A stretch of 64,000 nucleotides of DNA. Source: Bacillota bacterium. GTDB taxonomy: Bacteria > Bacillota > Sulfobacillia > JAJZYS01 > JAILZS01. Shown here piece by piece: positions 1 to 64,000 of the stretch; within the stretch, counting starts at the first letter, position 1, and every line of letters begins with the position of its first letter. The translations under genes and the position numbers were made by a program. Location of the stretch: NCBI GenBank assembly GCA_023512375.1, contig JAILZS010000005.1:1-64000 (forward strand), written 5' to 3'. The notes under the pieces were generated by a model, which was not told the origin of the DNA, ran no database searches, and saw only the letters and a program-made list of their open reading frames with translations.

Positions 1-153
1 GTCTCGACCCGGAGCCCCCTCAACCGAGTGAGGACGCGGCAACTGGCCATAAGAGAAGCGTCGCTGCGTGACGCCCCGAAGAAGTGCTTCTACAGCACTA
101 CAGGGACAACATCGGCCGTGGAGGCCGGTGAGAGAGGCGCTGGGAGCGGCGCG

Positions 154-819
154 TCACGCCTGGGGTAGGGCCTCAGCCGTTTGCCAGACGCCACCGTCGG
201 TGGCGGTGCGGTCCACGGATAGGACCTGCCACCCCCCGTCGGATTCGCGCCAGCGGGCGTGCACGACGGCGGCGTTGGGGAACCATGCTTCAGCCGCGTC
301 CACGCCGCACAGGAGGACGAAGCCCCAGATCACGTGCTGGTGGCTGAAGGCGACCAAGGAGAAGGCGGGGGGGAGGGCCGAGGCCAGCGCGGTGAGGGCG
401 CGGTGCGCCCTGCCGCCGGCCTCGAGCACGCCCTCGACGCCCGGCGGGGTGGCCGCCAGCGGATCGGCCGCCCACGCCCGGTACGCGGCCTGGGGGAGGA
501 GCTCGGCGTGGGTCCGACCCTCCCACGGCCCGAAGGACGTCTCCCTCAGCTCGGTGAGGACGGCGGGGGCTCGGCCCCCCAGGCGGCGCGTGAAGGCGTC
601 GGCCGTCTGCCAGGCGCGCAGGAGCGGGCTGGTGACGACGTGCACTGGAGCGCGCACCTGGCGCATGAGCAGGGTGGCCGCGCGTTCCGCCTGCTCTCGC
701 CCGCGCTCGGTGAGCCCCGGGCCGGGGGGGCGGGCGCACAGGCGGCGCTCCACGTTGGAGTGACTCTGGCCGTGCCGCACCAAGAAGAGGTCGAAGCCAT
801 CCCAGGGCGTCATGCCCAC
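154..819 (-). CDS. histidine phosphatase family protein
   Basis: This is a cytosolic phosphatase of the phosphoglycerate-mutase-like histidine phosphatase superfamily. The phospho-acceptor motif RHGQSHSN lies near the N-terminus, followed by TSPLLRAWQTA, a conserved acid in the FGPWEG segment, and the second catalytic histidine in FSHQHVIWGF near residue 160. The substrate cannot be told: members act on phosphoglycerate, alpha-ribazole phosphate, nucleotides or phosphoproteins. I chose the GTG at 819 because a GGAGGT sits seven bases upstream; an ATG at 843 and an ATG at 813 are alternatives. It is divergent from the PHP-domain gene at 909, with about 90 bp between them that hold the promoters of both. 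Confidence 0.88.
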   Translation of the reverse strand: MGMTPWDGFDLFLVRHGQSHSNVERRLCARPPGPGLTERGREQAERAATLLMRQVRAPVHVVTSPLLRAWQTADAFTRRLGGRAPAVLTELRETSFGPWEGRTHAELLPQAAYRAWAADPLAATPPGVEGVLEAGGRAHRALTALASALPPAFSLVAFSHQHVIWGFVLLCGVDAAEAWFPNAAVVHARWRESDGGWQVLSVDRTATDGGVWQTAEALPQA

Positions 820-908
820 CGCTACCACCTCCGCTGTCCGCATGATCGGTCAGGCGTGTTAAGCGGGGATGAACGCCCGGGGCGCTTCCATGTCGAGCGA
901 GGGGGTCG

Positions 909-2426
909 GTGACGATGTGGTCATCGCGTGCCGAGGGGCGTCTGGGGGCGAAAGGTGGGCTGGGCGTGGGCAGGCTTGTCTTCGAGCTGCCGCCCGGCAT
1001 GGACTGGCTACGCGTGCGGGCCCACTTCGCCGGAGCCGACCTCCCGAATCTGTACGCCGTCGACTCGGAGGGCGCCACCCGGCTGCAGTGGTGGGGCCTG
1101 CGCCTGGGCGAGCCGCTCATCGTCCCTGCCCGCCTGGACGAGGGCGCGTCGCTCTGGCCGGGGGCGGTGCCCGGTTCGCTCCCCGCCGGCGGCTGGCACC
1201 TTCTCCTGGCGGACGTGGCGAGGCACGGGGAGGGGCCACGGTACCGCGTGGAGGTGACGGCCGGGACCGGCGCTCCGCCCGACGAACCGCAGACCGACGC
1301 CCGTCCGGTGGCCTGGCTGTCCGGCGCCGCGCGCCCGGGCGAGCCGGCCTACGACCGTTACGGCTGGGAGCATGCCGCCGCCGCGGGCGCGCGCTGGTAC
1401 CGCGGCGACCTCCACCTGCACACGCTCCTGTCCGACAGCCGTCTCTCCGCCGACCTCCTGTCGCGTCTGGCGCTGGAGCGCGGCCTCGACTTCGCCGTGA
1501 TCACCGAGCACAACACCCTTACGACGGCGTGGGTCCCGACGTCCCTTATGGTCATCCCGGGCGTGGAGCTCACCTCCACCCGCGGCCACGTCAACGTCCT
1601 AGGGGTTCGCAGCTTTCCCCCTCTCTGGTACGGGGAGGCTCCCACACTGGAATCGGAGGCGGCGATCGACCGCCTCTTGGCCGCCTACGCCGCGGAGGGG
1701 GCGGTGTGCTCGGTGAACCACCCCCTGCTCAAGCCGTGGCGGTGGGAGTGGGAGGGGCTTTCGCTCGCCCGCGTGCAGGCGATCGAGGTGCTCAACGATC
1801 CGAGCTACCCCGCCAACGCGGCTGCCACACGCGGGGCGCTCGCCCTCTGGGACGAGATGTGGCGGTTTGGCTACCGCGTGTGGGGCGTGGGCGGCAGCGA
1901 CGTCCACCTCTTGCCCGAAGAGCGCCGGGCGCCGGACGAACCGCCCCAGGTGGTGGGGGACCCCACCACCTGCGTGTGGGCCGAGGCCCTCACGCCCGCC
2001 GGCATGGTCGAGGGCATCCGACGCGGTCGGGTGTACGTCACCCGCGGGCCCGCACTTGCGCCCGAGGCGGTGGTCGGAGGGGAGCGACGGCTGCCCGGGG
2101 AGGATCTGGCGCCGGACGGCGGGCCGGTAGAGCTTGAGTACTCGCTCCGGGTCGAGGAGGGTCCCGGCGAGGGATGGGTGCGGTGGGTCGAGAACGGCGA
2201 GGAGGTGGCCCTTGAGCCCCTCTCGGCCCGGGGGCGGCACAGCCTTCGCCGGCGGTGGCCGGCCGGCGTCTACCGCTGGCTGCGGGTCGAGGTGCTCGAT
2301 GGGCGGGGGGGCCTTGTGGCGTTCGTCAACCCTGTGTACGCCCACGCCCCCTCGCCGCCGCCCGAGAGGCGATGGGGGGAGGCGGCGGTACGCGCGCGGC
2401 ACGGCGCAGGGGAAGAGCGGGCGTGA
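909..2426 (+). CDS. PHP-domain metallohydrolase (CehA/McbA-like)
   Basis: A 505-residue protein whose central part is a PHP metal-dependent hydrolase domain. The metal-binding motifs are visible in order: GDLHLHTLLSDS (about residue 165), DFAVITEHNT, IPGVELTSTRGHVNVLG, SVNHPLLKP and GVGGSDVH. The first 150 residues look like a beta-rich accessory domain, and about 140 residues after the last motif form another beta-rich region, the layout of CehA/McbA-type family members. These enzymes hydrolyse phosphoesters or carbamates; the substrate here is unknown. The GTG start follows a purine-rich stretch. No signal peptide is evident, so it is probably cytosolic. Confidence 0.85.
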   Translation: MTMWSSRAEGRLGAKGGLGVGRLVFELPPGMDWLRVRAHFAGADLPNLYAVDSEGATRLQWWGLRLGEPLIVPARLDEGASLWPGAVPGSLPAGGWHLLLADVARHGEGPRYRVEVTAGTGAPPDEPQTDARPVAWLSGAARPGEPAYDRYGWEHAAAAGARWYRGDLHLHTLLSDSRLSADLLSRLALERGLDFAVITEHNTLTTAWVPTSLMVIPGVELTSTRGHVNVLGVRSFPPLWYGEAPTLESEAAIDRLLAAYAAEGAVCSVNHPLLKPWRWEWEGLSLARVQAIEVLNDPSYPANAAATRGALALWDEMWRFGYRVWGVGGSDVHLLPEERRAPDEPPQVVGDPTTCVWAEALTPAGMVEGIRRGRVYVTRGPALAPEAVVGGERRLPGEDLAPDGGPVELEYSLRVEEGPGEGWVRWVENGEEVALEPLSARGRHSLRRRWPAGVYRWLRVEVLDGRGGLVAFVNPVYAHAPSPPPERRWGEAAVRARHGAGEERA

Positions 2427-2899
2427 GGGGGCGCGCCCCGCCTGGCCGCACGTCTCGGTCGGCCGCGAGGTCCCCGACCGACCCACGCTCCACGCGCGGA
2501 TCGCTTCCGACGTGCTCTGCATGGACAGGCCGATCACCATGCGGGGGGCGGATGGGAACTCGAGGAGGCGGGTGGGAGCGCGGAAGGCGAGATTCTCGCC
2601 GGTCAACGAAGTGCGCCGCAACGGGGTTGCTGAACCTCCTCAGCCACGGCGCGCGTCGCTGCGGCGGCTGGCGCCGTCACGCCGGTGCGCCCCGAGCGGT
2701 AGGCCGTGCTGGGCCATCGCGGCAACCGCAGCGCCGTCTAGGTCGCGATTTCATGGCCCTACGCGGCGTGCGATGCGCGCCCGTGCGTCGCTCCCACCGC
2801 CGCCAGCCGTTCGGTATCCCCCTCATGTCACGTAGCGGGATCTGCTCGTTGCCTGCCTGGCACGCGGGCAGATTCGTCCCCAAGCTGCGGGCGTGATCT
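2427..2899. other. 473-bp intergenic region, no gene recognised
   Basis: This lies between the ends of two convergent genes, the PHP hydrolase and the mercuric reductase. Neither strand shows a start with a ribosome site followed by a recognisable protein. The minus strand between about 2420 and 2620 stays open and reads like plausible protein, so a decayed gene fragment is possible, but I recognise no family. A short GC-rich inverted repeat overlaps the stop codon of the reductase at its right edge. Confidence 0.4.
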
Positions 2900-4312
2900 T
2901 CAGCCCGCGCAGCACGAAAGCTTCGTGACGTCCTGGTCGAAGCTCAAGGCGGCCAATTTGAGACCCTCGCCAAAGGTGAGGTACGGATGCAGCGTATCGC
3001 GGAGATCTTGCAGGGTCAGCTCATAGCGTACCGCCAGCGTCCCTTCCGTGATCATCTCGCCGGCGCTGGGCGCCAAGATGTGCACACCGACGATCCGGTC
3101 GGTGCCGACCTCGGCCACCAGCTTGATGAAGCCGCGTGCGTCCCGGTTGGCCAGCGCACGCGGCACATACCCCAGCGGCAGAACCGATGTGCGAACGTCC
3201 AGCCCCTGCGCCCGCGCCTCGGCCTCCGTAAGGCCCACCGCAGCGATCGAGGGGTCCGTGAAGGTGACCCGCGGTACGGCGCTCAGATCCTCCTCGCGCC
3301 CTTCCCCCTCCGAAAGCGCGTTTTGTGCCGCGACCGTGCCTTGGTGCGCGGCCACGTATACGAACATCGCCTCCCCCGTCACGTCCCCCGCCGCATACAC
3401 GCCGGGCACCGTCGTCTCCAGGCGGCGGTTCACCTTCACCGCCCCCCGGCCGGTCCTCTCGATCCCGGCTTCCTCAAGACCCAGCCCCTGCGTGTGCGCC
3501 CGACGCCCGGTGGCCACCAGCAACGCGTCGCCCGTGAGGGTCAGCGTCCCTCCGCCCGCCTCCTGCGCGTCCACCACGTATCCCTTGTCCGTTCGCGACA
3601 CACGCCGCACCTGGACGCCGACGTGCGACGTGATCCCCTCTTCCGCCAGATATTCGGCCAACGCCGGGCCGACGCTGGGGTCTTCACCGGGTGCGAGCCG
3701 GTCCAGCGCCTCCACGATCGTGACCTGGCTGCCCATGCGCGCGTACATCTGGCCGAGCTCCAAACCGACCGCACTCCCGCCGAGCACGAGAAGATGCTGC
3801 GGACGGCGCGGCGGGCTGAGCGCCTCCGTACTCGTCCAATATCCAGCCTGGGCGAGGCCGTCGATGGGCGGGGCCCACGGGCGGGCGCCTGTGGCCAACA
3901 CCACCGCACGCACGGTGAGCTCATCGCCATCCACCGAAAGGCGGCCCGCACCCCGTACCGTCGCGTGCCCTCTTCGCAGGGCGATGTTCGGATACGCGTC
4001 GAGGACGTCCAGGTACTTCGCCTTGCGGAGTTCGGCCACGAGCTCGTCCTTTTGGGCCACCACGGCGGCAAGGTCCACCTCGCCCGACGACGTCGCGAGC
4101 CCCCGGAAGCGTCCGCCTTGCGCGGTATGCCGCACCTCGGCCGCCGCGAGAAGCGTCTTGGACGGCACGCAACCGACGTTGACGCAGGTGCCGCCGATGG
4201 TACCCTCTTCCACCAACAGCACCCGGGCGCCGCGCCGGGCACCTTCGATGGCCGCGGCAAATCCCGCCGAGCCGCCCCCGATCACCGCCAGGTCATACCG
4301 GCCGGTCGCCAA
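2900..4312 (-). CDS. merA: mercuric reductase MerA
   Basis: FAD-dependent reductase that uses NADPH to reduce Hg(II) to volatile Hg(0) in the cytosol. The 470 residues open with the FAD-binding GGGSAGFAAAIEGAR motif, followed by the redox-active pair in GGTCVNVGCVPSK (about residues 41-47), an NAD(P)-binding glycine-rich segment near residue 175, and the dimer-interface segment with YVPRALANRDARG. It ends LSCCAG, the vicinal C-terminal cysteine pair that hands Hg(II) to the active site and separates MerA from lipoamide dehydrogenases. There is no N-terminal HMA domain; a free-standing one is encoded 46 bp upstream. It is the last gene of the mer operon. The start is TTG. Confidence 0.95.
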   Translation of the reverse strand: MATGRYDLAVIGGGSAGFAAAIEGARRGARVLLVEEGTIGGTCVNVGCVPSKTLLAAAEVRHTAQGGRFRGLATSSGEVDLAAVVAQKDELVAELRKAKYLDVLDAYPNIALRRGHATVRGAGRLSVDGDELTVRAVVLATGARPWAPPIDGLAQAGYWTSTEALSPPRRPQHLLVLGGSAVGLELGQMYARMGSQVTIVEALDRLAPGEDPSVGPALAEYLAEEGITSHVGVQVRRVSRTDKGYVVDAQEAGGGTLTLTGDALLVATGRRAHTQGLGLEEAGIERTGRGAVKVNRRLETTVPGVYAAGDVTGEAMFVYVAAHQGTVAAQNALSEGEGREEDLSAVPRVTFTDPSIAAVGLTEAEARAQGLDVRTSVLPLGYVPRALANRDARGFIKLVAEVGTDRIVGVHILAPSAGEMITEGTLAVRYELTLQDLRDTLHPYLTFGEGLKLAALSFDQDVTKLSCCAG

Positions 4313-4358
4313 GTGGCCTTCCCCCCATGTGGGTCACGTTGGGCCCCATAGGCACGGA

Positions 4359-4565
4359 TCACAGCGGTTCGGCGCCGTACCCCGCCTTCTGGACCGCCTC
4401 GACGAGCGCCGTAACGGGCACCGACTCGTCCACCTGCACGGTCGCCCGCTTGCGCACGTACTTGACCTCCGCTCTCTGCACACCCGGTACTCCGGCAAGG
4501 GCGTTCTTCACCTTCACCGCGCAGTCCAGGCAGTGCATGCCGCGAATTTGGAGTTCCCGCTGCAT
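4359..4565 (-). CDS. heavy-metal-associated domain protein (MerP-like, no signal peptide)
   Basis: A 68-residue protein made of a single HMA fold, with the metal-binding motif GMHCLDC at residues 9-15 and a KAGYGAEPL end typical of the family. It should bind Hg(II) through the cysteine pair and pass it to MerA. Classical MerP has a signal peptide and works in the periplasm; this protein has none, so it is more like the N-terminal HMA domain of many MerA enzymes encoded as a separate cytosolic chaperone. It sits between the small membrane protein and merA in one operon. Confidence 0.85.
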   Translation of the reverse strand: MQRELQIRGMHCLDCAVKVKNALAGVPGVQRAEVKYVRKRATVQVDESVPVTALVEAVQKAGYGAEPL

Positions 4566-4637
4566 CCTACATCCCTCCTCGCAAAGTCATCTCGAGCCGC
4601 GCGCCGCCATCTGCGCGGACGCAGCGCGCCCCGTGCG

Positions 4638-4820
4638 CTATCGCATGGGGGACAGAGCGCCAGCCAGGACGTTATCTCCTTCACCCAGCCATAAACCGTG
4701 CGATCTGGTCCACGCAACCGCAGCGCCGCCCAATGTGACCAGGAGCGAACCTCCGCAGCAGGCCATGGGAAGCAGCAGAACGGCGTACTCCCACTTCGAT
4801 TCGGGTGACGCGTACTGCAT
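4638..4820 (-). CDS. small membrane protein with a vicinal cysteine pair (candidate mini Hg transporter)
   Basis: A 60-residue protein with one clear hydrophobic segment, about residues 12-35, that contains ACCGG, a vicinal cysteine pair inside the membrane. The same placement of paired cysteines is found in the first helix of the mercury importers MerT and MerF, but those have two or three helices. Its ATG overlaps the stop codon of the regulator gene in TGATG, so the two are translationally coupled. Position and cysteine pair support a role in Hg(II) uptake; it could also be a truncated transporter. Homology to MerT is inferred from the motif only. Confidence 0.65.
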   Translation of the reverse strand: MQYASPESKWEYAVLLLPMACCGGSLLVTLGGAAVAWTRSHGLWLGEGDNVLAGALSPMR

Positions 4821-5206
4821 CAGTACGTCACCTCAAGGGAAGGGCCTCCTTCTTCCAAGGCCAGCGTGGTGCAGGTATAAAGTTGTTCCGCGTGCCGGGA
4901 CACCATCGCGCGGGCCAGCGCCAAGACCTGCTTCACCCGTGCGTCGGCGATCCGGTAGTACACGGAGCGCCCCGCAGGGCGGGATGCCACGAACCCGCAC
5001 CACTTGAGGCAGTTGAGGCCCGACGAAACCTGGCTTTGGGGAATGCCGGTGTCGTTCGCAATCTGTCCGACGTTCTTTTCGCCCTCGAACAAGGTCTCCA
5101 GGATGCGCAGGCGCTGGGCGTTGCCAAGACCGCGGAAGAACCGGACCTCGGCATCGAGCTCCACCGCCCTCGCATCCTGTGCGTCCCGCATGCGAACCGT
5201 TGCCAC
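4820..5206 (-). CDS. ArsR/SmtB-family regulator of the mer operon
   Basis: A 128-residue winged-helix repressor of the ArsR/SmtB family: RFFRGLGNAQRLRILETL, then the recognition helix region GIPQSQVSSGLNCLKWCGFV and a wing ending RSVYYRIAD. Cysteines at about 66, 70 and 112 could bind Hg(II); the pair in the recognition-helix region plus a C-terminal cysteine resembles the ArsR-type MerR of actinobacteria. The GTG start at 5206 has a GGGAGGTG ribosome site six bases upstream. It is first in the operon with the CC membrane protein, the HMA protein and merA, and should repress the operon until mercury binds. A palindromic operator lies upstream at 5465-5484. Confidence 0.88.
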   Translation of the reverse strand: MATVRMRDAQDARAVELDAEVRFFRGLGNAQRLRILETLFEGEKNVGQIANDTGIPQSQVSSGLNCLKWCGFVASRPAGRSVYYRIADARVKQVLALARAMVSRHAEQLYTCTTLALEEGGPSLEVTY

Positions 5207-5632
5207 TCTTTGCACCTCCCGCCTACCCGCACCGGTCCATCCTCGACTGCCGCTTGGGAAGACTCGCGTGCGCGACACGACTCTGGCTCCAGCGCCTGGG
5301 CTCCGACCCGAAAGTGAACCGCCTGCGGGTGAGGCGGACGGTCCCTCTGTCCTTCGCCCCCCGCGCTCGCCCCTTGGCTACCCGATCCGCAGGGGTGCGG
5401 CTCGTGGACGGGCTGTTTCTCGCTCGCCGCGGGCAACGCGCCGGGTCCTACCGCGTCTATATCCTGTAACATTGCAAGTTTACAATATATCTCGATAGCC
5501 GCCTGTCAAGAGCGGGTCGAGGGCTGGCGCGAGTTCGCGGCAAGGGCGCTGGCGACGGTTCCCGTCCGGCCGTCCGGTGCGCCGCGCCGGCAGCGGCATG
5601 GTAAAGTACAGGAAATGGCGGAGGGAGGCGGG
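5207..5632. other. 426-bp divergent intergenic region
   Basis: It separates the mer operon (minus) from the cytochrome b cluster (plus). Apart from the mer promoter and operator near 5456-5485, I see no coding sequence. A plus-strand promoter for the cytochrome cluster is expected but no box pair stands out. Confidence 0.5.
5456..5485 (-). promoter_or_regulatory. mer operon promoter with overlapping palindromic operator
   Basis: On the minus strand a -35 box TTGTAA (5480-5485) and a -10 box TATAGA (5456-5461) are separated by 18 bp. A 20-bp inverted repeat at 5465-5484 (arms TGTAA and TTACA, centre TTGCAA, 16 of 20 positions symmetric) fills the spacer and overlaps the -35 box. This is where an ArsR-type repressor would bind to exclude RNA polymerase. 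The region is strongly AT-rich in an otherwise GC-rich sequence. The predicted transcript has a leader of about 240 bases before the regulator gene. Confidence 0.6.
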
Positions 5633-5752
5633 ATGGTGCCTGCACCCGGATGGGAGATCCTCGGCCTGACGGCTTCGGACCTCGCTGTCGTCGCCCTCAT
5701 GATCGTCGTGTTCGCACTCGCCCTCATCCTCCCGTACCCGCGCCGGCGATGA
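5633..5752 (+). CDS. 39-residue membrane protein, first gene of cytochrome b cluster
   Basis: The sequence encodes 39 residues starting MVPAPGWEILGLTASD, followed by one hydrophobic helix and a basic PYPRRR end. The ATG has a GGAGGGAGG ribosome site directly upstream, and its stop overlaps the ATG of the cytochrome b gene in ATGA, which supports real translation and coupling. It is probably a single-helix accessory subunit of the cytochrome complex. The family is not recognised. Confidence 0.6.
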   Translation: MVPAPGWEILGLTASDLAVVALMIVVFALALILPYPRRR

Positions 5753-6384
5753 GCGACCGGAACTGGACGCGGGCGGTCCGGCGCTGGATCGAGAGCGAGG
5801 TGCCGCTGGAGGAGCTTCTGCCGGACGAGCTGCCGGCGTACGTCGACTCGTACGTCTACCTGTTCGGCGTCCTCACCCTAAGCGCGTTCATCCTCCTCGT
5901 GGCGTCGGGCGTGGTGCTCGCCTTCGCCGGTCCTGACTGGTGGCACGTCTCGGGCGTCGGCCACTTCGTCAACAGCGTCCACTTCTGGGGCGTGCAGGCC
6001 TTCTTCTTCTTCATGGTCCTCCACCTGTGGGCCCAGTTCTTCATGGCCGCCTGGCGGGACGGCCGGGGCGCGAACTGGGCCACCGGCGTCCTGTTGTTCT
6101 TCGTCTCGATCGTGGCCGCGTTCACCGGCTTTCTCTCGCAGCAAAACTTCGACTCGCAGTGGATCGGGCTTCAGGGCAAGGACGCATTCAACGCCCTGGG
6201 GGTGGGTTCGTTCTTCAACCTCCTCAACTTCGGCCAGATGTACGGCTTGCACGTGGCCGTCGTGCCGCTCATCATCGCCCTCCTGATCGGCGTGCACATC
6301 CTTCTCGTAAGGGCCAAGGGCGTGGTGGAGCCGATCCCCGTCGACCGGCGGCGGCGAGGTGGGCGCGATGGGCGCCCGGCGTAA
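5749..6384 (+). CDS. cytochrome b (b6-type, N-terminal domain)
   Basis: An integral membrane dihaem cytochrome of the bc1/b6f cytochrome b family, about 211 residues with four hydrophobic helices. The two haem-ligating pairs are visible: a histidine pair 14 apart in the second helix (VHFWGVQAFFFFMVLH) and a pair 15 apart in the fourth (HVAVVPLIIALLIGVH), the spacing seen in b6-type proteins. The size matches a split b6 rather than a full cytochrome b. It would move electrons from menaquinol across the membrane. The neighbours are two membrane proteins; no Rieske iron-sulfur protein or cytochrome c gene is adjacent, which is unusual for this family. Confidence 0.88.
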   Translation: MSDRNWTRAVRRWIESEVPLEELLPDELPAYVDSYVYLFGVLTLSAFILLVASGVVLAFAGPDWWHVSGVGHFVNSVHFWGVQAFFFFMVLHLWAQFFMAAWRDGRGANWATGVLLFFVSIVAAFTGFLSQQNFDSQWIGLQGKDAFNALGVGSFFNLLNFGQMYGLHVAVVPLIIALLIGVHILLVRAKGVVEPIPVDRRRRGGRDGRPA

Positions 6385-7369
6385 GCCCGCCCCCGGCGGG
6401 CGCAGCAGGGCTGGGCTGCGCGCCGCCGGCGACGGCGGACGGGGGCGGCGGCCGGGCGGGCGGCCGCGCATGGTGGAGGCCGATCTCGTGAAGGAACTGG
6501 CCTACGCGGTGGCCTTCATGACCGCGCTCCTCATCGTCCTCGCCGCCCTGTTCTCCAGCCCCGACGAGCCTACCCTCACCGCGCAGCAGGTGGCGGCCCG
6601 CCAGCCGGCGGCGATCGCCCAGGTGGCGCTCGACGCCCTCGACGGCCAGGGCACCATCGCCTCGTACGGGCCGCCGTACAACCACGGCACGGGCTCGCTC
6701 CAGAGCCTCGGGCCGTTCTCACCCCAGGCGTGGGCAGGGGTCACGATCCCCGTGGACGCGGCGCGCGCCTTCGTCCTCACGCCGCTCGAGCGCATGCTCC
6801 CCCTCGACCCCGCCCTGGCGGCGCCGCTTAGGCGGTTCGAGTCCGCCTCCGCCGCCCGGCGCGCCGCCTGGGAGGCCGCCTATGCTCGCGCCCTGGCGCG
6901 CGCGGGCCAAGGCGCTCGCTTCCCCATCCCCGCGCCCGGGGCGGGGCCGCTCGCCCCCATGTTGGCGGCGTACGTCGACCTCGCCCGCACGGGCGCCCTC
7001 GAGGCCGTGATCAATTTGAGCGGCCGCGTCTACCAGACGGACTTCACCCGCGCCCTGCTCCTCCTCCAGGATCAGCCGCTCCAGTCCGTGGCCCAGCGCC
7101 AGCACCTGCTCGGGAGCGAGTGGGGGATGATGAAGGAACCGGGCAACTACCCGGGGGCGGTGTGGCTTTGGTTCTACACCCTTCTGTACCAGATCCCGCC
7201 CTACAACGCGTCCTCCTCAGGCGACCTCATGGTGGGGCTCACGGTCGGCGTCGTGAGCCTTCTCCTCCTCCTGGTGCCGTGGATCCCCGGCTTGCGCGAC
7301 ATCCCCTACTGGGTACCGCTCTACCGCGCCATCTGGCGCCGGCATTACGCCGAAACGGAGGAGCGGTGA
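6368..7369 (+). CDS. membrane protein, probable cytochrome b complex partner (subunit IV position)
   Basis: A 333-residue protein that overlaps the end of the cytochrome b gene by 17 bp. It has a basic N-terminus, one hydrophobic helix at about residues 45-65, a long external region containing SYGPPYNHGTGSLQ, and a final hydrophobic helix before a C-terminal tail PYWVPLYRAIWRRH. No haem-binding CxxCH or Rieske cysteines are present. By position it replaces subunit IV or the C-terminal half of cytochrome b. I recognise no named domain. The ATG at 6368 follows GAGGTGGGCGCG; a second in-frame ATG at 6470 would remove a low-complexity arginine-rich segment. Confidence 0.7.
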   Translation: MGARRKPAPGGRSRAGLRAAGDGGRGRRPGGRPRMVEADLVKELAYAVAFMTALLIVLAALFSSPDEPTLTAQQVAARQPAAIAQVALDALDGQGTIASYGPPYNHGTGSLQSLGPFSPQAWAGVTIPVDAARAFVLTPLERMLPLDPALAAPLRRFESASAARRAAWEAAYARALARAGQGARFPIPAPGAGPLAPMLAAYVDLARTGALEAVINLSGRVYQTDFTRALLLLQDQPLQSVAQRQHLLGSEWGMMKEPGNYPGAVWLWFYTLLYQIPPYNASSSGDLMVGLTVGVVSLLLLLVPWIPGLRDIPYWVPLYRAIWRRHYAETEER

Positions 7370-7626
7370 GCGCGGCGGATCGGGGGCTTCCGCCCCTGCC
7401 GCCCCCGCCGCGGGCGCATGTCCTCCTGCCTGCGCTGGCGGCGGGCGTGGTCGGTACGGGCCTCTTGTACCGGGCGGCGACGGGAGGTGGGGGGCTTGGG
7501 GAGCTCGCGGCCGGCGCGATCCTGTTCGCCCTCGGCCTTGCCTTCGCCGGCCGCCCGTTCGTCCTCGCCAGCCACTGGCGGGCGCGCGCCCGCACCCTGG
7601 CGCGCACCCGCGGCCGGTCCGGTTGA
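7366..7626 (+). CDS. small membrane protein, end of cytochrome b cluster
   Basis: An 86-residue protein with two hydrophobic segments (about residues 20-38 and 47-62) and an arginine-rich C-terminus. The GTG start overlaps the stop of the preceding gene in GTGA, so it is cotranscribed and coupled. The function is unknown; it may be a structural subunit of the cytochrome b complex. Confidence 0.6.
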   Translation: MSAADRGLPPLPPPPRAHVLLPALAAGVVGTGLLYRAATGGGGLGELAAGAILFALGLAFAGRPFVLASHWRARARTLARTRGRSG

Positions 7627-7790
7627 GGGAGACGGCCGGCGCCGCTGGCGCGGTGACGCGCGGGACGGAGGGAACGGGGCGGCTCGGCGTCGCCGTCTTG
7701 CGCGACGGCCGCCGGAAGGGCGCCAGGGCAGCGTCGCCTCCGGTGCCGGACGGCGGGGTGGAACCGCAACCCTGACGGGCACAGCCGCCC

Positions 7791-8633
7791 TCACAGGCCG
7801 ATGGCGCGGCCGCGCTCTTCGGCCAAGCGCAGGAGGGCGGCGAGCACGTGCTTGCAGACATGGCCGCCGGCGGTGAAGTCGGGACAGTCGCACTCCACCT
7901 CGACCACGTCCACGTGATACCAGTGCCCGCGCCGGGAGTCGGAGGGCACGCGGCAATGGCGTGCGTCGACGAAGGTCACGCGCGGCACGATGCGCTTGGC
8001 GCGGGCGGCGCGGAGGAGAAGCGACCGCGTCCGTTCGGCGGCTTCGAGTAGGCCGTCATCGGCCAGGCCTTGGGTCAGCTCCTGGAGGCGGACGAGATGC
8101 GGCCCGACCTCGGCCCAAAAGGCCAGGAGGTCGAGGGCGTCGGCGTGGGCGAGGTCCGCATGCCGCGCCGTTGCCGCGGCGAGGGCGGCGGCCAGCTGCT
8201 CGAACTGGGGGGCGAACGTCCGTAGGCTCGCAAGGGAGGCCCGAAGGGAGCGCAACCCGGCCGCCCACGGCCAGCCGCCGCCCTCCGCGAAGTCGCCTTC
8301 ACCGTCTTCGGCGTCCTCTTCCCGCTCGTCTTCGTCTTCCTCGTCTTCTTGTTCTTCTTCTACCTCTTCTTCTTCTTCGTCCTCGTCGTCGTCCCAGGTG
8401 ATCCGGACGCCTTCCACACCGCCGGGCGCCGCGCCAAGCAGCACGTCGCGCGCCAGGGTGAGGGCGATGAAGCGCTCGTGGGCCTGTTTCTTCTCCTCGG
8501 GGCTGGCCGCCTGGTCTGGGTGGTGGAGAAGCGCCGCCCGGCGCCAGGCGCGGCGGATCTCGTCCGGGGTGGCCAAGGGCCCCACCCCGAGGAGACGGGC
8601 GGCTTCGCGGCGATCCACCGGATCACTTCCCAC
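7791..8633 (-). CDS. J-domain/SWIM zinc-finger protein
   Basis: About 280 residues. The N-terminus is a DnaJ-like J domain: EAARLLGVGPLATPDEIRRAWRRAALLHHPD, with the HPD tripeptide (38-40) that stimulates DnaK ATPase. An extremely acidic stretch of about 40 Asp/Glu follows (about residues 80-125), then a helical region. The C-terminus is a SWIM zinc finger, with CDCPDF and VCKH giving the CxC...CxH ligands near residues 258-272. J domains recruit Hsp70, and SWIM fingers bind DNA or protein. I know of no described protein with this combination. It stands alone, convergent with the cytochrome cluster. The GTG start at 8633 was chosen just upstream of the J domain. Confidence 0.75.
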   Translation of the reverse strand: MGSDPVDRREAARLLGVGPLATPDEIRRAWRRAALLHHPDQAASPEEKKQAHERFIALTLARDVLLGAAPGGVEGVRITWDDDEDEEEEEVEEEQEDEEDEDEREEDAEDGEGDFAEGGGWPWAAGLRSLRASLASLRTFAPQFEQLAAALAAATARHADLAHADALDLLAFWAEVGPHLVRLQELTQGLADDGLLEAAERTRSLLLRAARAKRIVPRVTFVDARHCRVPSDSRRGHWYHVDVVEVECDCPDFTAGGHVCKHVLAALLRLAEERGRAIGL

Positions 8634-8787
8634 AGGGGCCGATGCGCGGCCGCCATGCCGGGCGGGTTGGATGCGGGGCGAGAGATCCCGTTGGCGGGCC
8701 GCGGGGAGAGTGGAAGGGCAGGCAGGGCGCGGTCGAGACACAGCGCCGGGAGGGCGCGGGGGAGAGCGGACCTCCCAACTTGCGAGG

Positions 8788-9045
8788 TTACCTCGGCGGG
8801 CGCCCTCGCAGGCGGACGATGTGGGCTTCCTCCTCGCGCATCCATGGCTGGATCGTGTACGCCGCGTTGTTGGCGAAGGTCTGGAGCAGCGGGCGTTGGG
8901 AATAGCCGAAGGGTGGGATATGGAGGAAGACGGCGCGGTCGATGGCCGATTTCACTCTATCGGTCACGAGGCGCGGCGCCGGTTCCCAGTTGTGATCGAC
9001 CGAGATAGATGGACTGGAACGATCACGGAAAATGATACTGGCCAT
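8788..9045 (-). CDS. unknown 85-residue protein or gene remnant
   Basis: The frame starts MASIIFRDRSSPSIS and includes APRLVTDRVKSAIDRAVFLH and NNAAYTIQPWMREEE. The composition looks protein-like rather than like a shadow, and the DNA is less GC-rich than its neighbours, so it is probably imported. It is on the same strand as the transposition genes, just after the hairpin that follows them. It has no clear ribosome site and I recognise no family. It may be a cargo gene or the remnant of one. Confidence 0.35.
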   Translation of the reverse strand: MASIIFRDRSSPSISVDHNWEPAPRLVTDRVKSAIDRAVFLHIPPFGYSQRPLLQTFANNAAYTIQPWMREEEAHIVRLRGRPPR

Positions 9046-9056
9046 CAGGGCGTAGG

Positions 9057-9089
9057 TGGACGGAGAGCCGTTGTGCGGCTCTCCGTCCA
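9057..9089 (-). terminator. perfect hairpin after the transposition operon
   Basis: A perfect 14-bp inverted repeat with a 5-base loop (TTGTG on the plus strand) starts 13 bases past the stop of the last transposition gene. No T tract follows in either direction, so it may be an RNA-stabilising or insulating hairpin rather than a canonical intrinsic terminator. It could also be part of the transposon end. Confidence 0.5.
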
Positions 9090-9101
9090 GCTTCGCGGTG
9101 A

Positions 9102-9536
9102 TCACTTGGACAGGGCGCGGTAGAGGGCTTGGCCGGAGGCGGCCGCCTTGACGACGTCGACCGTGGGCGCAGACGGGAACTCGTGCAGGAGGCAGGCGAG
9201 GACGCCGGGCGTGTCGGCGCCGGTTTGGGAGAGGTGATAGGCCCGCAGGCACATCCGTCCGAACGTACGGTCGACAGGCGGTGGCAAGGGCGTCGGTGAC
9301 ACAGGTGGCGGCACAGGACGCGGCGGTGCCGGTCGCGTCGTCGATCGGTCGGCCAGAACACCGCGGAGGATGCCGCGGAAGAAGGCTCCGGGACTATGCA
9401 CCTCACCTCGCAGGACGCGGGGGTTGTTGCGCATGCGACGCAGGGCTTCCTCGAGGTCGTCGGCGCTAGCGCCTTCTTGACGGCCGATGGCGCGCAACTG
9501 TGCAGGGTCGAGGCCGAGGTCCATGGCCGCGGTCAT
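9102..9536 (-). CDS. accessory protein of transposition module, unknown family
   Basis: A 144-residue protein. The N-terminal half is helical and contains DDLEEALRRMRNNP, the middle is a proline-rich linker of about 25 residues, and the C-terminal third is another small helical domain. The ATG overlaps the stop of the ATPase gene in ATGA. TnsD/TniQ-type target selectors would be expected at this position in Tn7-like elements, but the zinc-finger cysteines of TniQ are absent and the protein is much shorter. It is probably a regulator or target-choice factor specific to this family of elements. Confidence 0.6.
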   Translation of the reverse strand: MTAAMDLGLDPAQLRAIGRQEGASADDLEEALRRMRNNPRVLRGEVHSPGAFFRGILRGVLADRSTTRPAPPRPVPPPVSPTPLPPPVDRTFGRMCLRAYHLSQTGADTPGVLACLLHEFPSAPTVDVVKAAASGQALYRALSK

Positions 9537-10291
9537 CGGATCTCTGCCTCTTCGAGGGCGGCGAGGACGTGCTCGGGCCGGATCTCCCCATCGTCTTGGG
9601 CGAGGCGTTGGCTGAGCCGGCCCACGGTGGCGACGACGCGCGGGATGGCGCGTGAGCGCTGGAAGATGAGCTCGCAGGCCTCTGGCGTGATGCCCACATT
9701 CGCGGTACGGGCCTCGCGTTCAAGGTAGGCTCGGGTCTCTTCCCGCGTGAAGCCGAGGATCTGGCTGTGGCTGGTGACGCGCTGGGCGACGGGCTCCATG
9801 GCCTGCACGCGCAGTTTGGCTGTGAGCGACGGTGTGCCGATGAGGACGACCCGCACCGGCAGGCGGTCGCCGAGCGGGGTTTGCAGCAAGGAGCGCAGGA
9901 AGAGCAGGACCGTGCCGGGCAGATCCTGGGCCTCGTCGATCACGATGAGCAGGCGCCTACCCTGTTCGTGCCAGGGCATGACGAGGCGGCTGAGCTGGGA
10001 GAGCGCGTCGGGCGTGGCCCACTCGGGGGTCTCGCCCAGGGCGGAGAGGATGGCCCGAAGGAGGGCGCGGGGGTTACTGAGCGGCGGCACGAGCGCCACG
10101 GTGAGGTAGCCGCGCGGGTCGAGGCTGCGGACGAAGGCGCGCACCGCAGCGGTCTTGCCGGCGCCGGCCTCGCCGGTGACGATCGCAATGCCGCCGACGT
10201 CGAGGGTGTCGGTGAGGTGACGATCGAGGGCGTCGCGCGAACGGGACGGGAGAAGGTTGTCGGTGGCCAGGGCCTCGAAGGCGGCGGCCAT
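9533..10291 (-). CDS. AAA+ ATPase of transposition module (TnsC/TniB/IstB-like)
   Basis: A 252-residue AAA+ ATPase. The Walker A motif GEAGAGKT lies at residues 40-47, the Walker B motif LLIVIDEAQD near residue 112, and sensor and arginine-finger regions follow (VVLIGTPSL; AQRVTSHSQILGF). The order resembles the ExeA/TnsC/TniB group. In such elements the ATPase binds target DNA and activates the DDE transposase. Its ATG overlaps the stop of the transposase gene, and its own stop overlaps the next start, so the three genes form a tight operon. Confidence 0.88.
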   Translation of the reverse strand: MAAAFEALATDNLLPSRSRDALDRHLTDTLDVGGIAIVTGEAGAGKTAAVRAFVRSLDPRGYLTVALVPPLSNPRALLRAILSALGETPEWATPDALSQLSRLVMPWHEQGRRLLIVIDEAQDLPGTVLLFLRSLLQTPLGDRLPVRVVLIGTPSLTAKLRVQAMEPVAQRVTSHSQILGFTREETRAYLEREARTANVGITPEACELIFQRSRAIPRVVATVGRLSQRLAQDDGEIRPEHVLAALEEAEIR

Positions 10292-11790
10292 CAGAGGCTC
10301 CCCCAGATGGCGTCAAGGTAGTGGCTCAGGTGCTGGCCCTGGCCGTGGCGGCGCACGAAAGCAGCGAGGCGAACTTCCACCTGGGCACGTGCGGGCAGGC
10401 CGGGCCGGGTGAGGTAGACCGAGACCAGTTCTCTTTCCTCCGGGCCGAGCTCACGGTCGAGGACGCCGCCGAGGAGCGCGAGAAGATCGTCCCGGCCGAA
10501 GTCCGGGGCGGGCAGATCCGGGCCGGCGCGCTGGGGTAGGCGACGGACGTAGTCGGCCGGACCGGAGGGCTTGCTGCGTGGCCGTTCAAGCTTGGGGTGT
10601 GCGAGGTGACGCACGGGCACCGACGGCAGCACGGTGAACAGCCGACCGTCGAGGTCGAGGTAGACCTCGCGCAGATCAAAGGGCCGGTAGGCGACGGTGA
10701 CCGTCTTGCCGACGAGGTCGTCGGGGACGCTGTAGCGATTGCCGGCGAGGGCGACCTCCCCGCGCCGTCCCACCTGGCGATCCTCCCGCCATAGGAAGAT
10801 CTCCGTGAGCTTACGCAGATCGGGGTACGGGTTTTGGACCCCGAGGCGGGCGAGCGGCGCCTCCTTGGTCGTGGCGTTGGGGCGGGCGTTGAACTCGTCA
10901 AGGTAGCGCACGAAGTAGGCGTTGAGGTCGTCGAGGGTGTTGATCGAGCCGTCGTCGACGAGGGCTCGGGCGGAAGCCTCGAACTGGCGCTGGCAGGTGA
11001 GAAAGAAGCGCTCGAGGCGCCCCTTACCGGTCGGCTGGCGAGGGGTGGCGTGCACAAGGCGGATGCCCAGGTCACCGCACACGCGCCGGAAATGGTTACT
11101 CACGTAAGGGCTGCCGCGGTCCACGTAGATCGACCTGGGCACGCCGAAACGGGTGATGGCGCGCATGAGGCAATCGTCGAACGCCGGCAGTCGCTGATTG
11201 GGGTAGTACAGGGCCGAGACAATGGCACGGGAGAACGCGTCCATCCAAGCATAGAGCTGGGCGTGCACCTTGCCGACCCAGATGCCCGGCGAGGCGTCGC
11301 CCATCCACATGGCCATGGGACCGTCGACCTCGAAGCGGCGGTAGGCACGCGTAGGGGCTGGTGAGCTGCGACTGGAGAGGCCGCGTTCGCGCAGGATGCG
11401 GCGGATGGTGGAGGGGTGAAGCGTACCAGGCGCGACGAGGGCGCGGTTTTCGAGGGTGCGGATCAGGACGGGGACCGAGGCGGCCGGGGCCTGTTCACGT
11501 AGGGCGATGAGGGCCGAGAGCTGCTCGGGGCTGAGGGCACGGACCGTCCCCTTGTCCTTTCTGGGCTTACGCATGAGCTCCCAGACGCCGCGGCGGGCCT
11601 TGCCCAGGTCGCGGTAGAGGGTGGAGCGGCTTAGACGGCGCGCGCGACCGTCGACATGCACCTCGTCCTTGGTGAGTTCGTCGATGGCGCGCGAGAGCTC
11701 TCCCCGGTCGAGGGTCCGGTGCAGCAGACCGCCGACCAGGCTGAAACGAGCGATGGCATCGAGGTGTGGTTTGTCCATGGACTCATCCAA
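10291..11790 (-). CDS. DDE transposase, TnsB/Mu/IS481-like integrase core
   Basis: A 499-residue transposase with an RNase H-like integrase core. The catalytic triad is visible: D165 in WMGDASPG, D224 in YVDRGSPYV and E260 in GKGRLERFF, giving the DD(35)E spacing. An N-terminal helix-turn-helix region precedes the core, and a Mu-transposase-type C-terminal beta domain follows (GNRYSVPDDLVGKTVTVAY). Pairing with an AAA+ ATPase places it with the Tn7/Tn552/Mu style of transposition. I used the TTG at 11790 because GGGAGGG precedes it; an ATG lies 12 bases further in. It overlaps the upstream zinc-ribbon gene by 8 bp. All catalytic residues are intact. Confidence 0.92.
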   Translation of the reverse strand: MDESMDKPHLDAIARFSLVGGLLHRTLDRGELSRAIDELTKDEVHVDGRARRLSRSTLYRDLGKARRGVWELMRKPRKDKGTVRALSPEQLSALIALREQAPAASVPVLIRTLENRALVAPGTLHPSTIRRILRERGLSSRSSPAPTRAYRRFEVDGPMAMWMGDASPGIWVGKVHAQLYAWMDAFSRAIVSALYYPNQRLPAFDDCLMRAITRFGVPRSIYVDRGSPYVSNHFRRVCGDLGIRLVHATPRQPTGKGRLERFFLTCQRQFEASARALVDDGSINTLDDLNAYFVRYLDEFNARPNATTKEAPLARLGVQNPYPDLRKLTEIFLWREDRQVGRRGEVALAGNRYSVPDDLVGKTVTVAYRPFDLREVYLDLDGRLFTVLPSVPVRHLAHPKLERPRSKPSGPADYVRRLPQRAGPDLPAPDFGRDDLLALLGGVLDRELGPEERELVSVYLTRPGLPARAQVEVRLAAFVRRHGQGQHLSHYLDAIWGSL

Positions 11791-12547
11791 ATGGCATCCC
11801 TCCCACCGGCGCGCTTGGACAGGGCCGGCCGGAGCGCCTATGGGAAGTGGGTGGGTGCAAGAGAAGGTTGGTCGCGAGCGGCAGGTTGTAACTGAGCAGG
11901 AGGTTCAGGGCCACCAGGAGGCCCAAGCCCTGGGGCCGACCGAGCAGCGTTGTCAGGTAGGTGAGAACGTCCGCCTGGGGCACGGCGGCAGGCAGGCGAA
12001 AGAGCGGATCGGTGGTGACGATCGCTTCAGCAGCGAGGCGGACACGATGGATCGTTTCGCGGAGATGGTCGAGCCAGGTGGAGATGCGCTCGGTGCTCAC
12101 GCCCGAGAGCATCGCTGACACCCGGGCCTTGGGTGTGCCGGCGGAGAGGGCCACGAGGGCCTGCTCGATGGTGGTGAGGGCGTAGCGCTTATGTGGGCCA
12201 AGCTGGGGCGGCAGGACGGTGTGGCTGTGGCGGCAGGCGGTGCAGACCACCCGATACACCGCGACGAGCGAGCGTGGCCGGCCGCGCCGGACGGCCTGCC
12301 ATTGGTAGGTGCGTCGGCGGTGACCGTTACCGATCAGGGTGTCACGACCGCAGCACGGACAGCGCCGACCGCCATGGGCGGCGAGATGCCTGGGTCCGTC
12401 CACGTCAACGATGGTCCGCTGTGTCTGGTCGGCTTGGCCGACTCGCGCTACGATGACGATGGCCTGGCGGGTTGCGGTGCCGCGGCAACGGCCCGTACCC
12501 TGAACCCCTTTGCGGTAGGATGCCGATCGGTTTTCCAGGCCACACAT
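11783..12547 (-). CDS. zinc-ribbon/helix-turn-helix protein of transposition module (DUF6431-like)
   Basis: About 254 residues from the ATG at 12547. A zinc ribbon is formed by CPCC (ligands C63 and C66) and CTAC (C102 and C105). The segment from PQLGPHKRYALTTIEQALVAL on resembles the short zinc-ribbon proteins (DUF6431, recalled from memory) found in front of DDE transposase genes in Firmicutes. The next part looks like a helix-turn-helix, and the C-terminus is hydrophobic. It is the first gene of the operon and probably binds the transposon ends or regulates transposition. The start is uncertain because a large hairpin lies just upstream. Confidence 0.7.
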   Translation of the reverse strand: MCGLENRSASYRKGVQGTGRCRGTATRQAIVIVARVGQADQTQRTIVDVDGPRHLAAHGGRRCPCCGRDTLIGNGHRRRTYQWQAVRRGRPRSLVAVYRVVCTACRHSHTVLPPQLGPHKRYALTTIEQALVALSAGTPKARVSAMLSGVSTERISTWLDHLRETIHRVRLAAEAIVTTDPLFRLPAAVPQADVLTYLTTLLGRPQGLGLLVALNLLLSYNLPLATNLLLHPPTSHRRSGRPCPSAPVGGMPFG

Positions 12548-12568
12548 GGCTTCCTGCAACGGAAGTCG

Positions 12569-12603
12569 CCGGGCGCCGACCTCTGGAGAGGATCGGCGCC
12601 CGG
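12569..12603. repeat. 35-bp near-perfect palindrome upstream of transposition operon
   Basis: The arms are 16 bp (11 bp, then 5 bp) with a two-base centre and a single unpaired A at 12592. It starts about 20 bp upstream of the zinc-ribbon start codon. It could stop read-through transcription into the element, act as an operator, or be part of the recognised transposon end. Confidence 0.6.
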
Positions 12604-12868
12604 CTGTTGTCTGTCGGTCGGTGTCACTTAGCATGATCGGAACCCTGTCTGTCCGCCCCACATACCGTTGGCGCTTACACCCAGTGCCCATCGAGCCCCC
12701 GTCGCGCCAGGAGCTGGGGCAACGCCGACGGGTATTCTTCCGTGAGGCAGGAGGACACGCATGCCGACCGCCCCCGCCTTGCCCACCCCTTCGGCGTGCG
12801 GATTCGTGTCGAGACACCATCTCCCTTCCGGCAGGGGCGGGCGCGACCGGGGCGGGCGCGGCGCGCCC

Positions 12869-12897
12869 TTGGGGCGGCGCCTACGGCGTGGTATACT
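12869..12897 (+). promoter_or_regulatory. SigA-type promoter of rpmE
   Basis: The -35 box TTGGGG (12869-12874) and -10 box TATACT (12892-12897) are separated by 17 bp, about 32 bp upstream of the rpmE start codon. Confidence 0.6.
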
Positions 12898-12929
12898 CGC
12901 GTTCGGCGCATGGCCGGGAGGTGCAAGGA

Positions 12930-13139
12930 ATGAAGGCAGGGGTGCATCCCGCCTACCACACGGCGCAGGTCGTCTGCGCCTGCGGCGCCACCTACGAGGT
13001 GGGGTCGACGCGGGAGCGGATGCGGGTGGACGTGTGCGCCCGCTGCCATCCGTTCTTCACGGGCAGCGGCTCGCTCATCGTGGACACGGGCGGGCGCGTG
13101 GAACGCTTCCGGCGTCGGTACCAGCGGGCCGGCCGCTAG
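12930..13139 (+). CDS. rpmE: ribosomal protein L31, zinc-binding form
   Basis: A 69-residue protein of the large ribosomal subunit. It has the cysteines of the zinc-containing L31 type: CAC at residues 16-18 and CARC at 36-39, followed by HPFFTGSG, the family signature. Zinc-free paralogues replace L31 under zinc limitation; this is the zinc-dependent form. The ATG is preceded by GGGAGGTGCAAGGA. It has its own promoter and is followed by a hairpin, so it is probably transcribed alone, ahead of the prfA block as in many Firmicutes. Confidence 0.95.
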   Translation: MKAGVHPAYHTAQVVCACGATYEVGSTRERMRVDVCARCHPFFTGSGSLIVDTGGRVERFRRRYQRAGR

Positions 13140-13152
13140 CCGGAGCGGGGAC

Positions 13153-13182
13153 GGGAGGAAGGGCCGACCGGCTCTTCCTCCC
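13153..13182 (+). terminator. hairpin terminator after rpmE
   Basis: A 9-bp stem (GGGAGGAAG paired with CTTCCTCCC) with an inner GCC/GGC pair lies 14 bp after the rpmE stop. Only two Ts follow, so termination may be partial. Confidence 0.5.
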
Positions 13183-13229
13183 TTGCGCCGTGGGCCGGCC
13201 GTCAGTCGAGAGGCGAGGAGGGGCGAGCG

Positions 13230-14309
13230 GTGGAGGAGCGCCATGCCCGCGTGCTCGGCCGCTTCCGCGAGCTGACCGCGCGCTTGGCCGACCCGGCCCT
13301 CGTCGCCGACCCGCAGGCATACGCGCGCCTGGCGCGGGAGGCGGCGCAGCTCGGCGAGCAGGGCGAACTGGCGGAGGCGCTGGCGCGGGCGGAGGCGGAG
13401 CTGGAGCAGGCGCGCTCCCTGGTGCGCGAGGCGGGCGACGACCGGGACCTGCGCGCCCTGGCGGAGGAGGAGGTCGAGCGCCTGAGCGAGCGGGTGCGCT
13501 CGCTGGCGGAGGCGCTCGACCGGGCCCTGCTCCCCGGCGGAGAGAGCGAGGGCGGGGTGGTGGTGGAGATCCGGCCCGGCACCGGCGGGGAGGAGGGCGC
13601 CCTGTTCGCCGGCGACCTCTTGCGCATGTACACCCGCTACGCCGAGCGCCGCGGCTGGACGGCCGAGGTGCTCGCCCTGCAGGAGACCGACCTGGGCGGG
13701 GTCAAGGAGGCCGTCCTAGGCGTAAGCGGGCGGGGGGTGCGGGAGCGGCTCCACCTGGAGAGCGGCGTGCACCGGGTACAGCGCGTCCCCGCCACGGAGG
13801 CGCAGGGGCGCATCCACACCTCGGCCGCTACGGTGGCGGTGTTGCCCGAACCGACCGAGGTGGAGGTGGAGATCGCCCCCGAGGACCTCAAGATCGATAC
13901 CTTCCGGAGCGGCGGCGCGGGCGGCCAGCACGTGAACAAGACCGAGTCGGGGGTGCGGATCACCCACCTGCCCACCGGCATCACGGCGGTGTGCACGGAC
14001 GAGCGCTCCCAGCACAAGAACCGGGAGAAGGCGATGCGGGTGCTCAGGGCGCGGGTGCACGACGCGCTGGCCCAGCGCGAGGCGGCCAAGGTAGCCGAGG
14101 CGCGCCGCTCCCAGGTGGGCAGCGGCGACCGGAGCGAGCGCATCCGCACGTACAACTTCCCCCAGGGACGGGTGACCGACCACCGCATCGGCCTTACCCT
14201 CTACCGCCTGGAGGCGATTCTGGACGGCGACCTGGACGAGCTCACCCAGGCCCTCATGGAGGCGGAGCGGCAGGCCCGCCTCGGGGTGGCGGCCGGTGGC
14301 GACGCCTGA
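13230..14309 (+). CDS. prfA: peptide chain release factor 1
   Basis: Recognises UAA and UAG stop codons and triggers peptide release. Its 359 residues are full length. The peptidyl-tRNA hydrolysis motif [11 protein letters not shown] is present around residue 230, and the anticodon-like tripeptide is PAT within [10 protein letters not shown], which marks RF1 rather than RF2. It starts the block with prmC, which methylates the GGQ glutamine; the two genes overlap by 14 bp. The start is GTG with GAGGAGGGGCGAGCG upstream. Confidence 0.97.
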
Positions 14310-15168
14310 GGAGAGCGGACGCGCCGGCGCCTGGGACGTGGGGCGTGCGCTGGCATGGGGGCGGGAGGCGCTCGGGGCGAGGGAGGCCGGGCTCCTCCTC
14401 GCCCATGTCCTCGGCATCGAGCGCGGCGCCCTGTACGCCCTGGACCGGCGCACCGCCGTCGGCCCCGAACGCCTCAGGCGCTACCGCCGTCTGGCGCGGG
14501 CGCGCCGGCGGGGGTGGCCCCTCGCCTACCTCACAGGGAGGGCGGCCTTCTGGGACATGGACCTTGCCGTCGCCCCTGGCGTGCTCGTGCCTCGGCCCGA
14601 GACGGAGATCCTGGTGGAGGCGGTGGCCGCCGCCCTGCGGGAGCGGGGGGGCGAGGGGGCGGTGGTCGACGTGGGCACGGGCAGCGGGGCCGTGGCCATC
14701 GCCCTGGCGCGGGAGCTCCCCCGGGCAAGCGTCTACGCCACCGACCTCTCCTCGGCGGCGGTGCGCCTCGCCCGGGCCAACGCGCGCGCCTGGGCACCGC
14801 AGGTGCGCGTTCTGCCGCCCGGCGATCTCCTCGCCCCCCTCGTGCGGGCGAAGGCGGTGGTGGACGCTGTGGTCATGAACCCTCCCTACGTGCGCACACG
14901 CGACCTGGCCCGCCTTCCCCGGGACGTGGTGCGCGAGCCGCGCCTCGCCCTGGACGGCGGCCCGGACGGCCTTGGCGTAGTGCGGCGGCTGGTGGCCGCC
15001 GTGGCGCGGGGCGAGGGGGTGCGGCCGGGCGCAGGGGTGTGGATCGAGGTGGGCGCGGGCGAGGCGGGGGCCGCCCGCGCCCTCCTCGCGGCCCTGGGCG
15101 GCCCCACCGGGACGATCCGCGACCTGGCCGGCGTCGAACGCGTGGTGTACGGATCGTGGCGGCCGTGA
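14296..15168 (+). CDS. prmC: release factor glutamine methyltransferase PrmC (HemK)
   Basis: An S-adenosylmethionine-dependent enzyme that methylates the GGQ glutamine of RF1 and RF2. It has an N-terminal helical domain, an [14 protein letters not shown]...[14 protein letters not shown] segment, the SAM-binding [15 protein letters not shown] and the substrate motif MNPPYVR. The 290 residues are a normal length. The GTG start lies inside the end of prfA, and its stop overlaps the start of tsaC, so it sits in the middle of a coupled operon. Confidence 0.96.
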
Positions 15169-16244
15169 CGGCGGGCGCGCGGCGGATGCGCCTTCGGGGG
15201 CCGGACGACCCGGTCCTGACCGCCGCCGGCGCCCACCTGAGGGCAGGCGGCTTGGTCGCCTTCCCCACGGAGACGGTGTACGGCCTGGGGGCCGACGCCA
15301 CCCAGGCGGCGGCCTGCCGCCGCATCTACGCCGTGAAGGGACGGCCGGCCGACAACCCCCTCATCGTGCACTTCGCAGGCCTGGCCGACGTAGAGGCGAC
15401 GCTGGGGCCGCTCGGGCCCATGGGACGGGCGCTGGCCGAGCACGTCTGGCCCGGACCGTTGACGCTCGTCGTGGCCCGGCCTGAGGGCGTCCTCGAGGCG
15501 GCGGCAGCGGGTCTCGACACCGTGGCGGTGCGCGTCCCCGCCCACCCCGTCGCCCGCGCCCTGGTCGAGGCGGCGGGCCGCCCCGTGGCCGCGCCGTCCG
15601 CCAACCGAAGCGGGCGGCCGAGCACGACCACGGCCGAGAGCGTGTGGCAGGATCTGGCCGAGGCGGCGGCGGCGGGCGAGGACGTCTCCGACGTGTGGCT
15701 GTTGGACGGCGGCCCTGCCCCCCTGGGGGTGGAGTCGACGGTGGTCGACGTGACCGGCGACCGCCCCCGCATCCTGCGCTGGGGGGCCCTGTCGGCGGCC
15801 GAGGTGGCGCGTTGGGCCGGACCCGTGGCGGCCGGCGGCGAAGGGCGCCGGTCGCCCGGGACTCGCCACCGCCATTACGCGCCCCGCCTTCCTCTGTGGG
15901 TGTTCGAAGCGGGGTGCCCAAGCGCGCGGCTGGCGGAGTGGATCGCCGGCCGGCCGGGGACGGTGGGCGTGTTGGCGCCCCCCGAGCGCCTGGCCGACCT
16001 CTTGCCTCGGCTGGGCGAGGCGGCGGGGCGGGTGCGGGCCCGACCCCTGGGCGGGGAGTCGGACCCCGAGGGGGAGGCGGCGGCGCGCGATCTGTTCGCC
16101 TGTCTGCGCTGGCTGGAAGAGGTGGGGGCGCAGGAGGCCCTGGCGGAGCTGCCCGCCGACGGGCGCGGCCGGCGGGCGGCCGTGCGCGACCGCCTGGTGC
16201 GGGCGGCCGAGGGACGGCGGCTGGAACCGGAGGGGACGACCTAG
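15156..16244 (+). CDS. tsaC: L-threonylcarbamoyladenylate synthase (Sua5/TsaC)
   Basis: Makes threonylcarbamoyl-AMP from threonine, bicarbonate and ATP for the t6A37 modification of ANN-decoding tRNAs. The YrdC domain covers about residues 15-215, with GLVAFPTETVYGLGADA, the KGRP loop and PSANRSGRPS. A C-terminal Sua5 domain of about 130 residues follows, starting at the SPGTRHRHYAP segment. The length of 362 residues matches the longer Sua5 form found in Firmicutes. The GTG start at 15156 overlaps the end of prmC. Confidence 0.95.
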   Translation: MAAVTAGARRMRLRGPDDPVLTAAGAHLRAGGLVAFPTETVYGLGADATQAAACRRIYAVKGRPADNPLIVHFAGLADVEATLGPLGPMGRALAEHVWPGPLTLVVARPEGVLEAAAAGLDTVAVRVPAHPVARALVEAAGRPVAAPSANRSGRPSTTTAESVWQDLAEAAAAGEDVSDVWLLDGGPAPLGVESTVVDVTGDRPRILRWGALSAAEVARWAGPVAAGGEGRRSPGTRHRHYAPRLPLWVFEAGCPSARLAEWIAGRPGTVGVLAPPERLADLLPRLGEAAGRVRARPLGGESDPEGEAAARDLFACLRWLEEVGAQEALAELPADGRGRRAAVRDRLVRAAEGRRLEPEGTT

Positions 16245-16430
16245 GCCGGGGGAGCCCGCACGCGCCGCCAGAACCGGTGGTCCGCGCCGGTCCGAGCCGG
16301 AAGAGTCCGCCAGGGAGTGGGCCCGAGCCGTCGAACCGTGCCTGGGTGGCCCGCGCTTCGAATGGGAATGGGGCGCGCCGTACAGGCGGAAGCTGGCGCC
16401 GGGGCGGGCGGCCACAAAGGGGGGAAGGGC

Positions 16431-17339
16431 GTGCGTGTCCTGTTCGTGTGCAGCGGCAACACCTGCCGCAGCCCGCTGGCGGAGGCGGTGCTCCGGCGCG
16501 AGCGGCCCGGGTGGCAGGTGGCGTCGGCCGGGGTGGGGGCTGCGCCGGGGGCGCCGGCCACCGCCGCGGCCATGCGCGCCGCCGCGCGCCGCGGCCTCGA
16601 CCTCACCGGGCACCGCTCCCGGCGCGTGGGGGAGGAGGACCTGCGGGCGGCAGACGTCTGCCTCACCATGACCGAGGGCCAGCGCGCCGCGTTGGCGGAG
16701 CGCTACCCGGCCCTCGCCGGGCGCGTGCTCACGCTGGCGGACGCGGCCGGGGAGGAAGGCGACGTCGAGGACCCCTACGGCGGCGACGACGAGGCCTACG
16801 ACCGCACCCTGGACCGGATCGAACGGTGGGTGGAGGCGGCCGCCGCCCACCTGTCGCAGCCCGCTCCCCTGGGGCGCGTGGTGGCGGCAGGGGCGGACCA
16901 CGCCGGACGGCGTCTGAAGGACCTGGTGTGCGCCCACCTGCGCGGCGCGGGCTTTCGGGTCGAGGACGCGGGTACGCACGGCGACGCGAGTTGCGACTAC
17001 CCCGACTTCGCCCGCCCCGTGGCCCGTGCGGTGGCGTCGGGGCGGGTCGGGTGGGGCGTCCTCGTGTGCGGCACCGGTCTGGGCATGGCCATCGCGGCGA
17101 ACAAGGTGCGCGGGGTGCGGGCGGTGTCCGTGTCGGAGACGGTGGGGGCCCGCCTGGCCCGGGCGCACAACGACGCCAACGTCCTGTGCCTGGGGGGGCG
17201 CATCGTGGGCGACGAGGTGGCGCTGGCGGCGGTGCGCGAGTTCGCGGCCACGCCCTGGGAGGGCGGGCGCCACGCCGCCCGCCTGGCCAAGGTGGCGGCG
17301 CTGGAGGCCGAGGCGTGCGGCGGGGGGGAGGGGGCGTGA
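16431..17339 (+). CDS. fusion of low-molecular-weight tyrosine phosphatase and ribose-5-phosphate isomerase B
   Basis: One 302-residue protein joins two enzymes that are separate neighbours in many Firmicutes. Residues 1-140 are a low-molecular-weight protein-tyrosine phosphatase: P-loop VCSGNTCRSP (catalytic C, then CR) and the general acid in DVEDPYGG. Residues 150-300 are RpiB, which interconverts ribose 5-phosphate and ribulose 5-phosphate: AGADHAGRRLKD, VCGTGLGMAIAANK with the catalytic cysteine, and ARAHNDANVLCLGGR. Both active sites look complete. The GTG at 16431 has a GGGGGGAAGG ribosome site; upstream in-frame codons look non-coding. It overlaps upp by 4 bp. Confidence 0.93.
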   Translation: MRVLFVCSGNTCRSPLAEAVLRRERPGWQVASAGVGAAPGAPATAAAMRAAARRGLDLTGHRSRRVGEEDLRAADVCLTMTEGQRAALAERYPALAGRVLTLADAAGEEGDVEDPYGGDDEAYDRTLDRIERWVEAAAAHLSQPAPLGRVVAAGADHAGRRLKDLVCAHLRGAGFRVEDAGTHGDASCDYPDFARPVARAVASGRVGWGVLVCGTGLGMAIAANKVRGVRAVSVSETVGARLARAHNDANVLCLGGRIVGDEVALAAVREFAATPWEGGRHAARLAKVAALEAEACGGGEGA

Positions 17340-17998
17340 GGGCGCGGGTGGAAGTGACGCGCCATCCTGCGGCCGCGGCCGCCCTGGCCGTCCTGAGGGA
17401 CCGAGAGGCGGACGTCGCCGCCTTCGCCGCGGCGCTCGACCGGTTGGCCCGCGTCCTGGCGGTGGAGGCGTTGGCCGACCTGCCGCTCGTGCCGGGCGAG
17501 GTCGAGACCCCGATGGCCCCCGCCCGGGTCGAGCGCGTGGCGGCCGGGGCGGTGGTGCTTCTCCCCATCCTGCGCGCCGGCCTCGGCCTGTTGCCCGCGT
17601 TTCGGGCCCTGGTGCCGGAGGCGGCGGTCGCCATGGTGGGGGTGGTGCGGGACGAGAGGGCGCAGGCCGTGCCCTACCTCGACCACGTGCCGCCCGTCGG
17701 TTCCGGGCAGCGCGTCTACGTCCTCGATCCCATGCTGGCCACCGGCGGCAGCGCCTCCGTCGCCCTCGGCCGACTGCGCGAGCGGGGGGCGGAGGGCGGG
17801 CAGGTGACGCTGGTGGTGGCGATCGCCGTGGAGGAGGGCATCGCGGCTGCCGACCGGGCCCTGCCCGGGGTGCGGGTGGTGGCGGGGGCGATCGACCCGG
17901 GCATGGACGCGCACAAGTACATCGTCCCCGGTCTGGGCGACGCGGGCGACCGCCTGTTCGGCTTCGCGCCGGCGCACGTCCGTGAGGTCACGCGGTGA
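17336..17998 (+). CDS. upp: uracil phosphoribosyltransferase
   Basis: Converts uracil and PRPP to UMP in pyrimidine salvage. The 220-residue protein carries the PRPP-binding loop VYVLDPMLATGGSA and the uracil-binding segment GAIDPGMDAHKYIVPGLGDAGDR. ILRAGLGLLPAF near residue 75 is also typical. The GTG start overlaps the stop of the fusion gene, and its stop overlaps the next start, in line with a single operon. Confidence 0.97.
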   Translation: MRARVEVTRHPAAAAALAVLRDREADVAAFAAALDRLARVLAVEALADLPLVPGEVETPMAPARVERVAAGAVVLLPILRAGLGLLPAFRALVPEAAVAMVGVVRDERAQAVPYLDHVPPVGSGQRVYVLDPMLATGGSASVALGRLRERGAEGGQVTLVVAIAVEEGIAAADRALPGVRVVAGAIDPGMDAHKYIVPGLGDAGDRLFGFAPAHVREVTR

Positions 17999-18396
17999 AG
18001 GGGAGGGAGGGGGAAGGGCCCGCGGCGGCCGCGATCACCCTGAAGACGCTCGCCTTGCCGCGCCTGGACGGCCTAAGGCCCACGCTCGAGTCGACGGCCC
18101 TCAAGCTCATGGAGGAGGCGGGGGAGCTCGGCGCCGCCATCGGCAAGTATCGCGGCCTTTCGGGCGAGCGCGCCATGCCCGAGGGGGAGGCGCTAAGGCG
18201 TGTGGCCCTGGAGCTCCTCGACGTCGCCCAGACCGCGATTACCATGATGTTCGTACTCGAGGACACCTACGGTATCGACGTCGAGGACGCCATGCGCGCC
18301 CACCTGGACAAGCTGAGGCGCCGAGGCTACCTGACGCCGGCGGACGCGGCGGCGGTGCGGCCGCCGCAGGCGATCGCGGAGGACGGCGCGCGTTGA
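17995..18396 (+). CDS. MazG-like nucleotide pyrophosphohydrolase family protein
   Basis: A 133-residue helical protein. LMEEAGELGAAIGKYRG and LELLDVAQTAITMMFVLED match the metal-binding pattern of the MazG/all-alpha NTP pyrophosphatase fold. Such enzymes hydrolyse nucleoside triphosphates to the monophosphate and pyrophosphate for pool sanitation; the substrate is not known. It overlaps upp by 4 bp, which suggests a link with nucleotide metabolism. Confidence 0.75.
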   Translation: MKGREGEGPAAAAITLKTLALPRLDGLRPTLESTALKLMEEAGELGAAIGKYRGLSGERAMPEGEALRRVALELLDVAQTAITMMFVLEDTYGIDVEDAMRAHLDKLRRRGYLTPADAAAVRPPQAIAEDGAR

Positions 18397-18505
18397 CCGC
18401 ACGTTATCCCGGATCTATCATGGCGGTGCTGAATCCAGCGTACGTGCGCGCGACGGGGCGCGCCCTGGCGACGCGCTCCGGGGTTCCGCAAACCGGCGGG
18501 AAAGG

Positions 18506-19585
18506 GTGCGCGCGGTGGACTTGCGCTATGTGGCCGCCTTCGTGGGGTCCGGGCTCATCGTCCTCGCCCTGACGCCTCTCGTGCGCCGCCTGGCGGTGCG
18601 GACGGGGGCGATGGACGAGCCGGACGAGCGCCGCGTCCACGTCGTGGCCACGCCGCGCCTGGGGGGCGTGGCCATCGTCCTCGCCTTCATCGTCATGCTG
18701 TTGCTCGCGGGCCAAGGCGTGGGCCTGGGCCCGCCGTTGGAGGGCGTGGTGGCGGGGGGGCTCCTCATCGCCGGCGTGGGCGTGGTGGACGACATCATCG
18801 AACTTCCTCCGTACGTCAAGTTGCTCGGGCAGGTGACGGCGGCGGCGGTGGCGGTCTCCTGGGGGGCGAGGATCACCTGGCTCACCGACCCCATGGGGGG
18901 CATGCTCCACCTCGGATGGCTGTCCGTGCCGCTCACCATCCTGTGGATCGTGGCCGTCACCAACGTGATCAACATCATCGACGGATTGGACGGGCTGGCG
19001 GCTGGGCTGTCGGGCATCGTGGCCCTCACCGTGCTGGTCGTGGCCGCCGGCCGCGGGGCGAGCGGGGTGGCCCTGCTGGCCGCCATCCTGGCCGGCAGCG
19101 CTCTGGGCTTCCTGCGCTACAACTTCCACCCCGCCACCATCTTCATGGGCGACACGGGGGCCATGTTCCTCGGCTACATGTTGGCCGCCATCGCCGTCGA
19201 GGGCACGCTGAAGGAGACCACCACGGTGGCCCTCATCGTGCCGATCCTCGCCCTCGGCATCCCCATCTTCGACACGGGCTTCGCCATCGTGCGCCGCACC
19301 CTGGCGGGGCGGCGCATGTCCGAGGCGGATCGCGGCCACCTACACCACCGCCTCCTCGGGCTCGGCCTGAGCCAGCGCCAGGTGGCGCTCATCCTGTACC
19401 TGGTGACGATGGGGTTGTCTGCGTCGGCGGTGCTCATGTCCGTGGTGAGCGTGCGCATCGGGGCGGCCGTGCTGGCCATCGTCACCGGCATGTTCTTCGG
19501 CGGCGCCCAGTCCTTCGACCTTCTGCGCATGCGCGTGGAGCGGACGCCGGCGCGCGAGGAGGGGCCGAGCGCGCCCGCCATGTGA
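18506..19585 (+). CDS. tagO: undecaprenyl-phosphate N-acetylglucosaminyl-1-phosphate transferase (WecA/TagO/MraY family)
   Basis: A polytopic membrane enzyme (about ten helices, 359 residues) that transfers GlcNAc-1-phosphate from UDP-GlcNAc to undecaprenyl phosphate, the first step of teichoic acid or other wall-polymer synthesis. Signature segments are DEPDERRVHVVATPRLGG, GVVDDIIELPPYVKLLGQ, NVINIIDGLDGLAAG with the catalytic aspartates, FMGDTGAMFLGY, and the GHLHHRL histidines of the GlcNAc subgroup. It is followed by wecB, which fits a wall-polymer role. Confidence 0.93.
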   Translation: MRAVDLRYVAAFVGSGLIVLALTPLVRRLAVRTGAMDEPDERRVHVVATPRLGGVAIVLAFIVMLLLAGQGVGLGPPLEGVVAGGLLIAGVGVVDDIIELPPYVKLLGQVTAAAVAVSWGARITWLTDPMGGMLHLGWLSVPLTILWIVAVTNVINIIDGLDGLAAGLSGIVALTVLVVAAGRGASGVALLAAILAGSALGFLRYNFHPATIFMGDTGAMFLGYMLAAIAVEGTLKETTTVALIVPILALGIPIFDTGFAIVRRTLAGRRMSEADRGHLHHRLLGLGLSQRQVALILYLVTMGLSASAVLMSVVSVRIGAAVLAIVTGMFFGGAQSFDLLRMRVERTPAREEGPSAPAM

Positions 19586-19633
19586 GCGCAGCCGGGCTTG
19601 GGCTCGGGGCGAGAGTAGCGGGGGAGGTGCGAG

Positions 19634-20869
19634 TTGGTCCGCCTGGCCGTCCGCGCGGGGCGCGACCGCCCCAAGGTGCTCGTGGTCTTCGGCTCCCGGC
19701 CCGAGGCCACGAAGATGGCGCCGGTCGTCGAACGCCTCAAGGCGCAATCCGACCTCACGACGCGGGTCTGCGTCACCGCCCAGCACCGCGAGATGCTCGA
19801 CCAAGTGCTCGAGCATTACGGCATCGTGCCCGACCACGACCTCGACCTCATGCGGCCGCGCCAGAGCCTCACCTACCTGGCGTCGGCGGCGCTGCCGCGC
19901 CTCGCCGAGGTGTACGAGGAGGAGCGCCCCGACCTCGTGCTCGTGCACGGGGACACCCTCACCACGTTCGTGGGCAGCTTCTCGGCCTTCCTCCACCGCG
20001 TGCCGGTGGGGCACGTGGAGGCGGGGCTGCGCACCGGAAACCTCTACAGTCCCTTCCCCGAGGAGGGGTCGCGCCGGCTCACGGACGCCCTGGCCGCCCT
20101 CCACTTCGCCCCCACGCCGTGGGCGCGCGACAACCTCCTGCGCGAGGGCCTCTCCCCGGCGGGCGTGTTCGTCACGGGGAACACCGCCGTCGACGCGTTC
20201 TTGGGCGTGGTACGGCGGGAGCACGCCTTCCGCGACCCGGCCGTGGCCCAGGCCGTGGCCTCGGGGCGGCCGGTGGTGGCGGTGGAGGTGCACCGGCGCG
20301 AGAACTGGGGCGAGCGCATGCGGCAGGTGCTGGCCGGACTGGCCGACGCCTTGGGGCGCCGGCCCGAGGCGCTGGCCGTATTCTCCGTCCATCCCAACCC
20401 GGTGGTGGAGGAGGCCGTGGCCGACGTCCTGGGCGGCCATCCCCAGGTGGTGACCGTGGCGCCACAGCCCTACGTCGAGTGGGCCAACCTGCTGGCCCGG
20501 GCCGCGGTCGTCCTGTCGGACTCCGGCGGCGTGCAGGAGGAGGCGCCCTCGGTGGGGGTGCGGGTGCTCCTGGCGCGCACGGAGACCGAGCGACCGGAGG
20601 GGGTGGCGGCGGGCACCGTGGAGCTCGTGGGGGTGGAGCGCGACGGCGTGGCCGCCGCCCTGGAGCGCGAGCTGGCGCGGAGGCGGGCGGGCGGCGACCT
20701 CGCCCGCCTCAACCCGTACGGCGACGGGCGGGCGGCCGAGCGCATCGTCGCCTTCCTGCGCTACGCCTTCGGCCTCCTTCCCCATCCGCCCGCGCCCTAC
20801 GTGCCGCCCGACCCGGCGTCGCTGGGCGCCGGGGCCGCTCGGGGGCGACGAGGCGAGTACGGCGCATAG
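19634..20869 (+). CDS. wecB: UDP-N-acetylglucosamine 2-epimerase (non-hydrolysing)
   Basis: Interconverts UDP-GlcNAc and UDP-ManNAc for linkage-unit or polysaccharide synthesis. The 411 residues contain VVFGSRPEATKMAPV at the N-terminus, VHGDTLTTFVGSF, VEAGLRTGNLYSPFPEE, a HRREN motif, and SDSGGVQEEAP followed by RTETERPEGV. The TTG start has GGGGGAGGTGCGAG directly upstream. It lies after the TagO-type transferase and before the atp operon, a common order in Firmicutes. Confidence 0.95.
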   Translation: MVRLAVRAGRDRPKVLVVFGSRPEATKMAPVVERLKAQSDLTTRVCVTAQHREMLDQVLEHYGIVPDHDLDLMRPRQSLTYLASAALPRLAEVYEEERPDLVLVHGDTLTTFVGSFSAFLHRVPVGHVEAGLRTGNLYSPFPEEGSRRLTDALAALHFAPTPWARDNLLREGLSPAGVFVTGNTAVDAFLGVVRREHAFRDPAVAQAVASGRPVVAVEVHRRENWGERMRQVLAGLADALGRRPEALAVFSVHPNPVVEEAVADVLGGHPQVVTVAPQPYVEWANLLARAAVVLSDSGGVQEEAPSVGVRVLLARTETERPEGVAAGTVELVGVERDGVAAALERELARRRAGGDLARLNPYGDGRAAERIVAFLRYAFGLLPHPPAPYVPPDPASLGAGAARGRRGEYGA

Positions 20870-20906
20870 GCCGGCCTGCCGGTGGGCATACGGAGGGGGG
20901 CCAGGC

Positions 20907-20936
20907 TTGCCGAGACGCGGGTCCGGCCCGTATACT
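20907..20936 (+). promoter_or_regulatory. SigA-type promoter of the atp operon
   Basis: The -35 box TTGCCG (20907-20912) and -10 box TATACT (20931-20936) are separated by 18 bp, about 20 bp upstream of the first atp start codon. Confidence 0.6.
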
Positions 20937-20956
20937 GGGCCGTGGGAGGGCGCACC

Positions 20957-21184
20957 GTGTCGAACCGGGCGCCGGGGACGGGTTGGCAGAGTCTTGCGAC
21001 CGGCCTCTCGCTGGGGCTCGACGTCGCGTTGCCGATCTTGGCCGGCGGATTTCTCGGCCGGTACGTCGATGGGCGGTTGCGCTGGCACCCTTGGGGCACG
21101 TTCGTGGGGATCGTCGCGGGCATGGCCGTGGGCGCCTACCTCGCGTACCGGGTGATCCGCCGTGCCCTGGATCGGATCCGGTAG
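20957..21184 (+). CDS. AtpZ/AtpI-type ATP synthase accessory membrane protein
   Basis: A 75-residue protein with two hydrophobic helices separated by a short loop: LGLDVALPILAGGFLGRYVDGRL and GTFVGIVAGMAVGAYLAYRVI. The glycine-rich helices and the position at the head of the atp operon fit the AtpZ family, thought to assist Mg/Ca uptake or assembly of the Fo part. The GTG at 20957 follows GGGAGGGCGCACC. Confidence 0.8.
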   Translation: MSNRAPGTGWQSLATGLSLGLDVALPILAGGFLGRYVDGRLRWHPWGTFVGIVAGMAVGAYLAYRVIRRALDRIR

Positions 21185-21194
21185 GTGGCTTCTC

Positions 21195-21569
21195 GTGCGC
21201 CTGTTCGCGGGGCTGGCCGTGTCGTCCCTGGCGGCGGCCGGGGCCGGGATGGCGGGCCTGGGCGCGGCGGGCGCGGGATTCCTGGGCCTGGGCGCGGGCT
21301 TCGCGGCGGGGGGGCTTCTGGCGTACGCCATGTCCCGGGCCGCCAGGCGGCCGGGAACGGGCCGGGCGGTGGGCGTCTCCTTCGCCCCCCGCGCCGCCCT
21401 CCTCCTCGCCGCGTTCCTGTGGGCGCGCGCCGTCTGGCCGGGTGACGCGGCATGGATCCTTCCCGGCTACCTGGCGGGGGAGGCGGTTTGGGTGGCGCGT
21501 GCGTTGCGGCACCTGAAGGGCGGCACCCCGAGCGGAAGGCCGGACCAACCTGCACGGGCGGAGGAGTGA
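21195..21569 (+). CDS. atpI: ATP synthase subunit I
   Basis: A 124-residue membrane protein with about four glycine- and alanine-rich hydrophobic helices, located between atpZ and atpB. AtpI helps assemble the c-ring. The sequence itself is poorly conserved, so the call rests on position, size and topology. I took the GTG at 21195, which has AGGTGG seven bases upstream; a GTG at 21162 overlapping the previous gene is the alternative. Confidence 0.7.
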   Translation: MRLFAGLAVSSLAAAGAGMAGLGAAGAGFLGLGAGFAAGGLLAYAMSRAARRPGTGRAVGVSFAPRAALLLAAFLWARAVWPGDAAWILPGYLAGEAVWVARALRHLKGGTPSGRPDQPARAEE

Positions 21570-21573
21570 CGCA

Positions 21574-22317
21574 TTGGGCGGCGGCGGCTCGGGTCTGGGT
21601 AACCCCCTGCTTCACCCGCAATGGCATGTGTTCGGCCTCAGCCTGAACGCGGACACCCTCGTCACCATGTGGATCGTCATGGCGATCCTCCTCGTGGGCG
21701 CCACCCTGATCGTGCGCACGGCCAACCCCGACGTGCCCGGGCCGCTTCAGAACGTGCTCGAGTACGCCTTCGACTTCATCGGCAGCTTCGTACAGGAGAG
21801 CGTCAACCCCAAGGCCGGGGCGATGCTCTTCGACTACCTGGCGACGACGCTCCTGTTCCTTGTGCTGGCGACGGTGATCGGCGCCATCCCGTTCGTGCAC
21901 TCGCCTGTGGCGGACGCCAACGTGCCGATCGGGATGGCGGCGATCGTCTTCGTCATGACCCATTACTACGGCTTTCGCACCAAGGGGATCCGGTACTTCG
22001 CCCACTTCGCGCCGAAGGCGCCGGTGTTCATCCGTCCCGTGTTGGTACTCATGGCTCTGATCGAGCTCGTCGCCAACCCCACGACGCTGTCGATGCGAAT
22101 CTTCGGCAACATCTTCGCGGGTGAGCTTCTCACCCGGGTGCTCACCCACCTCATCCCGTTCGGCTTCGGGTACATCATCGGCTTCGCTCCCCAGGTGGCT
22201 TGGCTCTTGTTCTCCTTGTTCGTCGACGCCATCCAGTCGTACGTGTTCATGGCCCTCACGCTCACCTACGTGGGCATGGCCATGGCGGACGAGGGGCACG
22301 AGGGGGAGGCGGCCTAG
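21574..22317 (+). CDS. atpB: F1Fo ATP synthase subunit a
   Basis: The 247-residue membrane subunit that forms the proton half-channels against the c-ring. Five to six helices are evident, and the essential arginine lies in ANPTTLSMRIFGNIFAGELL. The last helix carries WLLFSLFVDAIQSYVFMALTLTY. The TTG start follows GGAGGAG at the proper distance. Confidence 0.96.
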   Translation: MGGGGSGLGNPLLHPQWHVFGLSLNADTLVTMWIVMAILLVGATLIVRTANPDVPGPLQNVLEYAFDFIGSFVQESVNPKAGAMLFDYLATTLLFLVLATVIGAIPFVHSPVADANVPIGMAAIVFVMTHYYGFRTKGIRYFAHFAPKAPVFIRPVLVLMALIELVANPTTLSMRIFGNIFAGELLTRVLTHLIPFGFGYIIGFAPQVAWLLFSLFVDAIQSYVFMALTLTYVGMAMADEGHEGEAA

Positions 22318-22375
22318 CCCGCCGAGCCGCCGTGCGGACCCGTTCCCACGAGCCCGTGAAGGGGGGTGAACCTAG

Positions 22376-22615
22376 GTGGATCTCGCACACGCGCTCGCCC
22401 TCGTGGGCGCCGGGGTGGCCGCGGCCGGCGCGGCCGTTGGCGCCGCCATCGGCGACGGTCTCGTGTTCGGTCGGGCGATCGAGGGCATGGCGCGGCAGCC
22501 GGAGATGCGGGGCACCCTCGTGAGCCAGGCGTTCGTCCTGTTCGCCATCGTCGAGGCCCTGCCGGTGATCGCGCTCCTGGTGAGCTTCCTGATCCTGTTC
22601 GGCGTGGTGAAGTAG
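22376..22615 (+). CDS. atpE: F1Fo ATP synthase subunit c
   Basis: A 79-residue hairpin of two helices that forms the rotor ring. The first helix is rich in glycine and alanine (GAGVAAAGAAVGAAIGDG), the loop has ARQPE, and the ion-binding glutamate is in FAIVEALPVIALLV. The residue after the glutamate is alanine, and the first helix lacks the glutamine seen in sodium-driven enzymes, so proton coupling is expected. The GTG start has AAGGGGGGTGA upstream. Confidence 0.96.
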   Translation: MDLAHALALVGAGVAAAGAAVGAAIGDGLVFGRAIEGMARQPEMRGTLVSQAFVLFAIVEALPVIALLVSFLILFGVVK

Positions 22616-22637
22616 GAAGGGGAAGGGGGAGGCCGCG

Positions 22638-23126
22638 ATGGGCCTGCTCGTGAACGACACGGCGCTGGCGGCGATCGTCAGCTTCCTTGTCCTTGCCTTC
22701 CTGCTCTCCCGCCTGGCGTGGAAGCCCCTGCGCCAGCTCATGGCCGACCGGCAGAACCGCATCGCCGCCGCCCTCAAGGAGGCGGCGGAGAGCCGCGAGG
22801 AGGCCCAGGCGCTGCGCCGCCAGCTGGAGGAGGAGCGGGCGGCGGCAAGGGCCGAGGCCCAGCGCCTGCTCGAGCGGGCGGAGAAGACCGCGCGCGAGGA
22901 GGCGGCGGAGATCGTGGCCGCGGCCCGCGAGGCGGCTGCCCAGATGCAGGCGGCGGCGGCGGCCGAGATCCAGGCCGAGCGGCAGGAGGCGCTGCGCGCC
23001 ATCCGCGCCGAGGTGGCCGACCTGGCCCTGCGCATCGCCGAGCGGGTGGTGCGGGCCGAGCTGGACGGGGAGCGGCAGCGGGCGGTCCTGGAGCAGGCGC
23101 TCAACGACGTGGCGGGTGTGCCATGA
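22638..23126 (+). CDS. atpF: F1Fo ATP synthase subunit b
   Basis: The peripheral stator stalk: one N-terminal membrane helix (about residues 8-27) followed by a long charged, alanine-rich coiled coil to residue 162. The segment [27 protein letters not shown] is the typical start of the family. The stop overlaps the atpH start in ATGA. Confidence 0.95.
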
Positions 23127-23695
23127 TCGTCGACGAGGCGGCGCGGCGGTATGCCCGCGCCCTGTACGAGGCGGCGGGCGGGCCCGAGGCGGCGCGGCGC
23201 TGCCTCGGGCAGCTGGAGGAGATCGCCCAGGCGCTGTCGGAGTCGGCGGAGTTGCGCCGGGTGGTGGAGCACCCCCTGATCGCGCCCCAGGTGAAGGAAC
23301 GAGTGCTCCTGCGCCTATTCGGGCCCGACCTGGAGGAGGCCGTGCGGCGGCTGCTCGCGGTCGCCTTCACCCGCGGTCGGGCCGGCCAAGTGGCGGCGGT
23401 GGCCGACGCGCTCCGGGCCGAGGTGGACCGGGCGGAGGGGCGGCGGCGGGCGGTGGTGCGCTCCGTGGCGCCCCTCACCGACGACCAGGTGGCGGCGGTG
23501 CGCGAGGCCCTCGAGCGCCGCCTGGGAGGCAGCGTGGAGGTATCGGTCGAGGTCGACCCTGCCCTCCTGGGCGGGCTGGAGATCCGGGTCGGCGACCGGG
23601 TGCTGGACCTGTCCGTGGCCCGCCGCCTGCGCGACATGCGCCGGCGCCTCGCGGGCACGGCCGTGGGCGGGGCGGCCGACGGCGGCGGAAGCTGA
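23123..23695 (+). CDS. atpH: F1Fo ATP synthase subunit delta
   Basis: The 190-residue stator subunit that links F1 to subunit b (OSCP family). It begins [18 protein letters not shown] and carries the conserved C-terminal [19 protein letters not shown], which binds the stator. It is coupled to atpF by a 4-bp overlap. Confidence 0.94.
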
Positions 23696-23712
23696 GGCAA
23701 AGGAGGGCGGGG

Positions 23713-25239
23713 ATGAAGCTCCGACCCGAGGAAATCACGGCGGTTCTCCGCCAGGAGATCGAAGGGTACGAACCGACCGTCGCCCTGGAGGACGTGGGCA
23801 CCGTCCTCACCGTCGGCGACGGCATCGCCCGCGTCTACGGCCTGGAGCGCGTGATGGCGGGCGAGCTGGTCACCTTCCCCAACGGCGTGGAGGGGATGGT
23901 GCTCAACCTGGACGAGGACACCGTGGGCGTCGTGCTCATGGGTCCCGACGACGAGATCAAGGAGGGCGACCGGGTCACCCGCACCGGCCGGGTGGTGAGC
24001 GTGCCCGTGGGCGACGCCCTGCTGGGGCGGGTGGTGAACGCCCTGGGGCAGCCGATCGACCAGAAGGGTCCGATCGCCGCCACCCGCCTGAGGCCCGTGG
24101 AGGCCGTCGCCCCCGGCGTCATCGACCGCCAGAGCGTGAACACGCCCCTGCAGACCGGCCTCAAGGCCATCGACTCCATGGTGCCGATCGGGCGCGGCCA
24201 GCGCGAGCTCATCATCGGCGACCGGTCGACCGGCAAGACGGCGGTGGTCGTGGACACGATCCTCAACCAGAAGGGCCAGGGGGTCAAGTGCATCTACGTC
24301 GCCATCGGCCAGAAGGCGTCGACGGTGGCGCGGGTGGTGAAGACCCTGGAGGACGCGGGGGCGATGGAGTACACGACGGTGGTCGTGGCCTCCGCCTCCG
24401 AGCCGGCGCCGCTGCAGTACCTGGCGCCATACGCGGGCTGCGCCATGGGCGAAGAGTTCATGTACCGGGGCGAGGACGCGTTGGTGGTGTACGACGACCT
24501 GTCGAAGCACGCCGTCGCCTACCGCGCCATGTCGCTCCTGCTGCGTCGGCCGCCGGGGCGCGAGGCCTACCCCGGGGACGTGTTCTACCTGCACAGCCGC
24601 CTGCTGGAGCGGGCGGCGCGCATGAACGACGCCCTGGGCGGGGGCTCGCTCACCGCCCTGCCGATCATCGAGACCCAGGCGGGCGACATCGCCGCGTACA
24701 TCCCGACGAACGTGATCTCCATCACCGACGGGCAGATCTTCCTCGAGAGCGACCTGTTCTTCGCCGGCATCCGGCCGGCCATCAACGTCGGCACCTCGGT
24801 TTCCCGTGTCGGCAGCGCGGCGCAGATCCCGGCCATGAAGCGCGTGGCCGGCCGCCTGCGCCTCGACCTTGCCCAGTACCGCGAGCTGGCCGCCTTCGCC
24901 CAGTTCGGCTCGGACCTCGACAAGGCCACCCAGGCGTTGCTGCGCCGGGGTGAGCGCACGACCGAGATCCTCAAGCAGGACCAGTACGTGCCCATGCCGG
25001 TGGAGGAGCAGGTGGTGGTCATCTACGCCGCCACCTCGGGCAGCCTGGACAACGTCGACGTGGCGAGCATCGGCCGGTTCGAGAAGGAGTTCCTCGCCTT
25101 CCTCAAGGCCGAGCACCCGAAGGTGCTGGAGACGATCCGGGACACGAAGCGGCTGGACGACGAGACGGAGGCGGAGCTCAAGCGCGCCCTCGAGGAGTTC
25201 GTCCCCGCCTTCGCTCCCGCCGCCGGCAGGGGGGCGTAG
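23713..25239 (+). CDS. atpA: F1 ATP synthase subunit alpha
   Basis: The 508-residue non-catalytic nucleotide-binding subunit of F1. The P-loop reads GDRSTGKT, where most alpha subunits have GDRQTGKT. The signature [17 protein letters not shown] is present. Full length with no sign of damage. The ATG is preceded by AGGAGGGCGGGG. Confidence 0.97.
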
Positions 25240-25241
25240 CG

Positions 25242-27630
<2,389 letters not shown>

Positions 27631-27646
27631 GCGGGGAGGCGAGGGC

Positions 27647-28078
27647 GTGGCGACGGCCTTTCGGCTGCGCGTGGTGAGCGCCAGCCGTCAGCTGTTCGAC
27701 GGCGAGGCCGTGTACGTGCACGTGGCGGGGATCGACGGCGAGATGGGCATCCTCGCCCATCACCTGCCGCTCGTGACCGCGTTGCGCATCGCCCCGGTGG
27801 AGGTGGAGACGGCGGCGGGGGAGCGCCTCGCCTTCGCCGTGCACGGGGGCTTCCTGCAGGTGCGCCCGGACGGGGTGGTGATCCTGGCCGAGGTGGCCGA
27901 GGGGCGCGACGACATCCACGTAGCGCGGGCACGCGCCGCCCTGGAGCGGGCGCAGGCCCGACTGGCGGGCGGCGGGCCCGAGGTCGACCGAGTCCGTGCC
28001 CAGGCGGCCCTGGAGCGGGCCCGCACGCGCCTGCGAGTGGCGGGGGCGCTGGAGGCGGAGGGCGTCCGCACGGCCTGA
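27647..28078 (+). CDS. atpC: F1 ATP synthase subunit epsilon
   Basis: A 143-residue subunit with an N-terminal beta sandwich (RLRVVSASRQLFDGEAVYVHVAGIDGEMGILAHHLPLVTAL) and a C-terminal two-helix regulatory arm rich in alanine and arginine that can inhibit ATP hydrolysis. It is the last gene of the atp operon and starts with GTG. Confidence 0.95.
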   Translation: MATAFRLRVVSASRQLFDGEAVYVHVAGIDGEMGILAHHLPLVTALRIAPVEVETAAGERLAFAVHGGFLQVRPDGVVILAEVAEGRDDIHVARARAALERAQARLAGGGPEVDRVRAQAALERARTRLRVAGALEAEGVRTA

Positions 28079-28098
28079 GGGCGACGGGGGGCGAGCGG

Positions 28099-28767
28099 TT
28101 GGGCGGCGGGCGTTCGCTCGCGGGCGAGGGCCCGGCGGGGGCGGCGGCGGCGTACGCCGCCTACCTCGACACGTTGCCGGTGCGGCCCCATCACGGCGAC
28201 GGCGCCTTTCCCCGCCCGGCGGCGGCCGCCTTGGCCCACGCCCTGGCGTCGGGGGAGGGCGGGCCGGCCGGTGGGTCCGGCCCGCCCTGGAGCGGCGCCT
28301 GGTGGACGCAGCGGGCCTTGGTCTTGGGCGCGGCCGCGTTGGCGGCCGCGCCCTCGGCGCCGGCGCGCCGGCGCGACATCGCGTGGGCGGCGCTCCTCTT
28401 ACCGGTGGGCGCCCTCCTCGGCACGAGGCTGCTCGCGGCCATGGGAGGGGTGGAGCTGTGGCGCGACGCCCCCGCTGCCCTGCGGGCGGCGGTCTTCTCG
28501 GGCCGCCTGGAGGGAGTGCCTGGGCCTGCCCGCAGCCTGCTCCTGCGTTTGGGGGGCGAGGGGGAGGGGGAGGCGCGCCGCCTTCGACTGGCGCGCCCCC
28601 TGCTCGCGCTCGCCGCCGCCGCCCACGCCTGCGACCTGGCCCTCCTCCTCGCCCCTGCCTGGCGCCGGCCCGCCGATCCGCTGGTCAACGCCCTCCTCGT
28701 GCGGTACCGTGGGCGCATCGACGGGGCGCGGCGGGCCGGTGCCCTGCCGGAGGCGGGGAGGGGGTGA
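28099..28767 (+). CDS. hypothetical membrane-associated protein
   Basis: A 222-residue alanine-, arginine- and glycine-rich protein. It has one or two moderately hydrophobic stretches (about residues 72-86 and 95-113) and another near 175-195. It starts with TTG 20 bp after atpC and ends 7 bp before nrdR, so it is probably cotranscribed with them. I recognise no family. Low-complexity content lowers confidence that the exact start is right. Confidence 0.5.
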
Positions 28768-28774
28768 GGGCGGC

Positions 28775-29272
28775 GTGCACTGCCCCTTTTGCCGCGCGGA
28801 CGAGACGCGGGTGATCGACTCGCGCCCCAACGCGGCCGGCACGGAGGTGCGGCGCCGGCGGGTGTGCGACCGCTGCGGCCGCCGCTTCACCACGGTGGAG
28901 CGGTGGGAGCGCAGGTCGGTGCAGGTGGTGAAGAAGGACGGCCGGCGTGAGCCGTTCGACCGCGCGAAGATCGTGCGCGGGGTGCGGACGGCGTGCGAGA
29001 AACGGCCGGTGGCCGAGGCCGAGATCGAACGGCTGGTCGACGAGGTGGAGGCCGAGGTGCGCGAGGGAGGGGAAAGGGAGATCCCCAGCCGGGCCATCGG
29101 CGACGCCGTCATGCGCCGGCTGCGCGACCTGGACGAGGTGGCCTACGTGCGCTTCGCCTCCGTCTACCGCCAGTTCGGGGACCTGGAGCGGTTCTACGAG
29201 GAGCTGCGCCGCCTGGGGGTGGGGGGCAACGGCGCCCCGTCGGGCGGCGGTTCGGCGTCCCCCCCCACCTAG
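28775..29272 (+). CDS. nrdR: transcriptional repressor NrdR
   Basis: A 165-residue nucleotide-sensing repressor of ribonucleotide reductase genes. The N-terminal zinc ribbon has CPFC at residues 3-6 and CDRCGRRF about 28 residues later, followed by an ATP-cone domain ([29 protein letters not shown]) that senses ATP and dATP. It lies 205 bp upstream of nrdJ, its expected target, a common arrangement. The start is GTG. Confidence 0.96.
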
Positions 29273-29296
29273 ATGTTGCTTCGGTTTCGATATCGT

Positions 29297-29312
29297 CCCC
29301 AACATGTGGTGA
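29297..29312 (+). promoter_or_regulatory. possible NrdR box upstream of nrdJ
   Basis: An imperfect palindrome centred on ACATGT, in CCCAACATGTGGTG, resembles the symmetric 16-bp NrdR boxes placed in front of nrd genes. It lies about 165 bp upstream of the nrdJ start and directly after nrdR. Only one copy is clear, while NrdR normally binds two boxes, so the assignment is weak. Confidence 0.3.
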
Positions 29313-29476
29313 AAGCGGGCGTCCGCCCGCGCTTGCCGGGGAACGGGCGGAGGAAGCGGGGGAGAGCGGGGCCCACGGCCTGTCCGCAGGGTTCGACCCT
29401 TGCGCACCGGTCGCTATGCTGGAGGCGCGACGGTGGCCGTCCACCGTCCAGGCATGCAGGGTGGGGAGGGGACCAG

Positions 29477-32400
29477 GTGGGCGATCCCGGCGTCGGTCCC
29501 GAGGTCGTGCCAGTGGGCGGGGGCGGCGGCGCCGCTCCCGGAGTCGGTGCGAGGAAGGGGGAGGGGCAGGGCGGCGAGGGCGGCTACGACCCCTCCCGCC
29601 ACTTCGGCTCCGACCTGGCGTACAAGGTGTTCTTGGACCGCTATACCAAGAAGGACATCGAGCGCCGCTTCCGCGTGGGCGACGTGGCGCTGGCGCTCGT
29701 CCTGGACGATCCGCAGTGGCCGCGCAAGGAGGTGGCGCGCGTCCTGCGGGTGGACGGCGACGAGCTGGAGCTCGAGATCGTCACCGGTCCGGAGAAGGGC
29801 GAGCGCATCCGGCGGGAGCGCAGCGCCTGCGACCGCCCGGTGGAGACCACGCCCGAGGCGGTGTGGCGCCGGGTGGCCGACGCCCTGGCGGAGGTGGAGC
29901 GCGAGGAGGTCCGCCCCCTGTGGCGGGAGCGCTTCTACGAGGCGCTGTCCGGGTGGAAGTTCGTCCCCGGCGGGCGCATCCTGGCTGGAGCGGGCATGGG
30001 TAACCTCACGCTGTACAACTGCTACGTCGTCCCCAGCCCCCGCGACTCCCGCCAGGGCATCATCGAGACCCTGGGACAGATGATCGAGATCATGTCCCGC
30101 GGGGGAGGCGTGGGCATCAACGTCTCCTCCCTGCGTCCGCGCCGCGCCGTGGTGCGGGGCGTGAACGGGCGCTCGAGCGGGGCGGTCTCCTGGATGGACC
30201 TGTACTCGCGCGCCACGGGCTTGGTGGAGCAGGGAGGCAGCCGCCGCGGCGCCCTGATGCTCATGCTCCACGACTGGCACCCCGACCTTCTGCGGTTCAT
30301 CGACGCCAAGCGCACGCCCGGCATGGTGGAGAACGCGAACATCTCCGTGTGCGTCTCCGACGCCTTCATGCAGGCGGTCAAGCGGGACGAGATGTGGGAA
30401 CTCCGCTTCCCCGACACGGACGACCCCGATTACAACGCGCTGTGGACCGGTGACCTCGAGGCGTGGGAGCGGGCCGGCAAGCCCACGATCACCTACGACC
30501 GGCGCCCGGCGCGGGAGATCTGGCAGCGCCTGATCGAGAGCGCCTGGGCCAGCGCCGAACCGGGCATCGCCTTTCTGGAGCGTTCGAACAAGCAGTCGAA
30601 CTCCTGGTACTTCCACCCCCTCATCGCCACCAACCCGTGCGTCACCGGCGACACCCTCATCTTCACCGGCCAGGGCCTGCGGCGGGCGGACGAGCTCTTC
30701 CTGTCCCACACGCCGGTGGAGGCGGTGGTGGACGGGCGCATGAAGGCGGGGCGGACGGCCGCGGCATCGCCCGTCTTCCTCACCGGCCTCAAGCCGGTGG
30801 TGCGCGTGCTCACGCGCGAGGGATACAGCGTTCGCGTCACGCCCGACCACCGGATCTACTCCGACGAGCGCGGCTGGGTGCCGGCGGCCGAGCTCAGGCG
30901 GGGGGAGGCCGTCCGCATCCTCGACCATCCGGGCGGCTTCGGTACGGAAGGGAGCGAGGACCTGGGGCGCGTCCTCGGCTACATGTCGGTGGCGGCGAGG
31001 CGGCGCGGCGACACGCTGCGGCTCGCCTTCGCCCCGGAGCGCCAGGCGGAGCTGGAGCCCCTCCTCACGGCTTGCGTGCGTCGGCTGGGCGGGGTGGGGG
31101 AGGACGCCGCCGGTGCCGGCGGCCCGGCCCGGCGCAGCCGAAGCGCCGCCATGGTGGGACATCAGCTGGGTGAGATCGCCTTCGCCCACGGCCTGGGCGT
31201 GGGCTCGCCCGCCGTGCCCGACGCCGTGAGCCGCGGCAGCGAGGCGATGCAGCGCGGCTACCTGCAGGCGGTGTTCGAGGCGGGGGGCTACCTCTCCCAG
31301 GCGCGGGGGCGGCCCGTGCTCACGGCGCGCGCGCCTGCCGGGCTCTTGCGGGGCGTGCAGCAGCTGCTCCTCAACATGGGCATCGCTTCCCGCCTGCGCA
31401 CGGCGCGCGGGCATGAGCTGGACGACAACCTCCCCGCCTTGCTCACGTTGGAGCGGGAGGGCCTGCTCCGCTTCTGCGCCGTCGTGGGCGCCCTGTCGCC
31501 CAGCCGGCGCGGGGCGCTGGCGGACGCGGCGGCGGAGCTGCGCCGCCACCCCCTGGCGCCCGAGCGCTACGTGGCCCACGTGGAGCGCGTGGTGGAGGAC
31601 GGCATGGAGGCGGTCTACGACCTCACGGAGCCGGAGACCCACTCCTTCGTGGCGGGCGGCCTCGTGGTGCACAACTGCGCCGAGCAGCCCCTGCCGGCGT
31701 GGGGCGTCTGCTGCCTGGGGCACGTCAACCTCTCCCGCTTCGTGGCGGAGGGCGAGGTGGACTGGGACGGGCTGAGCCGCACCGTGCGCGCCGCCGTGCG
31801 CTTCTTGGACAACGTGGTGGACGCCACCCCGTACTATTTCGAGGAGAACGCCGCCACCCAGAAGGGCGAGCGGCGCCTGGGGCTGGGCACGATGGGGCTG
31901 GGGGAGGTGCTCATCCGCCTGGGCATGCGCTACGGCTCGCCCGAGTCGGTGCGCTTCATCGACCGCCTGTACGCCTTCATCGCCCACGAGGCGTACGCCG
32001 CCTCCTGCGACCTGGCCGAGGAGAAGGGCGCCTTCCCCCTCTTCGACCCCGAGCGCTTCCTCGAAAGCGGCTTCATGCAGGGCATGCCGGAGGACATCCG
32101 CGAGCGCGTGCGGACCAAGGGGATCCGCAACGTCACCCTCCTCACGCAGGCACCGACGGGGACGGTGGGCACGATGGTGGGCACCTCCACCGGCATCGAG
32201 CCCTTCTACGCCCTCAAGTACCTGCGCCAGAGCCGCCTGGGGGTGGACGAGCAGTACGTCGCGGTGGCGGAGGAGTGGATGCGCGACCACCCCGGGGAGC
32301 CGTTACCGCCGTACTTCGTGGGCGCCATGGATCTGACGCCGGACGAGCACATCCGCGTGCAGGCGGCGGTGCAGCGCTGGACCGACTCGTCCATCTCCAA

Positions 32401-33133
32401 GACGGCCAACGCCCCCGCCGACTACACGGTGGAGGACACGCGCCGCCTGTACGAGCTGGCCTACGACCTGGGTTGCAAGGGCGTGACCATCTACCGCGAC
32501 CAGAGCCGCCACGCCCAGGTGCTCCACCGCGCCGACGAGGGGGAGGAGGCCGCGGCCGCCTCCGCCTCCGCCCCGGCGGTCAAGGCGGCGGCCGACGACG
32601 GCGGCCCCAGCCTGGCCCGCCGCCCGCGCCGCATGCGGGGCGAGTGCTTCCTGGTGCCCACGCACTTCGGCAACCTGACGCTCGACGTGCACGAGGACCC
32701 GGCCACGGGCGAGCCGGTGGAGATCATCGCCAGCGCCGGCACGGCGGGGTCCGACCTCATGGCGGACGCCGTCGCCCTGGGGATGGCGGCGTCGGTCCTC
32801 CTGCGCCTCAAGGGGCCGGTGCCCAAGCGCGAGCGCTTGGAGATCCTGATCGAGAAGTTCCGCAACATCGGGGGGGCGAAGAACGGACCCGTGGCCCTGG
32901 GAGCGGCCGCCTCCCTGGCGCAGGGCATCGCCCGCGGCCTCGAGCAGTACTTGGAGAGCCTGGACGGCGGCACATCTCCCCCGACGGCGGTCGCGACCGC
33001 CCCGGCGGCGCCGCCCCCCTCCCAGGGACGGCAGGCCGACTTCGACCTCTGCCCGGCATGCGGCACGTACAGCATGGAGATGGTGGAAGGCTGCCGCACC
33101 TGCCACGCCTGCGGGTTCTCCAACTGCTCGTGA
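29477..33133 (+). CDS. nrdJ: adenosylcobalamin-dependent ribonucleotide reductase, with intein
   Basis: A class II enzyme that reduces ribonucleotides with adenosylcobalamin, without needing oxygen or a radical subunit. The 1218-residue precursor contains a 346-residue intein (residues 388-733), so the mature enzyme has about 872 residues. Extein features are GMGNLTLYNCYVVPSP with a redox cysteine, the NPC/AEQPLP active-site junction, QAPTGTVGTMVGTSTGIEP, and SKTANAPADYTVED. A C-terminal TSCPD domain (MRGECFLVPTHFGNLTLDV) and a zinc-ribbon-like tail with CPAC and CHACGFSNC follow. The GTG start at 29477 has GGGGAGGGGACCAG upstream. I see no cobalamin riboswitch ahead of it. Confidence 0.96.
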   Translation: MGDPGVGPEVVPVGGGGGAAPGVGARKGEGQGGEGGYDPSRHFGSDLAYKVFLDRYTKKDIERRFRVGDVALALVLDDPQWPRKEVARVLRVDGDELELEIVTGPEKGERIRRERSACDRPVETTPEAVWRRVADALAEVEREEVRPLWRERFYEALSGWKFVPGGRILAGAGMGNLTLYNCYVVPSPRDSRQGIIETLGQMIEIMSRGGGVGINVSSLRPRRAVVRGVNGRSSGAVSWMDLYSRATGLVEQGGSRRGALMLMLHDWHPDLLRFIDAKRTPGMVENANISVCVSDAFMQAVKRDEMWELRFPDTDDPDYNALWTGDLEAWERAGKPTITYDRRPAREIWQRLIESAWASAEPGIAFLERSNKQSNSWYFHPLIATNPCVTGDTLIFTGQGLRRADELFLSHTPVEAVVDGRMKAGRTAAASPVFLTGLKPVVRVLTREGYSVRVTPDHRIYSDERGWVPAAELRRGEAVRILDHPGGFGTEGSEDLGRVLGYMSVAARRRGDTLRLAFAPERQAELEPLLTACVRRLGGVGEDAAGAGGPARRSRSAAMVGHQLGEIAFAHGLGVGSPAVPDAVSRGSEAMQRGYLQAVFEAGGYLSQARGRPVLTARAPAGLLRGVQQLLLNMGIASRLRTARGHELDDNLPALLTLEREGLLRFCAVVGALSPSRRGALADAAAELRRHPLAPERYVAHVERVVEDGMEAVYDLTEPETHSFVAGGLVVHNCAEQPLPAWGVCCLGHVNLSRFVAEGEVDWDGLSRTVRAAVRFLDNVVDATPYYFEENAATQKGERRLGLGTMGLGEVLIRLGMRYGSPESVRFIDRLYAFIAHEAYAASCDLAEEKGAFPLFDPERFLESGFMQGMPEDIRERVRTKGIRNVTLLTQAPTGTVGTMVGTSTGIEPFYALKYLRQSRLGVDEQYVAVAEEWMRDHPGEPLPPYFVGAMDLTPDEHIRVQAAVQRWTDSSISKTANAPADYTVEDTRRLYELAYDLGCKGVTIYRDQSRHAQVLHRADEGEEAAAASASAPAVKAAADDGGPSLARRPRRMRGECFLVPTHFGNLTLDVHEDPATGEPVEIIASAGTAGSDLMADAVALGMAASVLLRLKGPVPKRERLEILIEKFRNIGGAKNGPVALGAAASLAQGIARGLEQYLESLDGGTSPPTAVATAPAAPPPSQGRQADFDLCPACGTYSMEMVEGCRTCHACGFSNCS
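30638..31675 (+). other. intein in NrdJ (degenerate LAGLIDADG endonuclease)
   Basis: The insertion sits exactly between NP and CAEQPLP of the reductase active-site loop, a known insertion point for ribonucleotide reductase inteins. It begins with Cys (CVTGDTLIFTG, block A), has block B SVRVTPDHRIY and ends with blocks F and G, YDLTEPETHSFVAGGLVVHN followed by the extein Cys. All splicing residues are present. The two endonuclease helices look eroded: LGYMSVAA and YLQAVFEAGGYL lack the usual aspartates. It should splice, but probably no longer cuts DNA. Confidence 0.93.
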
Positions 33134-33149
33134 GGCGGCCGGGGAGGAG

Positions 33150-33187
33150 GACGGGGCGGGGGCGGCGAAGGCCGCCCCCGCCCCGTC
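33150..33187 (+). terminator. 17-bp hairpin after nrdJ
   Basis: A perfect 17-bp GC-rich stem with a GAAG loop begins 17 bases after the nrdJ stop. There is no T tract, as in several other hairpins of this genome. The next gene starts 11 bp later, so this probably sets the end of the nrdJ transcript. Confidence 0.6.
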
Positions 33188-33197
33188 GCGGTCGGGC

Positions 33198-33575
33198 GTG
33201 GCGGAAGGGGGCTGGGGCGGGGTGATACCACTCCTCTTCCTGTTCGTCGCCCGCCTCGGGCAGGGAGGGAGGGGGATCGAGGGGATGCTCCTCGTCCTGT
33301 TCCTCTTCGCCGTCCTGTGGGTGGCGCCCGCAGCCGTGGCCTACCATCTGGGGGAGCGGCGCGGCCTCGGCCTGGTTGGGCTGTTGTTGGGCGTCTTCCT
33401 GAGCTGGCTCGGGGTGGCGGTGGTCCTCGTCCTCCCCGGCGGCACGGACGAGGACCAGGTGCGCGCCGAGCGCCTGGCCGCGGGCACGCACGCCGTCTGC
33501 CCCTGGTGTCGGGAGCTCGTGCGCACCGGCGCCGTGGTCTGCCCGCACTGCCGGCGCGACCTGCCGGTGGCGTGA
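33198..33575 (+). CDS. membrane protein with C-terminal zinc ribbon
   Basis: A 125-residue protein. Three hydrophobic stretches occupy about residues 8-20, 30-47 and 57-80. The C-terminus has two CxxC pairs, CPWC and CPHC, 15 residues apart, forming a zinc ribbon of the double-zinc-ribbon type. The function is unknown; proteins of this architecture are common in Firmicutes. The start is GTG. Confidence 0.7.
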   Translation: MAEGGWGGVIPLLFLFVARLGQGGRGIEGMLLVLFLFAVLWVAPAAVAYHLGERRGLGLVGLLLGVFLSWLGVAVVLVLPGGTDEDQVRAERLAAGTHAVCPWCRELVRTGAVVCPHCRRDLPVA

Positions 33576-33596
33576 CGGTAAGGCCCCTGTGGCGGC

Positions 33597-34841
33597 TCAG
33601 GCAGCGCCGTCCCAGCGCCGAAGGACGATGCAGGCGTTCTGCCCCCCCAGCCCGAAGGCGTTGAGGAGCACGGTGCGCAGGGGGGCCGGGCGGGCCCTCC
33701 CGGGCACGTAGTCGAGGTCGCACTCGGGGTCGGGGTGCTCGAGATGGGCCGTGGGCGGGATGAGGCCGTGGCGCAGGGCGCTCACCGCCGCCACCGCCTC
33801 CATCGCCCCCGAGGCGGAGGCGGCGTGGCCGATCATGGACTTCATGCTCGACACCGGCACCCGGTAGGCGGCCTCGCCCAGGACGGCCTTGATGGCGGCC
33901 GTCTCGGTGCGGTCGTTGAGGACGGTGGAGGTGCCGTGCGCCTTCACCCAGTCCACCTCCTGCGGGCGGACGCCGGCGTCGGCCAGGGCCCGCCGCATGG
34001 CCAGGGCCTGGCCGGCGGCGTCGGGGGCGGTCTCGTCGCGGGCGTCGAACGACCAGCCGGCGCCCGCCACCTCGGCCAGGATGGGGGCGCCCCGCGCGCG
34101 CGCCCGCGACTCGCGCTCGAGCACGAGCACGCCCGCCCCCTCGGCCAGGACGAAACCGTCGCGCTCGCGGTCGAAGGGGCGGGAGGCGCCCTCGGGGTCC
34201 TCGCGCCGCGTGAGGGCGCCGATCTGCCCCAGGACGGCCACGGCCAGGGGGTTGAGGATCGCCTCCGTCCCTCCGGCCAGGATCCGTTCCGCCCGCCCGA
34301 CGCGCACGAGATGCATCGCCTGGCCGATGGCGTCCAGGCCGCTGGCGCAGGCGCTGTTCACGGTAGTGGCCACGCCGTGCAGGCCGAGTTCCATGCCCAC
34401 CCGCACGGCGGCCATGTATCCAGCCCACTTCGACAGGTAGAGCGGATCGACGCGGCGGGCGCCGCGGGCTTGGAGCACCTGCTCCTGGTCGCCGCCCTGG
34501 AAGAGGCCGCCTGCGGTGCCGATCACCACCCCCGTTTCCTCGGCCACCTCCGGGTCGGACAGGTCGAGGCCCGACATCGCCAGGGCCTCCCGCGCCGCCA
34601 CGAGGGCGAACTGGCCGAAGCGGGCGGTGCGCCGCGCGGTGCGATGTCCCAGGAGGGCGTCGGGGTCGAAGTCCGGCACGCTCGCACCCACCCGCACCGG
34701 CAGCGCGTCGTGAGGGAACGGCAGGCGGGTGACGGCGTTCTTCCCGGCGGCCAAACCCTGCCACAGTACCTCGTGGCCGATGCCGTAGGGGCTCACCGCC
34801 CCCACCCCGGTGACGACGATGCGGTCGCTCTCCTCTGCCAC
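33597..34841 (-). CDS. fabF: beta-ketoacyl-ACP synthase II
   Basis: A condensing enzyme that extends acyl-ACP with malonyl-ACP in fatty acid synthesis. The 414 residues carry the catalytic cysteine in TTVNSACASGLDAIG and the two active-site histidines in AHGTST and IGHAASASG, with NAFGLGGQNACIVL at the end. It is encoded alone on the minus strand, not in a fab operon, and converges with the zinc-ribbon gene. The GTG start at 34841 has GGGGAGGGG upstream. Confidence 0.94.
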   Translation of the reverse strand: MAEESDRIVVTGVGAVSPYGIGHEVLWQGLAAGKNAVTRLPFPHDALPVRVGASVPDFDPDALLGHRTARRTARFGQFALVAAREALAMSGLDLSDPEVAEETGVVIGTAGGLFQGGDQEQVLQARGARRVDPLYLSKWAGYMAAVRVGMELGLHGVATTVNSACASGLDAIGQAMHLVRVGRAERILAGGTEAILNPLAVAVLGQIGALTRREDPEGASRPFDRERDGFVLAEGAGVLVLERESRARARGAPILAEVAGAGWSFDARDETAPDAAGQALAMRRALADAGVRPQEVDWVKAHGTSTVLNDRTETAAIKAVLGEAAYRVPVSSMKSMIGHAASASGAMEAVAAVSALRHGLIPPTAHLEHPDPECDLDYVPGRARPAPLRTVLLNAFGLGGQNACIVLRRWDGAA

Positions 34842-34994
34842 GTCGGCCCCTCCCCGCCGGTCGTGCCGGCGACTTGTGTTTGTGCCTTGATCTTGGGAGC
34901 AGGTCATAGACACGGCCGACGCTCGCCGACCGCGCGTGCCGCAACGCGGTTGCCATTGTACACTGGCCCCATCGAGGCATAAAGGGGTGCGGCG

Positions 34995-35249
34995 GTGCGG
35001 CTGGTGATCGCGGTGGTGGACCGGCGGGCCGCGGGGGCGGCGCTGGAGCGGCTGCGCGCGGCCGGCTACGGGGTGACGAGGCTCGCCTCCAGCGGCGGTT
35101 TTCTGCGCAGGGGCAACACCACGCTGTTCGCCGGTGTGGAGGACGACCAGGTGGACGGCGTGCTGGAGATCCTGCGCGCGGCGGGGGCGGCCGCCCCGGG
35201 GGCGAGCGTGGCCTTCGTCACCTGCGTGGCCGAGGGGCGGCGCCTGTAG
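34995..35249 (+). CDS. cyclic-di-AMP receptor DarA/PstA-like protein
   Basis: An 84-residue PII-like protein. MRLVIAVVDRRAAGAALERLRAAGYGVTRLASSGGFLRRGNTTLFAGVEDDQVDGV matches the DarA (YaaQ/PstA) family, whose trimers bind c-di-AMP with the GGFLRxGNTTxxxGV segment. The usual family length is about 109 residues; here the loops and C-terminus are shorter. It probably senses c-di-AMP in the cytosol, controlling an unknown target. Its 3' end overlaps the convergent deacetylase gene by 32 bp. Confidence 0.85.
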   Translation: MRLVIAVVDRRAAGAALERLRAAGYGVTRLASSGGFLRRGNTTLFAGVEDDQVDGVLEILRAAGAAAPGASVAFVTCVAEGRRL

Positions 35250-36009
35250 CGGAGCCGGCGGCCGGGGTGGGGTGGGCGCGCCCCGCCGCCACCAGCTCGT
35301 CCAAGGTGAGCATCTCGTACCCCCGCGCCCGCAGGGCGGGGAGGAGCTGGCGCGTGGCCTCCACGGTCTGGCTGCGGTCGGCGCCGCCGTCGTGCATGAG
35401 GACGATGTCCCCCGGGCGGAGCCGGCCGAGTACGCGCCGGACGATGGCGCCGCTGCCCGGATTCGTCCAGTCGCGGGTGTCGGTCGACCACAGGACGACC
35501 CGCTCTCCCAGGTCGTGGGCGACGCGCCGCACGCGAGGGCTGAGCGCCCCGTAGGGGGGGCGCAGCCAGTGCGGCCGCCGCCCGACGGTGCGCTCGACCG
35601 CGTCCGCGCCGCCCGCGACCGCCCGGCGCAAGGCCGCCTCTCCCAGGCCGGGGAGGTGGAGGTGGCGGTCGGCGTGGTTTTCGATCTCCATGCCCGCGCG
35701 CGCCGCCGCCCGCACCACCTCCGGGTGGCGGGCCACCTCCTCGCCCAGGACGAAGAACGTGGCGTGGGCGCCGTTCGCCTTGAGGAGGGCGACGATGGCC
35801 TCGGTGCCACCCGGGCCGGCGCGGGGGCCGTCGTCGTATGTGAGGGCGACGGCCGGGCGGGAGGTGGCGACGCGGTACAAGGCGGGGGGGACGGCGGCGC
35901 CCGTGCCGGCCGTGCGGGGAGCGCCGCGGGCGCAGGCCGTACCCAGGGCGGTCACGGCGCATAGGGCCAGAGCCGCCGTCGCCGCCCACCGTCTCGCCCC
36001 CGTGTGCAC
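35218..36009 (-). CDS. polysaccharide deacetylase (NodB domain), exported
   Basis: An extracytoplasmic deacetylase of the NodB/carbohydrate esterase 4 family. Visible motifs are VALTYDDGP with the catalytic and metal aspartates, the metal-binding histidines in ENHADRHLH, RPPYGALSPRVR, WSTDTRDWTNPG and IVLMHDGG. An N-terminal hydrophobic stretch after two arginines looks like a signal peptide ending near a cysteine in GTACARG. It probably acts on peptidoglycan or another wall polymer. I chose the GTG at 36009, which leaves a normal signal peptide; an upstream GTG at 36072 is possible. Confidence 0.9.
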   Translation of the reverse strand: MHTGARRWAATAALALCAVTALGTACARGAPRTAGTGAAVPPALYRVATSRPAVALTYDDGPRAGPGGTEAIVALLKANGAHATFFVLGEEVARHPEVVRAAARAGMEIENHADRHLHLPGLGEAALRRAVAGGADAVERTVGRRPHWLRPPYGALSPRVRRVAHDLGERVVLWSTDTRDWTNPGSGAIVRRVLGRLRPGDIVLMHDGGADRSQTVEATRQLLPALRARGYEMLTLDELVAAGRAHPTPAAGSATGAAPRPRR

Positions 36010-36165
36010 CCTCGCCGTCGCCGCCACCTCCCGCCCGACCTTCGGCCGCCGCTGGCGGCCTACGGTAGCCACGGTGTCCTGCGACGGCCGCCGGCATGCG
36101 CGGCAGCTGGTCCGCCCTGGGCTACAATCGAGTCGACGTCAACGCGTTCGAGGAGGCGGGTCGGG

Positions 36166-37587
<1,422 letters not shown>

Positions 37588-37660
37588 GCGGGTACGGGAA
37601 GCGTCCGTCCGCCGCTTATGACAAGCCGGCGTGGGGCAACCTAGCGCCGGGGGTGATGGC

Positions 37661-37942
37661 ATGGCAGGAGGGCGCTTCGACCGCGACCGCTTCGCCTACG
37701 AGCTGGCGCAGGAACTGGGGGTGGACTACGCCCCCGTGCCGGAGGACCGCCCGCCCGACTCGGCGGTGCGGGAGGTGCAGGACGACATCCAGGCCACCAT
37801 GGAGGTGGGCCCCCGTGCCCCCGTGGGCCGGGCCGGCGTGACGGCGGGGGCGGCGAGCGGGCTCGCCGCCGTCAACCGGGCGCGGCGCACGCCCACGCGC
37901 CTGACGGCGAGGGCGGACAGCGAAGACGACGACCGGCGCTAG
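37661..37942 (+). CDS. small protein resembling alpha/beta-type small acid-soluble spore protein
   Basis: A 93-residue protein. RDRFAYELAQELGVDYAP matches the first conserved helix of alpha/beta-type SASPs (KYEVAQELGV), which coat spore DNA. The second SASP motif (around GSVGGxMVxxMI) is replaced by PVGRAGVTAGAASGLAAVNRA, which has the glycine pattern but is divergent. It would imply sporulation. It lies after the fumarase gene and before a bidirectional terminator. The assignment rests mostly on one motif. Confidence 0.5.
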   Translation: MAGGRFDRDRFAYELAQELGVDYAPVPEDRPPDSAVREVQDDIQATMEVGPRAPVGRAGVTAGAASGLAAVNRARRTPTRLTARADSEDDDRR

Positions 37943-37955
37943 GGCGCCATCTTGC

Positions 37956-37979
37956 GGCCCGGGCGGTATCGCCCGGGCC
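37956..37979. terminator. bidirectional terminator hairpin
   Basis: A perfect 10-bp stem (GGCCCGGGCG with CGCCCGGGCC) and a GTAT loop lie between the convergent SASP-like gene and csaA-like gene. TT follows on the plus strand. Confidence 0.6.
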
Positions 37980-37995
37980 TTGGCGCGGCGCGGGC

Positions 37996-38358
37996 CTAGG
38001 CGATGCGGGTGCCGTCGGGCACCTTGCAGTCGGGGTGCAGGAGGACGACGTCGCCCTCCTCCGGCATGGCCCCCAAGACCAACACCTCCGAGCGCACGCC
38101 GGCGATGCGGCGGGGTGGGAAGTTGAGCACCGCCACCACCTGCCGGCCCACCAGCTCGTCGGGGCGGTAGCGCCGGGTGAGCTGGGCGCTCGAAGTGCGC
38201 ATCCCCAACGGGCCGAAGTCGATCTCCAGCACGTAGGCCGGCTTGCGCGCCCCCTCGTTGGGGCGGGCCGACCGCACCGTGCCGACGCGCAGGTCGTAGG
38301 CGAAGAACCCCTCCACCTCGCGGGTGGGGAGGACGGGGGCGTCGGGCCTGAGGTCCAT
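37996..38358 (-). CDS. csaA: tRNA-binding protein (CsaA-like)
   Basis: A 120-residue OB-fold protein of the tRNA-binding (EMAP/Trbp111/CsaA) family, similar to the C-terminal domain of methionyl-tRNA synthetase. Typical segments are FFAYDLRVGTV, KPAYVLEIDFGPLGMRTSSAQLT, LVGRQVVAVLNFPPRRIAGVRSEVLVLGA and the end VPDGTRIA. CsaA binds tRNA and has been proposed as a chaperone. The ATG at 38358 is preceded by AGGAGGGAAG. Confidence 0.92.
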   Translation of the reverse strand: MDLRPDAPVLPTREVEGFFAYDLRVGTVRSARPNEGARKPAYVLEIDFGPLGMRTSSAQLTRRYRPDELVGRQVVAVLNFPPRRIAGVRSEVLVLGAMPEEGDVVLLHPDCKVPDGTRIA

Positions 38359-38466
38359 CGTTCGAGGCTTCCCTCCTGTGTCGGGGGAGGGCGACCGGGG
38401 GCGCCCCCTCCCCAGCGTTCTACCGCAGGCGTACGGGCCATACGGTGGGGACGAGGGGGTGGGATC

Positions 38467-39147
38467 GTGCGGGCGCAGACCATCGGCTGGAACCGGTCTT
38501 CCCCCGCCACGCCGCCGCCCCCGGCCGAGCCGCAGGGGCCCTGGGCCGGACGCCTCATCGGCGTGCTCCTCCTGGTCCTCGCCCTGGCCGCCCTCTACCA
38601 CGGCACGGCCGGGCAGGCGGTGTGGCGTGAGCTGACCGGCTACGTGGCGGGCGGGCAGGCCTTGGGGACGGGGCGGACGCAGGCGCGCCCGGCGGCCGCC
38701 ACGGTGGCCGTGCCCGAGAGCGACATCCTGGCGGCGGCCGCGGGCGACGTGGCGGCCGCCGGCGGAGAGGTGGAGCGCGGCCAGTGGCGCGCCGCCGCCG
38801 CCACGCTCGGGCGACTGGAGAACGAGTGGCTGCGCCTGTCCGGCATGCTGGCCGTGGACCGCATCCCGGTCCTCGACATCAACAACTTCACCGCCCTGCT
38901 CACCGACACGCAGGCCCGCGTGGCCGCCCGCGACGCCGCCCGGGCCCGCCTGGACATGAACCGCCTGGCGAGCGAGTTCGACGTCCTGGCCCTGGACTTC
39001 GTGGGCACGCAGTCGCCCACCTTCGTCGAGCTCCGGGACCTGTCCGACGACCTGAGCGGAGGCGTGCGGGCGCGCGACTGGTCCCGCGTCTCGGCCGACG
39101 CCCAGGCCCTGGCCACCCTGGTGCAGCAGATCGAGCAGGGGTACTGA
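38467..39147 (+). CDS. single-pass membrane protein, DUF4363-like
   Basis: A 226-residue protein with one hydrophobic helix at about residues 29-46, then an external helical domain. LENEWLRLSGMLAVDRIPVLDINNFTALLTDTQARV resembles DUF4363 proteins of Firmicutes, which share this layout; the family assignment is from memory. The function is unknown. It starts with GTG. Confidence 0.6.
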   Translation: MRAQTIGWNRSSPATPPPPAEPQGPWAGRLIGVLLLVLALAALYHGTAGQAVWRELTGYVAGGQALGTGRTQARPAAATVAVPESDILAAAAGDVAAAGGEVERGQWRAAAATLGRLENEWLRLSGMLAVDRIPVLDINNFTALLTDTQARVAARDAARARLDMNRLASEFDVLALDFVGTQSPTFVELRDLSDDLSGGVRARDWSRVSADAQALATLVQQIEQGY

Positions 39148-39163
39148 TCTCCTCCCTCTCGCC

Positions 39164-39192
39164 TTCCGTCCCAGAGCGCGAACCGGTACACT
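39164..39192 (+). promoter_or_regulatory. possible promoter of ychF
   Basis: A -10-like TACACT (39187-39192) and a weak -35-like TTCCGT (39164-39169) are spaced by 17 bp, ending 37 bp upstream of the ychF start. Confidence 0.4.
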
Positions 39193-39229
39193 GCGGAAGG
39201 ACGAGGCAGCGGAGGAGAAGGGGAGGTCC

Positions 39230-40315
39230 GTGCTCACGGCGGCCCTGGTGGGGCTCCCGCTCAGCGGGCGCTCCACAGTGTTGAATTTGCTCACCGGCGC
39301 GGGCGTTGAGGTGCGCGCCTTCGCCACGGGCCGGGCGGAGACCGAGCGCGGCGTGGCGAATGTGCCCGACCGGCGCCTGACCTACCTGGCCGACATGTAC
39401 CACCCGCGCAAGGTCACCCCCGCCCAGCTCGAGGTCGTCGAGGTGCCCGGCCTGGTGCGCGGCTCGAGCGAGGGGGCGGGGGTGGGCAACCGCTTTCTGG
39501 CGGAGATCCGGACCGTGGACGCGGTGGTGCACGTCCTTCGCGCCTTCACGGATGCGCGGGTGCCGCACCCCGAGGGGCGCATCGACCCCCTGGCGGACCT
39601 GGAGACGGTGGAGCTGGAGCTGCTCATGTCCGACCTGGGGGTGCTCGAACGGCGCCTGGAGCGCCTGACCACCGGCAAGCGCAAGGCGGCCGACGAGGCG
39701 GAGCGCCGCCTTCTCGAGCGGTGCGTGGCCGCCCTGGGCGAGGGGCGCTCCGTGCGCTCCCTCGACCTGGGTGCGGAGGAGCGCTCCCTCCTGGCGGGGT
39801 TCGGCCTTCTCACCGAGAAGCCCGCGGTGTGGCTGCTCAACGTGGACGAGGGGCAGCTTACGGGCGACGACCCGGTGCGCCGGCGGGTGCAGGAGGCGGC
39901 GGCGCGGGCAGGCGTCCCGCTCGTCGTCCTGAGCGCCAAGATCGAATCCGAGATCGCCCAGCTTGGGCCGGAGGAGCGCGCCCTCTTCCTGTCCGACCTG
40001 GGGGTGGAGGAAAGCGGCATCGACCGCCTGGCCCGCGCCGCCTACAGCGCGCTGGGCCTCATCTCGTTCCTCACCGCCGGGCCGGACGAGGTGCGGGCGT
40101 GGACGATCCGGCGCGGCGCCACCGCCCAGGAGGCGGCCGGGCGCATCCACTCCGACATCGCCCGAGGCTTCATCCGCGCCGAGGTGGTGGCGTTCGAGGA
40201 CCTCAGGGCGGCCGGCAGCATGGCCCGGGCGCGGGAGCTGGGGCGGGTGCGCCTCGAGGGCAAGGAGTACGTGATGGCCGACGGGGACGTGGTGAACTTC
40301 CGCTTCCACGTCTGA
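39230..40315 (+). CDS. ychF: YchF/Obg-family GTPase-like protein with altered P-loop
   Basis: A 361-residue protein of the YchF family: an Obg-type G domain with GLVRGSSEGAGVGNRFLAEIR and NVDE, a coiled-coil insertion, and a C-terminal TGS-type domain (TAGPDEVRAWTIRRGATAQEAAGRIHSDI...VMADGDVVNFRF). YchF prefers ATP and acts in translation and stress. The P-loop here is GLPLSGRST where the family has GLPNVGKST, so the invariant lysine is arginine and nucleotide hydrolysis may be changed. The start is GTG. It may be a paralogue of a canonical YchF encoded elsewhere. Confidence 0.88.
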   Translation: MLTAALVGLPLSGRSTVLNLLTGAGVEVRAFATGRAETERGVANVPDRRLTYLADMYHPRKVTPAQLEVVEVPGLVRGSSEGAGVGNRFLAEIRTVDAVVHVLRAFTDARVPHPEGRIDPLADLETVELELLMSDLGVLERRLERLTTGKRKAADEAERRLLERCVAALGEGRSVRSLDLGAEERSLLAGFGLLTEKPAVWLLNVDEGQLTGDDPVRRRVQEAAARAGVPLVVLSAKIESEIAQLGPEERALFLSDLGVEESGIDRLARAAYSALGLISFLTAGPDEVRAWTIRRGATAQEAAGRIHSDIARGFIRAEVVAFEDLRAAGSMARARELGRVRLEGKEYVMADGDVVNFRFHV

Positions 40316-40340
40316 CCGCCTCCGGGGGCGGCGCCGGTGC

Positions 40341-41696
40341 ATGGGGGGAGAGGGCATGGAGACGGGAGAGGGCGCGAGGACGGCGCAGGGGGGCGTGGGG
40401 ACGGCGGGCCCCGGGCCGGCGTCGCTGGCGCTCATGGAGCGGGCGCAAAGGCGCATCCCGGGGGGCGTGAACTCGCCCGTGCGGGCGGCGCGGGCGGTGG
40501 GGGGACGGCCCCGCTTTTTGCGCTCCGGCCGGGGGGCGTACGCCGTGGACGCCGACGGGCGGGAGTACGTGGACTGGGCGATGTCCTACGGCCCGCTCAT
40601 CCTGGGCCATGCCCACCCCGCCGTGGTGGCGGCTGTCACGGAGGCGGCGCGGCACGGGACCACCTTCGGCGCCCCCACGGAGGCGGAGGTGCGCCTGGCG
40701 GAGACGATCTGCGAGCGCGTCCCGAGCGTCGAGCGCGTCCGGCTCACCTCCAGCGGCACCGAGGCGACGATGAGCGCCCTGCGCCTGGCGCGGGCGTTCA
40801 CCGGCCGGGACGACGTGATCAAGTTCGCCGGCGGCTACCACGGCCACGCCGACGCCTTCCTGGTGGAGGCGGGGTCCGGCGTTCTGAGCACGGGCATCCC
40901 AGGCTCCGCGGGGGTGCCGGAGGACACGGTGCGGCACACGGTGGTGGTGCCGTACAACGACCTTGCGGCTGTCGAGGAGGCGCTTCGGCAGCGCCCTGCG
41001 GCGGCCGTGTTCGTGGAACCGGTGGCCGGCAACATGGGCGTGGTGGCGCCGCTGCCGGGTTTCCTCCCCGGCCTTCGCGCCCTGTGCGACCGCTACGGGG
41101 CGCTGCTCGTGTTCGACGAGGTGATCACGGGCTTCCGCGTGGCCCGCGGCGGGGCGCAGGAGCGCTACGGCGTGCGCCCCGACCTCACGACCATGGGGAA
41201 GATCGTGGGTGGAGGCATGCCCGTGGGGGCGTTCGGCGGCCGGGCCGACATCCTCTCCCTTCTGGCGCCCGAGGGCACGGTCTTTCAGGCCGGGACGCTG
41301 TCGGGCAACCCCCTGGCCATGGCGGCCGGCCTCGCCACGTTGGGGGAGCTCGATCGTCCGGGGACGTACGAGGGGCTGGAGCGCACCGCGGCCGCCCTCG
41401 CCCAGGGCCTGGAGGAGGCGGCGCGGGAGGCGGGGGTTGCGCTGTACGTGGCCCGGGTGGGATCCATGCTCACCCCGTTCTTCCGCGCCGGTTCGGTGAC
41501 GAACCTGGACGACGTGCGCGCCTCCGACACCGCCGCCTACGCCCGCTTCTACCACGCCATGGCCGACCGGGGGGTGCTGCTGCCGCCTTCGCCCTTCGAG
41601 TGCCTGTTCGTGTCCACGGCGCACGGCGACGAGGAGGTCGAGCGCACGCTCGAGGCGGCGCGGCCGGCGATGCGCGCCGCCGCAGGCGGCGCCTGA
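40341..41696 (+). CDS. hemL: glutamate-1-semialdehyde 2,1-aminomutase
   Basis: A PLP enzyme that converts glutamate-1-semialdehyde to 5-aminolevulinate in the C5 haem and cobalamin pathway. The 451 residues contain RIPGGVNSPVRA, the PLP-phosphate region LTSSGTEATMSALRLAR, YHGHADAFLVEAGSG, the VFDEVITGFR aspartate and the Schiff-base lysine in MGKIVGGGMPVGAFGG. The N-terminus has about 30 extra low-complexity residues, so a later start is possible. It is 25 bp after ychF. Confidence 0.95.
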   Translation: MGGEGMETGEGARTAQGGVGTAGPGPASLALMERAQRRIPGGVNSPVRAARAVGGRPRFLRSGRGAYAVDADGREYVDWAMSYGPLILGHAHPAVVAAVTEAARHGTTFGAPTEAEVRLAETICERVPSVERVRLTSSGTEATMSALRLARAFTGRDDVIKFAGGYHGHADAFLVEAGSGVLSTGIPGSAGVPEDTVRHTVVVPYNDLAAVEEALRQRPAAAVFVEPVAGNMGVVAPLPGFLPGLRALCDRYGALLVFDEVITGFRVARGGAQERYGVRPDLTTMGKIVGGGMPVGAFGGRADILSLLAPEGTVFQAGTLSGNPLAMAAGLATLGELDRPGTYEGLERTAAALAQGLEEAAREAGVALYVARVGSMLTPFFRAGSVTNLDDVRASDTAAYARFYHAMADRGVLLPPSPFECLFVSTAHGDEEVERTLEAARPAMRAAAGGA

Positions 41697-41730
41697 ACGC
41701 GGCGCGGCCCCGCACACCGGCGTCCGTCGC

Positions 41731-41759
41731 TTGCGGCGATGTCGCGGCGCGCGTAGAAT
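41731..41759 (+). promoter_or_regulatory. SigA-type promoter of smpB (and probably ssrA)
   Basis: The -35 box TTGCGG (41731-41736) and -10 box TAGAAT (41754-41759) are spaced by 17 bp, 36 bp upstream of the smpB start. Only 27 bp separate smpB and the tmRNA, so this promoter may serve both. Confidence 0.6.
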
Positions 41760-41795
41760 TGCGTCTTGCGGCGGCGACGCCGCCGGGAGGGCGAC

Positions 41796-42266
41796 GTGGG
41801 GCGCGAGCAACGGACCGTGGCGGAAAACCGTCGGGCGCGCTTCGACTACGCCATCGTGGAGACGATGGAAGCCGGCCTGTGCCTGACGGGCAGCGAGGTG
41901 AAGTCGCTCCGGCTGGGGCGGGTGAACCTGCGCGACGCCCACGCATTGGTGCGGGGGGGCGAGGTGTTCCTCCTGAACGCCCACATCGCGCCGTACGAGC
42001 AGGCGAACCGGATGAATCACGACCCCACGCGCTCCCGCAAGCTCTTGCTGCACCGGCGCGAGATCGACCATCTGGAGGGACGCGTGCGCCAGCAGGGGCT
42101 CACCCTGGTGCCGTTGCGGGTGTACTTTACGCCCCGGGGCCTGGCCAAGGTGGAGATCGCCCTCGCACGCGGCAAGCGCCGATACGACAAGCGCCAGAGC
42201 ATGGCGGAGCGCGACGCCCAGCGCCAGATTGCGCGCGCCCTGCGACAGCGCCAGCGCGGCGGCTAG
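41796..42266 (+). CDS. smpB: SsrA-binding protein SmpB
   Basis: A 156-residue OB-fold protein that binds tmRNA and brings it to stalled ribosomes for trans-translation. NRRARFDYAIVETMEAGLCLTGSEVKSLRLGRVNLRDAHA is diagnostic, and the C-terminal tail with RGKRRYDKRQSMAERDAQR is intact. The GTG start has GGGAGGGCGAC upstream. It lies directly in front of the tmRNA gene it serves. Confidence 0.97.
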   Translation: MGREQRTVAENRRARFDYAIVETMEAGLCLTGSEVKSLRLGRVNLRDAHALVRGGEVFLLNAHIAPYEQANRMNHDPTRSRKLLLHRREIDHLEGRVRQQGLTLVPLRVYFTPRGLAKVEIALARGKRRYDKRQSMAERDAQRQIARALRQRQRGG

Positions 42267-42293
42267 GGGCGACGGCCGAGAGCGAAAAGGTTT

Positions 42294-42646
42294 GGGGGCG
42301 AGTCAGCTTCGACATCGGGCGATCCGGACGAGGACGCGAGCCGGGGGGCCGGGCCCCGTCAACAACACGGCGTTCCTTACCTGCCAACCGCAACAGCGAA
42401 CTGGCACTCGCGGCGTAACGCCGCGACGTCCCGGGACCCGCAGGCCCGCGGCGACCTGAGGACGTAACGTAGCGGGATGCCGCACGCGGATGCCCGGCCG
42501 CGGGCGAAAGACGCATCCGGGCTGGGAAGGCGGACGACCCCGTCCTCGGGGGCGCCGCGGACGACAAGCGTACGAGGACTACGCTCGTAGGGGATTCGTC
42601 GGGATGCCCGGTGGACCGGGGGGGCAGTTCCCCCGCGCCTCCACCA
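42294..42646 (+). ncRNA. ssrA: transfer-messenger RNA (tmRNA)
   Basis: A 353-nt tmRNA directly after smpB. The 5' end GGGGGCG pairs with CGCCTCC near the 3' end to form the acceptor stem (one G-U pair), followed by ACCA with CCA encoded. The 5' part has the TTCGAC motif of the tRNA-like D region. The tag reading frame ends in GCACTCGCGGCGTAA and reads ANRNSELALAA, ending LAA as proteolysis tags do. The T arm just before the acceptor stem is odd: a run of seven Gs, then CAGTTCCCCC, instead of a normal TTCGANT loop. Confidence 0.93.
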
Positions 42647-42678
42647 ATGTTCTTCGCACGATGGGGACGGGGGATGGC

Positions 42679-43332
42679 ATGGCGATCGCCGACGGGCCCG
42701 GGCAGCGCCTACCGCTGTTGGTGGTGGCCACGACCAACCCGGGGAAGCGGGCGGAGTTTGCCCGCCTGTTGGCGTCGCTGCCGTGGAAGGTGGCGGACCT
42801 CTCCCTCGCCGGCGACGGCTACGTGCCCCCGCCGGAGGACGGCGAGACCTACGCGGACAACGCGCGCACGAAGGCGCTTGCGGCAGCTCGGGCCAGCGGC
42901 CGGGTGGCGCTGGCGGACGACTCCGGCCTGGAGGTCGAGGCGCTTGACGGGGCGCCCGGCGTCCACTCGGCGCGCTATGGGGGCGAGGGGCTGGATGACG
43001 GTGGGCGGGTGCGGCGGCTGTTGGAGGCGCTGTCCGGCGTACCGGCGTCCCGGCGGGGAGCCGCCTTCGTCGCCCACCTCACTGTGGCCTCGCCGGACGG
43101 GCGGGTGCTGGCGGAGGTCGAGGTTGCCGTGGGCGGACGGATCGCGTTTGCCCCGCGCGGACACGGCGGCTTCGGTTACGACCCCGTGTTCGAGCCCCTG
43201 GGCATGGGGTGCACGATGGCGGAACTGGCGCCCGCGGCCAAGGACCTGTTCAGCCACCGGGGGCGGGCGACGCAGCTTCTCCTGCCCGCCCTCCGGCGTC
43301 TGGCGCTGGATGTTCGGGCCGCATCGGCCTAG
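42679..43332 (+). CDS. rdgB: XTP/dITP pyrophosphatase (RdgB/HAM1)
   Basis: Removes non-canonical purine nucleotides (dITP, XTP) by hydrolysis to the monophosphate. About 217 residues with VVATTNPGKRAEFARLL, ETYADNARTKALAAA, ALADDSGLEVEALDGAPGVHSARYGG and GHGGFGYDPVFEPLG. The ATG at 42679 has a GGGGACGGGGG stretch upstream; the ATG at 42661 is in frame and possible. The gene ends 16 bp before tRNA-Pro. Confidence 0.95.
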   Translation: MAIADGPGQRLPLLVVATTNPGKRAEFARLLASLPWKVADLSLAGDGYVPPPEDGETYADNARTKALAAARASGRVALADDSGLEVEALDGAPGVHSARYGGEGLDDGGRVRRLLEALSGVPASRRGAAFVAHLTVASPDGRVLAEVEVAVGGRIAFAPRGHGGFGYDPVFEPLGMGCTMAELAPAAKDLFSHRGRATQLLLPALRRLALDVRAASA

Positions 43333-43335
43333 AAT
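43307..43335 (+). promoter_or_regulatory. possible promoter of tRNA-Pro
   Basis: TGGATG (43307-43312) and TAGAAT (43330-43335) are spaced by 17 bp inside the end of rdgB, 13 bp before the tRNA. The -10 box is good, the -35 box poor. Confidence 0.4.
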
Positions 43336-43348
43336 GGCGAAGGGTTTG

Positions 43349-43423
43349 CGGGGCGTGGCGCAGGGGTAGCGCACCAGCTTTGGGAGCTGGGGGTCGTGGG
43401 TTCGAATCCCACCGCCCCGACCA
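43349..43423 (+). tRNA. tRNA-Pro(TGG)
   Basis: A 75-nt cloverleaf including CCA. The acceptor stem CGGGGCG pairs with CGCCCCG, the anticodon stem is CCAGC/GCTGG with loop TTTGGGA (anticodon TGG, reads CCA), and the T loop is TTCGAAT. CCA is encoded. Confidence 0.97.
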
Positions 43424-43453
43424 TTTCCGAATCCTGAAGCGCGAAGACTTCCA

Positions 43454-43496
43454 GGGACCCGGCGTACCCAAGCGAGGTAACCGGGTCCCCGTTTTG
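43454..43496 (+). terminator. intrinsic terminator after tRNA-Pro
   Basis: A 9-bp stem GGGACCCGG/CCGGGTCCC with an inner TACC/GGTA pair is followed by CGTTTTGG. It starts 31 bases after the tRNA end. Confidence 0.7.
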
Positions 43497-43729
43497 GTGC
43501 CCATCTACGGCCCCGGGGCCAGTGCGTGCCCTCGCAGGTGCTGGCGACGGGTGAGCATCCACCCCCACGCCCGCTGCGCATGGCTCCCTGTGCGGTCGCC
43601 GTCACTTCCGCGCCACAGCGAGCGGGAGGGAGCGCGTGGGGGTGGACCGGGTGGTTCGCGACGTTCGGGGACTCCCCGGACGGGGGTCCACACTGGGGCC
43701 GTGCCGTGGGCGCCATCGCACCTGTGACG

Positions 43730-43960
43730 CGGTGTTCCACATCCTCGGCCTGACCAAGGAGATGCCGATGGCGAGGGTGGCAGAGAAGTGGGGGATAGGG
43801 CGCCACCGGGTCGAACGTGTCGCCGGCGTCTGGCGCCGCGGCATGCACGTGGATCTGCTGAGGGCTCAAGCCATCGACGAAGCGTCCGTCCGCAAGGGGC
43901 GCCGATCGGCGTCCATGGTCACCGGCCAGGCGACGCGTCAGGTGCCGGTTACGGCGCGGG
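43730..43960 (+). pseudogene. ISL3-family transposase fragment
   Basis: The reading frame contains GLTKEMPMARVAEKWGIGRHRVERVAGVW and AQAIDEASVRKGRRSASMVTG, which match the helix-turn-helix and the first catalytic aspartate region (GIDETSxRRGH) of ISL3-type transposases. The rest of the protein is missing on both sides. It is a relic beside tRNA-Pro, a common integration hotspot. The remaining sequence from 43497 to 43729 shows no gene. Confidence 0.7.
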
Positions 43961-43998
43961 GATGGGGAACGCAAAAATTGGATTGGAATCTGACTGAC

Positions 43999-44448
43999 TC
44001 ATCCATTCGGGCTGGGTGTGCCGACGGTTGAAACAGCCGACAGAGGCCGGCCAGGCATCGCCACCACGAGGTGGCGCCCTTTCGCAGCTGCCACAAGGCG
44101 CTCGTCATAGGCAACGAAGGCTTGAAGTTCTTGGCTCTCGAGAGCCAAGAGTTCCGCCGTGGCTAGATGAATGGCGTCCAAGCTGCGAAGGTTCGCATCG
44201 TCATATGCTGCTGCCATGGCCCGAATCCGCGCGTCGATTTCCATGCGATAGAGCCGGGCCATCACCCCAGGAACGTTGACGAGAGCAGTCGGATCGTACC
44301 GGCGGACGGCACGAGCTACCTCGACCTCCGCAAGGAAAGAGGAGACCAGGGGTGCTGAAGCCCTCTCCCGGAGCCATGCCAGGAGGCTGGGCGTTTCCCG
44401 CTCGAAACGAACGAGTTTGACAAGGGCCGACGAGTCGAGGTAGATCAT
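43999..44448 (-). CDS. vapC: PIN-domain ribonuclease toxin (VapC-like)
   Basis: A 149-residue PIN-domain protein, the toxin of a type II system that cleaves RNA. The metal-binding acids are visible: MIYLDSSALVKL (D5), the glutamate in FLAEVEVARAV, the aspartate in SLDAIHLATAE, and FVAYDERLVAAA. The ATG overlaps the stop of the antitoxin gene by 4 bp. The pair sits in a less GC-rich accessory patch between the ISL3 relic and the Ehr-like operon. Confidence 0.92.
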   Translation of the reverse strand: MIYLDSSALVKLVRFERETPSLLAWLRERASAPLVSSFLAEVEVARAVRRYDPTALVNVPGVMARLYRMEIDARIRAMAAAYDDANLRSLDAIHLATAELLALESQELQAFVAYDERLVAAAKGRHLVVAMPGRPLSAVSTVGTPSPNG

Positions 44449-44726
44449 GCACGCTCCTGTTCGCGGTCGCTCACCAGTAGGGCGGCAACGTCCCTTTCCG
44501 GGTGTGCGTTACGCGGAGGCGTGGGAAGGGGCCCTTCTGCCGTAGGGGCGATCGCCATACCCGTGGCGACCGCGCGATTCAGGTAGGATGAGCCGTGCGG
44601 AATGGGAATCAGGCGGGCGATGGGCCGCCCGTCGCGGGTGATGGTCACTGCCTGACCTTGGGCTACCCGGGCCAGGATGGCACTCGTATGCTGGTTGAGC
44701 TCACGCACAGGGATTTGTTGCTCCAT
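44445..44726 (-). CDS. antitoxin of the Phd/YefM family
   Basis: A 93-residue antitoxin. MEQQIPVRELNQHTSAILARVAQGQAVTITRDGRPIARLIPI is a textbook Phd/YefM N-terminus, which dimerises and binds DNA; the C-terminal tail should bind and block the PIN toxin. It is upstream of the toxin, with ATGA coupling. A perfect palindrome over the -10 region at 44785-44803 is the probable autoregulatory operator. Confidence 0.9.
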   Translation of the reverse strand: MEQQIPVRELNQHTSAILARVAQGQAVTITRDGRPIARLIPIPHGSSYLNRAVATGMAIAPTAEGPLPTPPRNAHPERDVAALLVSDREQERA

Positions 44727-44781
44727 CCGGGCCTCCAGCCAAGATGTCGGGGGTCGGTAGGTAGACGCCGTATCTGGCCTC

Positions 44782-44810
44782 ATTGTAGAACGATGTGTTC
44801 TACCCATCAA
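44782..44810 (-). promoter_or_regulatory. toxin-antitoxin promoter with palindromic operator
   Basis: On the minus strand a -35 box TTGATG (44805-44810) and a -10 box TACAAT (44782-44787) are spaced by 17 bp. The spacer is filled by a perfect inverted repeat, GTAGAAC-5-GTTCTAC, at 44785-44803, overlapping the -10 box. This fits repression by the antitoxin or the toxin-antitoxin complex. Confidence 0.75.
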
Positions 44811-45234
44811 GTTCTTCTCTTCACGGGCGGGTAGGGCGCGGGTCGGAAGGCAAGCGCTATACCTCGTTGTCATCGGGCCCACCCGTCCACCCAACGCCCG
44901 GCAAGTAGCGGGAGAGAGCGAAGCGCCGTTCACCCGGGATGACAGCGTTAGGGTGCCGCCGACAGGACGACCCTCACCGGTGTAGCCGTGGTCGTCGTCC
45001 GTCCCCATGGACTGTCGCACGCCGCCACCGGCCGGAGGCGGCTTCACGACAACCGAGACGAGGCCACCCGCCGCCTCGTCGCCGCGGTCGGCTGGCCCGC
45101 GCCCCATGCACGCCGGGCATCGCGTGTGCTCTTGGCGGCCACATCGGTCGGTCCTTGCGGTCACCTCCCCAGGTCAGCCCCTCGCGCTGAGACGCCCTCG
45201 CCACGCGTCGCTCTCTTGCCCTACCCCTGCGGCC
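44811..45234. other. 424-bp region without a recognised gene
   Basis: It lies between the toxin-antitoxin promoter and the promoter of the Ehr-like operon. Short open frames exist on both strands but none has a convincing start or family. It may be eroded accessory DNA. Confidence 0.4.
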
Positions 45235-45263
45235 TTGACGAAGGCAGCGGCCGATGATACATT
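45235..45263 (+). promoter_or_regulatory. SigA-type promoter of the Ehr-like operon
   Basis: TTGACG (45235-45240) and TACATT (45258-45263) are separated by exactly 17 bp, one of the best box pairs in the window. Transcription would start near 45270 and give a leader of about 130 bases before the first gene. Confidence 0.6.
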
Positions 45264-45280
45264 GCGGCGCGTACAGGGCG

Positions 45281-45346
45281 ATGGAGGCCGCCCGGGCTAG
45301 GCCCGAACCGCCGCGCATGCGGCTGATGACTCCTAGGGTATCCTAG
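45281..45346 (+). CDS. possible leader peptide ORF of the Ehr-like operon
   Basis: A 21-codon frame (MEAARARPEPPRMRLMTPRVS) begins just after the predicted transcription start and ends with TAG inside the terminator stem. It is rich in arginine and proline codons. There is only a weak AGGG close to the ATG, so translation is doubtful. It is listed because the stop falls inside the attenuator hairpin. Confidence 0.2.
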   Translation: MEAARARPEPPRMRLMTPRVS

Positions 45347-45359
45347 GGGTTCGTTTTTT
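45328..45359 (+). terminator. leader terminator (attenuator) of the Ehr-like operon
   Basis: CCTAGG-GTAT-CCTAGG forms a stem that extends to about 10 bp with G-T pairs and is followed by TTCG and six Ts (45354-45359). This is the only hairpin with a full T tract seen in the window. It lies between the promoter at 45235 and the first gene at 45400, with no gene upstream on this strand, so it probably controls read-through into the operon. Confidence 0.6.
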
Positions 45360-45399
45360 GCTGCCCCACGGCGGTTGGGAATGGTCAGGAGGGGAACGG

Positions 45400-46350
45400 A
45401 TGGTCCCGTCGGCGGCCGCGATCCTGGCTCAGGTGTGCGCCGTGCTCTTCGTGCTCGCATTGTCGCCGCTTCTGCGCGGCATCCTCGAGCGCGCCAAGGC
45501 GCGGCTCCTCTTCCGTCAGGGCCCGCCCGTGGTCCAACCGTACCGCGATCTGCGCAAGTGGTTCGCGAAGGAACGCCTGCGAAGCCCTTACGCCACGTGG
45601 CTTTCCGGGTTCTCCCCCTTCGCGTACTTCGTCGCGCCCCTGCTCGTGGCGTCCATGATCCCGGCGCTCACCGCCTTCCCGCTCCCGTTCGCGTTCACGG
45701 CGGACATGCTCGGCGCCGGTTTCGTCCTGGGCGGCGCGGGCCTTTTTCTGCTCCTCGCTGCGTTCGAGTCGGGAAGCGCGTTCAGCACCCTCGGCGTGAG
45801 CCGCGTGCGCCTCGTCGGGGTGTTCACTGAGCCGATCGCCTTCCTCGCCGTCTTCGCCGCCTCGGCGTCGGCCCACGCCACCATCCCCTTCGTGGTGAAC
45901 CAGGTGATGAGCCGCACCCCGTGGCTTTGGTCGCCCACCCACGTGCTCCTCATGCTGGCGTGGATCCTTCTCCTGTTGGCCGAGACGGGCCGCATCCCGG
46001 TGGACAACCCCGCCTCGGCGCAGGAATTGTCTCTCATCGACCCGGCGCGCACGTTCGAGGCTGCCGGCCCCGATCTGGCCCTCTACGAATGGGGTGGCTG
46101 GATGAAGTTCATGGTCCTCACCATTGTGCTGGCCAACGTCCTGTTCACGCCGTTCGGCCTGGCCACCTCCCTCACCGTGCCCGCGTTGGCGCTCTCTGCC
46201 GCGGTCGTGTTCGCCAAGCTCGTCCTGGTGGGCTTGGCCGTCGTCGCGGTGGAGGTCGCGTTCGCCAAGCTCCGCCTCCTGCGCATCCCCGAGTACTTGT
46301 TGGCGGCCGTGCTCATCGCCGCCGCCGCCGGCGCCGCCGCGTCCCTCTGA
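45400..46350 (+). CDS. Ehr/hydrogenase-4-like membrane subunit, NuoH/HyfC family
   Basis: A 316-residue protein with about eight hydrophobic helices. ILERAKARLLFRQGPPVVQPYRDLRKWFAKE is typical of HycD/HyfC, and LAETGRIPVDNPASAQELSLIDP carries the conserved acids of the NuoH/HyfC loop that connects the hydrophilic arm with the membrane arm. It would form the quinone-site or energy-coupling interface. The ATG has AGGAGGGGAACGG upstream. It is the first gene of a six-gene operon. Confidence 0.93.
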   Translation: MVPSAAAILAQVCAVLFVLALSPLLRGILERAKARLLFRQGPPVVQPYRDLRKWFAKERLRSPYATWLSGFSPFAYFVAPLLVASMIPALTAFPLPFAFTADMLGAGFVLGGAGLFLLLAAFESGSAFSTLGVSRVRLVGVFTEPIAFLAVFAASASAHATIPFVVNQVMSRTPWLWSPTHVLLMLAWILLLLAETGRIPVDNPASAQELSLIDPARTFEAAGPDLALYEWGGWMKFMVLTIVLANVLFTPFGLATSLTVPALALSAAVVFAKLVLVGLAVVAVEVAFAKLRLLRIPEYLLAAVLIAAAAGAAASL

Positions 46351-46366
46351 TTCGAAGGAGGTCGCC

Positions 46367-47020
46367 ATGCCCCTACCCGCGCTGACCGGACTGTTCGCCT
46401 TCGCCGGCTTCGCCCTGCTCGCCCTGTCGAGCGGCTCCATCCTCACCCGCGACCCGCGCCAGACCGTGGCCCTGTACGCCCTGGCGTCCGTACCCCAGGC
46501 GGGAATCGCCGCCCTCCTGGCCGTCCTCTTCGGCCACGTCGAGCTCTACGCGCTGGCGGCCGCCATCCTCGTGCTCAAGGGGCTGATCGCGCCGCGGCTC
46601 CTCGTCGTTCCTTGGCCCAAGATGCATCATCCCCACTACGGCCTCACGGGCCACCTCGGGACGCCGGCCTCCCTGGCCGTGGTCGTGGGCATCCTCATGT
46701 TCGCCTACCGCGTCTCGGTCGTCCTCGCCCCCCCGGCCCTGGAGACGGCGATGGCCGCCACCATGGCCTCCGGCCTTGTCGGGCTCCTCGCCCCCGCGGT
46801 CCGGCACGAGCTCGCCGCCCAGGCGGCGGGGCTCCTGCACGGGGAGGCCGGCATCACCGCCACCGCCCTCTTGTTGGTGGGCCACCTCCCGGTGGCGGCG
46901 GACGTGATCTCGATCGCCGAACTCCTCGTCCTCGCCCTCCTCCTCGGCGTGCTCCTGGCGCGCGTGATCCGCATCCACGGTCGGGCGGACGCCAGCCTCC
47001 TCACGGTGCTGCGGGGATGA
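46367..47020 (+). CDS. Ehr/hydrogenase-4-like membrane subunit, HyfE (NuoK-like) family
   Basis: A 217-residue protein with six or seven hydrophobic helices, resembling HyfE of hydrogenase 4, whose C-terminal part is related to NuoK. Conserved-type features are TRDPRQTVALYALASVPQA near the N-terminus and the C-terminal MSASLLTVL-like end (DASLLTVLRG). GAAGGAGG precedes the ATG. Its stop overlaps the next start in ATGA. Confidence 0.8.
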   Translation: MPLPALTGLFAFAGFALLALSSGSILTRDPRQTVALYALASVPQAGIAALLAVLFGHVELYALAAAILVLKGLIAPRLLVVPWPKMHHPHYGLTGHLGTPASLAVVVGILMFAYRVSVVLAPPALETAMAATMASGLVGLLAPAVRHELAAQAAGLLHGEAGITATALLLVGHLPVAADVISIAELLVLALLLGVLLARVIRIHGRADASLLTVLRG

Positions 47021-48486
47021 GCGCGCTCATGGCGGTGTACGCGCCGGCCGCCTGGCCGGCGCTGGGTGCGCTCGCCATCGCCGCCCTGCCGGCGCGATGG
47101 TCGCGCCTTCTGGCCCGGGCGGTGGCGGCGGGCCTCGGGGTACTGGCCGTGTGGTGCGGCGCTTTGGCCTTGGGCGGGCGGGCGCCGTGGGACGCGCTCT
47201 CCCTGTGGCTGCTCCTCCCGGGCCTGGGGTTGGGCGCTTTGGGACTGTGGGCGTCGGACGCGCTATTGGCCCGGGAGGCGGGGCACGCCGACGTCTCGCC
47301 CGAGCGCAGGCTCGTGCTCGAGCGGCGCTACCTCGCCCTGTACAGCGCGTTTGCGGCGACGATCGCCCTGGTGGCCTCGGCCGACGGCATCCTGCTCATG
47401 TGGGTGGCGGTGGAGGGGACGACCCTGGCCTCGGTGCTCCTGGTCGCCCATCCGCGCCTGCCGACCTCGGTCGAGGCGGCGTGGAAGTACCTCGTGGCGA
47501 CCAGCGTGGGCGGCCTGTTGGCCCTTCTCGGCACGGTGTTCATCGCCTCGGCCTGCCACGTGTCGCTGGGCGCCCCGCCGGGCGTGCTGCCCGCACCGCT
47601 GGCGGCCCCCGCCGTCCCCGCCGCTCTCGTGGGGTTCGCCTTCGCCGCCGTCGGCTTCGGCACCAAGGTAGGACTCGCCCCCATGCACGGCTGGCTCCCG
47701 GACGCCCACAGCGAGGCGCCGGCGCCGGTGTCGGCCCTGCTGAGCGGCATCGAACTGGCCACGGTGCTCTACGCCCTCACCCGTCTGGAGCGCATCGTCG
47801 CCATCGCCACCGGATCCGCCTGGCCGGGGCGGTGGCTCGTCATCTTCGGCCTTCTGTCCCTTGCGCTCGCGGCGCTGTTCATCGGCGTGCAGCGGGACCT
47901 CAAGCGGGCCTACGCCTATTCCAGCGTCGAGCACATGGGACTCGTCGCGCTCGGGGCCGGGGTGGGCGGCATGGCGGTGGTCGGTGCCCTCCTCCACGTC
48001 TGGACGCACGCGTTTACGAAGAGCGGCCTCTTCCTCGCGGCAGGGAACGTGCGCCACCGCTTCGGCGCCGCCAAGCTGCCCGAGGCCGACCATCTCCTGG
48101 GCGCCATGCCCCGTACCGGCTGGGCGGTGGCCCTCGGCACATGGGCGATCGCCGGCCTGCCACCCTTCGGGCCGTTCTTCAGCGAGTGGCTCATCCTGCG
48201 CGGCGCGGTCCGGCAGGGGGACGCGGCGGCGGCCGCGGCCGCCGCCGCCCTCCTGGCCGCCGTGGCGGTGGGACTCGGCCGCCAGGTGCCGCGCATCCTT
48301 CTCGGCGGTCGCCGACCGCGGCAGCCCGTCGCCGGCCGGGGGGCGGCATGGGAGACGGCGGGCGAGCTGTGGCCCATGGCGGCGCTCACGCTCTTCGGCC
48401 TGGCAGCGGGCGTCGCCGTCCCCGCCGCCTTTGGGCACGTCCTGAGGCACGCCGCCTCTCTCGCGCAGGGGGGGATGGGACGATGA
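47017..48486 (+). CDS. Ehr/hydrogenase-4-like antiporter-type subunit, HyfF (NuoL/M/N) family
   Basis: A 489-residue polytopic protein of the proton-pumping NuoL/M/N (Mrp antiporter-like) family. Key residues are visible: the glutamate in MWVAVEGTTLASVL, the lysine in GFGTKVGLAPMHGWLPDAHSEAPAPVSALLSG, and later lysine/histidine positions in QRDLKRAYAYSSVEHMGL and HVWTHAFTKSGLFLAAG. It should translocate protons or sodium ions. It overlaps both neighbours by 4 bp. Confidence 0.92.
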   Translation: MSALMAVYAPAAWPALGALAIAALPARWSRLLARAVAAGLGVLAVWCGALALGGRAPWDALSLWLLLPGLGLGALGLWASDALLAREAGHADVSPERRLVLERRYLALYSAFAATIALVASADGILLMWVAVEGTTLASVLLVAHPRLPTSVEAAWKYLVATSVGGLLALLGTVFIASACHVSLGAPPGVLPAPLAAPAVPAALVGFAFAAVGFGTKVGLAPMHGWLPDAHSEAPAPVSALLSGIELATVLYALTRLERIVAIATGSAWPGRWLVIFGLLSLALAALFIGVQRDLKRAYAYSSVEHMGLVALGAGVGGMAVVGALLHVWTHAFTKSGLFLAAGNVRHRFGAAKLPEADHLLGAMPRTGWAVALGTWAIAGLPPFGPFFSEWLILRGAVRQGDAAAAAAAAALLAAVAVGLGRQVPRILLGGRRPRQPVAGRGAAWETAGELWPMAALTLFGLAAGVAVPAAFGHVLRHAASLAQGGMGR

Positions 48487-49910
48487 GGGTCGAGGAGTCG
48501 GCGGTCGTCGGGGTGCGGCCGGAGGCGTTCGGCGCCGAGGTGCACCGCCGCCTACGCCACGCCCGCCCGAGCGAAGACGCGCCGGTGGGCACGAACCTCA
48601 TCGCCCTGTGGGAGGTGCGCGAGGGCGGCGAGGTGCTGGTGGAGGCCGTCCTGGAGGAGGGCGACGCGGTGGTGCGCCTCCAAGCGCCCTGGCGGCCGGA
48701 GCTCGTGTGGCCGAGTGAGGCGGGGGCGCGCGAAACGGCCCTGGAGGAGGCGCGCCTCATGGCGGTGGCGCAGGGGGAGGGGCGGTACGGGACCGGGCCG
48801 GCGCACGCCGTGGCCGCCCGGGGGGCGTTCACCTTCCCGATCGGTCCGGTGCGGGGCGACGTCATGGAGTCGGCGGCCCTCACCCTCACGGGCATGGGCG
48901 ACGAGGTCCTCGGCCTGCGCGTCGACCTGGGCTGGAAGGTGCGGCGGGTGCAGCAGGCGGCGGTGGGCCTTCCCGTCGCCGAGGCGGTGCGAGTGGTGGA
49001 ACACACCACGGCCACGTCGGCGGTGGCGCACGCCCTCGCCTTCAGTCAGGCGGTGGAGGCGGCCCGGGGGCGCCCCGTGACAGGGCGTGCGGCCGTCCTG
49101 CGCAGCATCCTGGCCGAGATCGAGCGCGCGCACAGCCACCTCCTCGACCTGGCCTCCCTGGCCGGGGCCACCGGCCTGCCCGCCGCACAGCAGGAGCTCA
49201 TGGCCCTGCGCGAGTCGGTCCTGCGCACGGCGTACGCCCTCGTCGGCCACCGCTACCTGCGCGGGGCGGTGGCTCCCGGAGGCCTTGCCGTCGACCCCGG
49301 GGACCGAGCCTGGGTAGAGGCGGCCATGGCCGTGGTGCGCCTCGGCCCCGCTTTGGACCGGATCGTGGCCGATCTCGACGCCACGCCCTCGTTCCTCGAC
49401 CGCCTGCACGCGGCGGGCATCGTCAAGAGCCACGAGGCGGTCGAGATGGGCGCGCTGGGCCCGGTGGGCCGGGCGAGCGGCAGCGGACCCGACTGCCGGC
49501 GCCACCGACCGTACGCCGGGTACGTCGGCCACCCCCCTTCGCCCCTGCCGTACGACCACGCGGGCGACGCCTGGGCCCGTTGGCGGGTGAAGACGGCGGA
49601 GGTGCGAGCCAGCCTGTCCTGGCTCGAGCAAGCGGCGGTCTCGCTTCCCGACCGGTGCCGGGAGGAGGCGGACCCGATCCCTGCCGGTGGGGACGGTTGG
49701 GGCCTGGGCCGGGCCGAAGGTCCCCGCGGCGAGGTGGTGTACGCCGTGCGGCTCGACCCGGAGGGCAGGACGGCGGGCGTCTGGGCCCGCACCCCGTCCC
49801 TGCGCAATTGGGCCCTGCTCCCCGTCGCGGTCGCCCGGCGCAACGTCCTGCAGGACGTGCCGATCATCGAGGCGAGCTTCGCCCTGAGCGCGGCCGGCAG
49901 CGACATGTGA
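48483..49910 (+). CDS. hydrogenase-like large subunit lacking all Ni-Fe cysteines (NuoC-NuoD / HyfG-like)
   Basis: A 475-residue homologue of the group 4 hydrogenase large subunit. A NuoC-like N-terminal part of about 110 residues is fused to the NuoD/HycE-like part, which begins at FPIGPVRGDVMES. Where active hydrogenases have RxCGxC...H, this protein has VRVVEHTTATSAVAHALAFSQAVE (residues 169-192), without cysteine; at the C-terminus, where DPCxxC should be, it ends VPIIEASFALSAAGSDM. No nickel site can form, so it is not a hydrogenase. This matches the energy-converting-hydrogenase-related (Ehr) complexes, whose substrate is unknown. The gene is intact and in frame with its neighbours. Confidence 0.92.
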   Translation: MRVEESAVVGVRPEAFGAEVHRRLRHARPSEDAPVGTNLIALWEVREGGEVLVEAVLEEGDAVVRLQAPWRPELVWPSEAGARETALEEARLMAVAQGEGRYGTGPAHAVAARGAFTFPIGPVRGDVMESAALTLTGMGDEVLGLRVDLGWKVRRVQQAAVGLPVAEAVRVVEHTTATSAVAHALAFSQAVEAARGRPVTGRAAVLRSILAEIERAHSHLLDLASLAGATGLPAAQQELMALRESVLRTAYALVGHRYLRGAVAPGGLAVDPGDRAWVEAAMAVVRLGPALDRIVADLDATPSFLDRLHAAGIVKSHEAVEMGALGPVGRASGSGPDCRRHRPYAGYVGHPPSPLPYDHAGDAWARWRVKTAEVRASLSWLEQAAVSLPDRCREEADPIPAGGDGWGLGRAEGPRGEVVYAVRLDPEGRTAGVWARTPSLRNWALLPVAVARRNVLQDVPIIEASFALSAAGSDM

Positions 49911-50003
49911 GGAAAGGAGAAGGGGAGGGTCGCCGCCGGGAGGGGCCGGCGACGCCGGCCCGACGCCCATTCCGGCAACATTCGGGATGGAGGAGGTACA
50001 GGT

Positions 50004-50564
50004 GTGATCTACCCGGGGTTCCTCCGCGCCCTGCGCCGTGGTCCGGCGACCACCCGCTACCCGTTCGGCGACGATCCCGGCGCAGGTCCGGCGCCTACGC
50101 CCGCTCCCGTCTCCGCCACGGGCACCGTTCCGGCCTCGCCGCTTCGCCTGTCGCTCGCCATCCGCCACGTCGACGCCGGGTCCTGCAACGGGTGCGAGAG
50201 CGAGATCGCCATGCTGGCCAGCTGCGTCTACGACCTCACGCGACTGGGGTTCGTGTTCACGCCCTCGCCGCGCCACGCGGACCTCCTCCTCGTCACCGGC
50301 GTGGTGACCGAGGCCATGGTGCCGGTGCTCCGCCAGACCTACGAGGCGATGCCCGCCCCCAAGCGGGTGGTGGCGGTCGGGGGGTGCGCGCTGGGCGACT
50401 CGCTGTTCGCCCTCCAGCCCGGCGTGCGGGGCACCCTCGAGGGGGTGGTGCCGGTGGACGTGCGGGTGCCGGGTTGTCCCCCCACCCCGCGCGCCATCCT
50501 CGATGGCATCCTGGAGGCGGTCGGGCGCACGCCGGCCTGGGCAAAGGAGGCGGCGGCGCGATGA
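50004..50564 (+). CDS. hydrogenase-like small subunit, NuoB/HyfI family, [4Fe-4S] protein
   Basis: A 186-residue homologue of NuoB/HyfI. The cysteines that bind the proximal N2-type cluster are intact: C61 and C64 in GSCNGCESEI, C128 in VGGCALG, and C158 in VPGCPPTP. The N-terminal YPF motif (residues 19-21) is also typical. It should pass electrons to or from the large subunit. The GTG start has GGAGGAGGTACAGGT upstream; 93 bp separate it from the large subunit gene. Confidence 0.94.
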   Translation: MIYPGFLRALRRGPATTRYPFGDDPGAGPAPTPAPVSATGTVPASPLRLSLAIRHVDAGSCNGCESEIAMLASCVYDLTRLGFVFTPSPRHADLLLVTGVVTEAMVPVLRQTYEAMPAPKRVVAVGGCALGDSLFALQPGVRGTLEGVVPVDVRVPGCPPTPRAILDGILEAVGRTPAWAKEAAAR

Positions 50565-52564
50565 CGTGGGCGCTCCCGGCCTTGGCCGCGGTCGCCTGGT
50601 TGGTCGGCGCCGCCGCCCCCCCCGCGCGCCGGGCGGCGTTGTGCGCGGGCGGCCTGGCTGTGGCGGCGTGGGGGGCGGCGGGGCTCATGGGCGTGGGCGG
50701 GTGGACGCTCGCCCTGCCTTCGCCGCTCCCCTCCCTGTCCTTCACCCCCGGCGGGGTCGGCGGCCTGTGGCTCCTTCTCCTAGGAGCCTTGGGTTTCGCC
50801 CTCGGCTTGTTGCTCGAAGACGGCCGCGGGGGTAGGATGGCGCGCCCGGCCACCGCTTCGCTCGCCCACCTGACGCTTCTCATGGGGGCGGGCGTGCTGG
50901 CCGCGACGACGCCGTTCGCGCTCCTCACCGCCTGGGAGGCGATGTCCGGCCTGACCTACCTCCTGTTCCTGGCCGCCCGGCCCGGCCGGCGCGTATACGC
51001 CGCCTCCTTCCTGCTCCTATGGGTCTCCGAGGCGGGGGCGGCGGCGCTCTACGCGGTGGCCCTCTTCTCGCAGGGCGGGGGCGCAGGGGCGTTGGGCGCC
51101 CTGACACCGGGGGTGCGGCTTACCCTCGCCCTCCTGGCGGTAGCGGCGTTCGGCACCAAGGCGGCGCTCGTCCCCTTCCAGCTCTGGCTTCCGGTGGCGG
51201 AACCGGAGGCCCCCGGGGCGGTGGCGGGGTTCCTCTCCGGAGCGCTCACCGCGGTGGCCTTTGCGGCCCTCCTGCGCGTCATCGCGTGGCTTGACGCACC
51301 CGCGCTCCCCCTCGGCGCGGCGGTGGGCGGGCTGGGGCTGGCCGGCCTGAGCATCGGCGCGCTCGGGGCGCTGTTCGACGGCGACACAAAGCGCATCCTG
51401 GCCTTCGGCACGGTGGAGGCGATGGGCGCCGCCTTCCTCGCCCTCGGTCTGGGCCTGTTCCTGCGCGCCCTCCACGCCCCGGCGCAGGCGGCGACCGCGT
51501 TCGTGGGGGCGGCCACGCTCGTTTTCGCGCACGCCGGCGGCAAGCTGTCTCTGTTCGCCGCCGCGGGCGAGGTGGAGGCGGCCGGGGGCGGCCGGCGCCT
51601 CGACGCCCTGGGCGGGCTCATGGCTCGAATGCCGTGGACGGGGGCGACCGCCCTGGTTGGTGCCCTGGGCCTGGCGGGTATGCCTCCGCTGGGGACGTTC
51701 GTCGGCGAGTGGCTCCTCCTGGAGTCCCTGTTCATGCCCCTGCCCGAGGCCGCCGGCGTGCACGTCCTGCTCGCCATGCTGGGCGCGGCCGTGGCCGTCC
51801 TGGCGGCGCTGTCGCTCACCGCCTACCTCCGCTGGTACGGTACGGCCTTCCTCGGTCCCGGACGGAGCGGGCGCGCCGTGGGCGTAACCGAACGGCCGGG
51901 GTGGCCGCGGGTGGGGCTCGCGGTCGCCCTCCTCCCCCTGGCCGCGGCGGGGATCGCCACTCCCTGGCTGGTGCCCCTGTGGCAGGCGGCGTACGCTCCC
52001 GGTCCGGCCGTCGTCCTGCCCCTGTTCCGCGCCCCGCAGCTCAGCCCCACCCTGGTCGGGGTGGGCGCGGCCGTGGGACGGGGTCTACCGGGAGCGACCG
52101 GGGTGGTGCTCACCCCCGGGGGCGGGTTCTCCGTCCTCTCGCCCTGGGACCTCACCTGGATCGCCCTCGGCTTGGGCGCCGTCGTCTACCTTCTCGTGCG
52201 CCTAGGGGCTACCGGCATGGCGCGCCCGCCCCGCCGCACCGCACCCTGGGCGGGCGGCCGCGCCACCTATGCCCCGGCCATGACCTACACGGCGGAGAGC
52301 CTGAGCCATCCCCTGCGCCTTTCCCTCGCCGCCTGGGCGGGGGTGAGGGCCGAGCGGCCGAGCGTCCTGGGCGGCCGGGCGCGGCGCTACCGGGTGCGCT
52401 ACCGCGACCGCCTGTGGACGTACGGCTATCTGTGGCCCGCCCGGGCGGTGACGGCGCTTGCCGACGCCTTCCGCAACTGGCAGAGGGGATCGGTGGCCCA
52501 GTACGTGGCGTCCATCCTCCTCGCCCTGGCGGTGGCGGCGATCGTGAGCTCCTTCGCCCGCTGA
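50561..52564 (+). CDS. Ehr/hydrogenase-4-like antiporter-type subunit, HyfB family
   Basis: A 667-residue polytopic protein with about 14-16 hydrophobic helices, the second ion-pump-type subunit of the operon. Family features are LLTAWEAMSGLTYLLF, FGTKAALVPFQLWLPVAEPEAPGAVAGFLSG and HAGGKLSLFAAAG, which carry the conserved glutamate and lysines. The long C-terminus ends in another membrane helix. Its ATG overlaps the small-subunit stop by 4 bp. No ferredoxin-type HyfA/HyfH subunit follows. Confidence 0.9.
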   Translation: MTWALPALAAVAWLVGAAAPPARRAALCAGGLAVAAWGAAGLMGVGGWTLALPSPLPSLSFTPGGVGGLWLLLLGALGFALGLLLEDGRGGRMARPATASLAHLTLLMGAGVLAATTPFALLTAWEAMSGLTYLLFLAARPGRRVYAASFLLLWVSEAGAAALYAVALFSQGGGAGALGALTPGVRLTLALLAVAAFGTKAALVPFQLWLPVAEPEAPGAVAGFLSGALTAVAFAALLRVIAWLDAPALPLGAAVGGLGLAGLSIGALGALFDGDTKRILAFGTVEAMGAAFLALGLGLFLRALHAPAQAATAFVGAATLVFAHAGGKLSLFAAAGEVEAAGGGRRLDALGGLMARMPWTGATALVGALGLAGMPPLGTFVGEWLLLESLFMPLPEAAGVHVLLAMLGAAVAVLAALSLTAYLRWYGTAFLGPGRSGRAVGVTERPGWPRVGLAVALLPLAAAGIATPWLVPLWQAAYAPGPAVVLPLFRAPQLSPTLVGVGAAVGRGLPGATGVVLTPGGGFSVLSPWDLTWIALGLGAVVYLLVRLGATGMARPPRRTAPWAGGRATYAPAMTYTAESLSHPLRLSLAAWAGVRAERPSVLGGRARRYRVRYRDRLWTYGYLWPARAVTALADAFRNWQRGSVAQYVASILLALAVAAIVSSFAR

Positions 52565-52754
52565 TCGGCGCGGCGTTGGCGAACGAGTGGCCGGGGATGG
52601 AGAAGCTCGGCGTGAGCGACAGGCCGGTCCACGGCGCCGTGATCTGGACGCTGTCGCCGGCCGGGAAGTCCCCGGTGGCGGAGTCGCCGCTCGCGTGCCG
52701 CGGCTCGTGGCCGCGGGCCAGGTCTGGCCGCCGTCGTCGGCGCAGGAGGTGACC

Positions 52755-53654
52755 ACCGCGATGTCCATCGCCGTCGGGGACGAGATCGTGCCCGCGTCCG
52801 GGCTCACCGCCGTGATCTCGCCGTCGGAGACGACATGGAAGCTCTGGGCCGGCAAGGAGCCGAAGTACACGGCCGTCGCGCATCCTCGAGCGCATGATCC
52901 AGGAGACGCTCGTCGTCCAGGCCGCCGCCCGCGCCCACATCGCCGTCGACTCCGCCGCCTAACGCGCAGGCGGTGAAGAGCTACCAGAGCGTCCTCGGCA
53001 AGGACTCCGCGGACGCCGCGGCCATGGACCAGGCGCTTCGCCTCGACCACCTGACGCAAAGGCGAGGTGGTCCGCTACGTAGAACTCGAGCTGGCCCTCG
53101 ACGGCGTGCTGCGCAAGCTGGTGGGACAGGTGCCGGTCCCCGCCTCGGCGGTGCGGGCGTACTACCGGTCCCACCTGAGCGAGTTCTCGGCGCCGCGGGC
53201 GTACGAGTTGCGGGTCATCGTGGTCCCGACCCGCACCCAGGCGCAGGCCGTCCTGCATGAGCTCGAGACGGACGGCGGCTCGAACTTCGGCGCCCTGGCG
53301 GAGGCCGAGTCGATCGACACGGCGAGCGCGCCCGAACAGGGCGACCTCGGGTGGGTGACGCTGTCCGAGCTGAGCGGGGCCGTGGCCCGCGCCGTGCCGC
53401 GCATGAAGGTGGGAGAGTACGCGCTGGCCTCGACGCCGAACGGTTGGGACGTGCTGCAGCTCCTCGCCGTCCGCGCCCCCGGGCGCCAGAGCCTGAGCGC
53501 GGCGACCGATGCCATCACCAAGACCTTGGCCGCCCAGCGTTTCCAGAGCGGTGTGAAGGCGTGCCTGGCGAAGCTCGCCAAGCAGGCGAGGATCCGGGTG
53601 CTCTGGCACCCGGGCGGGGCGAGCGGCGCAGGCACGGGGGGAGGCGGCGGCTAG
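52755..53654 (+). pseudogene. PrsA/SurA-type parvulin peptidyl-prolyl isomerase, frameshifted
   Basis: The protein is recognisable only by switching frames: PSETTWKLWAGKEPKYTA, then RILERMIQETLVVQAAARAHIAVDSAA, then NAQAVKSYQSVLGKDSA, then KGEVVRYVELELALDGVLRKL. After that an intact part (53067-53654) carries the parvulin domain, with RAYELRVIVVPTRTQAQAVL, NFGALAEAES, GDLGWVTLSELSGAVARAV and GWDVLQLL. At least three frameshifts break the N-terminal half. PrsA-like foldases act outside the membrane. It is either a pseudogene or affected by sequencing errors. Confidence 0.75.
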
Positions 53655-53735
53655 GGCCGGGGGGAGGCGGGCTGAAGGGCGGGCGGGCGGCGCCGCGGGG
53701 GCGGCGCCGTCCCGCGTGGGAAGGGGGAGACGTGC

Positions 53736-54469
53736 GTGCGGCGATGGCGGCGGGCGATGGCGCTGCGTGTGGTGGTGGCCGTCGCGGTGCTGGTGCCGCT
53801 TGTGTGGTTCACGCTCGTGCCGGCGGTGGGGCTGTTCTCCCGTCCGGCGGGCGCCGGTCCGGGGGCCCTGCTGCCGACCGTACCGCACCTTGTGCCGGTG
53901 CAGGGACCGCTGACCACGCCCCGGGGCCTGCTCACCGTCTCGAGCGCAGGGGTGACGCGGACGCCGTTGGTCGTCGCCCTCGGGAAGGGCCGGGGGCGGA
54001 GCCCGCTTTGGCGTCTCTCCTCGGCGGTGCCGAAGGCGGTCACGGGCTGGCAGGCGGCGGGGCCATACCTCCTCGTCCAGGCGGCGTTGTCGCCGACGGG
54101 GGGCGACGCGCCGTAGCCGCCGCGCCACGGCGGGAGAGCGTCATCGACCTGCCGGAGCGGCGCATCCTCCTCGAGCTGCCGGCCAGCGCGGAATCGAGGG
54201 ATTACGTCATCGGCGACGACCTCGTGGTGCGCAACCGCCAGGATGTGGGCGGGCGGAACCTGTGGCGGGTGACGGTGGTGGATCTCGTGCGCGCACGCCG
54301 CCTCGACTTCGTGCTCCCTCCCGGGGCGGCCGGCGCGGCCGTACGGGCGGGACGCCTGTACTAGGTCGTGGCGGCACGGGGCGCGCCGGGCCGGCTCGAC
54401 CTTCCCCTCGCGCCCCAGGCCTGGCAGCCCTTGGGGCGGCTGGTCCCTCTCTACCTACCCGCCTCGTAA
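53736..54469 (+). pseudogene. exported protein of unknown function, frameshift and internal stop
   Basis: The first part (53736-54116) starts MRRWRRAMALRVVVAVAVLVPLVWF, a signal anchor, followed by a beta-rich region with PHLVPVQGPLTTPRGLLTVSS. The reading then continues in another frame from about 54110 (RESVIDLPERRILLELPA; GDDLVVRNRQDVGGRNLWRVTVVDL) to a stop at 54362. The same frame stays meaningful after that stop (DLPLAPQAWQPLGRLVPLYLP) up to 54469. The repeats resemble a beta-propeller-like extracytoplasmic protein. It is probably decaying together with the upstream gene. Confidence 0.55.
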
Positions 54470-54570
54470 AGGGGGGCGTCTGAAGGGACACGCCGCATCG
54501 TTGGTGGGTGCAATGCCCTCGGCGTTGCGGCGCGTAACCAGTGTGGACTCGGACGTGGCCGCCGGGGCGG

Positions 54571-54616
54571 CCGTCCCGTTGGGACGCGCGCCGGCCGGGC
54601 GCCGCGCCCGGCCGGC
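54571..54616. terminator. hairpins between convergent pseudogene and symporter gene
   Basis: A perfect 13-bp GC stem with a 3-base loop (54588-54616) is preceded by a small GTCCC/GGGAC hairpin (54571-54583). It lies 20 bp past the symporter stop on the minus strand. There is no T tract. Confidence 0.5.
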
Positions 54617-54635
54617 GGGAAGGCTGGCGGCGCCG

Positions 54636-56162
54636 TCAGGCGGTGACGCTGTCCGCCTCGTAGTCGGCGTCCGCCGTGGCGTCGACGCCGTTGTGCACGC
54701 GGGCGGCGTTGAGGGCCAGGGTGAGCACCACGACCACCGCCAGGTTGAGGATGAGGGCCCAGATGCCGGCGTAACCGAGGACGCCGAACACGGCCACGAG
54801 CGAGGACTTGAACTGGACGCTGGCGGCCATCGCCGTGCCCACCACCATGCCCACCAACCAGCCGAGCAGGAGCGCGCTGCGGTGGAACCAGCGTGTGTAG
54901 AGGCTACCGACGATCATGGGCACGGTCTGCAGGATCCAGATGCCGCCCAGGGTCTGGAGGTAGATGGAGAACTGCAGGGGGATGCCGAGCACGAAGACGA
55001 GCGCTCCCAGCTTCACCACGAGGGAGACGACCTTGGCCACGCCCGCCTCCTGCTGGGGCGTTGCGCCGGGGGCGAAGTACTCCTTGTAGATGTTGCGGGT
55101 GAAGAGGTTGGCGGCGGCGATCGACATGATGGCGGCCGGCACCAGCGCCCCGATGAGGATGGCGGCGGAGGCCAAGCCGAAGAACCACGGCGCGAACTCC
55201 TTCTGGAACAGGAGCGGCACCGCGAGGTTGGTGTCGGTCCCCGGCACGTGCACGCCCGCGGCGATGGCCATGTAGCCGAGGAGGGCGATGAAGCCGAGCA
55301 TGAGCGAGTACAGGGGCAGGAAGGCGGCGTTGCGCCGCACCACCTGGCGCGAGCTCGTGCTGAACACCGCCGTCAGGGCGTGGGGGTAGAAGAACAGGGC
55401 GACGGCGGAGCCGAGGGCCAGCGTGGCGTACGCGGCGTACGCCTTGGGGGCCAACAGGGTGCTTCCCGGCTTGGGCAGTGACTTCAGGTGCGCCTGAGAG
55501 AGGGCGAAGATGTGGCCGAAACCGCCCAGGTGCGCGGGGATGAGGATGACGGCGGCGATGATCGTGATGTAGATGAGGGTGTCCTTCACCACCGCCACGA
55601 GGGCGGGGGCGCGCAGGCCCGAGGTGTACGTGTAGACGGCCAGGATGGCGAAGGCGATGATGAGCGGCAGGTCGCGGCCGAGAAAGCCCGTGCCCGTGAT
55701 GCCCAAGACCTGCAGCACCGCCTGCATGCCGACCAGCTGCAAGGCGATGTACGGCATCGTGGCCAGGATGCCCGTCACCGCCACGGCCAGGGCGAGGCCG
55801 CGGCTCTCGAACCTCGCCTTCACGTAGTCGGCGGCGGTGATGTAGCCCTTGGCGTGCGCCACCGACCAGAGCCGGGGGAGGACGGCGAACACGAACGGGT
55901 AGACGATGATGGTGTACGGCACGGCGAAGAAGCCGAGCGCCCCCGCACCGAACACGAGGGCGGGGACGGCGACGAACGTGTAGGCTGTGTAGAGGTCACC
56001 GCCCAGGAGGAACCAGGTGATGAAGGTCCCGAGCTGACGGCCGGCGAGGCCCCACTCGTGCAGGACGGAGAGGTCGCCCCGGCGCCAGGAGCTGGCGTAG
56101 AACCCGAGCACCGTCACGAAGGCGAACAGGACGAGGAAGACGACGATGGCGGTGGTGTTCAT
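54636..56162 (-). CDS. sodium:solute symporter (MctP/YhjB-like)
   Basis: A 508-residue transporter of the sodium:solute symporter family with about 13 hydrophobic helices. Typical segments are WGLAGRQLGTFITWFLLGGDLYTAYTFVAVPALVFGAGALGFF, TAADYVKARFESRGLALAV, YTYTSGLRAPALVAVVKDTLIY and AAILIGALVPAAIMSIAAANLFTRNIY. The closest described relatives are monocarboxylate or solute carriers such as MctP and Bacillus YhjB; the substrate here is unknown. It follows a DUF3311 gene with a 4-bp overlap, a conserved pair for this subfamily. Confidence 0.9.
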   Translation of the reverse strand: MNTTAIVVFLVLFAFVTVLGFYASSWRRGDLSVLHEWGLAGRQLGTFITWFLLGGDLYTAYTFVAVPALVFGAGALGFFAVPYTIIVYPFVFAVLPRLWSVAHAKGYITAADYVKARFESRGLALAVAVTGILATMPYIALQLVGMQAVLQVLGITGTGFLGRDLPLIIAFAILAVYTYTSGLRAPALVAVVKDTLIYITIIAAVILIPAHLGGFGHIFALSQAHLKSLPKPGSTLLAPKAYAAYATLALGSAVALFFYPHALTAVFSTSSRQVVRRNAAFLPLYSLMLGFIALLGYMAIAAGVHVPGTDTNLAVPLLFQKEFAPWFFGLASAAILIGALVPAAIMSIAAANLFTRNIYKEYFAPGATPQQEAGVAKVVSLVVKLGALVFVLGIPLQFSIYLQTLGGIWILQTVPMIVGSLYTRWFHRSALLLGWLVGMVVGTAMAASVQFKSSLVAVFGVLGYAGIWALILNLAVVVVLTLALNAARVHNGVDATADADYEADSVTA

Positions 56163-56404
56163 CGCCCCTTCCCCCGTTCCGTCCCGCGCGCCTCGGGGCG
56201 CTCCGGCGTGAGGGCGTAGACGAGCAGGGTGATGAGCGCGCTCACCACCACCCAGGCGAGTTGGTACCAGTAGAAAAACGGCAGGCCGGCGAGCGCGGGC
56301 GTCGCCCGGTTGTAGATGGGTGGCAGCAGGGTGGCGACGAAGGGTAGGAGCAGGAGCAGGTACCACCAGCGGCTACCGCCCGCGGACGCACTGCGGCGGA
56401 CCAT
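56159..56404 (-). CDS. DUF3311 small membrane protein, symporter partner
   Basis: An 81-residue protein with two hydrophobic helices: SRWWYLLLLLPFVATLLPPIYNRATP and LPFFYWYQLAWVVVSALITLLVYAL. The PxxYNRxxP and FxYWYQLxWV pattern is that of DUF3311 (YhjC), always found beside symporters of this type and probably a small subunit. The ATG follows GGGGGGAGGGCATCG. Confidence 0.88.
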   Translation of the reverse strand: MVRRSASAGGSRWWYLLLLLPFVATLLPPIYNRATPALAGLPFFYWYQLAWVVVSALITLLVYALTPERPEARGTERGKGR

Positions 56405-56769
56405 CGATGCCCTCCCCCCGATCGGATGAAGTGAGAGAAGATTCCGAACCTCAATTGGATGGTCGGGGGATGTCCTCCTGCCGGAGCGGGTGGGGGCGGC
56501 AGATCGAGGCCGGCCGGCTGCGCTCGGTCCTGCGGCAGGGCGCGGCGGACCCGGGCACGCCCTCCGCCGACCTTCCAGCGGCCGACGCGCACCCCCGGGA
56601 AGGCCGCCGCTGCGCGATGGGGTGGGCGTCGCCCGCGTCCACGTCCACAGCTCGGGCCTGTCCGCTCTAGCGCCGGGATGCGCAGCGATGGGGATGTGCG
56701 GGGCCTGGGGCTCTGCGCCGACGTGCGCCGACATGGCGCACCGGGGCGACCGGCGGGCGAGAAGCAGGC
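56405..56769. other. 365-bp intergenic region, nothing recognised
   Basis: It lies between the DUF3311 gene and the terminator of tRNA-Gly. The minus-strand promoter of the symporter operon must be in the AT-richer part around 56410-56460, where TTGAGG on the minus strand is a weak -35 candidate. No gene is evident. Confidence 0.4.
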
Positions 56770-56814
56770 AAGCAAACGGGGACCCGGCAGCTCCCGCCGG
56801 GAGGTGCCGGGCCC
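56770..56814 (-). terminator. terminator of tRNA-Gly
   Basis: A 10-bp stem with one bulged base and an inner CTCCC/GGGAG stem lies on the minus strand 29 bases after the tRNA, followed by CGTTTGCTT. Confidence 0.6.
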
Positions 56815-56843
56815 TGAAGGTCTTGGGCTCCAAGGCTTCAAGG

Positions 56844-56917
56844 TGGAGCGGGTGACGGGAATCGAACCCGCGTCACCAGCTTGGAAGGCTGGCGCTCTAC
56901 CATTGAGCTACACCCGC
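56844..56917 (-). tRNA. tRNA-Gly(TCC)
   Basis: A 74-nt cloverleaf with encoded CCA. The acceptor stem GCGGGTG pairs with CACCCGC, the anticodon stem is CCAGC/GCTGG with loop CTTCCAA (anticodon TCC), and the T loop is TTCGATT. Confidence 0.97.
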
Positions 56918-57274
56918 CGAACTCCGTCGCAGGCATTGAACCACGACCGACCGGGAACCGCAAGATGATCCCGGCGGCGGGGCGGCCTCGCCGCACCGAC
57001 GGGGCGGGCCATGGCGCCACCGGGAGGACGCGGGGCGGGCCGAGACGCTTTCGGGTCTTTGCCCTGCCGCCGGTGCCGCCGGTCACGGAGGGGGGGCCAC
57101 CGCCGCCTCACCCTGCGGTGGCCCCGCATGCGGCCGGTTTCGCGCTCGTCGGATCCACGACCCCACCGTACGACGTACCGGATCCTGGCGGCCCGGCGGT
57201 GCCGGCGCAAGCGGCCCCGCCACGCGGCAGGCGTGTCGTCGGGCGCCTCGGCCGGCGCAGGGGAGGGCGATGGC
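56918..57274. other. 357-bp intergenic region, nothing recognised
   Basis: It lies between tRNA-Gly and the end of the NlpC/P60-like gene, both on the minus strand. It should hold the tRNA promoter, but no box pair is convincing. Open frames on both strands look like GC-rich shadows. Confidence 0.4.
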
Positions 57275-57964
57275 CTACGGCGTCCGGCCCCCGGCGGGCG
57301 GCGTGCGCCTGAGCTGCTCCCAGGCCATGCGCTCGACCCGGCCCGCGCTGGCGCCGTGGGCACGGCGCCTGGGCGCGGTAGCCTGCGGCCTCGGCCGCAC
57401 CGCGGTCTGCCAGGGGCGAGGCCCCTCCAGGAGAGGCGAATAGCTCAGGTCCGCCGGCGCAGGCCAGGGGGCGTGGGTGAGGATGACGCCCGCCTCGGCG
57501 TAGCAGGCCGCCACCAAGCCCGAGCAGGTCAAATGGTGGAGCGGTCGCGGTTTCGGCACGAGGTGGAGGTCGAAGCGCGCGGCGTCGAAGAGGAGCTCGC
57601 GCACGCCGTAAGGCTCTCCCAGGCGACGGCGGGCGGCGGCCACCGCCCGGACGCGCTCGGCTTCGGACGCCCGCACCCGGTACGCCCACCCTTCTCGCGC
57701 GTACAGCGGCGCGGGCCGCTCGACGACCACGATCCCGGCTTCGACCAGCGTCCCGGCGCCGGTGGCCACGGCGGCGTGGCTGAAGGGATTGGCGGTGCTG
57801 AACTCGATCATCCAGGCCAGAACCCCCCGGCCCGGCACGAGGACGACGTCGCCGGGCGCAAGGCGGCGGGGGTCGTACGGCACGATACCCACCTCCCGCC
57901 CCAGTCTGTGCGGGGGGGAGAAGAGGTGTCCCAGGCCCCGCGGGACGGCGGCTTGTCCGGGCAT
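57275..57964 (-). CDS. YiiX/NlpC-P60-like cysteine hydrolase
   Basis: A 229-residue protein with the permuted papain-like fold of YiiX/YebB proteins. The order is RLAPGDVVLVPGRGVLAWMIEFSTANPFSHAAVATG (catalytic histidine), the strand region VVVERPAPLYAREGWAYRVR, and LTCSGLVAACYAEAG (catalytic cysteine). Such enzymes cleave amide or thioester bonds, often in the cell wall or lipids; the substrate is unknown. The start at 57964 has GAGGGT upstream; 57979 is the alternative. It is divergent from the GGDEF gene. Confidence 0.8.
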   Translation of the reverse strand: MPGQAAVPRGLGHLFSPPHRLGREVGIVPYDPRRLAPGDVVLVPGRGVLAWMIEFSTANPFSHAAVATGAGTLVEAGIVVVERPAPLYAREGWAYRVRASEAERVRAVAAARRRLGEPYGVRELLFDAARFDLHLVPKPRPLHHLTCSGLVAACYAEAGVILTHAPWPAPADLSYSPLLEGPRPWQTAVRPRPQATAPRRRAHGASAGRVERMAWEQLRRTPPAGGRTP

Positions 57965-58038
57965 GGTGGCTACCCTCATGATAGGCGTAGCACCGGCGTG
58001 CACCGGGACCGGCACCGGGCGGCGCAGGGAACGGAGGG

Positions 58039-59556
58039 ATGGCGGTGAGCGCTGCACGGCGGGCATCGGTGTCCGACCACCGGTCCAGGCTGGGGGAGCT
58101 CAGGTTCGACACCTGGTGGCGGGCGTTCGGGCGCGACGACACCTGGCTGAGCGTGATGGCCGACATCCAGCGCCACCTGCGGGCGGACACGGGGGCCGAC
58201 GTCGTGGTCATGTGGGCGCAGCTGCCGCCGAACGGCGATTGGGTGCGGCTGGCCACCGAGCTTCCCGACGTGGTCGTGCTGCCGAGGCGTTCGCGCCCCC
58301 ACGCCGATCTGGAGCGGGAGCGCGCCCCGCAGCGCGTGCTCACGGCCACGGTGCGCGGGCCGTACCGGCGCGCCCTCGCCCAGGCGGGGGTGGCGGGGGG
58401 ATGGCTCCTCCCCCTGGTCGCGCCGGAGGACGCGGTCGGGCGGGAGACGTGGGTGGGCGCCTTGGGGCTGGGGTGGCGGCAGGAGCCGCCGCTTGCGCCG
58501 CCCCCGCTGCACGTGGTCGTCTCCGGCCTGTGGTACCTTCTGCGCCAGCGGGTGGAGAGCACCTACACGGAGGCCGTGCTGGAGGAGGCGGTCTCGCTCG
58601 GCGTGCCCACCGCCCCGTCGGAGTGGGACGAACGCCTTACCGTCATGGTGGAGCGGCTGGGCGGCGACCACTGGTCGCTCTACCGGGTGACGCGCGACGG
58701 GGCCGGGGAGCCCCACCTCTCCCTGGTGGCGGAGCGCGGCGCCATGGGCGACCGCGGGCGGCGGCTCGTGGCCTTCATGCGCGAGGACCCCGACCACTTC
58801 CGCCAGAGCGCCCTTCTGCGGGCGGCCGAGCAGGGATATAACATGTTCATCGCCGACACGAAGACCACCATCTACCAGATCCCCGAGGCGTTCGGCGGCG
58901 ACCCCGTGCGCTCCGGCCTGGTCATGCCCCTGGGGGAGCGGGGCGAGAGCGGCGTCGGCCTTCTCGGGGTGTACTGGCGGGAGCCCGAGGGGTGGCGCCG
59001 CTTCGGCCTGTCCATGCAGCCGTGGGACGCCTTCCGGCGCGTGGCCGCCGACTGGTGGCAGGGGATGCACTCGGCCCAGGACGCCCTGCGCGACGCCCTC
59101 ACGGGCCTGTACAACCGGCGCGGCATGGCGCGCGCCTGGGAGGAGACGCTGGCCGCGCAGGCGAGCGGTCTGCTCGGGGTGATCGACCTGGACGCCTTCA
59201 GCGCCGTGAACAACCGCTGGGGCCATCTCATGGGGGACGAGGTGCTGCGCGTCGTCGCCCACACCCTGGGGTCGCTGGCCGAGGCGGAGGGCGGCTGGTG
59301 CGGGCGGTGGGGCGGGGACGAGTTCGTCCTCTGCCTGCCGCCGGGGCGGGACTGGGCGGGCGTGGGGCGGGCGCTCGAGGGCGCCCTCGACCGGGCGGCG
59401 GAGGCGAGCCGTTGGCCGCAGCGCGTTCGGGCGAGCGGCGGCGCCGCGCGCTGGAGCCGTGCCCGTTGCGACTTCGGCCAGACGTTCGCGCGCGCCGACC
59501 GCGCCCTGTACCGCGCCAAGCGGCTGGGTGGGGGGCGGTTTCTCGTCGCGCGCTGA
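58039..59556 (+). CDS. GAF-GGDEF diguanylate cyclase
   Basis: A 505-residue cytosolic signalling protein. Two regions resembling GAF sensor domains (about residues 25-170 and 190-330) precede a GGDEF domain that starts at [12 protein letters not shown] and has the catalytic signature WGGDEFV near residue 432. It should make cyclic di-GMP from GTP in response to an unknown ligand. No inhibitory RxxD site is obvious upstream of the motif (the segment reads [15 protein letters not shown]). The ATG lies shortly after a purine-rich stretch. Confidence 0.88.
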
Positions 59557-59565
59557 GCACGGAGA

Positions 59566-59598
59566 CGACACCGCCGCCCCGCAGGGGCGGCGGCGTCG
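59566..59598 (+). terminator. hairpin after the GGDEF gene
   Basis: 15-base arms with one mismatch and a GCA loop start 10 bases after the stop codon. There is no T tract, like other hairpins in this window. Confidence 0.55.
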
Positions 59599-59733
59599 CT
59601 GGTTCCCCCTGCGCCGGCGTCGGCGTCCGACCGGCCGCGGCCCTTCGACCCCGCGGACGGGGCCCGAGGTCCCTGGCAGGAGGGGGGAGAGGACGGGTAC
59701 CGTGCCCATGGGTGCGCCATGGGGGGGCTTCGC

Positions 59734-60858
59734 ATGCCGACGGGTCGGGCGGCCGTTCTGGAGGACTACGGGGAGGACCTGAAGCTGTGGGAGGTGCAGG
59801 TGGACGACCCGGGACCGGGCGAGGTGCTCGTGCGCATGGCCTACTCTGGCGTCTGCCACACCGACGAGCACGTCGTCACAGGCGACCTCCCTCTGCCCGT
59901 GCCCATGGTGTTGGGGCACGAGGGGGCGGGCGTGGTGGAGGCGATCGGGCCGGGCGTGACGCGCCTTCGCCCGGGCGACCGCGTCGTCCTCTCCTGGCTC
60001 CCGGCCTGCGGCCGCTGCCAGGCCTGCCGGTCCGGCTGGACCGGCATGTGCCGCACCACCAGCCGGGCGGCGGAGAAGGGCACGCTGTGGGACGGCGCCG
60101 TGCGGGTGCATGCGCACGGCCGGCCGCTCTCGGTCATGAGCCTCACGGGCACGTTGGCCACGTACGCGGTCGTGCCGGAGCAGGGGGCGGTCGCCGTGGA
60201 CGCCGACGTCCCCCTGGCGCAGGCCGCCCTCCTGGGATGCAGCGCCACCACGGGGTACGGCGCCGTCGCCCACGCCGCCCGCCTGCGCCCCGGCGCCTCC
60301 GTCACGGTGATCGGCGTGGGGGGCGTGGGCCTGCACGTGGTGCAGGCGAGCCGCCTCATGGGGGCGGAGCGCATCTTCGCCGTCGACCGCTTCCCCGCCC
60401 GGCTGGAGGCGGCGCGGCGCCTGGGCGCCACCGACCTGGTGCGGGTGGGCGAGGGGGAGGGCGACGCGCTCGTGCGCATTCTCGACGCCACCGGCGGCAT
60501 GGGCACCGACTACGCCTTCGAGGTGGTGGGCACCCCCGCCACCATCGCCCAGGCGTTCAACGCCGTGCGGCCCGGCGGTACGGCGGTCGTGGTGGGGGTG
60601 GCGCCGCCGCACGAGGAGGTGTCGCTCAACGCCTTCGCCTTCCCCTCCCAAGGGAAGACCCTCACCGGCACCTGGTACGGCGGCGGCGACCTGGCCGAGG
60701 ATGTGGCCGCGCTCCTGGGCGCGCAACGCGCCGGGCGCATCCACCTCGAGGCCTTTCTGGGCGAACCCTTTCCCCTGGAGCGCGTGAACGACGCCTTCGC
60801 GGCCCTGCGTGCCGGCTCGGCCACCCGGCCCATGGTGGCGCTCGGGGGCGAGCCCTAG
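59734..60858 (+). CDS. zinc-dependent alcohol dehydrogenase (class III-like MDR family)
   Basis: A 374-residue NAD-dependent medium-chain dehydrogenase. The catalytic zinc ligands are in YSGVCHTDEHVVTGD and LGHEGAGVVEAIG, the structural zinc cysteines in CGRCQACRSGWTGMC, and the cofactor-binding motif is VIGVGGVGLHVVQ. The sequence pattern (TSRAAEKGTLWDG; SVMSLTGTLATYAVVPE) is that of class III/formaldehyde-type dehydrogenases and their aryl-alcohol relatives. It starts a cluster with an SCP2 protein and an aldehyde dehydrogenase, so it probably oxidises an alcohol to the aldehyde. The ATG has GGGGGGGCTTCGC upstream. Confidence 0.92.
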   Translation: MPTGRAAVLEDYGEDLKLWEVQVDDPGPGEVLVRMAYSGVCHTDEHVVTGDLPLPVPMVLGHEGAGVVEAIGPGVTRLRPGDRVVLSWLPACGRCQACRSGWTGMCRTTSRAAEKGTLWDGAVRVHAHGRPLSVMSLTGTLATYAVVPEQGAVAVDADVPLAQAALLGCSATTGYGAVAHAARLRPGASVTVIGVGGVGLHVVQASRLMGAERIFAVDRFPARLEAARRLGATDLVRVGEGEGDALVRILDATGGMGTDYAFEVVGTPATIAQAFNAVRPGGTAVVVGVAPPHEEVSLNAFAFPSQGKTLTGTWYGGGDLAEDVAALLGAQRAGRIHLEAFLGEPFPLERVNDAFAALRAGSATRPMVALGGEP

Positions 60859-60892
60859 GCCGGCGACGGCGGCGAAGGGAGGACGGCGGCGG

Positions 60893-61318
60893 ATGTACTT
60901 CTCCGACACCGAGGACGTGTACCGCGTCCTGGGAAGCTTCTTCGAGTCCCTCATCCCTCTGCCTCAGGCGGCCCTCATCCACAAGGTGGGGGGCGTGGTG
61001 GCCTTCCGTTTTCACCACCCGGAGGCGCGCATCGCCTGGGTGCCCGAAGATCCCGCCCAGACCGGGCGCGACTTTCGCGTCGTCCTGGGCGAGCCGCAAC
61101 CCGAGCCCCTCCTCGCCTTCGACCAGGACGCCGACCTCGCCAACCGGTTCTGGCAGGGGAAGCTCGACCTCGCCCAGGCCCTGTCGCGCCAGCAGATCCG
61201 CGCCAGCGGCCCCTTATCGCGGGCCATGAAGCTCCTCCCCAGCCTGGACGACATCTACCCCCTCTACCCCGAGCATGTGCGTCGCCTGGGGCGGCCGGAG
61301 CTGGTGGTGGAGCTGTGA
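60893..61318 (+). CDS. SCP2 sterol-binding domain protein
   Basis: A 141-residue single-domain protein of the SCP2 (sterol carrier protein 2) fold. FHHPEARIAWVPEDP and NRFWQGKLDLAQALSRQQIRASGPLSRAMKLLPSLDDIYPLYPEHVRR are typical. SCP2 domains hold hydrophobic ligands such as fatty acyl chains. Its position between alcohol and aldehyde dehydrogenase genes, with a 4-bp overlap to the latter, suggests that it carries a hydrophobic substrate of the pathway. This role is inferred. Confidence 0.85.
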   Translation: MYFSDTEDVYRVLGSFFESLIPLPQAALIHKVGGVVAFRFHHPEARIAWVPEDPAQTGRDFRVVLGEPQPEPLLAFDQDADLANRFWQGKLDLAQALSRQQIRASGPLSRAMKLLPSLDDIYPLYPEHVRRLGRPELVVEL

Positions 61319-62826
61319 GCCTTCCCCTGCCCGCCGACCTTGTGGACGGGCGCGCGTTCGTCGCCGGCCGGCGCCAGGAGGTGGGCGAGGGCGAGCCGCG
61401 CCCCGACGTCGACCCGTCTACCGGTCAGGTCTTCGCCCACGTGCCCCAGGCCGGTGCCGCCGACGTGGACCGGGCCGTGCGCGCCGCCCGGACGGCGCAC
61501 GAGGCGGGGGCGTGGCGGGAGATGCCGGTGCTCGAGCGCCAGCGCATCCTGTCCGCCATGGCCGACGCGCTGCGCGCCCGTACGCTCGACCTGGCGCGGC
61601 TCGTGGCGCGAGAGAGCGGCATGCCCATGCATGCCGCCCGGTTCATCGAGGTACCCATGGCGGCCGACGCCTTCGACTTCTTCGCCGCCGCCGGCACGCT
61701 GGTGCACGGCCACACCCTCCCCTTCAGCCTGCCGGGGGCGACGACACGCTATCTCACGTTCACGGAGCGGCGGCCGGTGGGCGTCGCCGCCCTCATCACG
61801 CCGTGGAACTTCCCCCTCCTCATGCCGGCCTGGAAGGTGGCGGCGGCCCTCGCGTCGGGGTCGGTGGCCGTCCTCAAGCCGGCGCCGGAGACGCCGCTGA
61901 CGGCGTTGGCCCTCGCCCTGGCCGCCCAGGAGGCGGGCCTGCCGGAGGGGACCCTCACCGTCCTGCCGGGGGGAGACGACGCGGGGGCGGCGCTGGTGGC
62001 CCATCCCGGGGTGGACAAGGTGGCCCTCACCGGCGAGGTGGCGACCGGGCGGGCGGTGGCGCGTGCGGCGGCCGACGGACCCAAGCGCGTGGCGCTGGAA
62101 CTGGGGGGCAAGTCGCCCAACATCGTGTTCGCGGACGCGGACCTGGACGAGGCCGTGGCGGGCGCCCTGTTCGGCGTCTTCTTCAACTCCGGCCAGGTCT
62201 GCCAGGCGGGCAGCCGCATCCTCGTGCAGCGGGAGGTGGCGGACGAGTTCGCGCGCCGCTTCGCCGACCGGGCGGCCGAGCTCGTCGTCGGGGGGGCGGA
62301 GGACGAGATGACCGACCTGGGCCCCCTGGTGAGCGCCGCCCAGCGGGAGCGCGTCCTGGGCCACGTGGCGCGGGCCCGGCGCGAGGGGGCGGGCGAGCTT
62401 CTCCTCGGGGGGGAGGAGCCCCTGTCCGTGGCCGGACACGAGGGCGGGTTCTTCGTCGCCCCCACCGTGTTCGCCGGCGTGGACCCGGCGAGCGCCCTGG
62501 CGCAACAGGAGGTGTTCGGGCCCGTGGCCGCCATCCTCCCGTTCGCGGACGAGGAGGAGGCGGTGCGCATCGCCAACGGCACGATGTACGGCCTGGCGGC
62601 CGCCGTGTGGACGCGCGACGTGCGCCGCGCCCTCACCGTGGCCCGGGCCCTGGAGGCGGGGACGGTGTGGGTCAACGCCTACCAGGTGCTCACCCCCACG
62701 GCGCCCTTCGGCGGCCTCAAGGCGAGCGGCTACGGCAAGGAGCTCGGCATGGAGGGCGTCCTGGGCTACCTGGACACGAAGAGCGTGATTGTGGACCTCA
62801 ACCCGAGCGCGCTCCAGTACTTCTGA
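61315..62826 (+). CDS. aldehyde dehydrogenase family protein
   Basis: A 503-residue NAD(P)-dependent aldehyde dehydrogenase. It contains ITPWNFPLLMPAWKVAAALASG, KPAPETPLTALALA, the catalytic glutamate in ALELGGKSPNIVF, the catalytic cysteine in NSGQVCQAGSRI and the EVFGPVAAILPF segment. It should oxidise the aldehyde made by the upstream alcohol dehydrogenase to the acid. The GTG start overlaps the SCP2 gene by 4 bp. Confidence 0.94.
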   Translation: MSLPLPADLVDGRAFVAGRRQEVGEGEPRPDVDPSTGQVFAHVPQAGAADVDRAVRAARTAHEAGAWREMPVLERQRILSAMADALRARTLDLARLVARESGMPMHAARFIEVPMAADAFDFFAAAGTLVHGHTLPFSLPGATTRYLTFTERRPVGVAALITPWNFPLLMPAWKVAAALASGSVAVLKPAPETPLTALALALAAQEAGLPEGTLTVLPGGDDAGAALVAHPGVDKVALTGEVATGRAVARAAADGPKRVALELGGKSPNIVFADADLDEAVAGALFGVFFNSGQVCQAGSRILVQREVADEFARRFADRAAELVVGGAEDEMTDLGPLVSAAQRERVLGHVARARREGAGELLLGGEEPLSVAGHEGGFFVAPTVFAGVDPASALAQQEVFGPVAAILPFADEEEAVRIANGTMYGLAAAVWTRDVRRALTVARALEAGTVWVNAYQVLTPTAPFGGLKASGYGKELGMEGVLGYLDTKSVIVDLNPSALQYF

Positions 62827-62842
62827 GGCGGGGGGAGAGGCG

Positions 62843-63583
62843 TTGATCCGCGGGCTCCTGCTCGACCTCGACAACACCCTCATCCAGGTGGACGTGGACG
62901 CCTTCGTGGAGCGCTACGCCCGCGCCGTTGCCCGCCGCCTCATGCCGGAGGATCCGGAGCGCGGGATGGCGGTGGTGGCCGGCGCCTCCTACCGCCTCTT
63001 GGCGGAGCGCTCGCCCAAGGAGCGCAACCGCGACCGCCTCCTCCGGGCCCTGGCGGCGGAGCTGGGGGAGGAGCCCCGGGCGCTGTGGACGCGCCTGGAG
63101 AGCGTGGCGGCGGAGGTGCTTCCCGCCCTGCGGCCGCTGGTTCGACCCCTCCCCGGGGCGCGCGAGGTGGTGGCCGAGGCGCGCCGGCGCGGGCTGCGCC
63201 TGGCCCTGGCCACCAACCCCATCTACCCCCGGCGCGTGATCGTCGAGCGCATGCGCTGGTCGGGGCTGGGGGAGGAGGACGTCGACCACGTGGCCTGCCT
63301 CGAGGCCTCCTCCGCCACCAAGCCCGACCCGGCCTACTTCGCCGAGCTGGCGGCCGCCCTCGGGCTGGAGGAGGAGGAGTGCCTCATGGTCGGGGACGAC
63401 CCCGATCAGGACGTGCCGGAAGGCGAGAGCGCGCTCCACGTCCACCTTCTGGCACCGGCGGACGGGGAGGCGGGTCGCGGGCGCGTGCGCCGCGGCCCCT
63501 TGGCCTCCCTGTGGCGGGTATGGGACGACCTCCTCCCGGGCGCCGTGGCCGGCGCCCGGGAGGAGGGGGGCGCGCGCGCCTAG
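62843..63583 (+). CDS. HAD-superfamily hydrolase
   Basis: A 246-residue HAD hydrolase with a helical cap. Motif I is LLLDLDNTLIQVD, motif II LALATNP, motif III the lysine in SSATKPDPAYF, and motif IV MVGDDPDQDV. The substrate is unknown, probably a small phosphate ester. The TTG start is 16 bp after the aldehyde dehydrogenase stop, with GGGGGGAGAGG upstream. It converges with the radical SAM gene with a 4-bp overlap of stop codons. Confidence 0.85.
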   Translation: MIRGLLLDLDNTLIQVDVDAFVERYARAVARRLMPEDPERGMAVVAGASYRLLAERSPKERNRDRLLRALAAELGEEPRALWTRLESVAAEVLPALRPLVRPLPGAREVVAEARRRGLRLALATNPIYPRRVIVERMRWSGLGEEDVDHVACLEASSATKPDPAYFAELAAALGLEEEECLMVGDDPDQDVPEGESALHVHLLAPADGEAGRGRVRRGPLASLWRVWDDLLPGAVAGAREEGGARA

Positions 63584-64000
63584 CCGGCGGGGGAGGCGGG
63601 CGCCGCCGCGGCGACGGCCGTATCCTGGGCGGCGGCGGCCCAGGGACAGAGCGGGTCGGTGCCGAGGGGGTCGCCCGTGGCGGCGTAGGCGCGGGCGCGC
63701 GACCCGCCGCAGGTGAAGCGCGCCGGGCACTCGCCGCAGGGGCCGTGGAAGGCGCGGGCGCGGATGGCCTGAAGCACCGGGTGGGTGCGGTACACGTCCA
63801 CGAGCCGGTCGGAGCGCACGTTGCCGAGGGGGAGGGGAAGGAGCCCTCCCGGATGGACGGTGCCGTCGTGGGCCACGAACAAGATGCCGTCGCCGTCCAG
63901 GGTGCCGGCCCGCGCCAGGTGGGGCGGCCGCCTGGGCGGGCCCAGGCGGTCCCTGAGGTCGGCCGTGAGGCGGTCGTACAGCGGCCCGAGCACGAGCGTC
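63580..64000 (-). CDS. radical SAM/SPASM protein, C-terminal part (runs off the window)
   Basis: Only the last 140 or so residues are inside the window; the N-terminal radical SAM domain with its CxxxCxxC motif lies beyond position 64000. The visible part has GILFVAHDGTVHPGGLLPLPLGNVRSDRLVDVYRTHPVL and then the SPASM-type auxiliary cluster region CGECPARFTCGGSRARAYAATGDPLGTDPLC. This arrangement matches the AhbD/NirJ haem-related and TIGR04053-type radical SAM proteins. The exact reaction cannot be told from this fragment. Confidence 0.85.
   Translation of the reverse strand, partial: TLVLGPLYDRLTADLRDRLGPPRRPPHLARAGTLDGDGILFVAHDGTVHPGGLLPLPLGNVRSDRLVDVYRTHPVLQAIRARAFHGPCGECPARFTCGGSRARAYAATGDPLGTDPLCPWAAAAQDTAVAAAAPASPAG

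Follow-up and report, generated by a model that had tools for sequence, protein, structure and literature searches.

The 64,000-nucleotide stretch of Bacillota DNA analysed here (the window) carries what is most probably a complete, cargo-free, insertion-sequence-like transposon of the AAA+-assisted DDE kind, with Tn6049 as its nearest named element, a probably replicative mode of movement, and a small fourth protein, p4, as a presumed accessory. The borders of the element, its 6-bp target duplication, its four open and overlapping genes, its recurrence in other genomes and the selection acting on p4 are demonstrated below, and p4 recurrence, selection, borders and target duplication show that the four-gene module is more than a chance arrangement. 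The features of the element are collected in Table 1.

Table 1. Features of the transposon found in the window (positions in the whole stretch).
Feature	Position	Strand	Remarks
Complete element	8991-12679	-	3,689 bp, TGT...ACA termini; ends by likeness to G007, G014, G013, G009 elements
Target duplication, copy 1, CCCAGT	8985-8990		
Target duplication, copy 2, CCCAGT	12680-12685		
Inner repeat, right end	9020-9048		20/29 bases match left inner repeat
Inner repeat, left end	12611-12639		
Hairpin after p4, 14-bp perfect	9057-9089	-	no T run
p4	9102-9536	-	144 aa; proline-rich linker between two helical units; no family match
AAA+ ATPase (AAA_22)	9533-10291	-	252 aa
DDE transposase	10291-11790	-	499 aa, D165 D224 E260; rve + Mu-transpos_C; IS481-like
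DUF6431 zinc-ribbon protein, conserved part	11783-12466	-	Pfam
Left-end hairpin	12568-12604	-	element positions 76-112

A previous sequence-only reading of this DNA had described an intact operon of four overlapping genes, and four minus-strand ORFs were indeed found, overlapping by 4 bases (p4 and ATPase), 1 base (ATPase and transposase) and 8 bases (transposase and zinc-ribbon protein), within defined borders and a target duplication. The operon is headed, as that reading also had it, by the zinc-ribbon gene, whose product matches Pfam DUF6431 (PF20020) with 44.4 bits for a cut-off of 26.6; its ORF spans 11783-12820 (-), the portion past 12679 lying outside the element. Its predicted structure, with a pLDDT of 49, was too poor for a structure search. 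The expected DDE residues of the transposase, D165, D224 and E260 (DD35E), are present and invariant in an alignment with two relatives, and the protein contains the Pfam domains rve (49.0 bits) and Mu-transpos_C (38.3 bits). Its best NCBIfam match, transpos_IS481, reached 139.8 bits (cut-off 224) and the IS21 model 47.5 bits (cut-off 160), and on these sub-threshold scores membership in either the IS481 or the IS21 family was rejected. The ATPase matches AAA_22 with 75.9 bits and, below threshold, TniB (E 2.5e-4, 21.0 of 22.4 bits). In agreement with the claim that TnsA and TniQ are missing, no match to TniQ (at E<=1), TnsA or a resolvase was detected by Pfam among the four proteins.

As the window's own genome (93% complete) holds a single copy of the element and so gives no sign of recent activity, a fact that counts against the explanation preferred here, the borders were taken from relatives; a second, weak match in that genome (34% over 183 residues) corresponds to a different transposase. 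The right borders of the relatives share a block ending in TACA and the left borders a block starting with TGT, and the ends of the window element were carried over from these blocks, which places the 6-bp duplication CCCAGT directly on both sides. The span of 9057-12603 given in the sequence-only reading is a real module, but it runs from hairpin to hairpin, the true element being 66 and 76 bp longer. Two further elements with both ends, in genomes G007 (3,622 bp, 7-bp duplication GTACCGA) and G014 (3,625 bp, 7-bp duplication GCAACGC), contain all four genes, open as in the window, and a target duplication is thus present in the three p4 elements with both ends. Among relatives devoid of p4, the six copies of G090 have identical end bases and five of them show duplications of 5-7 bp, and three of the four G094 copies show 6-bp ones (both by eye). 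The alignment of borders of homologous loci, proposed as a check when the module was first noticed, yielded TGT...ACA ends and 5-7 bp target duplications. No duplication was present in three of the 18 copies with both ends read (L062, L070 and L107), a count that leaves out the broken seventh copy of G090 (L075) and the pair of copies in G035, whose right border was not placed.

When the element and one of the CCCAGT copies are removed, a reading frame on the minus strand becomes continuous through the site, which proves little because this frame has no relative among the 101 genomes searched. No empty site was found, the rejoined flank matching only its own genome among the 101. The inner repeats close to the two ends are likewise weak evidence when taken alone, since 14 of 300 shuffles scored as high as the left-right match in the window, and this likeness was weak in each p4 element (14, 23 and 9 of 300 shuffles as good).

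Another feature of the left end is a hairpin, which in the window, folded with its flanks, reaches -37.5 kcal/mol (z -5.4). In the elements of the window, G014 and G009 and in Tn6049, a strong stem occupies roughly positions 73-112 from the left end, and in G007 a stem was found by folding with G-U pairs allowed, the sequence of the hairpin varying between elements. In G090 and G035 the left stem is located instead at 130-178, and no stem of 8 bp or more was detected at the left end of G094. The hairpin at the left end may protect the operon against transcription or translation coming from outside. The hairpin after p4 was not among the calls of a terminator scan. In addition, a second hairpin was seen directly before the DUF6431 gene in the p4-type relatives L056 and L061 (and by eye in L057).

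The sequence-only reading had placed the accessory protein where a target selector would be expected and had suggested checking for a fixed insertion site. The places of insertion differ: the window copy lies around 250 bp from the gene of ribosomal protein L31 (Ribosomal_L31, 97.6 bits), the G007 copy behind a short frame with a sub-threshold match to Y1_Tnp of IS200 (18.2 of 23 bits), and the G014 copy upstream of a tRNA-Val. As these three complete p4 elements are at unrelated sites, no fixed target was seen, and a fixed-site (att) transposon was ruled against (3/3). The role of fixed-site selector for p4 is further disfavoured by the presence of another ORF or of nothing at its place in 24 of 30 ATPase loci; p4 may select loose or structural targets.

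Several other features were observed around the element and its relatives. On the far side of the L31 gene from the window element, a minus-strand gene (7791-8741) encodes a protein in which a long acidic stretch separates a DnaJ domain (38.2 bits) from a SWIM zinc finger (32.6 bits) at the C-terminus, a pairing of which we know no other example. Elsewhere in the window, Rfam detected a fluoride riboswitch at 45268-45342 (+) with 41.7 bits and a tmRNA at 42294-42646 (+), the latter without an ARAGORN call. Copy L062 (G090:C1:421000-430000) seems to be located, without target duplication, at the edge of a CRISPR-like repeat array with repeated RPRGRVRIET frames.

For the p4 protein of the window, Pfam, NCBIfam and PHROGs yielded nothing at E<=1, which, for these libraries, agrees with the earlier remark that it belongs to no familiar family. 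Six members taken together reached at best E 0.019 in Pfam, with weak HTH_23 matches in two of the six (best E 0.067), and the best match among PDB sequences had an E of 0.046. The six sequences share 39 invariant columns, and p4 is under purifying selection, with dN/dS values of 0.17-0.44 among relatives and of 0.48-0.61 against the window, these last being rough at a dS of 1.05-1.38; p4 is less constrained than the ATPase, for which values of 0.10-0.32 were obtained among relatives. An AlphaFold2 model from four sequences (pLDDT 82.9, pTM 0.41) predicts helices at residues 3-67 and 90-143, with a low-confidence proline stretch between them, and found no counterpart by Foldseek (E<=0.001) in PDB or BFVD. 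In VIA-align, the N-terminal unit matched mostly sigma region 2 domains, with Z up to 6.9 over 71 residues (rmsd 3.3), values in the range of this tool for unrelated helical proteins, and no sigma-factor sequence match to this unit was found by Pfam for the six members. Matches of the C-terminal unit were mixed (PNPase, Z 5.6; BsaWI, 4.9; Pax6, 4.1), all in the chance range of the tool for helical proteins.

Regarding its distribution, p4-type sequence was found, apart from the window's genome, in five genomes of the same order, so that 6 of the 15 genomes of this order contain it. In four of the five (G007, G009, G013 and G014) it follows an ATPase and a transposase of the kind seen in the window, the fifth being G003. 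Searches with a single sequence gave matches in 13 of 101 genomes at E<=0.01, seven of them weak, and profile searches in 11 of 154 genomes of the class, five of them at only E 0.002-0.01, and in 2 of 398 of a phylum sample, both from the same order. No match was detected in plasmids, with the G014 protein as query, or in viral contigs. As far as searched, p4 thus appears confined to one order. Not all of these elements are intact, as the transposase of the G013 and G009 loci is frameshifted or split, and G003 keeps of a decayed p4-type element (L084, about 8755-8991) the C-terminal part of p4 and the right border.

The position behind the ATPase (slot 4) was classed by eye in 30 ATPase loci and then tested on 12 sequences. 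It is occupied by p4 in six loci, by an unrelated family, type B, in seven, by orphan ORFs in G090, G035 and Tn6049 and by a doubtful 58-residue ORF in G094, and holds no convincing ORF in 13, though some of these have open frames. Type B members from G012 (two), G009, G001 and G024 are connected by mutual blastp links (E 8e-8 or better), that of G082b matches a profile of four type B members (E 1.1e-5) and that of G082a matches G082b (E 1.2e-8), all E-values referring to the set of 12 sequences, in which p4 and type B showed no mutual match. Slot 4 has changed hands, because G009 holds both p4 and type B elements and because G082a, adjoining the p4 clade in the transposase tree, has type B there. 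In addition, four p4-clade ATPases, that of the window included, do not have an N-terminal PF segment present in eight other ATPases of an alignment that leaves out that of G012; the ATPase of G082a has AF instead of PF in this segment. The variable fourth slot, with p4, type B, an orphan ORF or nothing, is new here and is a part of the system worth following. A slot that is variable or empty in relatives, together with the weak HTH_23 matches, would also suit p4 as a regulator or passenger of the element and not a part of the transposition machine; we regard this as possible but rather unlikely, given that the 4-base overlap with the ATPase is found in 6 of 6 p4 loci and that strong p4 matches occur nowhere but behind transposases of the window's clade or in a decayed element of that clade.

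The first three genes of the operon occur more widely. Of the 101 genomes, which include that of the window, 45 gave transposase matches at E<=0.001, many of these being partial or distant, and 26 gave DUF6431 matches, against none of 14 control genomes; the complete trio is present in 20 genomes, including that of the window. The same trio was found on plasmids of Thermobacillus, Streptomyces and Rhodococcus. By Pfam, the DUF6431 protein reached 39.4 bits in Thermobacillus and 24.0 in Rhodococcus, under the cut-off of 26.6, and that of Streptomyces was matched only by a custom profile, of which the Thermobacillus protein was one of the seeds, yet this protein is above the Pfam cut-off too. 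The elements of G090, G035 and G094, genomes of the window's class, and those of the plasmids have these three genes in the order of the window element, the ones of G090 and G094 being multicopy with TGT...ACA ends, but none has p4, slot 4 being filled by type B or an orphan ORF or lacking a convincing ORF. No transposase match was found in viral contigs; a first scan of genome contigs gave none and a second gave three loci. In the literature, DUF6431 appeared in one paper, in a gene table entry beside a DDE transposase, and a limited literature search found no published description of the trio.

How such an element might move can be proposed by analogy with MuA/MuB, TnsB/TnsC and IstA/IstB, the models for the roles of transposase and ATPase. 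The transposase would bind repeated sites in both ends and join the 3' ends to target DNA, and the ATPase would assemble on the target and recruit or activate the transposase. The four genes include no TnsA-like nuclease or resolvase, so that the element probably moves by replication, which would lead to cointegrates or circles resolved by the host. Judging from gene position, the DUF6431 protein, as the near-constant third partner, would be the likeliest stand-in for TniQ, as an adaptor or a binder of ends or target, and p4 an optional accessory of the ATPase-target complex. More speculatively, and with little confidence on our part, these elements could be a branch of their own among AAA+-guided transposons, with DUF6431 doing the work of TniQ and slot 4 acting as a swappable cassette that tunes the target choice of the ATPase, p4 perhaps replacing the lost N-terminal segment. 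A widespread AAA+-assisted module without detectable TniQ, in which the zinc-ribbon partner is nearly constant and the fourth gene varies, offers a small set of elements for testing what ATPase-guided transposition minimally requires.

A tree was built from 27 transposases chosen by hand, without G013, which is frameshifted, and without several copies that are short or repeated. In it, the four transposases of p4 type cluster together (100/100) with G082a next (97/93), and a further split (99/99) separates Tn402 TniA and Tn552 p480 from every other row, including those of the trio, Tn6049 and IS481. This holds with the reservation that IS481, Tn402 TniA and Tn6049 sit on long rows of unsure placement, that many inner forks are open and that Tn552 p480 has an odd composition. 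The p480 protein of Tn552, a blaZ element, resembles the window transposase as a DDE transposase of around 480 aa with an annotated Mu-type C-terminal domain, but it groups with TniA, across the tree from the window transposase, and is flanked in its record by recombinase-annotated genes.

Tn7 and Tn5053/Tn402 also combine a DDE transposase with an AAA+ ATPase, and have TGT...ACA ends and short duplications; the TnsA endonuclease is missing in some Tn7-like members. The window element could be a transposon of this Tn7/Tn5053 family, and so belong to the Tn7-like superfamily proper, with DUF6431 or p4 as a very divergent TniQ and a dedicated target, and the shared design of a DDE transposase with an AAA+ ATPase and a small protein that binds zinc, the TGT...ACA ends with 5-7 bp duplications like theirs and the sub-threshold TniB match point in that direction; however, without a TniQ match at E<=1 among the four proteins, with a transposase nearer to IS481 and Tn6049 than to TniA in the tree (on long rows) and with three unrelated insertion sites, we consider it improbable. 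Membership was rejected for Tn7-like elements on the lack of TniQ and TnsA matches, and for Tn5053/Tn402 on the lack of TniQ or resolvase matches and the separation from TniA in the tree. A passage of PMC11406308 describes a TniQ-domain protein as near-universal in Tn7-like elements. It is also hard to believe that an IS481-family insertion sequence acquired the other three genes as passengers and needs its transposase alone to move: transpos_IS481 is the nearest NCBIfam model, ISRm20 falls on the same tree side as the window transposase and an IS481 element with passengers is described in a section of PMC6794481, but the synteny of the trio extends over 20 genomes and to plasmids from other phyla, the genes overlap in the window and the transposase has a Mu-type C-terminal domain. 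That element, TnRErm46, was rejected as a relative, as it is one IS481 transposase with cargo according to the same section of PMC6794481.

The preferred reading, an AAA+-assisted DDE transposon, finds its nearest named element in Tn6049, and a Tn6049-like kind of transposon is already known but poorly described. Tn6049 was reportedly first named in a paper of 2009. A Cupriavidus locus from the plasmid search corresponds to Tn6049, because over 3,196 bp its gene block has 100.0% identity with a part of pHS87a reported as Tn6049. Five copies have the same ends and 3,517 bp, with 4-6 bp duplications in four of them. A passage of PMC4739549 gives the ends of Tn6049 in the pHS87a region as TGTGCaTaAGCA and TGCTcAcGCACA, with a 4-bp repeat, a section of PMC2864759 lists 12 copies, each with gspA as its ATPase gene, and a statement in PMC6210171 (2018) has it that the transposition module "could not be categorized". 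Tn6049 from Cupriavidus metallidurans and Pseudomonas aeruginosa pHS87a shares with the window element TGT...ACA ends and short duplications, a hairpin at 73-109 from the left end, and the layout of a small cysteine-rich protein (cysteines by eye), an IS481-like transposase, an AAA ATPase and a small fourth ORF. In contrast, its first protein has no DUF6431 match, its fourth ORF (90 aa) has no p4 match, and its transposase is distant (custom profile E 4e-45; long branch). A catalogued IS family with the same four genes and known targets had been named as what would overturn the idea of an unclassified module, and the outcome is divided: the catalogued Tn6049 has the same layout, but no relationship of its first and fourth proteins to those of the window was detected, and its module is, in print, uncategorised. 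We define a Tn6049-type grouping by gene order, TGT...ACA ends, 4-7 bp duplications and a left hairpin near position 75, all present in the window, homology of the first and fourth proteins to those of Tn6049 being undetected at the thresholds used. With this grouping, the uncategorised module of Tn6049 gains relatives in other phyla.

Follow-up and report, generated by a model that had tools for sequence, protein, structure and literature searches.

What does a hydrogenase-like membrane complex do when it has no Ni-Fe site, and what does the control of its genes say about its function? We addressed this question in a window of 64,000 nt (the whole stretch of DNA analysed; positions 1-64,000 of JAILZS010000005.1, assembly GCA_023512375.1) from a Bacillota bacterium (Sulfobacillia). 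Open reading frames and their translations revealed six intact genes, hyfC-E-F-G-I-B, at 45400-52564 on one strand. They are translationally coupled, with ATGA overlaps at the E/F, F/G and I/B junctions, and third-position GC is 0.92-0.94 across all six. By Pfam and NCBIfam the products were assigned to NuoH-like, HyfE-like, HyfF-like, 49-kDa-like, 20-kDa-like and HyfB-like families (Table 1). An earlier note on this DNA had read the genes as an Ehr-type operon that does not encode a hydrogenase, and this identification held on two features: a group-4-like large subunit lacking Ni-Fe cysteines, and intact ion-path residues in the pumps.

Table 1. Features of the operon and its leader, in positions of the window.
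Feature	Coordinates	Strand	Basis or remark
Candidate sigma-70-like promoter	45235..45263	+	TTGACG, 17 nt, TACATT, TG before second hexamer; consensus match only
Fluoride riboswitch aptamer (crcB motif, Rfam RF01734), operon leader	45268..45342	+	Rfam model match
Intrinsic terminator, hairpin and T run	45328..45361	+	Overlaps 3' end of aptamer
hyfC	45400..46350	+	NuoH/HyfC-like membrane anchor; PF00146 1.1e-22
hyfE	46367..47020	+	HyfE-like membrane subunit; NF008556 1.8e-7, full length
hyfF	47017..48486	+	Antiporter-like pump subunit; PF00361 4.1e-49
hyfG, 475 aa	48483..49910	+	Large subunit, NuoC-like + NuoD/HycE-like; PF00346 3.3e-27
Codon of E129, MbhL E21 equivalent	48867..48869	+	Kept in 70/70 lineage members
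Codons T176-S179, former N-terminal Ni-Fe CxxC	49008..49019	+	Alignment; A177 at the place of Nqo4 Y87
Codons S469-G472, former C-terminal Ni-Fe CxxC	49887..49898	+	Alignment
hyfI, 186 aa, GTG start	50004..50564	+	Small subunit; PF01058 5.7e-26
HyfI N-terminus, putative HyfH/NuoI N-terminal remnant without ferredoxin clusters	50004..50066	+	HyfH N-terminus model
hyfB, 667 aa	50561..52564	+	Antiporter-like pump, C-terminal extension; NF005086 1.4e-73; PF00361 9.6e-27

The main clue, and the strongest lead to function, is a fluoride riboswitch that was absent from the earlier note. The aptamer matched the Rfam model over its full length (1-64) with 41.7 bits against a gathering score of 34. Its overlapping expression platform is the terminator (45328-45351; 45328-45361 with the T run), a 10-pair stem followed by CGTTTTTTGC (-14.6 kcal/mol). 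The aptamer's CTCC lies within the 5' arm of this terminator, from which a fluoride ON switch is predicted. For the promoter candidate there was one match against 0.2 expected. The riboswitch sits just upstream of the hyfC start at 45400, outside the interval that the earlier note had described, yet it is part of the operon.

Relatives were found by searching contigs with an alignment; a single window protein as query gave none. By model R1, which was partly built from leaders of these same operons, a riboswitch precedes 60 of the 63 C-E-F-G-I-B operons with upstream room, on the same strand and at a median of 72 bp from the HyfC domain, compared with 0/24 B-C-E-F-G-I, NiFe or complex I operons (Fisher p = 1.7e-18). 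In three operons (L114, L116 and L118) no match reached the threshold. RNAalifold on the riboswitch alignment gave three base pairs only, so R1 works largely as a sequence profile. The Rfam counts are independent: RF01734 matched at E<=0.001 for 18/19 C-E-F-G-I-B operons in relatives, 11 of them over the gathering score, and the two divergent operons in G001:C171 have one match each. At two loci (L078 and L079) two CrcB genes and DUF190 are clustered with the operon, and in Mycobacterium branderi (L131) it lies by riboswitches, enolase, a universal stress protein and DUF190. An Alicyclobacillus plasmid (L135) carries six riboswitches, CrcB, DUF190 and a lone hyfG behind its own riboswitch. In general, no conserved neighbour was found outside the six genes. 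CrcB was not found in the host genome of the window, which encodes one CLC-family protein. Since 7/17 operon-bearing relatives also encode CrcB, the complex cannot be a mere replacement for CrcB.

We consider it probable that the operon encodes a fluoride-inducible, ion-translocating stress complex of the Ehr type. At low pH, HF would diffuse into the cell and dissociate, and cytoplasmic fluoride would rise. The leader RNA would then bind fluoride, the terminator would not form and the operon would be transcribed. The membrane arm (HyfB, HyfF, HyfC and HyfE), whose proton path is intact, would move protons or another ion across the membrane and so counter the acid and fluoride brought in by HF, or harm to energy metabolism. 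Induction by fluoride is very likely, a part played under fluoride or HF stress is likely, and outward proton pumping is plausible. The two NuoL/M/N-type pumps are indeed intact, as had been proposed: the pump lysines, glutamates and histidines occur in the window and hardly vary among 67-68 relatives, and most key residues are kept in 66-68/68. Hosts of the lineage include the acidophiles Sulfobacillus and Alicyclobacillus and the anaerobic genera Ammonifex and Desulfosporosinus. We counted the latter two hosts, the CLC protein, the CrcB genes of the seven relatives and the three switchless operons against our explanation, and also that we know of no NuoL/M-type protein that moves fluoride.

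The large subunit carries no Ni-Fe cysteine, in agreement with the earlier note. In the alignment T176, S179, S469 and G472 occupy the four positions, which across the lineage are mostly Thr/Ser/Ser/Gly; none of the four cysteines was present in 69/70 members, and one of the four in 1/70. The predicted HyfG model (pLDDT 90.3) had HycE as its top PDB match (7z0s_E, TM 0.84). This nearest fold, together with a sister clade in which CxxC...CxxC is kept, would fit a functional or degraded formate hydrogenlyase/hydrogenase. However, the operon has only six genes, with no HyfA/HyfH and no formate dehydrogenase (FDH), and neither a PF00374 NiFe hydrogenase nor HypD was found in the host genome (G000, 93% complete). 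In trees built without the row NuoD_own, which was in the wrong frame, the C-E-F-G-I-B order with loss of all Ni-Fe cysteines formed one clade (support 99/99), so that gene order marks a distinct lineage, as the earlier note had supposed. The window comes from another family than the Sulfobacillus Ehr and is ~43-51% identical to its nearest relatives. Among close relatives dN/dS was 0.04-0.23, 0/43 near-invariant columns were broken in the window, and there were no broken frames. The lineage is old and under purifying selection, and the low dN/dS with the unbroken columns shows that no hydrogenase has recently been damaged here. The damaged copy with high dN/dS inside ordinary hydrogenases, which had been named as the refuting case, was thus not what we found. 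The hydrogenase reading, to which we assign next to no probability, is already refuted by these tests.

A stronger rival builds on the earlier note's view: a redox-driven respiratory Ehr enzyme, in which electron flow from the N2-type cluster to a quinone or other acceptor would drive the pumps, and fluoride control would switch in a spare energy supply when fluoride-sensitive enzymes fail. We regard this as possible, at somewhat less than an even chance. HyfI has all four [4Fe-4S] cysteines (C61, C64, C128 and C158), confirmed in the translation and by alignment to MbhJ and HycG, at MBH spacing; E129 is kept throughout the lineage, and at least one cluster site is left in each member found. 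The host has a separate, complete complex I. A haem-copper oxidase occurs in 17/17 operon-bearing relatives vs 22/44 others (p = 0.0002 by genome, 0.03 by family), a co-occurrence that is real but confounded by phylogeny. Against these points, the Nqo4 residues H38 and Y87, which bind the headgroup in complex I, plus D139, are absent from 70/70 lineage members (M128 and A177 hold the H38 and Y87 positions in HyfG), and N2-type cluster ligands erode in the lineage. Both findings weaken the quinone that the earlier note had offered as a possible substrate, while its Ehr type, non-hydrogenase identity, intact pumps and gene-order lineage stand. Also against redox drive, no conserved dehydrogenase adjoins the operon and neither FDH nor CO dehydrogenase (CODH) is an obligate partner, because G001 has two C-E-F-G-I-B operons and neither enzyme was found there. 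NiFe hydrogenase was likewise ruled out as an obligate partner by co-occurrence, being absent from the host. The FDH of the host is encoded on a different contig, next to a fused NuoE-NuoF protein.

No HyfA/HyfH-type ferredoxin subunit is encoded among the six genes, as the earlier note had recorded; to this we add that HyfI begins with ~20 residues that resemble the HyfH/NuoI N-terminus. They scored 16.3 bits against the HyfH N-terminus model, the best of 1100 shuffles scored 9.0, and the best controls were true HyfH/NuoI/MbhN homologues. On this resemblance, HyfH looks fused to HyfI and stripped of its clusters. One cluster site is kept in the window complex. The window's sister clade has 3/4 N2 ligands (CxxP), L105/L113 also lack one, and family f4 clade b and M. 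branderi lack all of them. Redox centres decay stepwise along the lineage, the Ni-Fe site in all members, HyfH clusters in the window clade and N2 ligands in some branches, while pump residues stay nearly invariant. Redox function might be lost or vestigial and the complex be a fluoride-gated or -coupled ion transporter, its Thr/Ser-lined old active-site chamber sensing or carrying an anion and its pump modules acting as exchanger or pump. Low dN/dS (0.04-0.2), the residues at the former Ni-Fe positions and the riboswitch matches that also precede N2-less clade b are consistent with this. We nevertheless think it unlikely: every member found has at least one recognisable cluster site (N2 with 3-4 cysteines, or fused HyfH-type), the window keeps four N2 cysteines, and to our knowledge a redox-free complex of complex I-type fold has no precedent. 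Clade b was considered as a redox-dead complex, a claim that we lowered because its N-terminus shows a fused HyfH-type cluster site. A bolder and rather unlikely proposal is that a complex-I-type machine became a dedicated fluoride/HF-resistance ion pump, shedding redox chemistry (Ni-Fe, then ferredoxin clusters, then N2) with its pumps kept, and that it is powered by something besides conventional electron transfer, or itself carries fluoride or protons from HF.

For the fluoride-inducible stress complex that we prefer, redox drive is about an even question. The soluble arm, HyfG/HyfI, has one [4Fe-4S] cluster site and neither a Ni-Fe site nor canonical quinone ligands. A soluble donor would probably pass electrons straight to it at the place from which HyfH was stripped, and it may act on some substrate in the former active-site chamber. 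Successive losses of redox centres beside nearly invariant pumps give a natural series on what complex I pumps need to run.

Respiratory complex I (NuoB/D/H/L/M/N) shares with the window complex the core of its peripheral and membrane arms; the window complex differs in having neither NADH module nor quinone ligands, and its small subunit has CxxC where complex I has adjacent cysteines. E. coli formate hydrogenlyase/hydrogenase 4 (7z0s; hyf operon) has homologous B, C, E, F, G and I subunits and the large-subunit fold of HycE, whereas the window lacks a Ni-Fe site, HyfA/HyfD/HyfH clusters and maturation genes, and has another gene order and control. In Pyrococcus furiosus, the MBS sulfane reductase lacks both a Ni-Fe site and Nqo4 H38/Y87, and its proximal cluster is held by three Cys (PMC7684303), as is predicted for the window's sister clade. 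The window, in contrast, has four ligands at MBH-like spacing, keeps the equivalent (E129) of the MbhL E21 that MBS has lost, and has no MbsN clusters. For the Sulfobacillus Ehr, the available part of Justice et al. 2014 (PMC4378227) describes a syntenic set of six group-4-like genes, homologous to nuoH, nuoL, HyfE and HyfB and missing both Ni-Fe motifs, leaves their function unknown and makes no mention of a riboswitch; the AMDSBA1, 3 and 4 genomes of that study are among our loci (L089, L125 and L091). Papers of 2014, 2019, 2023 and 2025 have all left Ehr complexes at 'function unknown'. 'Formate hydrogen lyase', in turn, was until now an odd, unexplained entry among crcB-motif genes (Weinberg et al. 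2010, PMC2864571; PMC8004769), and we found no paper joining these genes with Ehr complexes. Those of Weinberg et al. share RF01734 RNA with overlapping terminators before Hyf-like genes and were named formate hydrogen lyase only; here they are Ni-Fe-free Ehr complexes of one gene order. The near one-to-one riboswitch link thus joins both puzzles for one large lineage, with fluoride as the predicted on-signal. With it, the function can be put to the test in cultured acidophiles and in standard fluoride-sensitive laboratory strains, and approached as part of fluoride survival in acid-loving bacteria.

The window operon has ATGA overlaps at the E/F, F/G and I/B junctions, a GC3 of 0.92-0.94 across its hyf genes and a base composition of coding type. 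The cysteine pattern described in the earlier note was confirmed: in the large subunit, HyfG, the four Ni-Fe positions are T176, S179, S469 and G472, while the small subunit, HyfI, keeps all of its cluster cysteines (C61, C64, C128 and C158).

A fluoride riboswitch aptamer (RF01734) precedes the operon. At its 3' end the aptamer overlaps a terminator, made up of a hairpin and a T run, and because the pseudoknot-forming CTCC of the aptamer is part of the terminator 5' arm, the leader is predicted to be arranged as a fluoride ON switch. Fluoride was reportedly identified as the ligand by Baker et al. in 2012. In a set of 61 genomes, Rfam's own model, hence independent of the one built here, matched immediately upstream of 18 of 19 C-E-F-G-I-B operons (11 over the gathering score); each of two divergent operons in genome G001 has its own match. 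Our model, which draws on 22 of the sequences, placed a same-strand switch at 60 of the 63 operons with upstream room, a median of 72 bp ahead of the HyfC domain, and at none of 24 comparison operons (B-C-E-F-G-I order, NiFe-type or complex I; Fisher p = 1.7e-18). On these statistics a respiratory quinone reductase independent of fluoride, along the lines first proposed, is now unlikely. The sister lineage B-C-E-F-G-I may also be riboswitch-controlled, since a c-di-AMP switch precedes one of its operons (L057).

Coordinates of the features discussed
Feature	Location	Strand	Remark
Fluoride riboswitch aptamer RF01734	window 45268-45342		over curated threshold
hyfC-hyfE-hyfF-hyfG-hyfI-hyfB	window 45400-52564	+	six intact genes; family searches back each assignment
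PIN-domain toxin and Phd/YefM-type antitoxin pair	window 43999-45164	-	opposite strand, directly upstream of operon
smpB-like ORF	window 41766-42266		166 aa
tmRNA gene	window 42294-42646	+	just 3' of smpB-like ORF
Second host fluoride riboswitch (L138)	G000:C42:12211-12299		37.2 bits
c-di-AMP riboswitch	L057:2795-2918	+	80.9 bits; just before hyfB
Fluoride island (L135)	NZ_CP066785, 16045-41253		Alicyclobacillus sp. ALC3 plasmid
Paralogous divergent C-E-F-G-I-B operon pair	L033:2266-17031		head to head; riboswitch match at each
Paralogous divergent C-E-F-G-I-B operon pair	L105:6556-19472		tandem; riboswitch match at each

Fluoride genes were found near several operons. CrcB pairs and DUF190 surround operons L078 and L079, and on the M. 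branderi plasmid NZ_AP022607 (L131) the C-E-F-G-I-B operon adjoins DUF190 and the genes for enolase (eno) and universal stress protein (usp), together with three fluoride riboswitches. The L135 island carries six fluoride riboswitches, CrcB and two DUF190 genes; it also has a single hyfG with its own riboswitch, the other Hyf genes being absent. MutS-like genes lie near operons L038, L041 and L045. In the host genome CrcB was not found and there is one CLC-family protein. A GTPase-like and an MFS-like gene, read from sequence, lie close to the second host riboswitch, a possible further fluoride operon.

Genome searches recovered the same complex in many Bacillota, including Sulfobacillus, Alicyclobacillus, Desulfosporosinus and Ammonifex, and in some Actinomycetota, almost always in the order C-E-F-G-I-B. 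That gene order might mark a lineage, as the earlier note suggested, was borne out: in a large-subunit tree built without the Ni-Fe columns, the cysteine-free large subunits of C-E-F-G-I-B order all fall into a single clade (bootstrap/SH-aLRT 99/99; 97 in another tree) on the hydrogenase side, apart from NuoD. The window branch is longer (0.90 vs. a median of 0.33). Comparisons of close relatives gave dN/dS of 0.04-0.23 in all six genes, and the window breaks none of 43 near-invariant columns. These values and the single clade exclude a recently damaged hydrogenase; the lineage is real and old. NiFe hydrogenase and HypD were not found in the host genome (93% complete), which encodes a complex I apart from this operon, NuoF and NuoG included.

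Near the clade lies a group of order B-C-E-F-G-I, a circular permutation of C-E-F-G-I-B, with CxxC...CxxC kept. Since proteobacterial B-C-E-F-G-I relatives also lack the Ni-Fe cysteines, loss of the site may have been repeated or ancestral, and the tree fits both. Five complexes that keep the motif (L051, L052, L053, L055 and L056, from G010, G008, G001, G011 and G005) have large subunits ending right after CxxC. As these lack a cleavable tail and HypD had no match in their genomes, what their four cysteines hold may not be Ni-Fe.

Redox centres vary within the lineage. In relatives from Alicyclobacillus, Desulfosporosinus and Ammonifex, a HyfH-type ferredoxin is encoded either as a protein of its own or as a fusion with HyfI; this ferredoxin part is missing in the window clade. 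The window HyfI N-terminus scores 16.3 bits against a HyfH N-terminus model (best shuffle 9.0), whose top control matches are true HyfH/NuoI/MbhN homologues, and most other window-clade members score weakly. It thus looks like a HyfH/NuoI N-terminus, judged mainly on the window sequence and its position. The N2 site has four cysteines in the window, CxxP in the sister clade (L070, L072, L082, L084) and SxxC in L105 and L113; all N2 cysteines are missing in family f4 clade b and the actinomycete Mycobacterium branderi (L131), where a fused HyfH-type site is kept. The N2 site erodes within the lineage. HyfI of L045, L046, L047, L048 and L049 has no N2 cysteines, a fused CPTGA...CxxCxxC site and dN/dS of 0.04-0.10, a natural experiment in complex I-type coupling without N2.

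At acid pH, HF passes membranes and sets free fluoride and protons inside. Cytoplasmic fluoride would then lift the terminator, the mechanism of this riboswitch class (PMC2864571, PMC8004769), and the complex would be made. Its membrane arm is predicted to move protons; in HyfF, HyfB and HyfC, pump residues hardly vary across the lineage. The complex probably relieves the proton or fluoride load, or replaces fluoride-blocked energy conversion. The trend of cluster loss would suit a non-redox mode, but no member without any cluster site was found in the lineage, which makes a redox reaction that uses one cluster and a soluble donor somewhat more likely.

The component parts are already known. 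Six-gene Sulfobacillus Ehr clusters without Ni-Fe motifs appear, as of unknown function, in Justice et al. 2014 (PMC4378227), later papers say the same for Ehr of other groups (PMC6349859, PMC10284858, PMC12342949), and Weinberg et al. 2010 (PMC2864571) list "formate hydrogen lyase" among crcB-motif genes. No paper joining the two was found in the open-licence literature; the identification of this Ehr lineage as a fluoride-controlled complex appears to be new, as do the single-clade gene order and the decay of its clusters.

The HyfG AlphaFold model (pLDDT 90) has HycE of E. coli formate hydrogenlyase as its top structural match. In the residue alignment the complex I quinone ligands are missing in all 70 lineage members, with mostly Ala or Ser at the H38 position, mostly Gly at Y87 and Ser or Ala at D139. 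MBS likewise lacks H38 and Y87, has lost MbhL E21 and performs catalysis with a three-cysteine proximal cluster (PMC7684303). In contrast, the Glu equivalent to E21 is present in 70/70 members. Because H38, Y87 and D139 are absent while this Glu is kept, the predicted chamber differs from both a standard quinone site and that of MBS.
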